Virus record (IMG/VR): IMGVR_UViG_3300007722_000045 | Location: 1 to 38,662 of that record | Length of the DNA stretch: 38,662 nucleotides | Reading direction: 5' to 3' (one strand) | From: a virus | Shown: piece by piece, positions 1-38,662 of the stretch | Layout of the letters: the number at the start of each line of letters is the position of its first letter | How positions within the stretch are numbered: position 1 is the first letter of the stretch | Translations under genes and position numbers: made by a program | The notes under the pieces: generated by a model | Database searches by the model: none | The model's input: only the letters and a program-made list of their open reading frames with translations | Told to the model about the DNA's origin: nothing

Positions 1-56
1 ACTACTCTCGCCTGATCAAAACTTAAATGCTCTCTTAGATATGAAAGTTGTTTCAT
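1..56 (-). CDS. 5' end of next head gene, probably gp21 prohead protease (partial)
   Basis: An ATG on the minus strand at 56-54 opens a frame reading MKQLSYLREHLSFDQARV before the window ends. It is preceded by a purine-rich ribosome site (AGGAAAATAGG), and the frame has no stop in the part seen. It lies 13 bases downstream of the acidic prohead core gene. In T4 and its relatives the order portal, small prohead core proteins, gp21 protease is conserved, so gp21 is the expected product. The 18 residues visible carry no protease motif, so the assignment rests on synteny alone. Confidence 0.5.
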   Translation of the reverse strand, partial: MKQLSYLREHLSFDQARV

Positions 57-69
57 CCTATTTTCCTAA

Positions 70-942
70 TTATTGTGCTCGGTCTGCAGGAGATTTAGTA
101 TAAGCACCAGTTTCGCTAGTACCTTTTCTCTCTGCGCCATGACCTGCGGCAACTTTACTTAGGGTGTTACCTTGTGGCATTTTTGTTTTAGCGCTACCTG
201 TGATGTTCTTTTCAACACCTTTAGTATATTCGCCTTTAACATTACCAACTAGACCTTGACCGCCCTTGCCACCTGCTTCAGTAGACTTGCTACCTAAGAT
301 GTTGTGTGCAGTTGCGCCTGTTGTTGGCTTACCTTTAGCAGTACTTACTGGACTCTTACCATTGTCTGGTGAGTCTGTACGACCTTTTTTCTCAACTCCG
401 TGACCGTCGGAAACTTTTTCAACATATTCACGAACGCTTTCTTTAGCAAAAGGATTTTCTCCCTCGTCATCAGATTCTTCGTCGTCCATGTCATCCTCAC
501 CTTCTTCGTCGTCCATTTCCATGTCGTCGTGTTCTGGTTCGTTTTCTTCGCCTGCCATTAGTTGTTCAAACTCGGCTTTCAATTGTTCTAGTGCGTCTTC
601 TAAGTCAGCAATACGTTCTTCTTCAGAACCTTCGCCTTCGTCGCCTAAATCGCCGGCCATATCACTGTCCATGCCCATTGCATCATCGTCTTGGACATCA
701 GATACAAAGTCATCGCTAGCGTCGCCGCCGATTTCTAGGGTTGTTTCTTCTTCAATAGACTCTTCCATGTCGTCTTCATCGTCCATGGCTTCATCTTCTT
801 CATCGTCTTCTGCTTCTTCAGCAATCATATTTTCGTAAATTTCTCTACTCTTCTCTACAACGATTTCGTGGAATAATTCATTTGCCTTATCCATTTCCTC
901 GTTGACAAGAAGATCTAATAGTTCTTCAAACTTGTTAGACAT
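70..942 (-). CDS. Prohead core protein, gp67-like, with hyperacidic centre and basic C-terminus
   Basis: This 290-aa protein has three parts. Residues 1-40 are a helical segment (EELLDLLVNEEMDKANELFH) similar in pattern and position to the start of T4 gp67 (prohead core, about 80 aa, acidic tail). Residues about 41-165 are almost entirely D and E. Residues about 166-290 are Gly/Lys/Thr-rich and basic. The basic part contains two related units, one with GHGVEKKG and one with GHGAERKG, each followed by a KSP motif. T4 gp67 is also encoded just after the portal gene, so a capsid-scaffold role is likely, but this protein is more than three times longer. The start is well supported: AAAGGAG lies 8 bases upstream and a late-type TGTAAATA box lies further up. 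Family membership is inferred from composition and synteny. Confidence 0.6.
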   Translation of the reverse strand: MSNKFEELLDLLVNEEMDKANELFHEIVVEKSREIYENMIAEEAEDDEEDEAMDDEDDMEESIEEETTLEIGGDASDDFVSDVQDDDAMGMDSDMAGDLGDEGEGSEEERIADLEDALEQLKAEFEQLMAGEENEPEHDDMEMDDEEGEDDMDDEESDDEGENPFAKESVREYVEKVSDGHGVEKKGRTDSPDNGKSPVSTAKGKPTTGATAHNILGSKSTEAGGKGGQGLVGNVKGEYTKGVEKNITGSAKTKMPQGNTLSKVAAGHGAERKGTSETGAYTKSPADRAQ

Positions 943-1116
943 TGCGGGTTCTCCTTTAATTAGATTGGCAAGGCTGTCCTATATATTTACAACCAAGCGC
1001 TAATACTTATGCGAAACAGGCCAAAAACGGCTCGTTTTTGGTAAAAAAGAGATTATAGTGTGAATTTTTGACTAAAATATTTAATATTCTAATTCAAAAA
1101 GTTATATAGATAGTTA
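943..1116 (-). promoter_or_regulatory. Leader of the prohead core gene: late-type promoter and strong hairpin
   Basis: This 174-base gap contains, on the minus strand, TGTAAATA at 991-984 (7 of 8 matches to the T4 late box TATAAATA). It lies about 40 bases before the start codon and is followed by AAAGGAG. Upstream of it, 1021-1041 forms a 9-bp perfect stem (CCAAAAACG with CGTTTTTGG) around a 3-base loop. No U-run follows the hairpin on either strand, so it is not a standard terminator; it may be an RNA-stability or processing element. Confidence 0.5.
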
Positions 1117-1356
1117 TTATACCGCAGGTTCAACAGGTGTAGCGTACATGATTTTTACAAACTTAAGATGTTCTTTTTGTTCGGCTTCTCTTACATCTCC
1201 TGCTTTTCTTAAATCGCTTATCATCCTTAGTGTAAGTCTAGTTTTTCTAGTATCTTTAGATGTTATTACACTACTGTCATCTAATGGTTCATAGCGATCG
1301 TCAGAATCTAAATCTGCACTTTCTTTGTTAAAATAAATGAATTCGTTTAGTAGCAT
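1117..1356 (-). CDS. Small prohead-region protein of unknown function
   Basis: This 79-aa protein sits between the portal gene and the acidic prohead core gene, where T4 carries small prohead core genes (67/68). It has an N-terminal MLLNEFIYF segment, an acidic middle, and a basic helical C-terminal half (RLTLRMISDLRKAGDVREAE, then KEHLKFVKIMY). I recognise no domain. Its position suggests a minor scaffold or capsid-assembly role, which is inference. An AATAAATA sequence (1369-1362, minus) lies only 5 bases before the ATG, too close to serve as a late promoter with a normal leader. There is no strong ribosome site, so expression may depend on read-through from the portal gene. Confidence 0.6.
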   Translation of the reverse strand: MLLNEFIYFNKESADLDSDDRYEPLDDSSVITSKDTRKTRLTLRMISDLRKAGDVREAEQKEHLKFVKIMYATPVEPAV

Positions 1357-1374
1357 AATACTATTTATTCCAAA

Positions 1375-3051
1375 TTATTGTTGCGGCGGTAGTGTTTCTG
1401 CACCACCTAAATCTTCTGGAGGTATTTCTTCTGCTTGACTTAAATCTTCAGTATCTATATCCATTCCGCCTGCTGTAATGCCTGCACCACGCAGTTCAGC
1501 GGCTGCTGGTACTTGTTTAGCAGATAGACCATTTTCTTCTTTCCACATTTCCTCGTTCTCAGCCATTTCTTCTAATGAAAGACCTAAGAATCGTTTTAAT
1601 GCAAACCGTTTGCTAATAAAAGGAACTGCAATAACTGCGCTATAACTAGAAATTCTTGCAGTATCCATTTCTGTTTGACGGTATGAAGCAAAGTTTTGTG
1701 GTGGATTAAATTGTAATTCAAATATATTAGGATCAAAGTTAATGCCTTTATGCATTAAGTAATCTTTAAATTCAATATCAAAATTCTCGTTTAAGAGACT
1801 TTGGAGACGCTCGCAGTACTTGTTGAATCGTAATTCTTGAATGTATGCTGTTCCAACTCTACCATCATTGAACGAAGATCCTCCGTCGTCAGGCCCGGTC
1901 GGAAGATAACTGCTAGGTATGCGTAGAGCACGAAACAACTTATTAGTAAAATATCTAAGGTCATCAATTTCTCCTAAGTTAGTACCGCCTGGAAGAACTT
2001 CAACTTTAGAACCCCTACCTTCAGAAGTTTGTGGGAAAAAGTAATCTTCGTTGATACTTAACGGATTGTAACTAGCATCTACAACGCTTTGTCCTCCTCC
2101 AGTTACACTTGGGATGCGTCGTTGATTTACTTCGTTTTTCACACGCTCAACAAATCCCATTGCCAAGTGACTTGGCATATTACCTACATCAATATAAAAC
2201 ACTCTACGCTCTGGCGCACGTTGTATACGATAGATAATAATAGCGTCTTCAAGCAGTTCTTTCTGCTTGTAAACTTTAAAAATGCTTTCTAATAGACTAT
2301 TTCCAAACGGAAAATTATTGTCCATTCCCTCGCTCATTGACAAATGTACCACATGTTCTGCATCAATTGCCCATTGATTTTGATTTACACCAAATCTATT
2401 TCCAGTATTGGTAGGACTAGATCCTACCATATTTTTATTACCGCCGCCACTGTACGCAGTAGGAGTAGTAGCATTTGTAGCGTTAGCATTGATCTGAGTT
2501 GAGCTTAGATTCATAAAGTTCGGATTAATATCACGAACAACATATTGTTCAGGCTTTTTACCTTCGCTTTCGTTGACAATAATTTTATCAACTTTGCTAG
2601 GATCTACATGCATCCATGCTCGTGTTTCCGGGTCACAAATAAAAAAACAATCTCCGTATTTAAATGCACTACGTACAATTTTAAAAATTCTTTTTTGAAA
2701 CTTGTTTAATCGAGTCCATTGCTGCAATGATCGTTTAATAATTTTAACTTCTGTAGGAGTTGCCTGTTCTTTAAAGAAGATGTTAAATGGTGTAGAATTT
2801 TCGTCGTTAGTTTGAGAACAAAATTCTGCAAGAATATCTAGCGCAGCATTAACTTCGCTATCCATATCCATAGTATCGTATTGATTATATCTTTCAATAC
2901 GATTTGGATGTCCTGAATAGACATCCGGCAAGTATGAACTATAATTTGCTTTGCTTCCGGTAGGTCCGTATGCGGAGTCTGCACCGCTAATTGGACTTTT
3001 TGTGCCAGAAGCATTAACTGTAACGGGGGTGAAGTACTTTTTCCAAGACAT
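1375..3051 (-). CDS. gp20: Portal vertex protein gp20
   Basis: This 558-aa protein (T4 gp20 is 524 aa) is the dodecameric ring at the capsid vertex through which DNA is packaged and ejected. Several stretches are characteristic of T4-type portals: YDTMDMDSEVNAALDILAEF near residue 60, IYRIQRAPERRVFYIDVGN in the middle, and the segment EVLPGGTNLGEIDDLRYF followed by FRALRIPSSYLPTGP. The C-terminal tail is Pro/Glu/Gln-rich and probably disordered. The ATG lies 3 bases after the tape-measure stop codon. No good ribosome site is seen, so translational coupling is likely. The next gene begins 18 bases downstream, consistent with one head-gene transcript. Confidence 0.96.
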   Translation of the reverse strand: MSWKKYFTPVTVNASGTKSPISGADSAYGPTGSKANYSSYLPDVYSGHPNRIERYNQYDTMDMDSEVNAALDILAEFCSQTNDENSTPFNIFFKEQATPTEVKIIKRSLQQWTRLNKFQKRIFKIVRSAFKYGDCFFICDPETRAWMHVDPSKVDKIIVNESEGKKPEQYVVRDINPNFMNLSSTQINANATNATTPTAYSGGGNKNMVGSSPTNTGNRFGVNQNQWAIDAEHVVHLSMSEGMDNNFPFGNSLLESIFKVYKQKELLEDAIIIYRIQRAPERRVFYIDVGNMPSHLAMGFVERVKNEVNQRRIPSVTGGGQSVVDASYNPLSINEDYFFPQTSEGRGSKVEVLPGGTNLGEIDDLRYFTNKLFRALRIPSSYLPTGPDDGGSSFNDGRVGTAYIQELRFNKYCERLQSLLNENFDIEFKDYLMHKGINFDPNIFELQFNPPQNFASYRQTEMDTARISSYSAVIAVPFISKRFALKRFLGLSLEEMAENEEMWKEENGLSAKQVPAAAELRGAGITAGGMDIDTEDLSQAEEIPPEDLGGAETLPPQQ

Positions 3052-3054
3052 AAT

Positions 3055-5205
3055 TTAGACCGGATATAAATTTCCGGATAATCCTCTTAATGCATCAATG
3101 CTTCTGCGTCCTGTGTCTGCGGTGTCACGAACGTAAGATAACATTTCTGCTGTTTGCTTATTTAACGTTTGTAGTTCGCTAAGTAAATTTTTACCTACAA
3201 CATCAGGTTCGTTATTTTCTTTCGGTGCAAATAATTCTGCCAAAGAATTTTCAAACTTTTCAAAAGGATTTGCCTGTTGTGATTTCATTGTCTTTTGCAT
3301 TTCTGCTACTAGACCTGCTATATCTGGCTGCTGGAAATTTGTAGCACTAGGCATAGACATGTCTAATTGTACAGGAATAGTTCTACCATCTGGTAAAGGA
3401 ACTACTGCTTCTGTACCGTGTAGTATTGCATCAAATCCAGATCTTGGACCGCTTAACACCGCTCCGTTTGCCGCAGCCGGTGCTTGATTAGGTTGCATAA
3501 CAGTAGGGTCTTCTTGTGCTGCTTTACCAAATATACTAAATTTATCCCACACTGCTTGGAATACTTTTGATAAAATATCAGTAAGCCCGTCAGTGAGATC
3601 TTTAATTGCCTTGTCTCGAGTTGCAGGATTGATAAAACTTTTAATCCAATCTGTAATTTTTCTTAGTCCTGCTTCTACCTCAGGCAAAACTTTACCGGAC
3701 ATTCCTTTAAAGTCTTGTACTAAATCATTTGCAAACTTTGTTAAATCTTTAATAACAGGAAGCAATGCCATATAGACATCTCTTCCGAGATCTCTCATTG
3801 CTTTTTCTGATTCTGCTGCCGCGGCTGCTTCAGTTTTAGCACGGTCTTGTGCTTTTGTAACGTCGTTTTGCAGTTTTATTAAATCTTCTTGCGATTTTGC
3901 ACCTTGCTTTAATGCTCTATTATAGTTTGCCTGTGCAGTCATAATGGCTTCAGCAGTTGGTCCACTCATCATACTCATTGCACTAACTAATGTAGTTCCA
4001 AACTGTTTAATGTCTTTAAAAGATCCTGCCATAGCAGCAGCGCCTGAACGATTAACATCGTCTATTGTTTTACCGCTATTTTGTATGTCAGATGCTATTC
4101 GATCTATACCTTGAGCAGCATTGCCCATTGTTGCTCTAAATGTTTGCGATGCGTCTGTCATATCTGGCAAATTCATTAACTTTGCTTGCAAACTTTGTAC
4201 TGCACCTTTGCCGCCTACTGCCAGTGCTTGCGATAGGCCTGCCATTGCTTTCTTACGACCATCTTCATCTAATGTCTGCAGGTATGCTTCAAACGCTGCA
4301 TTTTGTTGGGCTTCTTGTAGGGCTTTTTCTTGTTCTTCTCTACTCTTACCAGTTATAGTAGCCAACATGTCGAGTTGTTTCATGTAGGATCCTGCTGCCT
4401 CTGATAACCCTTTAGTATTACGCATTTCGTCTGCTGTCCGTCCGCCAGTCATTTTAATGTAGTTGGCTAATCCGTTTGCAGTTTCTTCTGCCGATAATCC
4501 TAGTGCTCTCAATTGTTCTCCCATAGGAGAATTTCTTAAATCTTTTGCTAATCTTACGAAATTCTTTGAACCGTCTTCTGCTCCTGCACCCATACTAGCC
4601 AATGCAACAGAATTGTTTGATAAAACAGTTCCAAATTGTTCAAGTGTAAGTCCTAGCGATAATGCTTCAACTCTAATAGTAGTCAGTGAGCCACCAAAGT
4701 TAACACCTGCTTTAGTAAGTTGTCTGTAGGTTTCTAATTCTGCTTCCTGTAACTGCAATAACTTTTGAAATGCGCCTGCAACTAGACCAATACCAAGTGG
4801 CAAATCTTTAAACGCACCTGCTAGATCGCTGGCAGCACCTGCTCCGTCAACTAATGAACCGGCTAAGTTTGTTAGATTACCTGCTGTTTTAAATGCACTG
4901 GCTGCAACATCTCCTACAACAGTTCCTAAAAATTGTGCTCCTTTACCAAGACCGTAGAACAAAGGATTAAGTTTAAGTAAGGAGCCTGCACTTAATGATG
5001 AGTTCTTACCCAGGGCAGTAACTGCTTGTTCTGCTTGTTCAACTGCTCTAGCATCCATTCCTGCCTTTTCAGCAAGTTTGGCCAACTTCTTCATTTCTTT
5101 AACGGAACCAGCAGATGCTAGCAGCAAAGCCTTTAGGGTTGTTTCCGTAGCCGCATTGTTTAATTCGACTTCGTTGTCACCTATTCTACCAGTTACGTCT
5201 GCCAT
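3055..5205 (-). CDS. Tail tape measure protein (gp29-like role)
   Basis: This 716-aa protein is largely helical and rich in Ala, Gly, Lys and Gln. Gly/Ala-rich hydrophobic segments lie at about residues 75-150, and a long coiled-coil region (ANYNRALKQGAKSQEDLIKL and onward) falls in the middle. Near residues 585-615 it has a motif common at the C-terminal side of tape measures, GPRSGFDAILHGTEAVVPLP. Tape measures set tail length and line the tube before DNA ejection. At about 1.5 angstrom per helical residue, 716 aa would span roughly 107 nm, close to a T4-size tail; this is a family rule, not a measurement. It may correspond to T4 gp29, but no specific gp29 sequence motif was recognised. It is divergent from the gp26-like gene across a 76-base gap with facing late-type promoters. 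Confidence 0.75.
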   Translation of the reverse strand: MADVTGRIGDNEVELNNAATETTLKALLLASAGSVKEMKKLAKLAEKAGMDARAVEQAEQAVTALGKNSSLSAGSLLKLNPLFYGLGKGAQFLGTVVGDVAASAFKTAGNLTNLAGSLVDGAGAASDLAGAFKDLPLGIGLVAGAFQKLLQLQEAELETYRQLTKAGVNFGGSLTTIRVEALSLGLTLEQFGTVLSNNSVALASMGAGAEDGSKNFVRLAKDLRNSPMGEQLRALGLSAEETANGLANYIKMTGGRTADEMRNTKGLSEAAGSYMKQLDMLATITGKSREEQEKALQEAQQNAAFEAYLQTLDEDGRKKAMAGLSQALAVGGKGAVQSLQAKLMNLPDMTDASQTFRATMGNAAQGIDRIASDIQNSGKTIDDVNRSGAAAMAGSFKDIKQFGTTLVSAMSMMSGPTAEAIMTAQANYNRALKQGAKSQEDLIKLQNDVTKAQDRAKTEAAAAAESEKAMRDLGRDVYMALLPVIKDLTKFANDLVQDFKGMSGKVLPEVEAGLRKITDWIKSFINPATRDKAIKDLTDGLTDILSKVFQAVWDKFSIFGKAAQEDPTVMQPNQAPAAANGAVLSGPRSGFDAILHGTEAVVPLPDGRTIPVQLDMSMPSATNFQQPDIAGLVAEMQKTMKSQQANPFEKFENSLAELFAPKENNEPDVVGKNLLSELQTLNKQTAEMLSYVRDTADTGRRSIDALRGLSGNLYPV

Positions 5206-5231
5206 AGTTAAAATCCCAAGTTCTATGCGTA

Positions 5232-5239
5232 TATAAATA
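5232..5239 (+). promoter_or_regulatory. T4-type late promoter (perfect TATAAATA) for the gp26-like gene
   Basis: The 8-base box TATAAATA matches the T4 late consensus exactly and lies 43 bases before the ATG at 5282. Transcription would start near 5245, so the RNA begins at the stem-loop at 5244-5260. GGAG at 5269-5272 serves as ribosome site. Confidence 0.75.
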
Positions 5240-5243
5240 ATAC

Positions 5244-5260
5244 ACTGAGTTATACTCAGT
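5244..5260. repeat. Perfect palindrome between facing late promoters
   Basis: ACTGAGT (5244-5250) and ACTCAGT (5254-5260) form a 7-bp perfect stem around TAT. A plus-strand TATAAATA lies on its left and a minus-strand GATAAATA (5268-5261) on its right. Each predicted transcript would start at or inside the palindrome. It could be a 5' stabilising hairpin or an operator. Confidence 0.6.
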
Positions 5261-5268
5261 TATTTATC
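5261..5268 (-). promoter_or_regulatory. Late-type promoter (GATAAATA) for the tape measure gene
   Basis: On the minus strand the box reads GATAAATA, 7 of 8 matches to TATAAATA, 55 bases upstream of the tape-measure ATG at 5205. It faces the plus-strand box across the palindrome. Support is position plus similarity; the first-base mismatch lowers confidence. Confidence 0.45.
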
Positions 5269-5281
5269 GGAGAATATAAAC

Positions 5282-6148
5282 ATGGTTCCACAGCAGACTA
5301 ATAGTCAAAACCCATTAATGAATCTTATGAGACAACCTAAGATTTACATTCGCTTACCTAGCGGAGGACAATATTGGGATGCCGGATCTATTGATGTTTC
5401 TGAAAATGGAGAGTTTCCTGTATTTTCAATGACTGCGCAAGACGAACTTGCACTGAAAATTCCAGATGCATTAATGAATGGACAGGCAGTTGTGGATGTT
5501 ATTCAGCACTGTATGCCTAATATTAAAAATGCATGGGCATGTCCTAACTTGGATTTAGATGTTATCTTAATTGCTATTCGTATTGCTACATATGGCGAAA
5601 AGATGAATGTACCGTTAGTGATTAAAGAGTTTGAAGCAGATTATTCTTTAGATTTACGAGTGTTATTAGATCAATTAAATGCTCAAATTACTTGGGATCC
5701 CGTTGTGCCTATCAATGATGATCTTACACTTTATGTAAAGCCTATTAACTATCGTGTAATGAGTGCTAGTGCTGTACAGACTTTTGAAACACAGAAATTA
5801 ATTCAACTTGCTGCTGACGATAGTATTCCTGATGATCAAAAGTTAGAAACATTTAAAAACAGTTTTGCTAAATTAAATCAATTGACTGTGGGAATTATCA
5901 ATAATTCTGTTTACCAAGTAGATTCTGCTGCCGGCCAAGTTACTAATCAACAACACATTCAAGAGTTTATGAACAATGTTGACAAGGCTACCTTCAGTAA
6001 AGTAAAAGACCATATTGATGCCTTGAGAGAAATCAACACTATTAAACCATTGACTATACCTGTTAACGATGAAATTCGAGCACAAGGTGTTGACACAGAC
6101 ACTATTGAATATCCAATCAGTTTCGATCCTTCAAATTTTTTCGAATAA
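5282..6148 (+). CDS. gp26: Baseplate hub assembly protein, gp26-like
   Basis: This 288-aa protein (T4 gp26 is 208 aa) has the layout of the T4-type baseplate hub subunit/chaperone family. It starts with a Pro/Gln-rich arm, then IYIRLPSGGQYWDAGSI, then FPVFSMTAQDELALKIPDAL and an NLDLDVILIAIRIATYG helix. A helical C-terminal half follows. In T4 gp26 takes part in building the central hub. The predicted cytosolic, soluble sequence fits an assembly role. Its own perfect late promoter and GGAG ribosome site precede it. The following small gene begins 5 bases after its stop, as genes 26 and 51 adjoin in T4. Confidence 0.8.
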   Translation: MVPQQTNSQNPLMNLMRQPKIYIRLPSGGQYWDAGSIDVSENGEFPVFSMTAQDELALKIPDALMNGQAVVDVIQHCMPNIKNAWACPNLDLDVILIAIRIATYGEKMNVPLVIKEFEADYSLDLRVLLDQLNAQITWDPVVPINDDLTLYVKPINYRVMSASAVQTFETQKLIQLAADDSIPDDQKLETFKNSFAKLNQLTVGIINNSVYQVDSAAGQVTNQQHIQEFMNNVDKATFSKVKDHIDALREINTIKPLTIPVNDEIRAQGVDTDTIEYPISFDPSNFFE

Positions 6149-6153
6149 GGCTT

Positions 6154-6372
6154 TTGTCTCTCAGTTTGGAAGAGATTGACGAACTGAGTAGGAAAATGGA
6201 AAAAGAGACAAAAGCCTTAAAAGACAATCTATTCAGGCTTTGTTGGTATATGAGGGGCGGTATGACTATATCCGAAGCATACAATCTAGCACCTGATGAT
6301 TTAGAAGTCCTTAACATCATCATTAAGGACAATATGGAAACTACTAAGAAAAGCGGATTGCCGTTCTTTTAA
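6154..6372 (+). CDS. Small tail/hub assembly protein downstream of gp26 (gp51-like position)
   Basis: This protein of about 72 aa has an acidic helical N-terminus (LEEIDELSRKMEKETKALKD), a central LCWYMRGGMTISEAYNL, and a short end KKSGLPFF. It looks like a conserved small protein that follows gp26 in marine T4-like phages; that impression is from memory. Position matches T4 gene 51 (hub assembly), but T4 gp51 is much longer, so orthology is doubtful. No ATG exists before codon 15. The start is probably TTG at 6154, or TTG at 6166, because the ATG at 6196 would cut off the helical N-terminus. AAGG overlaps the end of gp26. Its stop codon overlaps the stop of the convergent gene. Confidence 0.65.
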   Translation: MSLSLEEIDELSRKMEKETKALKDNLFRLCWYMRGGMTISEAYNLAPDDLEVLNIIIKDNMETTKKSGLPFF

Positions 6373-6884
6373 ACTGCTTTGCCGCCACGCACTACTTTAG
6401 GCTTTGCTGCCGGCGTTCCGGGAGGAGCCATTTTACTAACAGTCTTCTTAACTGGTGCTGCTTGATTTGTAATACCTAAGTCTTGTGCAAGGATAGCAAG
6501 AATTCTTTGCTTGCTTTTTTTATCTAATTTGGCAACTAAATCTTTTGTTTGTCTATAATTTGAAACTGCTGCAAGTTGTTGTGTAGATTGTCCCATTGCT
6601 GGGTTAACTTTATTTGTTGCAGTAGTTGGGTTACCTGCTACTGCTGATTTGCCTGCATTATAACCCTGCTTTGCTGCCTTGCCCATACCAGCAATACCAC
6701 CTGCTACTGCGCCAGCACCTTTGGCAACACCGCCTACTACTCCAGGAACACCCATTGCAGCACCTTTGGCTACCTGACCTATGCCTTTGGCAACTCCTTT
6801 GATACCTGCTTTAGCAGCATCCCATCCAGGACCTTCATTTAATTCTCGAATAGCAGATTCGGATAATATTTGATCTATACGCAT
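6369..6884 (-). CDS. Gly/Ala/Lys-rich protein with a capsid-targeting-like N-terminus; possible internal (ejected) protein
   Basis: This 171-aa protein begins MRIDQILSESAIRELNEGPG. Residues about 20-75 are a run of GxxxG-type repeats rich in Gly, Ala, Val and Lys, with almost no acidic residues. A basic helix (TKDLVAKLDKKSKQRILAIL) and a Pro/Lys-rich basic tail follow. The N-terminus holds two matches to the T4 prohead protease consensus (L/I)-x-E before A/G/S: LSE-S and LNE-G. It also parallels the short targeting peptide of T4 internal proteins. The start at 6884 is preferred over the upstream in-frame ATG at 6911, because that ATG lies at the expected transcription start of the TATAAATA box and has no ribosome site. 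AAGGA sits 10 bases before 6884. The function is inferred. Confidence 0.6.
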   Translation of the reverse strand: MRIDQILSESAIRELNEGPGWDAAKAGIKGVAKGIGQVAKGAAMGVPGVVGGVAKGAGAVAGGIAGMGKAAKQGYNAGKSAVAGNPTTATNKVNPAMGQSTQQLAAVSNYRQTKDLVAKLDKKSKQRILAILAQDLGITNQAAPVKKTVSKMAPPGTPAAKPKVVRGGKAV

Positions 6885-6914
6885 GATGTTTGTTTCCTTA
6901 ATAGCGAACATGAT

Positions 6915-6922
6915 TATTTATA
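6915..6922 (-). promoter_or_regulatory. T4-type late promoter (perfect TATAAATA) for the Gly/Ala-rich gene
   Basis: The minus strand reads TATAAATA from 6922 to 6915, followed by AT. The expected transcription start is near 6909, giving a leader of about 25 bases with an AAGGA ribosome site and the ATG at 6884. Confidence 0.75.
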
Positions 6923-6928
6923 TTAATA

Positions 6929-6947
6929 AGATGTACTGCGTACATCT
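6929..6947 (-). terminator. Strong hairpin, possible minus-strand terminator before the late promoter
   Basis: AGATGTAC (6929-6936) pairs perfectly with GTACATCT (6940-6947) around a 3-base loop. On the minus strand the stem is followed by TATTAATAT, which is only weakly U-rich. It then runs into the late promoter of the next gene. It could end the transcript coming from the gp47-SegE operon or insulate the promoter. Confidence 0.35.
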
Positions 6948-6971
6948 GTTCTTTGCTATCGCTCGAACTGT

Positions 6972-6979
6972 TATAAATG
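6972..6979 (+). promoter_or_regulatory. Possible plus-strand late promoter (TATAAATG)
   Basis: TATAAATG is 7 of 8 matches to the late box, pointing into the noncoding region with no gene ahead. The expected start near 6985 lies just before the 13-bp stem at 6995-7039. It is a candidate start for a noncoding transcript. Confidence 0.35.
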
Positions 6980-7204
6980 AAGTAATAATGATATGCGAAG
7001 CACTTAAACTATTATCTAGATTAAGTGGTCACACTTCGCCCGCACAGGGCAAAGAAAAAAATCTGCATTATCTGAGTAGCGCAGCCACATAGTGTTAAAA
7101 CTACAAAGTATTTCTACTTAACACAGGCGGTTGTCCGATACCTGCTCGTCTTGTCTTATTACAACGGCATGTTATGCATTAAACACTATCTTATTGCACA
7201 ACAC

Positions 7205-7235
7205 TGTAGGCGTTTGTTAAACCCTACATCTTTTT
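7205..7235 (+). terminator. Rho-independent-like terminator, plus strand
   Basis: TGTAGG (7205-7210) pairs with CCTACA (7223-7228), and GTTT (7212-7215) pairs with AAAC (7219-7222). This gives a 10-bp stem with one bulged C and a 3-base loop. TCTTTTT follows directly on the plus strand. No plus-strand gene precedes it, so it would end a noncoding RNA. Confidence 0.45.
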
Positions 7236-7409
7236 GCCTATTCAATTCTCTTCAAACAACTAAATCGCAGGTCTTGATTAGCGATCTTCATCCTTTCGGG
7301 TAGTAGTTGAGTACTCTTAGCGGCGAGAGTTTTCCATCCCTGCGATTCGTAATCCAGGTTTAGGGCGTCCGATATTTGCCGACGCTTGCTTGTTACCGCT
7401 TAAGGTGCC

Positions 7410-7838
7410 TTAAATTTTAGATTTTATGTGAGAGCCATGGACACGGACTTGTATATGTCCGTTATAGTATTCGTCGGATTCTAATACTTTGCGCTCGAAT
7501 TGTTCTCGAGCCTCAATGTAAGATGTTTCTGATTTTGATTTACAGTAATAGAGGATTTCTCTAGTGAATTTATCTGTGCCTAATGCTACAACGTCTGTTG
7601 TTAGATTAGGACTCGAGCCATAATATGTTTGCCAGTCTGATTCAATTTTGCCTCGAATCTTTTTTTTCTTCTTTGTGCCGTTCTTTAACTTTACAGTCTT
7701 GTAGGTCGTTTTACTAAATTTTGCTAATTTCTTACCAATATACTTACGCCCGGTAATTGTGTTAGAGATAAGATATACAAATCCAACACAATCTTCGGGC
7801 AATTCATTAATTATACTGCCTTGATAAGTCCAAGTCAA
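7410..7838 (-). CDS. GIY-YIG endonuclease, SegE-like
   Basis: This 142-aa protein has the GIY-YIG layout. GFVY (19-22) and KYIG (32-35) form the two name motifs. A Lys-rich insertion, SDWQTYYGSS, TREILYYC and a C-terminal EAREQFE segment (likely catalytic Glu) follow. The pattern matches the SegE-like GIY-YIG family of T4-like phages, a group of usually free-standing DNA endonucleases linked to homing. The start is TTG, directly after the stop of the Hc1-like gene; the family's early W-x-Y-x-G motif begins right there, and no ATG fits. It is the last gene of the gp47 operon and borders the structured noncoding region, so homing into this intergenic site is a possible origin. Cutting activity is not shown by sequence alone. 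Confidence 0.8.
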   Translation of the reverse strand: MTWTYQGSIINELPEDCVGFVYLISNTITGRKYIGKKLAKFSKTTYKTVKLKNGTKKKKKIRGKIESDWQTYYGSSPNLTTDVVALGTDKFTREILYYCKSKSETSYIEAREQFERKVLESDEYYNGHIQVRVHGSHIKSKI

Positions 7839-8036
7839 TTACTGTGCAGCCTTTTTTGCTTCAACACGAGCATTCTTTTCTGCTGTGATTTCGTTGCGAC
7901 GTGCCTTGACAGCCTTGCTCATTTCTGCAAGTGCTTTACGAGCACGAGTTCCTGCTGCCGCATTACCTGCAGCAAATTTTGCATCTTCTGCCATGTATGC
8001 ATCAAACGCTGATTGAAGTTCATTTTGTGTACTCAT
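7839..8036 (-). CDS. Small histone H1/Hc1-like DNA-binding protein
   Basis: This 65-aa protein is rich in Ala, Lys and Arg. Its centre, FAAGNAAAGTRARKALAEMS, matches the core of bacterial Hc1-type histone H1-like proteins (usual form GNKAAGTRARKAL...). A basic helix follows (KAVKARRNEITAEKNAR) and the end is Lys/Ala-rich. Such proteins bind and compact DNA without sequence preference. Here it is encoded next to gp46/gp47, so it could coat phage DNA or affect host nucleoid and recombination substrates; this is inference. AAAGGAAAA precedes the ATG, and the gene overlaps the upstream small gene by 4 bases. The motif is short, so a structural coincidence cannot be excluded. Confidence 0.65.
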   Translation of the reverse strand: MSTQNELQSAFDAYMAEDAKFAAGNAAAGTRARKALAEMSKAVKARRNEITAEKNARVEAKKAAQ

Positions 8037-8323
8037 TTTTTATTTTCCTTTAAAAGTTTTCTTTGTTCTTTGGCTTCTGTCTTTAAACGGATCTGTTCTT
8101 TATGATCAAGCCAAATTTGTTTTTGAATTTCACTATACTCTTTTTGTAATTGAAATACTTCCATCCTAAACGGATTCATATGTTCTTTTAACTGGCCTAT
8201 GGCCTTTCTTAAACGTCTACAAGATTTATTTGTTGGTTTTTGAGTAAAGCCAATGTGTGCATTATGCAACTCTGTGACTTTTTCCAAGAACTCTTTATAA
8301 ATCTCTGTATATTTCTCTAACAT
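8033..8323 (-). CDS. Hypothetical basic coiled-coil protein
   Basis: This 96-aa protein has no recognised domain. It is strongly helical and charged, with a probable coiled coil over the second half (FRMEVFQLQKEYSEIQKQIW and the Lys/Glu-rich tail). A basic patch (NKSCRRLRKAIGQLKEHM) lies in the middle. It is encoded 6 bases after gp46 and overlaps the Hc1-like gene by 4 bases, so it is co-expressed with recombination and DNA-binding proteins. A role in DNA metabolism is plausible from context only. No clear ribosome site is seen, which suggests coupling to gp46 translation. Confidence 0.7.
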   Translation of the reverse strand: MLEKYTEIYKEFLEKVTELHNAHIGFTQKPTNKSCRRLRKAIGQLKEHMNPFRMEVFQLQKEYSEIQKQIWLDHKEQIRLKTEAKEQRKLLKENKK

Positions 8324-8329
8324 TTAGTA

Positions 8330-10114
8330 TTAATACTCGATATGATCGGCATCATTTGAGTAAGAAGTAAATCCGTTCTCTTTGATAACCTTAAGTACAG
8401 TGTTAACTCGCCCCACTAACTCGTCTTTGTGACTGATCAAGTATATATTCTTATTGCGTTCACGTGCCATCTTCTTTAGAACAGCAAGTCCGGATTCTAC
8501 ACCTGCACTGTCCATTCCTGCATCTATAAGTTCGTCAATGAACAATAAATTAACCTGTTGGTAAAGTCCTTCCCAAACATCTCGGAATGCCCAACTTAGA
8601 CTTAAAATAAGTCTGTTACGTTCACCACGTGATAAGTTATCAAAGTCAAGGTCTTGTCCAAGTTGTGTAATTTCAACGTTTAAATCATTTTGAAATTTTA
8701 CTTGATGTGGCAATCCCATTTTAGAAATATAATATCCTAATCGTTTGTTTAGATAACTTAAATTCTGGTCAATAATCTTTTTACGAATAAAACTATCTTT
8801 ATTAGTCAACAACTTTAACAAAAACTCTTGATGATCTTTAGTTTTAGTTAATTCGTTAATGATATTCCAATTGATTACTTGTAGCGCAGTCTGTTTAAGT
8901 TCTTCTACTTGTTCTTTATACGGATTCAATTCTGCAACTTTATTTGTTAAACTAGTTTCTAAACTATTAAGATTGTTTTTATGACCTAGTGCTTCGGCTT
9001 CTGTTTCATAAAATGTTTCAGGCCGCCTTCCTAAATCTCCAATTGCATCAATAGTTTCTTTGATAGACAACAAACCTACATTAACTTTATCTGCATAGAT
9101 TAAACTGTCTTCTAGATCTTTTTGTGCTTTAAGTAACATTTCTTCATGCTTGTAGTCATGTAGTTCTTGCTCACATGCCGGACATTGTTTATTTGCAAGG
9201 GTTTCTACAGCGCTAGTATATTTGCTAACTGATTTATCAGCCTGTATCTTAGCACTTTCAAGAGTTGCCCGCTGTTTATTCAATTCTTTAACAGTAGAAG
9301 TATCTGAAAGCCATTCTTTTAGATTTTCATGAAGCAATAGTTCTTCGTCAATGTCTACATTTTCTAATTGTAGTATTGCTCTTCCTAACTTTTCGAGGTC
9401 TTCGTTTGTTTTTGTTTCCCAGGCCGAACTTTTAATGCCCAAACTGTCAATGGATTTCTGTACATTCTCGTTCGCAGTTTTAACACCTTCGATTCTGAAT
9501 GTTTCTTGTTGAATAGCATCTTTTGTAATCTTTACTTCTTGTTTTAATCGTTCTGCTTTTTCTGACAGTAGTGTAATGCCTAGCAATTGTTCAATAACTT
9601 CTCTCTGATCTGCTGCTCGCATTGAAAGAAAAGGTTCAGTATAAGTGTTTAACGCAATTAAATGCTTAAACATTGTATGACTCATGCCTAACAATTGCTC
9701 AATAGACTTTTGCGTTTCTCGACTATCGCCTTGACTTTCGTCTTGATCTTCTGTTTTTTGCTCTTGATCATTTACAAAAAACTTTAGTACATTGGGTTTA
9801 CGCCCTCTTTCAATTCGAAAAGCCTGCCCGTTAGTATCAAACTCTACAGTAACAAGCATATGTTTCCCATTTGTCTTGTTAATTAAGTTTTCTTTTTTAA
9901 TATTGGTTAGCGCCTGGCCATACAATGCATACGAAAGCGCATTAATAATAGTTGTTTTACCTGTACCATTTCGACTGCCGCTATCATCTCCACCTAAGTC
10001 TACGTTTTCACCTAATACAAGTGTAAGTTGTGCTTTATCAAAATCAACTGCCTGAGTTTGATTGCCTACACTCATGAAATTTTTCACAGTTATATTATTG
10101 AGTTTGAAAGTCAT
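8330..10114 (-). CDS. gp46: Recombination endonuclease subunit gp46 (Rad50/SbcC-like ATPase)
   Basis: This 594-aa SMC-type ATPase (T4 gp46 is 560 aa) acts with gp47 to resect DNA ends for recombination-dependent replication and repair. All expected elements are visible. Walker A is GSRNGTGKTT near residues 46-55. Two long coiled-coil arms flank a zinc-hook CPAC at about 311-314. The ABC signature LSRGERNRL is followed by Walker B LLFIDELIDAGMD and an H-loop LISHKDEL near the C-terminus. The start codon overlaps the gp47 stop in a 4-base ATGA-type arrangement, so the two subunits are translationally coupled. Nothing essential appears lost. Confidence 0.97.
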   Translation of the reverse strand: MTFKLNNITVKNFMSVGNQTQAVDFDKAQLTLVLGENVDLGGDDSGSRNGTGKTTIINALSYALYGQALTNIKKENLINKTNGKHMLVTVEFDTNGQAFRIERGRKPNVLKFFVNDQEQKTEDQDESQGDSRETQKSIEQLLGMSHTMFKHLIALNTYTEPFLSMRAADQREVIEQLLGITLLSEKAERLKQEVKITKDAIQQETFRIEGVKTANENVQKSIDSLGIKSSAWETKTNEDLEKLGRAILQLENVDIDEELLLHENLKEWLSDTSTVKELNKQRATLESAKIQADKSVSKYTSAVETLANKQCPACEQELHDYKHEEMLLKAQKDLEDSLIYADKVNVGLLSIKETIDAIGDLGRRPETFYETEAEALGHKNNLNSLETSLTNKVAELNPYKEQVEELKQTALQVINWNIINELTKTKDHQEFLLKLLTNKDSFIRKKIIDQNLSYLNKRLGYYISKMGLPHQVKFQNDLNVEITQLGQDLDFDNLSRGERNRLILSLSWAFRDVWEGLYQQVNLLFIDELIDAGMDSAGVESGLAVLKKMARERNKNIYLISHKDELVGRVNTVLKVIKENGFTSYSNDADHIEY

Positions 10115-11124
10115 AGGTTGTTATAAATTGAAAGTAATAATTTTTTATCAAATGAATTTGAATCGATATTCACTAATTGATCTGTAACAATTTGATCTAC
10201 ACTTTCAAATTTTGTTTCGGTTTGATCATCTAAAATAGAATCTAAATTTTCTTTTTCTTGAATTAGACTTATTTCTCTAATATCATATTTGTCTACAAAT
10301 GTTTCTTTAATAAAATTTGCTTCTTCAAAACTGATATCGATATCTAATCCAACTTTGATGTACATTTTATTTTTCATCAACGAAGATTCTTCATCAATTA
10401 GTCTGCTTAATTTTACAGATCTAAATTTAGGAGCATCTTCCCAATCGATGAATTGAGGCACACCGCCCCATTCTAGTGTCATCATGCCACGCTCGTCATC
10501 CCATGTATCTGCAAAGTTATGGGGGAAAGCATTGCCAATGTACCAAACTTTTCCTTTATTTTGCCGTTTGTGGAAGTGACCACTGAACACATAGTCTTGA
10601 TAATGAAAGTGTTCTGCTTGCAGTTCACCGTGATCAGGCATTTGTACCATGGCGTTCATGTAGAACAAAGGTAATTCAAAATGCCCAAACATATATTTGC
10701 TCTTGATCTTGGTAATATCTCGCCATTCATCACTTACTAGCCAAGGAACAAGGGTTACGTCGTCAATAGTAGTAACTTTATCAACTACAGTGACACCCGG
10801 AATATGATGTCCGAACGCAGCACTGTGAATAGTTCGTTTGTCTTTGTAAAACAAATCGTGATTACCAGGGAACCAAAAGAATTGTTCGAATGCTGCACCT
10901 AGTTTTTCTAAACTTCTAATGCTTGCATCTAAGGTAGTTAGATTAATCGAGTTGCGATTATGATGCCAATCGCCAAGAAAAATACAAGTTTCGCAACCTT
11001 CTCGTTTTGCGTTTTCAATAAACCAATCTACAAAGTCTTCACAATCTTGATTATGAGTTGCTGAATTTGATTTTAAACCAAAATGTATGTCTGTAAAACA
11101 CGCTACTTTTTTAAACAAAGCCAT
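10111..11124 (-). CDS. gp47: Recombination endonuclease subunit gp47 (Mre11/SbcD-like nuclease)
   Basis: This 337-aa metallophosphoesterase (T4 gp47 is 339 aa) is the nuclease partner of gp46. The metal-binding motifs are present in order: TDIHFG (residue about 12), FLGDWHHNRNS, WFPGNHDLFY, YMFGHFEL and FSGHFHKRQ. The C-terminal 100 residues are acidic and helical, as expected for the gp46-contact region. The start is placed at ATG 11124, since AGGGAG lies 10 bases upstream. The in-frame TTG at 11130 leaves only 4 bases of spacing. A sigma70-type promoter precedes it, with its -35 box overlapping the end of gp55. Confidence 0.96.
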   Translation of the reverse strand: MALFKKVACFTDIHFGLKSNSATHNQDCEDFVDWFIENAKREGCETCIFLGDWHHNRNSINLTTLDASIRSLEKLGAAFEQFFWFPGNHDLFYKDKRTIHSAAFGHHIPGVTVVDKVTTIDDVTLVPWLVSDEWRDITKIKSKYMFGHFELPLFYMNAMVQMPDHGELQAEHFHYQDYVFSGHFHKRQNKGKVWYIGNAFPHNFADTWDDERGMMTLEWGGVPQFIDWEDAPKFRSVKLSRLIDEESSLMKNKMYIKVGLDIDISFEEANFIKETFVDKYDIREISLIQEKENLDSILDDQTETKFESVDQIVTDQLVNIDSNSFDKKLLLSIYNNL

Positions 11125-11142
11125 TAACAATAGTCTCCCTAT

Positions 11143-11177
11143 TTAATAGTGTAGCATGCTGATATAATAATGTCAAG
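11143..11177 (-). promoter_or_regulatory. Host sigma70-type promoter for the gp47-gp46 operon
   Basis: On the minus strand a perfect TTGACA is followed by a 17-base spacer and TACACT (4 of 6 matches to TATAAT). It ends about 20 bases before the gp47 start codon. The -35 box overlaps the gp55 stop codon, so the operon can be expressed apart from gp55. Confidence 0.65.
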
Positions 11178-12072
11178 TTTCAGTTCCGCTTTCGATATCT
11201 GTTTCTTCCGATTTAGGCATTCTAAAGTTTTTATACAATTCTGCTTGCCTTGCAGTTTCTTCCGCATACTCATCACGGTATTGTCTTGTCATACTTGGAG
11301 TGAACCCATTAATTTCCAGCATATCATCTCGAATATTTTGATTTTTTTTCTCAATGTTTAGTACTCTAGTAAACGAATTAGTAACAGCCGCTGTATAATA
11401 AGCAAACGGATTTTCTGATTTTGATTCGTCGAACTGTAATCCTATTTGACTTAACTGTAGAATTGCTTGTCCACGCATTTCTTCATTATAAGTATAACCA
11501 CGCCAGTTGCTACGTTGTGCATATCGTTCGGAAAGTTTAATAAACATTTTGCCAAGATTTTCAGTAATTCTGCCATGTTCTTTACTAAAATATCCTTTGT
11601 CTAGATCACCTTTCCAATGACTTTTACCTACACACACAAGTTCGTCGTTATCATTGTATTTCCAGTGTTGGAAAGGAGGAAAATTTACCTTATCGTGACT
11701 GTCTGCAGTACTCTTGACTGTTTTTTTACGTCCCGGTGCTAGCGGTATATGATCAAATGTCATAATTCGAAATACTAAGTCGACTTTTTGTATAGTTTTA
11801 TAGTCCTGAGTAAGTTCTGCTAACTTTACTTTTTTATCTCCTTCTGCTCTGGCCTTATTAAACGCCAACAATCCTATTCGTTTAGCCTGTGCTCTTTTAG
11901 CATCAGTGACTGTAAGTCGATTAATTTTATCTAAATTAGTTAGAATAATATCGTGTTGACTGTATTTTTTATCGGTGAAACTGCTGAAAGTAATTTTACT
12001 TTTATGAATCTCTGCTAATAAATCTCTATTATTTAAATATCTAACTTTTGGTCCTGGAGATAGTATTGTCAT
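11173..12072 (-). CDS. gp55: Late-transcription sigma factor gp55, long form
   Basis: This protein is 299 aa; T4 gp55 is 185 aa. T4 gp55 is a minimal sigma factor that directs host RNA polymerase to TATAAATA late promoters. The segment at about residues 190-255 matches the gp55 core: RSNWRGYTYNEEMRGQAI, then FDESKSENPFAYYTAAVTNS and a basic helix (FTRVLNIEKKNQNIRDDML). The first ~150 residues are an added basic domain opening with a VRYLNNRDLLAEI segment like the T4 start, then material with no counterpart that I know. The C-terminus lacks an evident copy of the T4 clamp-binding tail (SLDFLYE). A strong sigma70-type promoter lies directly upstream. The late boxes elsewhere in this window are its expected targets. 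Confidence 0.85.
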   Translation of the reverse strand: MTILSPGPKVRYLNNRDLLAEIHKSKITFSSFTDKKYSQHDIILTNLDKINRLTVTDAKRAQAKRIGLLAFNKARAEGDKKVKLAELTQDYKTIQKVDLVFRIMTFDHIPLAPGRKKTVKSTADSHDKVNFPPFQHWKYNDNDELVCVGKSHWKGDLDKGYFSKEHGRITENLGKMFIKLSERYAQRSNWRGYTYNEEMRGQAILQLSQIGLQFDESKSENPFAYYTAAVTNSFTRVLNIEKKNQNIRDDMLEINGFTPSMTRQYRDEYAEETARQAELYKNFRMPKSEETDIESGTET

Positions 12073-12094
12073 AGTTATAATGTCCCTTTATAAT

Positions 12095-12124
12095 ATTGTA
12101 GCAAATATGCCACATGTGTGTCAA
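12095..12124 (-). promoter_or_regulatory. Host sigma70-type promoter for gp55
   Basis: The minus strand shows TTGACA (12124-12119), an 18-base spacer and TACAAT (12100-12095; 5 of 6 matches). The start would be near 12088, and AGGGA precedes the gp55 ATG at 12072. The spacer contains the palindrome CACATGTG (12111-12118), a possible regulator site. Confidence 0.75.
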
Positions 12125-12148
12125 CCATTTAATGACGGTTTTTTATGT

Positions 12149-12156
12149 GGTAAATA
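12149..12156 (+). promoter_or_regulatory. Weak late-type box before the baseplate operon
   Basis: GGTAAATA shares 6 of 8 bases with TATAAATA and sits 20 bases before the ATG at 12176, with AGGGA (12163-12167) between. It is the best promoter candidate for the first plus-strand baseplate gene, but the match is poor. Confidence 0.3.
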
Positions 12157-12175
12157 AGGTATAGGGAATATATTT

Positions 12176-13447
12176 ATGGCCGACCTTGACTCGCTTAAAC
12201 AAAGATTAGCAAATGCTAATGCAGCCGCCACTGCTGCAAAACCTGCTTATGATGCCGCAAAAGCAAAATCTGATGCTGCATATGCGGCATTGACAAATGT
12301 TATTGCTACCGAAGGACAGTCCGCCAAACTTAGAGAAGTTAATTCATTAAACACGCAAATAAACCAAAATCCAAACGACCCTGCTTTGCAATCAAGGCTT
12401 GTAGAAGTACAAACTTCAATGCAGGAATCTCGAAAACGTATTGCCACAGCGCAGCAACAATCAGACGAAGCAAATGCAGAAAGAAATTCTACTGCTGCCA
12501 CATATTTTGAAGTAGACATGCAAGCCGGAGAATTAGAAGAAGCAATATCGGTACAAGAACAAGCGGATATTGCTGCCCAAGTTGCAGACGGAGAAGCAAA
12601 TGCTGCCCAAGCAGCAGACCCTACTTCGACTATTAAATCACCAGAAGCAACTAATGAATCTGCTACTGATATTGAATCTGCTGAAAAAATGGCAGACCCT
12701 AACAATACACCTGCCGGTAATAACCCAGACGAAGCAGATAGTACAGAAACATATGCTGCCGGTAATAACCCAGACGAAGCAGATTCGACTGCATCGCCAA
12801 GATCATCCGGAGTTCCGTCAGGCGCCCAACTAACCAAACCAGAACCTGCTTCTGCTAAATGGGCAGGTGCTGAAGATTTAAGAGTAATGATAAGGGTACC
12901 TACAGAGTATCTTAAAGGTAAATCCTCGTCGTTATCTGAACTAGGAGGTGTGTTATTTCCGTACACACCTCAAATTAGTTACGACACTCAAGCACAATAT
13001 GGAAGTGTAAATCCTCTTCATAGCAATTATACACAATATTTCTTTAAGCATAGCAGCGTATCTGCTATACAAATTAACGGAAAATTTACAGTTCAAAATG
13101 AACAAGATGGTATAAAATGGTTAGCAGTTCAACATTTATTAAGAGCGCTAACTAAGATGCGGTTCGGAACAGATAAAAATGCCGGAAGTCCCCCACCCAT
13201 ATGTCGTTTAGAAGGGTATGGAGATTATCAATTGAGAAATATTCCTGTTGCTATACAAAGTTTTAAATTTGATTTGCCTGATGGAGTTGATTACATACAG
13301 GTTAAGTCATCGTTTGAAAATTCTTTAGTACCCACATCTTCTGTATTAGCAATAAGTTTAATACCTATTTACAGTGGACGTGAAATACAAAATTATAGTG
13401 TTGATAAATTTTTATCAGGTGAATTCACAGGAAAAGGTTATCTATGA
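12176..13447 (+). CDS. Baseplate tail-tube cap-like protein (gp48-like position) with a long disordered N-terminus
   Basis: This 423-aa protein has two parts. Residues 1 to about 230 are Ala/Gln/Asp/Ser-rich: a coiled coil (AAKPAYDAAKAKSDAAYAAL onward), then a low-complexity linker with two identical AAGNNPDEADST-type units. Residues about 235-423 form a compact beta-rich domain, with VLFPYTPQISYDTQAQYGS, then a GKFTVQNEQDGIKWL segment and SPPPICRLEGYGDYQLRN. This type of domain occurs in phage baseplate and tube-end proteins next to gp53 and gp5, and marine T4-like phages often place gp48 here. Orthology to gp48 is inferred from order and size (T4 gp48 is 364 aa). The stop overlaps the next gene's ATG. 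Confidence 0.6.
   Translation: MADLDSLKQRLANANAAATAAKPAYDAAKAKSDAAYAALTNVIATEGQSAKLREVNSLNTQINQNPNDPALQSRLVEVQTSMQESRKRIATAQQQSDEANAERNSTAATYFEVDMQAGELEEAISVQEQADIAAQVADGEANAAQAADPTSTIKSPEATNESATDIESAEKMADPNNTPAGNNPDEADSTETYAAGNNPDEADSTASPRSSGVPSGAQLTKPEPASAKWAGAEDLRVMIRVPTEYLKGKSSSLSELGGVLFPYTPQISYDTQAQYGSVNPLHSNYTQYFFKHSSVSAIQINGKFTVQNEQDGIKWLAVQHLLRALTKMRFGTDKNAGSPPPICRLEGYGDYQLRNIPVAIQSFKFDLPDGVDYIQVKSSFENSLVPTSSVLAISLIPIYSGREIQNYSVDKFLSGEFTGKGYL
12711..12784 (+). repeat. Two identical 29-base direct repeats in the linker of the tube-cap-like gene
   Basis: The same 29 bases (beginning CTGCCGGTAATAACC) occur at 12711-12739 and 12756-12784, offset by 45 bases. In protein this duplicates a 15-residue GNNPDEADST unit. 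Identity at DNA level points to recent slippage or duplication. Confidence 0.85.
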
Positions 13448-13743
13448 CAATATATTCTAAAACTAGTCCTTACTATGCTACTGAGATAACTGGCGGTTAT
13501 CTTGATGTACTTACATTAAGATCTTTTCCTAATCAAAAAGACGATATTCTTTTTACAGTAACTAATCAATATGAGAATCGTCCTGATTTACTTGCATATG
13601 ATCTTTATGAAGATGTTAATTTGTGGTGGGTGTTTGCTGTTAGAAATAGAAATATTCTAAAAGATCCTACATTTGACCTTGTTGCTGGTATTGAAATTTA
13701 TCTTCCTAAGTTACAAACTCTTAGAGATTCGTTAGGATTGTAA
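13444..13743 (+). CDS. gp53: Baseplate wedge protein gp53-like (short)
   Basis: This 99-aa protein has the core seen in gp53 and LysM-like wedge proteins: ENRPDLLAYDLYEDVNLWWV, FAVRNRNILKDPTFDLVAG and a closing EIYLPKLQTL. The same module in T4 gp53 (196 aa) helps lock neighbouring wedges together; here the protein is about half that length and lacks the T4 C-terminal portion. It overlaps the preceding gene (ATGA) and is followed one base after its stop by the next ATG, so it is translated in a coupled operon. The family assignment is good; exact equivalence to gp53 is moderate. Confidence 0.7.
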   Translation: MTIYSKTSPYYATEITGGYLDVLTLRSFPNQKDDILFTVTNQYENRPDLLAYDLYEDVNLWWVFAVRNRNILKDPTFDLVAGIEIYLPKLQTLRDSLGL

Positions 13744-13744
13744 T

Positions 13745-16700
13745 ATGACAAAACAACAAACAGGCATTACAGAGCGTAAGCAAGACTTGACTGGCGACGG
13801 AGGTGAAGCCATTGCTGCACTACTTAATAAATCGTCAAGTAATGCACTCTCTGATAATCCTACAGCAAATAATTCAGAACCTAATATTTTAAACAACTAC
13901 CGGTCAGTTAACTATCATTTTACATTGGCTGCGCTAACACCAAATAATATTCGAGACCCTAAAAGTTATAGAGACAGTACATTAAAATATATTATTATTT
14001 CGACTAAAGGTAAAGGCCCTAATGCAATATCTTCTAATATAGTTCCTATAAAAACTACAAAAGAAGTAACAGAACTAATATTTGATAACGGCGGCAACGA
14101 GGCAACTGAAATTAAAAAAATTATACCTGGAGAAGATGATGTAAGCGGTGTTGATATTGTTAAAGGATTTAACAAAGAAAGTCAAGGGCGATTCGAATTC
14201 TTTATTGACAATTTAGAAATAGATTCTATAGTTGCACCTAACGAACAATCAGGCACATCGTTATCTACTTCTGTAAGATTTGATGTATTTGAACAATTTA
14301 GTGTAAATGGATTTATAGAAGCACTACATACTACGGCATTAGCCGCAGGATGGACAGGATATCTCAATGCTTCGTTTTTATTAAAAATTGAATTTATTGG
14401 TTATCCTGACAATGTTGATTTACCTACTCCAAAACTAATAAATGCTACTAAGTATATACCTATTAAGTTTACTGGTGCGGAAATGAATGTAACTGAGCAG
14501 GGAACAACATACAATTGCAAAGCCATTCCTTTTAACGAAGCCGGTTACGGCAATCCTAATGAAATTTATACCGACATATCTTTTACAGGTAATACAGTAA
14601 AACAAGTTTTAGACAATTTATTTTCGATTGTTAACAAACATTTAGAAGAACGTGAAAAGAAAGAAAAAAATTCTGATAATACTAAAACTATAAGAGACAT
14701 TTATGAAATTTATTTTCCTAATATGCCTGAACTCGGAAAAGATATCAAAATTGTAAAAAACAGTGACGGTAATTTGATAGCAGGTAAATCTATCAACAAT
14801 AATTTAAGAGAAAATTCTTTATATAAATTTCCTGAAAAAGTTTCTACAGTAACAGGCGGCAGAGGAACTACTCAATCAGAACAATTTAGATTAAATCCGC
14901 AAGTAAGCAGAATTCAATTTGCAAAAGACAGTCACATAACTGATATTATTACTGCGGTTATTCGTGATAGCCATTATTTAAAAGAAATATTGGCTGACGT
15001 AAATGCTGCAAAAGATGCACACGGCATGATTGATTATTTTCAAATAATAATCAATACACTACCTTTAGGAATCGACACTACTACGAACATTCACAAACAC
15101 ATATATCAATTCTTAGTAGTTCCTTACAAGGTTCATTATACTAAATTGCCAGGTTATCAGTCTAAAAAATTTCCTGCAAAAGAATTATTACCGTTTGTTA
15201 AAAGAACTTACAATTATATATACACTGGCAATAATATAGATGTTCTTAATTTTAAATTAAATTTTAATAATTTATTCTTTCAAGCATCAAATCCTAAAAT
15301 GGCCAATACTGATAAATTGGAAAAGCAAGATGCCGCCGCCTCTTCTGATAATGTACAAGTTAAGCAACCGAACGGTCTTTCAAAAGATGCTCCTGAATCT
15401 AAATTTGATACAGCGGGACTTGTTGCTAACGGAGACTCTAGCAGTTTCAAAGGAAGAGCAGGCGCTCCGAAAACAGATCCGTACTTTCAATTGGCATATA
15501 ATGCACACCAAGCAATTTTAGAAAGTGTTAATTTATTAACGGCTGAAATAGATCTAGTAGGCGATCCGTATTATCTTTCAACGTCGGGAATTGGAAATTA
15601 TTTTGCAAGATTTAAACAACTAGGTCTTACAGTTGACGGAGAAGCAACCCCTCAATTTGGACCAGTATTGTGTAGAATCAATTTTAGAAATCCAGTAGAT
15701 ATTGACAGCGTTACTGGACAATATAAATTTTCTGAATTAGTTCCGTTCAGCGGAGTTTATCAAGTCATCAAAGTTAAACACATGTTTACTAATGGTATAT
15801 TTAAACAACGACTTAACTTGATAAGATTTCCAGGTCAAGTTGATGATGAAATAGGCAAGAAACCGCTACCTATTAAGTATGACATAGAATCAAAACCTGG
15901 CGAGCAATCAAGAAAAGACAGTGCTCCTGCTGAAGTACCACAACAAGGTGTCAAAGAAAACAACATTGAACTTGACAAAATGATCAGTAGAGGAGTTCCT
16001 AGTCCTGCAGGAATTACTGGACCTGAATCTTCTAAACTAAATCAAATAGCAAAGGCAGCATTTGGTGTAAGTGCGGTGTTAGCCGGCTCCGATTTGCTTA
16101 AAGGCGGCCTGAAATTAGATGTAGGGTCAATAGCAGGATTAGTACTTGCAGGCACAGGTGCAGCATCATTGTTAAATCAAGCAACTTCGGTTGCAAGTTC
16201 CTTACTCCCTAGCAATGCATCTTCTTTATTGAATACTGATGTAACTAAATCTCTTTCAGAAACCGCCGGAGCAATCAAAACCGGTGCTGCAAACTTGGCT
16301 GCAGGAGTTAGTATTTCTGGACAAGAATTTTTAAAAACTGCAAATGGATCTTCTATTATAGATGGCTCTGGAAATCCAATTCTAACTGGTGCAGCATTTC
16401 TTGATCCTGCTGGCGCACTGAGTGGTATTAAAGATAAAATAGGAAATATTACTGCACCTACAATCCCGGGACTAAGCGGCAGTGGCGGCAGTCTAACTGC
16501 TGCTCAAAAGAATGCTGTACTTGCAGATGCAAAAACAAAAGGAATTCCGGCAGATCAAGCATTACGAAATGCCAGTATGTTTGGAGTTAATCTTCCTGGA
16601 TTTCAATCCAATGGCGGCTCGATCGCTGCTAAATTAGGTCTCGATACATCTGCGTTATCTAAACTTACTGGTGTTGATAGTAAGTTAGTAGACCAAATAA

Positions 16701-17479
16701 AACAAGCCGCAGAAGAAATACCTAAAAATACTGATCTTAACAAGGCTAAAGATCAAGGTATTATTATGGGAAGTTTGGGAGTAGACTCTTTTAAAAACTT
16801 ACCATCAATTCCTCCTTTTCTTCACGCTCCTCTTGCAGCATTGCCTAATAGAAGCGTAGCATCTACCCTGTCTGCTGAACAGCGTACCGCAGTTATTGCT
16901 GATGCAAAAACCAAAGGTATCCCTGTAGATCAAGCACTGCGTAATGCCAGTATGTTTGGCGTTAATTTAAAAGTACTTTCACCTGAAGCACAGGCAATTG
17001 CAATTAGTAACAATCCCCAAGCCGCTGCCGGAAATGCATCTGCATTGGCCGCCTTAGGTATCTCTGGTGCAGATATTGCTTCTGGAAAATTTGATACAAT
17101 ATCTAAACAACTAGAACAACTTAACCCCGGAATACCGAATGTAACTGATATAGTTGCAGGAATGAAAACATCATTGTTATCTATTGGTAGTAAGTTGCCT
17201 AACATAGGCGGCTCAATAGAGGGACTTGCAGGAAATATACAATCTGCATTAGGTAATCCTGGAACGAACTTATCTTTATCAGACATGGGCAAAAGTGCAG
17301 TTGCACAATTTGGAAGTTTATCCAGCAGTGTCGGTTCGCCTTTAAATAAACTCATGAATACCGCAGTTAACAGTTTAAACGATCCTAATGCACCTCCTTA
17401 CACAGGCACTGATCCTATTGTAAGAGCAAGGTTAGGATTACCATCTGTTGTAGATAATCAAGGTAACGCAATAACATAA
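13745..17479 (+). CDS. Large baseplate hub-like structural protein with a repeat-rich C-terminus
   Basis: This 1244-aa protein lies between gp53 and gp5. Residues about 40-720 look like a folded hub domain set: FTLAALTPNNIRDPKSY near the start, FDVFEQFSVNGFIEAL, FLLKIEFIGYPDNVDLP, and RTYNYIYTGNNIDVLNFKL, a motif seen in gp27/VgrG-type hub proteins. From about residue 740 it becomes Ala/Gly/Ser/Leu-rich with helical repeats. A 34-residue unit at 917-950 recurs at 1042-1075 with 28 identities (shared core ADAKTKGIP and QALRNASMFGVNL). A role as gp27-like hub partner of gp5 is inferred from order. T4 gp27 is only 391 aa, so the C-terminal 500 residues are an addition of unknown job. Confidence 0.65.
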   Translation: MTKQQTGITERKQDLTGDGGEAIAALLNKSSSNALSDNPTANNSEPNILNNYRSVNYHFTLAALTPNNIRDPKSYRDSTLKYIIISTKGKGPNAISSNIVPIKTTKEVTELIFDNGGNEATEIKKIIPGEDDVSGVDIVKGFNKESQGRFEFFIDNLEIDSIVAPNEQSGTSLSTSVRFDVFEQFSVNGFIEALHTTALAAGWTGYLNASFLLKIEFIGYPDNVDLPTPKLINATKYIPIKFTGAEMNVTEQGTTYNCKAIPFNEAGYGNPNEIYTDISFTGNTVKQVLDNLFSIVNKHLEEREKKEKNSDNTKTIRDIYEIYFPNMPELGKDIKIVKNSDGNLIAGKSINNNLRENSLYKFPEKVSTVTGGRGTTQSEQFRLNPQVSRIQFAKDSHITDIITAVIRDSHYLKEILADVNAAKDAHGMIDYFQIIINTLPLGIDTTTNIHKHIYQFLVVPYKVHYTKLPGYQSKKFPAKELLPFVKRTYNYIYTGNNIDVLNFKLNFNNLFFQASNPKMANTDKLEKQDAAASSDNVQVKQPNGLSKDAPESKFDTAGLVANGDSSSFKGRAGAPKTDPYFQLAYNAHQAILESVNLLTAEIDLVGDPYYLSTSGIGNYFARFKQLGLTVDGEATPQFGPVLCRINFRNPVDIDSVTGQYKFSELVPFSGVYQVIKVKHMFTNGIFKQRLNLIRFPGQVDDEIGKKPLPIKYDIESKPGEQSRKDSAPAEVPQQGVKENNIELDKMISRGVPSPAGITGPESSKLNQIAKAAFGVSAVLAGSDLLKGGLKLDVGSIAGLVLAGTGAASLLNQATSVASSLLPSNASSLLNTDVTKSLSETAGAIKTGAANLAAGVSISGQEFLKTANGSSIIDGSGNPILTGAAFLDPAGALSGIKDKIGNITAPTIPGLSGSGGSLTAAQKNAVLADAKTKGIPADQALRNASMFGVNLPGFQSNGGSIAAKLGLDTSALSKLTGVDSKLVDQIKQAAEEIPKNTDLNKAKDQGIIMGSLGVDSFKNLPSIPPFLHAPLAALPNRSVASTLSAEQRTAVIADAKTKGIPVDQALRNASMFGVNLKVLSPEAQAIAISNNPQAAAGNASALAALGISGADIASGKFDTISKQLEQLNPGIPNVTDIVAGMKTSLLSIGSKLPNIGGSIEGLAGNIQSALGNPGTNLSLSDMGKSAVAQFGSLSSSVGSPLNKLMNTAVNSLNDPNAPPYTGTDPIVRARLGLPSVVDNQGNAIT

Positions 17480-17480
17480 T

Positions 17481-19739
17481 ATGCCAATAACTTCCCGTTC
17501 TCATTCAAAATTACCTAGTCCCGGACCGTGGCTTGGTATTGTAACTAGTCACCAAGACCCTACCTATATGGGCGGATTAGAAGTTGTTCTAGTTAAACCT
17601 AGAACAGGTGAACTAAATGTTCAAAGCGAAACTTTTATTGTTCAATATCTAAGTCCGTTCTATGGATCTACATCAATTAGATTTGAAGGTAATGATTCTT
17701 CTAATTGGCAAGACGTACAAAAAAGTTATGGATTCTGGGCAGTTCCTCCGGATATTGGTTCTACTGTTATGTGTATTTTTATTGAAGGTGATCCTAATCA
17801 AGGCTATTGGTTTGGGTGTGTAGCCGATAGATTTCAAAATCATATGGTTCCGGGAATTGCTGCTAGTAAAAATGTTGCAATTACAGCGGCGCAAGAAAGA
17901 AAGTACGGCACTAGAAATCTTCCAGTTGCAGAATTTTTAAAAGGAACTAGAAGTACTTCAATAGGAAAGCCTGATACATTTACAAAACCTATTCATCCTT
18001 TTGCCGATAGACTGTTAGCACAAGGCCTTCTTACTGATTCAGTGAGAGGAGTTACTTCTAGTAGTGCAAGGCGAGAAGTTCCTAGTCAAGTGTTTGGCAT
18101 TTCGACGCCAGGCCCATTAGATCCTAACGGTAAAAAAGGTTCTGTAGGTTACCAATCTAGTTCTCCTCAACCAGTTAGCAGATTGGGTGGTAGTACATTT
18201 GTTATGGATGATGGAGATGCTGATGGCCAAAATGAACTTGTGAGAATTCGAACTCGGACAGGCCATCAGATATTAATGCATAATACTCATGATTTAATTT
18301 ATATTGCTAATGCATCTGGTTCAGCATGGATTGAATTAACTGGACAAGGAAAAATTGATATATATGCAAAAGATTCCGTCAGTGTGCATACAGAAGCAGA
18401 TTTTAATTTTAAAGCAGATAGAGATATTAATATTGAAGCAGGCAGAAATCTTAATATTTCAGTAGGTGAAAATTTTCAAGCAGATGTAGGCGGTAATTAT
18501 ACACTCATTGTAGATAACAACGGTAAAATAAACTTTTCAGGCAATCTTGATGAAACTATTGTAAAAAATAATACTGTTTCTGTGGGTAAAGATCTCAATG
18601 TGGGCGCAAACGGTTCAATACTTCAAACTGCCGGAAATAAGATGCATCTATATTCAGCATCAGATATGTTCCAGCAATCGTCTTCAAATATTAATATTAA
18701 AGCCGGCGAACAAATGTTCCAACAATCGACTGGTATTTTTAATGTTAAATCTGGAAGTACTTACACAGAAACTGCTCATGTAATTCACATGAACAGTAGT
18801 GATCAGATAGCCGCAGAAGCAACTAAATCAACAGTATCTTCAATTGCTGAAATTCCAACAGCATTACCAAAATATAATCTTCCTAACAGAAGTAAAGATG
18901 AAGGATGGGATGACGGCAAGTTCTATAAAGCAGATGATATTTCGTCTATTATGAAACGAGTCCCGACACATGAGCCGTGGGACCATCACGAATCGATTAA
19001 TCAAAGTCAATTTAATTCTGTCAATACCGATAGCACTACTGATGTTCCTACTAAATCACAAGCACAATCTAGTTATAGTGCAGCATCATCTAGTCCTGCA
19101 ACTAAAGAAAATCCTCCTACAAATTACAATAGGGCAGACATGCCTAAAAATTGGGCAGACGATCATGCATTTGTTAAAAAAGCTATTGAAGTTGCTAAAG
19201 AATTAAATTGTTCATTTATAGATTTATTAGCCTGTATGGCGTTCGAAACAGGTAGAACATTAAGTCCGTCTATAAGAAATAGTATAGGAGCAACTGGACT
19301 AATTCAGTTTATTCCTTCTACTGCCAGGGGTCTTGGCACTACCACTGATGCATTGGCAGTAATGACACGAGTAGAACAAATGGACTGGGTATTAAAATAT
19401 TTTAAAGCAGGTCCTGTGCGTAAAATTGCTGCTCCTACGCTTGAAGATCTATATATGCAGATTTTATGGCCACGAGCAGTTGGTAAACCTTTAGACTATG
19501 TGTTATTCAGTAGTCCTTCTACTGCTTACAGACAAAATAAAGGACTAGATGCTAATAATGATGGAAACATTACTAAAGCAGAAGCTGCTGCCAAAGTTAG
19601 AAATCAACTAACTTATATTAGAACACAGATGTTAAAAATTCCAGAAGATGCTCAAGTATGGACTGATGGTAACGGCAATCCTGTACTTGATAGCAACGGT
19701 AATCCTATTAGAACTGGCTACTATCCGCCCAAAAATTAA
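17481..19739 (+). CDS. gp5: Baseplate central spike gp5-like protein with C-terminal lytic transglycosylase
   Basis: This 752-aa protein forms the membrane-piercing spike. Residues about 10-140 are an OB-fold (SYGFWAVPPDIGSTVMCIFI, EGDPNQGYWFGCVADRF). Residues about 255-440 are short valine/asparagine-rich repeats of the gp5/VgrG beta-helix (for example INIEAGRNLNISVGENF). Residues about 555-740 are a transglycosylase of the SLT/GH23 type: catalytic Glu about 589 in MAFETGRT, then GATGLIQFIPSTARGLGTT. A canonical EF-hand-type loop, DANNDGNITKAE, lies at 690-701. T4 gp5 (575 aa) instead has a T4-lysozyme domain between OB-fold and helix, so the enzyme has been both replaced and moved. It probably cuts peptidoglycan during entry. 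Confidence 0.9.
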   Translation: MPITSRSHSKLPSPGPWLGIVTSHQDPTYMGGLEVVLVKPRTGELNVQSETFIVQYLSPFYGSTSIRFEGNDSSNWQDVQKSYGFWAVPPDIGSTVMCIFIEGDPNQGYWFGCVADRFQNHMVPGIAASKNVAITAAQERKYGTRNLPVAEFLKGTRSTSIGKPDTFTKPIHPFADRLLAQGLLTDSVRGVTSSSARREVPSQVFGISTPGPLDPNGKKGSVGYQSSSPQPVSRLGGSTFVMDDGDADGQNELVRIRTRTGHQILMHNTHDLIYIANASGSAWIELTGQGKIDIYAKDSVSVHTEADFNFKADRDINIEAGRNLNISVGENFQADVGGNYTLIVDNNGKINFSGNLDETIVKNNTVSVGKDLNVGANGSILQTAGNKMHLYSASDMFQQSSSNINIKAGEQMFQQSTGIFNVKSGSTYTETAHVIHMNSSDQIAAEATKSTVSSIAEIPTALPKYNLPNRSKDEGWDDGKFYKADDISSIMKRVPTHEPWDHHESINQSQFNSVNTDSTTDVPTKSQAQSSYSAASSSPATKENPPTNYNRADMPKNWADDHAFVKKAIEVAKELNCSFIDLLACMAFETGRTLSPSIRNSIGATGLIQFIPSTARGLGTTTDALAVMTRVEQMDWVLKYFKAGPVRKIAAPTLEDLYMQILWPRAVGKPLDYVLFSSPSTAYRQNKGLDANNDGNITKAEAAAKVRNQLTYIRTQMLKIPEDAQVWTDGNGNPVLDSNGNPIRTGYYPPKN

Positions 19740-19742
19740 TAA

Positions 19743-19750
19743 AATAAATA
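19743..19750 (+). promoter_or_regulatory. Late-like AATAAATA before gp25
   Basis: AATAAATA (7 of 8 matches) lies in the 18-base gap between gp5 and gp25, only 7 bases before the ATG. The RNA would be nearly leaderless, so this may be a chance match in AT-rich sequence. Confidence 0.2.
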
Positions 19751-19757
19751 ATAAACT

Positions 19758-20192
19758 ATGGCATATAAGAACTTGGTTATTACTCCTCCTAACGTTAAAA
19801 ACGTATCTAAAACTAAAATTAGTCAGTTTTATAAAGGATTTAGCACGATAGATGAGTCTACGACCAATGTCAAACTATATGATTTTGAATTAATAAAACA
19901 AGATATATTAAACGAATTCAACACCCGCAAAGGTGAACGATTAATGTATCCTAACTTTGGTTCTATCATATGGGATTTAATTTTTGAACCTTTAACTCCG
20001 ACTGTTAGACAGTTTATTGCCGAGGATGTTGACAGAATAGTCAATTCAGATCCTAGAGTAATTCCTACATTTATTAACATTGTAGAACAAGACTTTGGAT
20101 TCTTAATAGAACTAACACTGACATACTCGGGATCGGATGTTAGCGAGAATATGCTCCTGAAATTTGACAAAAATGCTGGCCTTGCAGTGTAA
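19758..20192 (+). CDS. gp25: Baseplate wedge protein gp25
   Basis: This 144-aa protein (T4 gp25 is 132 aa) belongs to the gp25/GpW lysozyme-like wedge family that links the wedge to the sheath and to gp6. Its hallmark is NTRKGERLMYPNFGSIIWDL at about residues 54-73, followed by the FEPLTPTVRQFIAEDVDRIV helix. The first 30 residues form a basic arm (VKNVSKTKISQFYKGF) typical of marine phage versions. It lies 18 bases after gp5 and 54 bases before gp6, the order seen in many contractile-tail systems (spike, gp25, gp6). Confidence 0.95.
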   Translation: MAYKNLVITPPNVKNVSKTKISQFYKGFSTIDESTTNVKLYDFELIKQDILNEFNTRKGERLMYPNFGSIIWDLIFEPLTPTVRQFIAEDVDRIVNSDPRVIPTFINIVEQDFGFLIELTLTYSGSDVSENMLLKFDKNAGLAV

Positions 20193-20199
20193 TAACTAC

Positions 20200-20234
20200 C
20201 CAGTTTATTTTTGCTATAAATACACCATAACTGG
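20200..20234 (+). promoter_or_regulatory. Perfect late promoter for gp6, framed by an inverted repeat
   Basis: TATAAATA at 20215-20222 matches the late consensus exactly, 24 bases before the gp6 ATG at 20247. The inverted repeat CCAGTT (20200-20205) / AACTGG (20229-20234) encloses the box. The RNA start is expected near 20228. Confidence 0.7.
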
Positions 20235-20246
20235 ATTGTTTTACCT

Positions 20247-23200
20247 ATGATACCGGCAACGAACTCAAAATTATTAGTAACAGAAGATTGGAAAAAAGTA
20301 TACCAATCTTATAAAAATGCGGACTTTAAGTCATACGACTTTGAAACTGTTCGTAGAACAATGATTGCGTACTTAAGAGAAAAATATCCTGAAGATTTTA
20401 ATGATTATATTGAATCTAGCGAATATATTGCTCTTATTGATCTTATCGCATACTTAGGGCAAAATTTAAGTTTTCGTGTTGATTTAAATGCTCGTGAAAA
20501 CTTTTTAGAAACTGCTGATCGTAGAGACAGTGTGCTAAGACTTGCGCAGTTAATTAATTACAATGCTTCTAGAAATAACCCTGCTAATGGTTTATTAAAG
20601 TTAACTGCAATTAGTACTACTGACGATGTGTTTGATGCTAACGGTAGCAACTTAGCAAATACTATTATTGGTTGGAACGACACTAGTAATTTAAATTGGT
20701 ATCAGCAATTCGTATCTATATTAAATTCTGCAATGCCAGCAAGCGTAGTTTTTGGAAAACCTTACGATAAAAAACCTATTGCCGGTGTACCTACAGAGCA
20801 ATACAAAATTAATTCCGCTAACACTGATGTTCCTATATATTCTTTTACAAAGGTCATTGGCGGCGTTAACATGCCGTTTGAAATTACTAGTTGTGAATTC
20901 AGCAGTAGTAATGTAATTAACGAATCAACGCCTGCTCCCGGCAGTCCATTTAACTTTATCTTTAAAAATGATGCCAAAGGAAGTGCAAGTCCTAATACTG
21001 GATTTTTTGTGCATTTCCGACAAGGTGCCTTAAATGTTACTAATTTTTCTTTAGATAATCCTGTACCTAATGAAATTGTAGGAATTAATGCAAGCGATAT
21101 CAATGACGCCGATGTTTGGTTATGGCAACTTGATGCTAACGGTAATTATGTCACTGAATGGACTAAAGTTAACTCTTTAACAGGTAACAATATTATCTAT
21201 AACAGTACTAGTATTGACAAAAGAAATATCTATACGGTAACTACTAGAGAAAACGATCAAATTGATTTAAATTTTGCAGACGGCACATTTGGTAATTTAC
21301 CTAAAGGCCAGTTCTCTTTATTTTATAGACAAAGTAACGGATTAAAGTACTACATTAAACCAGAGCAAGTTAACGGTGTCCAAATTGAAGTTCCTTACTT
21401 TAACAAAACAGGACAACCTCAAACTATAACAATGACATTAAGTTTGCAATACACTGTTTCAAATAGTGAAGCAAGTGAATCTAATGCAAGTATTAAACAA
21501 AAAGCCCCCCAATCATATTATACACAGAATCGTATGATTACTGCGGAAGATTATAATATTGCTCCATTAACTGCTAGTTCTGACATTATTAAAATTAAAA
21601 GTATAAACAGAATATCAAGTGGAATTTCTAAGTATTATGAATTGAGCGATGTAAGCGGAAAATACTCCAGCACTAACATTTTTGGAAGTGACGGAATTAT
21701 ATACAAAGATGCAGTAACTCAAAGTTTTAATTTTACATTTTCATCTAACAATGCAATATATTCTGCATTAAGTACTGAATTAATTCCTGCTCTGGAATCT
21801 GCAGCAATGAAGAATTTTTATTATGAAAACTGGCCTCGCCCTGCATTAACTGATCCTATAGTATCTTGGCAACAACTGACAAAAAGTACTAATCAAACTA
21901 CTGGATATTTTAAATCATCTATAGATAATGTTCCTTTACAAACTGGCATATTTTCTGGAAATAATCTTCAATATGCAGCAGCAGGTAGTCTTATTAAATT
22001 TGTTGCTCCTGCCGGTCAGTATTTTTTACCTACAGGAAAATTAACTTCTACTCAAGACAATACTACTAAAGATATTTTATGGGTTAAAGTTGCAACTGTT
22101 ATTGGTGACGGTGCATACGGCGGCCTAGGCGCATTGCCTAACGGAACTGGTCCTGTAATTTTAACTCAGCATGTACCATCTAGTGCAATTGCAGAAGCAA
22201 TTATACCTTCTTTTGATACTATATTAAGTTTTAATTTACAAGCAGACATTGTAGGGTTGTGTAATTCCAAAAGAAATTTTGGTCTTTCCTTTGCACAAGA
22301 TACTCGTACTTGGTATATTATAAACGACACTGATCTTGATCTTACTAGTCCTTTTAAATTAACTTACCAAAAAGATGCAACTAATACTAACTTAGATTCT
22401 AGTTGGTTATTTGCCTTTGTATGGAACGGTATTGGGTATACAGTCCGATATAGATCAACTGAATATATATTTGAAAGTAAAAAAGAAACAGCGTTCTTTT
22501 TTGATAAAACTTCTAGAAATTTTGATTTTACAAAAAATACTTTAGTAAAAGATCAAGTTGAAATTCTTAAAATTAATAATAATCCGTTAGACGGAACTCC
22601 GTTAAAATTAGGACATTTATGGCAGGTAGAAGAAAATGTAATTGAACCAGATGGATATATTGAACCTAAAAAAATTAAAGTAAGTTTCTTTGATGAATTA
22701 GATGATAATCAAATTGATAATCCTGATAGTTTTGAAGACATTGTTGCTCCTGCTTCTACTAGCACACAAACTACATTTAAAGATAAATTTGTTTATTTTG
22801 TAAGATCTGACAATTATCAAACATATTCATTAATTGATAGTACTAATGTGCTTGCGTATCCTACTGAAGCAGCAGTTCCGTCTAACGCAAAATCTGTAGA
22901 CAATCTTTATTATTTTTACAATCCTGCAGAAAATATAATCAAATCGTACAATGGTACTGAGTTTGTTTTAGAACCACTTTACTTTGCCAAAGAAGGTCGA
23001 TCAAATTTAAAATTTCACTATAAGCATAACAGCGGTGAAAATAGAAGAATTGATCCAAGCAAGTCTAACATAATTGATGTATACTTATTAACTGCTAACT
23101 ATGATATCAAATACAGAAATTGGTTGTTAGAAGATAACAGTAACGAACCGTTACCTCCTACAAGTTCTTCATTAGAAGAAAACTATGCTGCTGCATTAGA

Positions 23201-23645
23201 ACCTATTAAATCTATAAGCGATCAAATTATTTACAGACCTGCAAAATATAAAGTATTGTTTGGATCTAAAGCAACTAGAAATTTACAGGCAACATTTAAA
23301 GCAGTAAGAAACAGCACTCGTCCTACTACAGACAACGATCTAAAAGCAAGAATTTTATTAGTAATCGATCAATTTTTTGCTCTAGAAAATTGGGAGTTTG
23401 GACAGACATTTAATTTTAGCGAACTATCTACATATGTTATGAACATAATGAGTCCTGATATTACAAACTTTATTATTGTACCTAGGGCGAATGTTCCATT
23501 CGGTAGTTTATATGAAATCACTTGCCAATCAGATGAGATATTAGTAAACGGAGCATCAATTGATGATATTGAAATTATTGATTCGATTACTTCTACTCAA
23601 ATTAACGCCACAACAGCACTAACTAACAGCACAGGAGTTTATTAA
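20247..23645 (+). CDS. gp6: Baseplate wedge protein gp6
   Basis: This 1132-aa protein is the wedge scaffold that dimerises into the inner baseplate ring (T4 gp6 is 660 aa). The N-terminus is characteristic: YKNADFKSYDFETVRRTMIA, then YIALIDLIAYLGQNLSFRVD and NARENFLETADRRDSVLRLA. The central conserved stretch KAPQSYYTQNRMITAEDYNI and the C-terminal ILLVIDQFFALENWEFGQTF also fit gp6/baseplate J proteins. The extra ~470 residues seem to lie mainly between these blocks, as beta-rich insertions. It has its own perfect late promoter. Its TAA stop shares a base with the next ATG (TAATG). Confidence 0.95.
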   Translation: MIPATNSKLLVTEDWKKVYQSYKNADFKSYDFETVRRTMIAYLREKYPEDFNDYIESSEYIALIDLIAYLGQNLSFRVDLNARENFLETADRRDSVLRLAQLINYNASRNNPANGLLKLTAISTTDDVFDANGSNLANTIIGWNDTSNLNWYQQFVSILNSAMPASVVFGKPYDKKPIAGVPTEQYKINSANTDVPIYSFTKVIGGVNMPFEITSCEFSSSNVINESTPAPGSPFNFIFKNDAKGSASPNTGFFVHFRQGALNVTNFSLDNPVPNEIVGINASDINDADVWLWQLDANGNYVTEWTKVNSLTGNNIIYNSTSIDKRNIYTVTTRENDQIDLNFADGTFGNLPKGQFSLFYRQSNGLKYYIKPEQVNGVQIEVPYFNKTGQPQTITMTLSLQYTVSNSEASESNASIKQKAPQSYYTQNRMITAEDYNIAPLTASSDIIKIKSINRISSGISKYYELSDVSGKYSSTNIFGSDGIIYKDAVTQSFNFTFSSNNAIYSALSTELIPALESAAMKNFYYENWPRPALTDPIVSWQQLTKSTNQTTGYFKSSIDNVPLQTGIFSGNNLQYAAAGSLIKFVAPAGQYFLPTGKLTSTQDNTTKDILWVKVATVIGDGAYGGLGALPNGTGPVILTQHVPSSAIAEAIIPSFDTILSFNLQADIVGLCNSKRNFGLSFAQDTRTWYIINDTDLDLTSPFKLTYQKDATNTNLDSSWLFAFVWNGIGYTVRYRSTEYIFESKKETAFFFDKTSRNFDFTKNTLVKDQVEILKINNNPLDGTPLKLGHLWQVEENVIEPDGYIEPKKIKVSFFDELDDNQIDNPDSFEDIVAPASTSTQTTFKDKFVYFVRSDNYQTYSLIDSTNVLAYPTEAAVPSNAKSVDNLYYFYNPAENIIKSYNGTEFVLEPLYFAKEGRSNLKFHYKHNSGENRRIDPSKSNIIDVYLLTANYDIKYRNWLLEDNSNEPLPPTSSSLEENYAAALEPIKSISDQIIYRPAKYKVLFGSKATRNLQATFKAVRNSTRPTTDNDLKARILLVIDQFFALENWEFGQTFNFSELSTYVMNIMSPDITNFIIVPRANVPFGSLYEITCQSDEILVNGASIDDIEIIDSITSTQINATTALTNSTGVY

Positions 23646-26600
23646 TGGCACAAAATAATAACAAAAAAGGTTTGAAAAAATCTATAAATTTGTTGCCTGT
23701 TCTTTTTAGAACTGAAAAAAACAATAAGTTTTTATCTGGAACTATTGATCAACTAATACAAACTCCAGCACTTAAACGCATTGACGGTTGGGTAGGTAGT
23801 AAAATAACTCCTACTTATAATCCGTTAGCAGATCTTTATATATCTTCTAATTTAAAATCAAAACAAGATTACCAATTAGAACCTGCGTTAGTTGTTACTA
23901 ATGATGTTTTTAAAATTAAAAAAGCAACTTCATACGATGATTTGTTGAATCAATTAGAGTTTGAAGGAGCCAATGTTTCTAACCACAATAGATTATTAAC
24001 ACCTGAGACATACTCTTACGACCCGCACATTAATTGGGATAAGTTTGTTAATTTTGAAAAATACTATTGGTTACCGACGGGCCCTGCAACTGTAAGTATC
24101 TCTGGCGAAACTAAAGAAATTGTAAGCACTTATAATGTTTATGATTCTGACGACGGCATGTTCTATGTGTTTAATCCAGACGGCTTAACTCCATTACCTC
24201 AAATTACATTATATCGAGGCGTCACATACAAATTTAATATTAAATCAGCGCATATGTTTTGGGTCAAGTCTGCTAGAATAGCAGGAACTGAAGGAGCATT
24301 TAGAGGCGCTCAGAATAACGGAATTACAGAAGGTACTGTTACTATTACTGTAGATGAAAGAACACCTAAGACTCTTTACTTTGTTTCTAAAGATAATGTG
24401 TTAAATGGCGGCGAATTTGTTATTAAGACATTAGATGAAAATTCTGTAATTGAAATAGACAAAGAAATTTTAGGAAAGAAAACATACACTTCTTATTCTG
24501 GTGTTGATTTTACTAACGGGTTAGTTATAAATTTTGTAGGAAATGTATACCCTGAATTTTATAGACAAAAAACTTTCATAGTTGAGGGTGTTGGTAATAG
24601 TATTAAACTAGTTGATGTTGCAACTCTCGAAACTCCCGAGCAGTTTGCAGAAGTGTACGACGAAAAGTTTGATAATACTTTCTTCGATTCATATGCTTTT
24701 GATCAATCTAACAACATTGCAGTTACACCGGAATATATTACAATCAATAGAAGCAGTCAGGATTTAAACCCTTGGACTCGTTACAATCGTTGGTTTCATG
24801 AAGATGTTATCAAAACTTCTTGCGAAGCAAACGGTGTGCCAGTATTACTACCGTCTGAACAAAAAGCCAAGCGTCCTATTATTGAATTTAATGCTGATTT
24901 AAAACTTTACAATTTTGGCGGCTGGGCTAAAAAGAATGTGCAGTTTATAGATACTACGACTACTGATGTGTTTTCAACCGCCGAAGGCGCATTAGGCTAT
25001 TATGTCAATGGTGAAGAACTAGGGCAGGGTGATAGAGTAATCTTTTTAGCAGACACTGACGACTTTGTTAACGGAAAAGTGTACGAAGTTAATTTTGTTC
25101 CTATTGCAGGTAAACTTAGAATTAGTTTAGAAGAAATTGCTGACTCTGTCCCTGCCATTGACGATTGTGTTGTAGTAACAAAAGGCACTAATTTAAAAGG
25201 AACTAATTGGTGGTATAATGGAACTACTTGGGTTTTAGGACAACAAAAGACTGTGTTAAATCAACCTCCGTTGTTTGATATATTTGATAGCAACAGAAAT
25301 TCGTACTCTGATGAAACAATTTACAAAGGTAAATTTTCAGGAACAAAAATATTTGGATATAGTGTAGGTAACGGTGCAGTTGATACAGTACTAGGTTTTG
25401 CATTAAAATATAAAGACGTTTCTAATCAGGCATATTATTTGTTTGAAAACTATTTCATGAAAGATGAGTTGTTAGTGATTAACGGTTCCGTTAGTTCAAC
25501 TATAGAAACTTCAGTTGGGTTTATTAAAGATAACACAAATAGAAATTCTCCTGTTTACAAAACCGTATGGACAGATTCAGTATCTTATAATATTCCTGTA
25601 ATTCAATATAATGTAATTGAAGAAGAAATTACTGAAATTGAAATTACATCTATTAAAAATCCTGGTTATCAAGATATGGTAATAGATGTATTTGTTAACA
25701 ATGTAAAGCAAACTATTGATGTTGATTATTCTTTATATGCATCTGGTAGACAATATTTTGTTGCTTTTAATTCACCATTGCAACCTAAAGATAGATTGTA
25801 TTTAAAAATAATTACATCTGCAGAAATAAGTGCTACAGGATTTTACGAAACATCTATTGGATACTCAAACAATCCTTTAAACTTTAATATCAATGGATTT
25901 ACACTAACTGAATTGTCAGATCATGTAAAAACTATGATTGATAGGCACCCGGACTTTACTGGTGTATTTCCGGGTAATGGAAATATTAGAGACATTGCTA
26001 ATTTAACATCTTACGGTACTAGATTAATTTCTAATAAAACTCCGGCAGCATTTGCAACATATTTTATTGCAAATGACGAATTTAGTTTAATTAATGCTAC
26101 TAAAACAATTGCGCAACATTATTCACAATTTAAATTAGCATTAATTGATCAGATTAACAAATTGCAGGGAACATACTCTCCTGCTCAAGCATTAGATATT
26201 GTGTTGCACAATATAAATGCTAATAAAGATAACAGTTTTCCTTATGCAATTAGTGATATGGTTGCATACGGAACAGATGCAGTTACTAGAACATTTCCAG
26301 TCACTGATAAAAGAAATAAAGTATATTCTCTAGTTAATGTTTTTAATTTAACAGAACTATCTTTGAGATCAGTAATTGTATACCATACTGATAATGCCGG
26401 AGTAACAACACAATTATTACACGGTAGGGACTACGAATTTGATTTATATAACAATTCATTTACTGTTAACATAGAACTAGTTAAAGGCGATATTATTACA
26501 GTTGATGATTATCCTTCTACTGAAGGATGCTATGTACCGCCCACGCCTACTAAGTTGGGATTGTATCCTAAATTTGAACCTTCTATATATCTAGACACTA

Positions 26601-29600
26601 GATACACTACTCCAGTTAATGTAATACAAGGTCACGATGGAAGTATAACAGTTGCATTTAATGATTATAGAGATGTTATTATTTTAGAATTTGAAAAACG
26701 AGTTTTTAATAATATTAAAACAAATTATCGTCCTGAATTGTTTGATATTATATCATTTACTCCCGGAGCGTTTAGAAATAATCCTTATACAAGAAAAGAA
26801 ATAAACGAAGTATTGTTAAAAGAATTTTCAAAATGGGACAATTTTTACGGATTAAATTTTACCGAAAATAATACTGCAACTGAGGATCCAAAAACATGGA
26901 GTTACAGTTCAAGTGTTAGTAGCATAACAGGAAGAAATTTACCAGGCAACTGGAGAGCAATTTATAAGTTTTTCTTTGATACTGATCGGCCTCATAGTCA
27001 TCCTTGGGAAATGCTAGGGTTTTCTATCAAGCCTAGTTGGTGGGACAATGAGTACGGTCAAGCACCTTACACTAAAGGTAACAAACGTTTATGGAATGAT
27101 TTAGAAACTGGTTCTATCAAAGATCCTTCTGGAATTATAATTAATTCTTTATATGCAAGACCCGGATTGTCAAACATAATTCCTGTAAATGAGTCTGGTG
27201 AATTATTAATGCCTGCTCAGGCAAACATTGCAACAAATGTTGATTATTTAAAAACGTCTAACAGATGGGAATTTGGCGATCACGGCCCGGTTGAATCTGC
27301 TTGGAGAAAAAGCAGTCTATGGCCATATGCTTTACAAATTTTAGCAGCATTAACTCAGCCTGCAAAATACAGTTCTTTAATGTTTGATACTAGTAGAATA
27401 GAAAAAAATATTGCTGATCAATACATATATTCTGCAACAGGCAAATTTTTAAACTTGTCTAATTTGGTATTATTTCAAGAAACACCTACTACACTTGCTG
27501 CTGGTTACAGTGTATTCTTAATAGAAGCAGGCAAACAAAAAAATAGAAATTATATTGCTAATTTAAAAAGTGAGTTGAGTCACATAACTTTTAAATTGTC
27601 TCATAAACTTGGCGGATTTGTAAACAAAGACAAATTAAAAATTACTATCGATTCTGTAAATCCTTCTAACTCTAACCCCGGAGTTGCTATTACTAACGAA
27701 GATTACGAAATATTTTTAGATAAGAGTAGTCCAGTTAAATCGTTAGGCATTAGTGGAGTCATTGTTGAAAAAACAAACAGAGGATATTCTATTAAAGGAT
27801 ATGACAATAAGATTCCGTCTTTCTATTGTTTAATGCCAATTTTTTCATCAAAAGATCCTGCAATAACAATTGGCGGAAAATCTGAATCTTTTGTTGAATG
27901 GAGTGCATCGGCATCTAATCCAATGGGAGGTTTTGATACAACTTCTGTAAGTACTAATTCCGGATATAGATTTTATAAAAAGGGTCAACTAGTAAGAAAC
28001 AACAGCGTATTTTATAGAGTAAAAGTATCTCACAATTCCGGAACTGCATTTGAAACTGCTAATTTCCAACAGTTGCCTAAACTTCCTGTTACAGGCGGTA
28101 TTACAGTACAACTTCCTTCTAAATATGAGAAAGTTGTAACTAAGGTTCCGTACGGTATTGAATATTCTACAATTTCAGAAGTATATAACGTATTGTTAGG
28201 TTACGGAAAATGGTTAGAGTCCCAAGGAGTAGTGTTTGATGAATACAATCAAGAACTACAAGAAATACTAAATTGGAATTACACTGCTAAAGAATTAATG
28301 TTCTGGGCAAGTCAAAAATGGGCACCTGGAAGTGTTATTACATTAAGTCCGTTTGCTCAAAAATTAAAGTTTGTAAATGATTATGCAGTTGTTGATAATC
28401 TTTTTAATCCGTTCTACGAATACAGCATATTAAATGCTAGCGGAAATTTATTGCCTAGAGGCAACGTATCTGTATTCAGAGAAGAAGATGATTTTATTTT
28501 AACAACTTCAAATACTCGCGAAGGAATTTATTTTACTAGATTAAATCTAATTCAAAGAGAACATACACTAATATTTGAAAATAATACTTTATTCAATGAT
28601 GTAATATATGACCATGAAACCGGATATAGACAGCGTAGAGTTAAACTAACTGGATTTATAACTGACAATTGGAACGGAGATGTATTCAGTCCCGGTTTTG
28701 TATACGACGAAGCAAATATTACAACCTGGAATCAATATGTTGATTATAGTGCAGGCGATGTAGTATCTTTTAATGGAAATTATTATGCTGCTGTCAATAA
28801 AGTAAACGGTACAGAATCATTTGATTTTAACCAATGGAGAGTATTGGGCAGTAAACCTGTTGCAGAATTAATTCCTAACTTCGATTATAAAATTAGTCAG
28901 TTTGAAGATTTTTATAGTCTCGACATTGATAACTTTGACAATGCACAACAATTAGCCGCACAGCATTTAACTGGCTATAGTCCTAGGATTTACTTAGATA
29001 ACTTAATTCCTAATGCTATTAGTCAATATAAATTTTACCAAGGGTTCATCAAAGAAAAAGGAACAAAAAATGCTATTGACAAATTAGCAAAAGCCAGTGC
29101 AACTTCCCAGAACAGCAAAATAGATTACTATGAAAATTGGGCTGTTAGAATTGGTGATTACGGATCTTTTACAACTGATCAGACTGTAGAAATTAATCTA
29201 TCTGAAGAACAATTTTTAGAAAATCCTCAAATTTTGCAAACAGTAGAAAATGTTCCTGTTGTTAAAAATAAATTTATATCTTACAAAACTTCTAAAGATG
29301 TTGTAATTAAACCTGTAGATTATAACCATATGCCGTTTGCTACAACAAACACATATAACTCTGACAGCATCTCAATGTTGCCTCATGCAGGTTATGTAAG
29401 AATTGATGATATTACTGCAACTGCATATAACAATAATAGTCTTTTAGACATTGCCAACAATCGAGGTATAAACGAGGGAAATACTGTTTGGTTAGGATTT
29501 AAAGAAAACGGCGATTGGGATGTTTTACGATATACTAGATTAAATGCAAAAATAACTGATGTTTCTATTCTAGTGCCAGGTGTTACTATGTTGGTTACAA

Positions 29601-32600
29601 CTGATTTACACCATAATATCAATCCCGGTGATAGTATAAGTATTACTCAATTTGACGGATTAGTTGACGGAATATACACAGTTGATTCCACTCCGGAACT
29701 TAACCAATTTATAATTTACTCAACTAACACTGAATTGTTCGATACATTTTATCCTGGTATAGGAATGTTGTTTAAATTTGTAAGTTCACGATTTGATAGT
29801 TTTGATTCTTTATCTTATTTAGATACACTTGGAAATATTAGACCAGGTGAAAAAGTCTGGGTCGACAATATTAATTCCGCAAATGACGTAACTAAATGGG
29901 GTGTGTATGAAAAAACAGATAATTTTTATGCTTCTAGTAGAATCCCTCCGACCACTGATTTCCAATTAACTAGCAATCAACGATATGGTTACAATATTAC
30001 GGGTAACGAAATAGGAAACCACATTGTTGTTGCGTCACCTGATTTCTATTCTAATATTACTGACACATATGGCAAAATATATACTTACAACAGAGTAGGG
30101 ACAGAACCTAGCAAGTTGTTATATACTGGCGGCATCGGCCCCCAAATATCTAAAACTGACGTTTACTATACTGGAACAAATGTTGTAATGTTTGGCTCTA
30201 GTCTTAAAATTGATTCAGATTCTGATTTAATCTTTGCAGGTCTGCCATTAGCATCATATGTTAAAGACACTAATGAAACCAATAGACTTTCCGAAGTAAA
30301 CATTAGTGAAACTCCCAATACTAATGCAGATCAAGGTGTTATTAAGATAATAAAATACAATTTTGATATTTCTGCAAATGTTAAAGAATGGGTATTTGCA
30401 AGTCCTTCGAGACATGCAAACGCTAAATTTGGGACCGACATTTTTGTAGCATCTACTTCTGCAACATCTAAAATTGTGTTTGTATCTAGTCCCGGACAAG
30501 ACAGTTCAAAAGGTGCAGTACACTATTCTAGATTAGATATTATATCTACTGCAACAATAGAAATTGCTACTAGCACAAATGTTGAATTAGATACAACAGG
30601 TGTTATTGCTGGTGCAAAATTTGGAACCAGTATTGCAGGTAGTGTAGATGGCAGAATTATTGCAGTAGCAGCCCCCGGTGATGTTTCTGCTGGTGTTGGC
30701 GTCGCCAACACCGCCACTCCTAATAGCGGTGCAGTACACATTTATTCCACTACAGATTTTGATGAATATACAAGAACTCAAACTATTACTGTAGATGATT
30801 TATTTGTTTCTAATGTTGTTCAAGAAGGTGATTTGTTTGCTTCTAAAATAGTAATGGATAAAGCAGGCAGCACTTTATTTGTAACAGCACCTAAGGCTCA
30901 CGACAATTTAAAAATTGGTAAAGTACTAGTCTTTAAATCTGTTTTAACAGGAACTTACGAACTTTCTCAAGTCATTGTTAATCCTTATACATCTAATGGG
31001 TATGATTTTGGAACTGACTTAGAAATCAGCCCTGACGGAAATACTTTAGTTGTTTCTAGTCTAGGGGCCAGTCACAGACCGTATGTTACATTTGATGTAC
31101 ACGTAGATACTGTTGACGGAGTTGATTACTTACTAGACGAAACAAGTGAAGAAAGACCGTCTTCTACTACTTTTGATTCCGGAACAGTACAGTTTTACTC
31201 TACATTAAAAAATTCTGGAGCAGTTTATACTTTTGTTAAAGGCACTGATCAATTTGTGTACGGTCAAGAACTGTTTGATAATTCAGTACAGACAGATCAA
31301 TTATATGGAAATAGTTTATATATTTCTAACAGCACAATTGCAATAGGCGCCCCTGGACAAAAATTTGATAGTTCTCAAAATTGTGCCGCATATTTTTACG
31401 ATACAAAAACTTCTAGTTTGAACAACTGGTTAATTGTTCGAGAGCAAGAAGATTTAGTTGACTTATCTAAAATACGTGCAGTTAAAACAATTGACACTCA
31501 GGAACAAAATGTAGTTGATTATTTAGAAATCATTGACCCTATTAAAGGTAAAATATCAGGAACAGCAGATCAAGAACTTACATTTAAGTCTTTATTTGAT
31601 CCTGCAATTTACTCTATAGGTGTTGACGGAGTTGTAACTGACAACAATGCCAACTGGTTAGATGACCACGTTGGTGAGTTATGGTGGGACCTAAGTGTTG
31701 TAAAATACGTGTTATATGAACAAGGAGAATTAGAATTCCGCCGCAACAATTGGAATAACTTATTCCCTGGTTCTACAATTGATATTTACGAATGGGTAAA
31801 GTCGCCGTATCTTCCATCACAGTGGGCTGCAATTGCAGATACAAATGAAGGACTTGCTGCCGGCATCAGCGGTCAGCCTAAAAACTCTGACAACTCTGTA
31901 GTATCAGTTAAACAAAAATGGGATCCGGTTTCTAACTCGTTTAGCAATGTATACTATTTCTGGGTTAAGAATAAAGTTACAGTTCCTGAATCGATTAACA
32001 GAAGAATTAGTGCATATGAAACTGCTATATTGATTGCAGACCCTAAAAAACAAGGTTTAAAATTTGCCAGTATTATTGCTAATGATGCAGTCATGTTGAC
32101 AAACATGCAAGATACAATAGTTGCTAACAAAATAAATTTATCTATTAACTTTGATACGATTGATAATCAAAATAATAAACATACTGAATGGTTGTTATTG
32201 CAAGAAGGTAATTCTACAGACAAACCTGTAGCATCTCTTGTTGAAAAAATGATTACAAGTTTAATAGGAAAAGATTCTGCTAGTAACTTAGTTCCAGCAG
32301 ATAGTTTACCTAGCAGAATACGTTACGGTATCGGCACCCGTCCTCAACAATCTATGTTTGTTAACAAGATTAATGCGTTGAGATCATTTGTTGAATATGC
32401 AAATAGTGTTTTGATAAAAAATAATATTGTTGATGTTGTTAATTTAGAAAAATTTAATAGTGCAGATACAATTCCAAATTCTATATACGGTCATTACGAT
32501 GCATTGGTAGAAGATTTAATTGAAAGAGATTTTACAATCGTAACTAGAAAGTTGCAACAAGCGCAATTAGCATGCACAGTTGTTAACGGTAGAATTGTAA

Positions 32601-35600
32601 ATGTACAGATTATTAATCCCGGTTTTGGATACGGACAATTAAACTCTGTAGCAGATGTTTATAATGTTGAATCTAACAACTGGATCGGTCCTACTGTAAA
32701 AGTTCAAGGTAATGGTTACGGTGCTGAATTAACTACTGAAATTAATGCGGCAGGCCAACTAGTTAAAGTTAATATAATAAATCAAGGCATGGGATATACT
32801 TCTGCTCCTTCTTTAACTGTGAGACGTTATACAGTTGTTGTTTCTGCAGATGACACAGTTAATAATCGTTGGAGCAAATACATTTGGGATTATACAAATA
32901 AAAAGTGGATTAGACAATATACACAAAATTATAATACTCCACAATTTTGGAATTACGTAGATTGGACAGAGGAAACATACAATCCTTCTCAAGATATAAT
33001 TGCAACCATTGATGAACCATATCAATTAAATGTATTAACAAACATACCGGCTGGAAATTACGTAAAAATTAGAAACGCCGGTGACGGTAGGTATTTAATT
33101 TTACGAAAAGTAACCGAAGATCAAGCCGTAGGATCTTATAACTTAGATTACGATTTAGTTTATCAAGAAAAAGGTACTATTCAAATTAGTGATGTATTGT
33201 GGAATACTCGTCAATCTGTGTTTGGCTGGGATCAGCAAGCAGGTTGGTCGTTAACACTATTTGATCAACAACCTACAGTAGAAATTGAAAATATTCTTCG
33301 TGGAATTTTAGATGATGTATTTGTTAATCAACTAAAGGTATACTATAACTTGATTTTCTTTAAGATGGTTAAGTATGCTGTTAGCGAACAAAAATTTATT
33401 GATTGGGCATTCAAAACTGCGTTTATTAATGTAGTTAATTATGCGGGAGCACTTGATCAACGACCTGTGTACAAACTAAACAACGAAAATTATTATAATT
33501 CTTACATTGAGGAAGCCAAGCCGTTCCATACTCAGGTTAGAAATTTTACAGTTAACTATACAGCAACTGACGTTACTAATGCTATTATAACTGACTTTGA
33601 TTTACCAAGTGTGTATGACATTGAATTGAAACAATTTAGACCAATTACTTTTGGTAGTACTGAATTGAATCAATACCCTTGGAAGTCTTGGGCAAATAAT
33701 TATACTTACTCTGTAGGTGAGATTGAAATCTTTAGTGGCGGCGGTGGATATGATGTTCCTCCTATTGTGGAGATTGTTGCACAACCTGGAGATACTGGTT
33801 CGGGTGCAAAAGCCGAAGCATATATTGCACTAGGAAAAGTCTCAAAAATTATTGTTACTAATCCAGGAACAGGGTATACTGCTACACCCATTATTAATTT
33901 ATTAGGCGGCGGCTCTACACAATTAACAACTGCAAAAGTAGGTAGTAGACTAGTTAACGATAAAGTACGATCTAACAAAGTTACAATTAAGTTTGATAGA
34001 GTTGCAGGATACAATGAAGTAACTACATTGTCTGCCACTGACAACTATGTTGTTACAACTAAACAAACTGAATTTCCGTTAACATGGGTTCCTAATCCTG
34101 ATAAGAATTTTATTGTTGTTAAAGTTAATGGAATTAGAGTGTTGTCCGGCGATTATTCTATTAAATTATATACAGAAAAATTTAATGGATACAGTAAGAA
34201 ATTTGGATCTCTTATATTGGTTAATCTTCCGGGAAATAAATCCGTAGTTAGCATTACCTACAAAAAAGATAGTTCTTTGTACAATGCAGTAGATCGTATT
34301 AGAGACTTTTATTCACCAACTGACGGTATGCCTGGTAATACTGCTACTATGTTAATGTTAGGGTTAGAGTACCCTGGTGTAACGGTTGACACATTACCAT
34401 TTGCTGAAAGCGCAGGATGGGATAGCACACCATTTGGAGACAGCAATTGGGATGACTACATACCTGAAGAAGGTTATTATAGAATAGTTAGCACTGGTAC
34501 TACATCTACTTTTACATTGCCTTATGTACCTTCTTTAGGTGAGCGTATTAATGCATACTTAACCAATGTTGGCGCCGACAAACCAATTAGAATTGATGAT
34601 CCATATTTTAACGATTACAACGGAGTAACTGTTCAACCTAATGGAAGAAAAACTGCTCCTGCAGGATCTACAATGGAAACTTTTGTAGGAGACGGATATG
34701 TTAACTCAATTGATATTGCAACAACTTCTACAGGTATAATTGAATTTAGATTAGAAGCAAGTGATGGATCTAGTCTTGTAATTGACCTTGATTTAGACAC
34801 TTATGTATCTGGCGGCAGTGTTATTGACGGAATATTAAGTCGCTCTGATGATTTAGAAGATATCAATATAGACGGTGATGCGTTTGTATCTACTACTAAT
34901 AGTTACGGTCCTGAAGAAAATTTACCAGGTCGAGTATCTGATACACTTGGTATGAATGTTTACACATATCCTAACGCCGGCGCTGCGTTAGTAGTTAACA
35001 AAAAGTATATTCGAGATACTGATGTTGTAAGATACGACATTGGCCACGTACCACCAACATCTGAATCTGTTGAAGTTTTACTTGACAATATAAAATTAAC
35101 AAACAATGTAGAATATACAATTGATTTTAAAACAAATGAAATTGTATTAGAAGTTGATCCGTATTTGGCAATTCGCGGCCCGTTCTACAGCACAGAAGAT
35201 GTGTTGCCAACAGGCGGCGGCGAATTAGTTTCTGGACCAGCCGGCGACGATACTTCTACAGGACCTTATAGTTTAGGATTCCAATGGAATATGTTCGGAA
35301 CAAATTACAGTCAAGTGCATATAGGAACTAACGGATACTTAACATTTGGCGGAGGCGACAATCAATATTCTCCATTAGCATTAGGTCAGTTAATATATCC
35401 TGCTATCTATGTTGAGTATTGTGACCTGTGGCAAGATTACGGTATTAATACATCTACTGGTGCAAGAGATGTTCCTCTTTCAAGCGGTGCCATTCCGGGC
35501 ATATATGTAACAACTGGTACTGTTGGAAACTTTAATTACTGGAAAATGCGTTTTGCTGGAACACATTATGATCGCCGAAATGCAACAGGTGCAACAGTAC

Positions 35601-38197
35601 CTGCCTACCAATATGAAGTGACATTATACTCTGATGGTGCAAATCAGTATGTTGAGATGATTTATGAAAACACTTGGAGAAGTTTAAGTGTTAACGATGA
35701 CTTGGCATTTGTTGCAGGTATTGCACAAGGCCGAGTTGGATCTACTCTCGGCGAAGGTGTAGAAGTTAATTATGAATTTATTCCGAGTAATAGCAGTCAT
35801 GTATACTACAGTACTGCTAATGGAGGTAACTGGCAATATGCAGGCCGAGGTAGTTTTAATCCTTTTGCTGATCCTACTGCAATACAACCGGGCGTTATCT
35901 CGTTAGACAATGCAGTAGTTATTACTGTTATTGACGAGTCAAGTATATCTGCTGCTGAAATTGAACTTGAATGGAATAACTTTAGAACACATTATCCTAA
36001 TAGACGCTTCTGTTTGTTAAGACCTGAAGAAGATTTAAACGGTAACGATATTAAAGTCCCCCCAAATTTTACTGGAAGTTTTAGAGCGTTAGGTCCTATT
36101 GATGTTAACCGTGATAGAGGTGATGTAGATCGTGCTTCAGATTGGTTTATATTATGCAGTCTTGAAGCATTACGACCTGGTTCAGTAGTAGGTCTTGCAA
36201 TTGACAATTCTGGCAGTATGTTGCCTGCCTCTGTACAAGCATCTATTGATTTGTTCTTATTAAAGGCTAACGCAGCCGGACTAATAGTTGACTACAGATT
36301 AATGCCTAATGAAAACTGGGCACTCATGTGGGACGTTAATGATCTATTAGAACCTGCAATCGATGAATTTAAATCACAATTACTTTCTATTACTACTATT
36401 GATGTCGGCGGCAAAAATATGTTGCAGAAAGATTCAATAAGAATCAGTAATGCAACAGCAAAAAATAATTTTATTTTTGCACCTAGTGCAACAGATGTTC
36501 GTAGCAGTTATGTAACAGTTAATGGTATTAAGAAAACAAATTACACTATCTTTGGGACAAATGGTACTACAGGAAGAGCAGTTTTAAAATTTACAACTGA
36601 TCTTAACACAGCCGACTTATTACAAGTTTGGTTGTTTGCTGCTGATCCTAAAGCGTATAGCGAGGTACAAGAACAGGTAATCAATGCCAGCGTAAGTCAG
36701 CGCTCATTTACTTTATTGTATCCTCCTGGCAACATAGAACCAGCACATAGTCAAATTATTGTTGAAAAAGACGGAGTTCGTTTAACACCTCCTGATACAG
36801 TTTATTATGTTGCTGCTGCCGGACAACGAATTTTTAGTTTAGAACAGCATACTAATTATCCACAAGGATTGCCAGATGCTGCAACAGTAGAAGTATATGT
36901 TAACGGAGTTAGAAAGAAATTTAGTCGTTCGATCAAACTACTTCAAAATCAAAATGTTGTACAATTTAGTCAAACTTCAATCAATGACGGAGATGTAATT
37001 GCTATTACTATTCTTCGTAATAACGACTATGCTGTTTATAATGGAAAACTTGAATTAACTAATAGAGTTGATGTAAGTAATTCTAGCATTATTAAAGTTA
37101 CTACTTTTACTAACCACGACAGTAGCCAATTCCGAAAAGAACGATTCCCAGGAACAGCAAGCGGAATATTTAATCTAAGTAGAAAAGTTTTAAACAGTAA
37201 TTATGTTTGGGTCGAAGTTAACGGTAAACCTGTTACTAGAGGCGTAGATTTTTATGTTGAAAAAGATAAGAAAACTGTTAAGTTTTCTAACAACTATCCA
37301 TTGACTAAAACTGACGTTGTGGTAATTACTACTGTATCTGATCAGATATCAGATACGTTAATTGGGTATAGAATTTTCCAAGATAATTTAGGAAGAACAC
37401 ATTACAAGAGATTAAGTGCTGCACATTCTACTCAACTTGCTGCTAATTTTTCTACTACTGATACAGAAATAACAGTAGAAGATGCTAGCGTATTAACTCC
37501 TCCTAACCCGGGAAAAAATTTACCAGGTATTATTTTAATTAATGGTGAACGCATTGAGTTTTACAGAATTGAAGGTAACAAATTGTATGCCATCCGTAGA
37601 GGTACATTAGGAACTGGAGTTAAAGCAGTACATAAAGAAGGTAGTCTAGTTATAGATCAAGGTCTAAAACAAAGTATATATGTGCCTGAATACAATGTAA
37701 CTGATAAGTTCTCAGTTAATACTACAACGGCAATATGGACAATGACTAATATTATTGTTGACCAAGACTTAGATTACAACAATATTGATATTACATATCA
37801 AGGACGTAAATTAAGAAAACCGGGGCAAGTATACACTGTTACAGATACTTCTGTAGCATATGATTCTAATGAAATTAACAGTTACGGAACTTTGTCAAAT
37901 GTAACATTAATTCCTGAGTTTAGTATTAATACATTGACAAATTCTGTTACGTTGGCATTTAATCCTACATTAAATTCTGAATTAATATTATCTCGTCATA
38001 CTCTACACGATGTAGGCATTGGCTATGTAGCATTACACACTAGAGATACTGAACAAGTTAAGTTCTTGTTATCTCGACCATCTTTTGTGCCAGATAAATA
38101 CTACTATGGTCAGAACGCTGATACTGAGCAGTATATTGTTCTAGAAGGCGGCGATACATTAGACAGCGAAACCGGAGATCCATTAATAGGTCAATAA
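23645..38197 (+). CDS. Giant baseplate protein, gp7-like position, with multiple adhesin-like modules (4850 aa)
   Basis: One uninterrupted frame of 4850 codons follows gp6; T4 gp7 there has 1032. The N-terminus ([50 protein letters not shown]) resembles wedge proteins of marine T4-like phages. Modules by eye: cupredoxin-like fold at 187-265 without evident metal ligands; mixed structural repeats to about 2100; seven FG-GAP-like units at 2120-2590; four NPGxGY-type motifs near 2989, 3046, 3364 and 3404; a nidogen-like segment about 3855-4060; a MIDAS-like DNSGSM at 4187-4192; and beta repeats near the end, including [20 protein letters not shown] at about 4625. It is translationally coupled to gp6 and followed by a fibre gene. 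It probably forms the outer wedge and contributes to host contact. The gp7 link is positional. Confidence 0.8.
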
Positions 38198-38198
38198 T

Positions 38199-38662
38199 AT
38201 GGCAAAAATATCAGCATTAACAACATTAACAACCGTCACAGACACTACTATATTTCCGGTAGTGTCGGACGGATTATCATATAAAGTAACATTTGGACAA
38301 TTTAAAGAACAAATTCAGGAATCTGCACAAGGTGCTACGGGCCCTACAGGTCCAGCAGGCGCAACAGGCGCAGGTGCAACTGGTGCTGCTGGACTAATTG
38401 GTGCAACCGGAGATACTGGCGCAACCGGCCCTAGCGGATTAAACGGCGTCGACGGCGCAACCGGCCCATCAGGTGCAACTGGTGCTAATGGCAATAACGG
38501 AAATGACGGCACTAACGGCACTAACGGTGTCGACGGCGCAACAGGTTCCACTGGTTTATACGTAACAAGTGCTACTGTGTTTAGTGATAATTTGTTGTTG
38601 TTTATGAACAACGATACTATTATTAATGCAGGTCCTGTAGTAGGGGCTACTGGTGCAGTTGG
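38199..38662 (+). CDS. Collagen-like tail fibre protein (partial, runs off the window)
   Basis: The ATG at 38199 follows the giant gene's stop by one base. The frame is open to the window end (154 full codons). The first ~40 residues ([20 protein letters not shown], then [15 protein letters not shown]) match the small N-terminal module common to phage fibre proteins that bind the particle. From about residue 45 to 125 it is a Gly-X-Y repeat array ([13 protein letters not shown] and so on), which in phage fibres forms a collagen-like triple helix used as a spacer. A different sequence ([20 protein letters not shown]) begins after it. Receptor-binding tips, if present, lie beyond the window. 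Confidence 0.85.
38330..38550 (+). repeat. Collagen-type Gly-X-Y repeat region
   Basis: Codons repeat as GGN-X-Y with many GGCGCAACN and GGTGCNACN units, including two copies of a GGCGTCGACGGCGCAAC-type segment. Such arrays expand and shrink by slippage, so length may vary between related phages. Confidence 0.8.

What the first reader, a model, noticed from the sequence alone, without database searches (positions are those of the whole stretch)
6885..7409. Half-kilobase noncoding island full of stems inside a packed phage operon region
Genes here overlap or are separated by a few bases, yet 525 bases carry no gene and at least nine inverted repeats, several perfect with short loops. Base composition is less AT-skewed than flanking intergenic DNA, with GC-rich arms such as AATCGCAGG/CCTGCGATT and GCGTC/GACGC. 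This looks like one or two structured RNAs. I recognise no tRNA, tmRNA, RNase P or group I intron. It adjoins a SegE-like GIY-YIG gene, so an RNA-plus-nuclease mobile unit is one option.
Basis: partly seen in the sequence, partly recalled or inferred. Interest (0 to 1): 0.8.

Follow-up and report, generated by a model that had tools for sequence, protein, structure and literature searches.

The report
Large phage RNA with twin words
The gene-free stretch encodes a roughly 480-base structured RNA of giant phages, of which only the first third was catalogued, and which carries two copies of a short word that differs between phages but almost always stays the same in both copies.

Summary
The island is real, and it is one structured RNA on the MINUS strand, about window 7409 to 6929. 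Its 5' third (7254-7390) matches Rfam RF01718, Polynucleobacter-1, at 115 bits (cut-off 37). The other ~340 nt match no Rfam family above its cut-off. In 113 non-redundant viral homologues they carry covariation like the Rfam part (0 of 300 shuffles reach the score). So RF01718 looks like the 5' domain of a ~480-nt RNA of T4-like jumbo phages (contigs up to 345 kb). Its place is fixed: SegE gene upstream in 101/101 loci, baseplate-hub gene downstream in 71/73; the next ORF is convergent in 59 of 98, which argues against the 'probably cis-regulatory' label of 2010 and against a mobile RNA-nuclease unit. The strangest feature is a pair of 7-nt words, 56 nt apart, after a CTC and a TCT that never vary in the phages. 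The words are identical to each other in 112/113 RNAs although the word changed about 40 times on the tree. Chromosomal relatives in Burkholderiales show nearly the same with other words (8/10 identical), beside a DUF6641 gene (10/10). I think both copies read one partner; the partner is unknown. Structured RNA ~0.97; mechanism ~0.4.

The parts
6929..7409 (-). whole structured RNA, about 481 nt (5' end near 7409-7399, 3' end at the terminal hairpin)
   Evidence: homologues in IMG/VR, covarying pairs from 7399/7320 to 6947/6929; exact ends inferred
7254..7390 (-). 5' domain = Rfam RF01718 Polynucleobacter-1, 115.2 bits
7320..7399 (-). helix 7394-7399 / 7320-7324, extends the Rfam model at its 5' side
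   Evidence: outermost pair 103/106 paired, 5 pair types; the four inner pairs 76-90%, so less certain
7170..7227 (-). new domain: helix 7225-7227/7214-7216 and long hairpin 7205-7211/7170-7176 with 7190-7194/7179-7183, strongly covarying
7086..7165 (-). new domain: helix 7148-7152/7097-7101 enclosing hairpin GGTAYCGGACAACCGCC (7135-7145/7124-7130), conserved core
7067..7076 (-). twin word copy 1: CTC + AGATAAT (word 7067-7073)
7034..7054 (-). hairpin between the twin words (GCCC..GGGC)
7011..7020 (-). twin word copy 2: TCT + AGATAAT (word 7011-7017)
6948..6968 (-). hairpin GTTC-GAGCGATAGCAAA-GAAC (GAGCGnnAGCGA type) next to the 3' end
   Evidence: same kind of element in bacterial copies
6929..6947 (-). 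3' terminal hairpin AGATGTAC-GCA-GTACATCT, covarying; likely terminator (inferred)
   Evidence: lies at the end of convergent genes in other loci
6915..6922 (-). TATAAATA, T4-type late promoter of the downstream gene (motif recalled)
7410..7838 (-). neighbour upstream: SegE-type GIY-YIG endonuclease (PF19835), not part of the RNA
6369..6885 (-). neighbour downstream: glycine-rich protein, own late promoter; this gene slot is variable among relatives

Best explanation
The island is the gene of a single ~480-nt noncoding RNA of T4-like jumbo phages. Rfam's Polynucleobacter-1 is its 5' domain (shown); the 3' ~340 nt form further conserved helices and end in a hairpin (shown by covariation). It is transcribed on the minus strand, probably read through from, or cut out behind, the SegE gene, and it ends at the terminal hairpin (inferred). 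It acts in trans (inferred from the lack of a fixed downstream gene). Its working surface is probably a pair of identical 7-10-nt words carried on either side of a hairpin: both copies read the same partner (a nucleic acid by pairing, or a protein), so when the partner differs between phages or hosts, both copies change together (co-identity shown, partner and binding inferred). The adjacent SegE is a fixed neighbour, not a part of the RNA.
For: Rfam hit 115.2 bits. Of 140 core-motif matches, a relaxed 5' motif was found within 400 nt upstream in 85, always 204-221 nt away; 16 of 16 long records tested carry the Rfam domain, once each, six of them among the 55 whose 5' motif had been missed. 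Home-made tree-aware null on 114 sequences (20 null alignments): 25 significant column pairs, 20 of them standard pairs in >=70% of sequences, 9 inside and 11 outside the Rfam domain. New part: 54 pairs, 94.3% paired, covariation 0.448 against 0.17 in shuffles (0 of 300) and at most 0.121 when slid. Twin word: identical in 112/113 and in 143/144 distinct loci that match the twin pattern; the word changes about 40 times on a tree built without these columns; CTC 113/113 and TCT 113/113 fixed. Ten bacterial loci: 7-mer identical in 8, one letter off in 2. First ORF behind the RNA (mechanical call, >=70 aa) convergent in 59, same strand in 39; ATAAATA present in 35/39 against 5/59.
Against: No transcript was seen. 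No complement of the word covaries inside the RNA, and no further copy or complement is clearly enriched within 2.5 kb or in the bacterial loci. Folding of single sequences does not show the words clearly unpaired (0.44 and 0.52 against 0.41 overall). The words are purine-rich in phages (RRATRAD), which fits free choice of a target poorly and could mean a structural or protein-binding role. An invariant U/G-rich stretch (~7250-7261) can pair by wobble with the whole word in about 50 of 113 sequences, but it does not vary with the words and I saw no counterpart in the bacterial copies by eye. The 39 shared-branch changes follow almost by necessity from identical tip letters, so they are no extra proof; the evidence is identity at the tips plus the number of changes, and exchange between phages could inflate that number.
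Confidence: 0.42

Rival explanations
1. The RNA is structured and acts as a scaffold or RNA-only complex like GOLLD, ROOL or OLE; the twin words are symmetry-related contact sites between subunits or to one phage protein, not target readers.
For: Size, phage home and many helices resemble those RNAs (of the GOLLD/ROOL/OLE paper PMC12286853 only the search listing with the start of its abstract was seen). Words stay purine-rich. No nucleic-acid partner was found.
Against: No Rfam match to them. A fixed contact would not be expected to change about 40 times unless its protein partner changes too.
Confidence: 0.3
2. Cis-regulatory leader of the downstream gene, as marked for Polynucleobacter-1 in the 2010 survey.
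For: Weinberg et al. 2010 (PMC2864571, table and legend passages seen) lists it as probably an RNA (y), probably cis-regulatory (y), riboswitch ambiguous (?), in Burkholderiales and fresh water/estuary. Its text says that motifs commonly upstream of coding regions were usually assumed to be cis-regulatory.
Against: First ORF behind the RNA is convergent in 59 of 98 loci; a terminal hairpin closes the RNA; same-strand genes have ATAAATA behind the hairpin in 35 of 39. In bacteria the fixed neighbour DUF6641 is divergent.
Confidence: 0.05
3. Mobile RNA-plus-nuclease unit built by the RNA and SegE.
For: SegE hit upstream in 101 of 101 loci with enough DNA, directly adjacent in 95. Several bacterial copies lie near tyrosine recombinases.
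Against: Fixed surroundings on both sides (gp46 64/66, hub 71/73); one copy per record (16/16); no DUF6641 in 16 and no recombinase of that type in 15 phage records tested; no gene is seen to be interrupted in the window.
Confidence: 0.06
4. The twin words are kept alike by copying between repeats (gene conversion or slippage), without any shared partner.
For: They are direct repeats 56 nt apart in the window, and similarity extends more loosely to flanking positions.
Against: The CTC and TCT directly beside the words never mix (113/113 each; 50/50 rows with 7 bacterial ones); conversion tracts would have to stop at exactly that point each time.
Confidence: 0.08

Closest known systems
Polynucleobacter-1 RNA, Rfam RF01718 (141 positions)
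   Same: window 7254-7390 (-) matches the model end to end, 115.2 bits against a cut-off of 37
   Different: here and in the 113 aligned viral homologues the RNA goes on for ~340 nt with its own covarying helices, twin words and terminal hairpins; most copies that I found are in viral contigs of the jumbo-phage type; the cis-regulatory label does not fit there
GOLLD / ROOL / OLE large ornate RNAs
   Same: large structured RNA, partly phage-linked (recalled; start of the abstract of PMC12286853 seen)
   Different: no match in the Rfam scan; smaller (recalled); twin-word feature not known to me in them
IS110 bridge RNA (recalled, no call)
   Same: one RNA with two separate short recognition segments; some bacterial relatives here lie near recombinase genes
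   Different: recombinases here are tyrosine-type and not found in the phage records tested; the two words are identical, not two different guides; no target found

Membership tests
Polynucleobacter-1 RNA (RF01718) | covariance-model score at or above 37 bits | tested here: met
   115.2 bits, positions 1-141 of 141
Polynucleobacter-1 RNA (RF01718) | a stand-alone 141-nt element (the extent of the Rfam model) | tested here: not met
   covariation continues over ~340 nt downstream in phages; the same core follows in bacterial copies
Polynucleobacter-1 RNA (RF01718) | probable cis-regulation of a downstream gene (2010 label, not a defining feature in Rfam) | tested here: not met
   59 convergent against 39 same-strand first ORFs, ATAAATA in 35 of these 39
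GOLLD, ROOL, HEARO, IMES | Rfam model match | tested here: not met
   no hit at gathering; with E up to 10 in 6600-7700 only four other, sub-threshold hits on the plus strand, E 0.47 or worse
tRNA / tmRNA | ARAGORN or Rfam match | tested here: not met
group I/II intron or homing unit | interrupts a gene; mobile between sites | tested here: not met
   lies between genes, fixed synteny, single copy; no Rfam intron match
intrinsic terminator at the 3' end | stem-loop followed by a T-run on the minus strand | tested here: inconclusive
   covarying stem-loop at 6947-6929, but the tail TATTAATATA has no T-run; the pattern scan calls it only on the plus strand, and one such site is expected by chance
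trans-acting RNA with two target-reading words | a partner complementary to the words | tested here: inconclusive
   no covarying partner inside the RNA, none enriched within 2.5 kb; host and whole phage genomes not searched

The most novel reading that the evidence does not exclude
A bivalent guide RNA: two identical words, separated by a hairpin and set off by fixed CTC and TCT, hold two copies of one target sequence (or read it twice in succession). In Burkholderiales the same RNA stands beside a DUF6641 gene (10 of 10 loci), with a short, FimB-sized tyrosine recombinase within about 2 kb downstream in 6 of them and, in about half of the islands, repeated palindromes such as TGTCGTTTWAAACGACA; there it could steer site-specific recombination, an RNA-directed tyrosine recombinase without precedent to my knowledge. 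Jumbo phages would use the same RNA against, or have borrowed it from, such islands.
Probability: 0.08. Interest if true: 0.95.

Novelty: new variant of a known kind. Interest (0 to 1): 0.66.

Why it matters
A catalogued orphan RNA turns out to be less than a third of a much larger, single-copy, fixed-place RNA of jumbo phages. That redefines the family, moves its main home to phages, undermines its cis-regulatory label and gives a clear 3' boundary, so that transcripts, structure and partners can be looked for. The paired words that differ between phages yet agree within each RNA are an unusual natural experiment: about 40 changes kept in step say that something reads both copies, and comparing phages with different words is a direct way to find it.

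Tried and rejected
Blastn of the region and of bacterial copies against named phages and plasmids: no match. DUF6641 protein against named phages: no match. RF01718 and DUF6641 in PA5oct, Atu_ph07 and Phosso: no match, apart from one chance RF01718 hit of 13.2 bits in Phosso. PA5oct has a 663-nt annotation gap at the same place with a similar-looking hairpin, but neither Rfam nor my model R1 recognises it, so I do not claim it. R1 came out as little more than a sequence profile (2 base pairs), and fold_alignment of the same rows likewise gave only 2 pairs, because phage and bacterial rows were aligned by sequence and the hairpins shifted; the covariation case rests on the phage-only alignment in the Python box. 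R1 also failed to find the second type of DUF6641-linked RNA and the weak copy in L218/L241. A viral scan with a bacterial-type core pattern found nothing.

Rejected: pairing of word 1 with ATCT of copy 2 (RNAalifold), because it does not hold in bacteria; these four pairs, and three pairs between 5' domain and copy 1 (columns 96-98/313-315), are in neither set (37 + 54 of 98 pairs counted). The structure was derived from the same alignment, so its lead over the slid versions is partly built in. Pairing of the words with the U/G-rich stretch near 7250-7261: no covariation. Words as copies of attachment sites or of the island palindromes: no clear excess copies nearby. GCTAAATA as an island-wide promoter: 9 found against 6.8 expected, so at most RNA-specific. 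Of the 11 genome contigs pattern hits, 3 (L186, L188, L192) are confirmed by Rfam; the other 8 were judged chance by eye from the printed sequence and not scored. L106 was dropped as a chance core match (113 of 114 kept); still held it. Six of the 70 loci were too short for the first alignment.

Full report
WHAT IS THERE. Between the SegE-type GIY-YIG gene (7410-7838, minus strand, PF19835) and the next minus-strand gene (true start probably 6885) lie about 520 bases without a gene. Rfam finds one family in the whole window above a cut-off: RF01718 Polynucleobacter-1 at 7254-7390, minus strand, 115.2 bits. For the remaining ~340 bases downstream on the same strand nothing reaches a cut-off; a permissive scan gives only four sub-threshold hits, all on the plus strand, E 0.47 or worse. 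The inverted repeats alone are only weakly more than chance and folding energy is modest (z -2.65); comparison decides the case.

HOMOLOGUES. Among 140 core matches in the loci held, a relaxed 5' motif (up to 3 and 2 substitutions) is found within 400 nt upstream in 85, always 204-221 nt away; in 55 it is not found, some of them because the contig is cut. Of 16 long records tested, six of which are among these 55, all 16 carry RF01718 above the cut-off, once each, in contigs of 48-345 kb. From 164 core or 5' matches with enough flank, clustering at 90% identity left 114; one (L106) is a chance match and was dropped from most later counts.

STRUCTURE. With a home-made null that re-places each column's substitutions on the tree (20 null alignments; not R-scape), 25 column pairs are significant: 20 are standard pairs, 9 inside and 11 outside the Rfam domain; of the other five, three are the twin words below and two are unexplained or alignment effects (7300/7290, 7147/7124) (L106 still included). 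On the RNAalifold structure the new part has 54 counted pairs, 94.3% of cells paired, covariation score 0.448; shuffles give 0.17 (0 of 300 reach it) and slid versions at most 0.121. The Rfam part gives 0.354 against 0.16. One of the four measures is weaker in the new part: the number of pairs with changes on both sides (33) is reached by 17 of 300 shuffles. The RNA ends in a covarying hairpin (6947-6929). It lacks a T-run, so calling it a terminator is an inference.

SURROUNDINGS. SegE is found upstream in 101 of 101 loci with enough DNA (directly adjacent in 95), gp46 upstream in 64 of 66, the baseplate hub downstream on the other strand in 71 of 73. The gene slot between RNA and hub varies: the first ORF of >=70 aa behind the RNA, taken mechanically, is convergent in 59 and on the same strand in 39 loci, with ATAAATA, the core of the T4 late promoter (recalled), behind the hairpin in 35 of 39 against 5 of 59. 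This speaks against the 'probably cis-regulatory' label given in 2010 (PMC2864571, passages seen) and against a mobile unit. The phage is T4-like: portal, baseplate, gp46/gp47-like and late sigma genes; the nearest named relatives by late sigma factor are jumbo phages such as PA5oct at 47% identity.

TWIN WORDS. Three of the significant pairs are not base pairs but equal letters in two direct copies: CTC + word (7076-7067) and TCT + word (7020-7011), 56 nt apart in the window, around a GCCC..GGGC hairpin. The 7-mer takes 11 forms (RRATRAD) yet is the same in both copies in 112 of 113 sequences and in 143 of 144 distinct loci that match the twin pattern. On a tree made without these columns the word changes 40 times in copy 1 and 39 times in copy 2, while CTC and TCT never change. 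All 39 fall on shared branches, which follows almost necessarily from the identical tips and is no separate proof. Some flanking positions agree more loosely (93%, 85%, 76%, 70%). No complement covaries within the RNA or is clearly enriched within 2.5 kb. Single-sequence folding leaves their exposure open. I read this as two sites for one partner; the partner is unknown, and a protein is as possible as a nucleic acid.

BACTERIAL RELATIVES. RF01718 is above its cut-off in 4 of 399 genomes drawn from the order of the Aquabacterium MAG and in 5 of 299 from the family of a betaproteobacterial MAG, samples that overlap and include those MAGs, plus one weak case (25.8 bits). In the ten bacterial loci examined a DUF6641 gene (PF20346) stands divergently upstream, 10 of 10. 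DUF6641 is in 17 of the 399 genomes, including all 5 with an RNA match, but in none of 16 phage records including the window's own (the tool warns that this does not prove absence). A short tyrosine recombinase lies within about 2 kb downstream, same strand, in 6 of the 10 loci; three loci end too soon to tell and one (L218) has none. Aligned with 43 phage rows, 7 bacterial rows keep the core, CTC and TCT. Their words differ (AACAAAA, AGCGAAA, AGAGAAA, GGCGAAA and others) but are the same in both copies in 8 of 10 loci and one letter off in 2; some loci share a word, so these are not ten independent cases, and in the weak case TCT reads CCT.

LITERATURE. In the held library (open PMC papers) 'Polynucleobacter-1 RNA' is in no paper; 'Polynucleobacter-1' with RNA, 'RF01718', and Polynucleobacter with phage and structured RNA only in the 2010 survey; DUF6641 in none. 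A broader search (two of jumbo phage, noncoding RNA, structured RNA) listed 15 of 1,283 papers, none of them on such an RNA by its listing except the 2010 survey. Most subscription papers and preprints are not in the library, so the longer RNA may be described elsewhere.

VERDICT. Structured RNA over the whole island: ~0.97. RF01718 as the 5' domain of a longer RNA: ~0.95. Trans-acting: ~0.8. Both words read one partner: ~0.4.

Noticed in passing
L221, L223, L226, L234, L242 (beside DUF6641): A second, different candidate RNA (around GGGTTGTAATATGACGGCTAATGA, with variations) divergent to DUF6641, sharing the two 3'-terminal hairpins; no Rfam match. Paired words are doubtful there: L221 and L226 show no direct repeat of 7 nt or more, the others do.
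   Followed up: partly
L209, L211, L212 and their genomes: Perfect palindrome TGTCGTTTWAAACGACA, 4-10 copies per genome in 5 of 6 genomes; in three of them all copies lie within about 20 kb of the RNA, in G624 3 of 10, in G034 none; a sister form GTCCTTTTAAAGGAC in L210; none in L213, L214 and L216-L218. Integron-like or operator sites?
   Followed up: partly
window 7334-7364 (-): CCUAAA...GAUGG around the CCUG/CAGG helix resembles the 11-nt GNRA-tetraloop receptor (recalled), suggesting a tertiary contact.
   Followed up: no
L195 13717-14379 (PA5oct 76517-77179): 663-nt annotation-free gap at the syntenic place, with a GTGAACTGTAGTTCAC hairpin like the 3' hairpin here; not recognised by Rfam or R1.
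   Followed up: partly
bacterial loci, e.g. L209 8754, L215 1519: GCTAAATA directly upstream of the RNA in 6 of 10 bacterial loci, reminiscent of a T4 late promoter; not enriched island-wide.
   Followed up: partly
window 7839-8036 (-): 65-aa histone H1-like Hc1 protein (PF07432) near the gp46-like gene.
   Followed up: no
window 23645-38197 (+): One open frame of 4850 aa after the baseplate wedge genes, presumably a giant tail or fibre protein; not searched.
   Followed up: no
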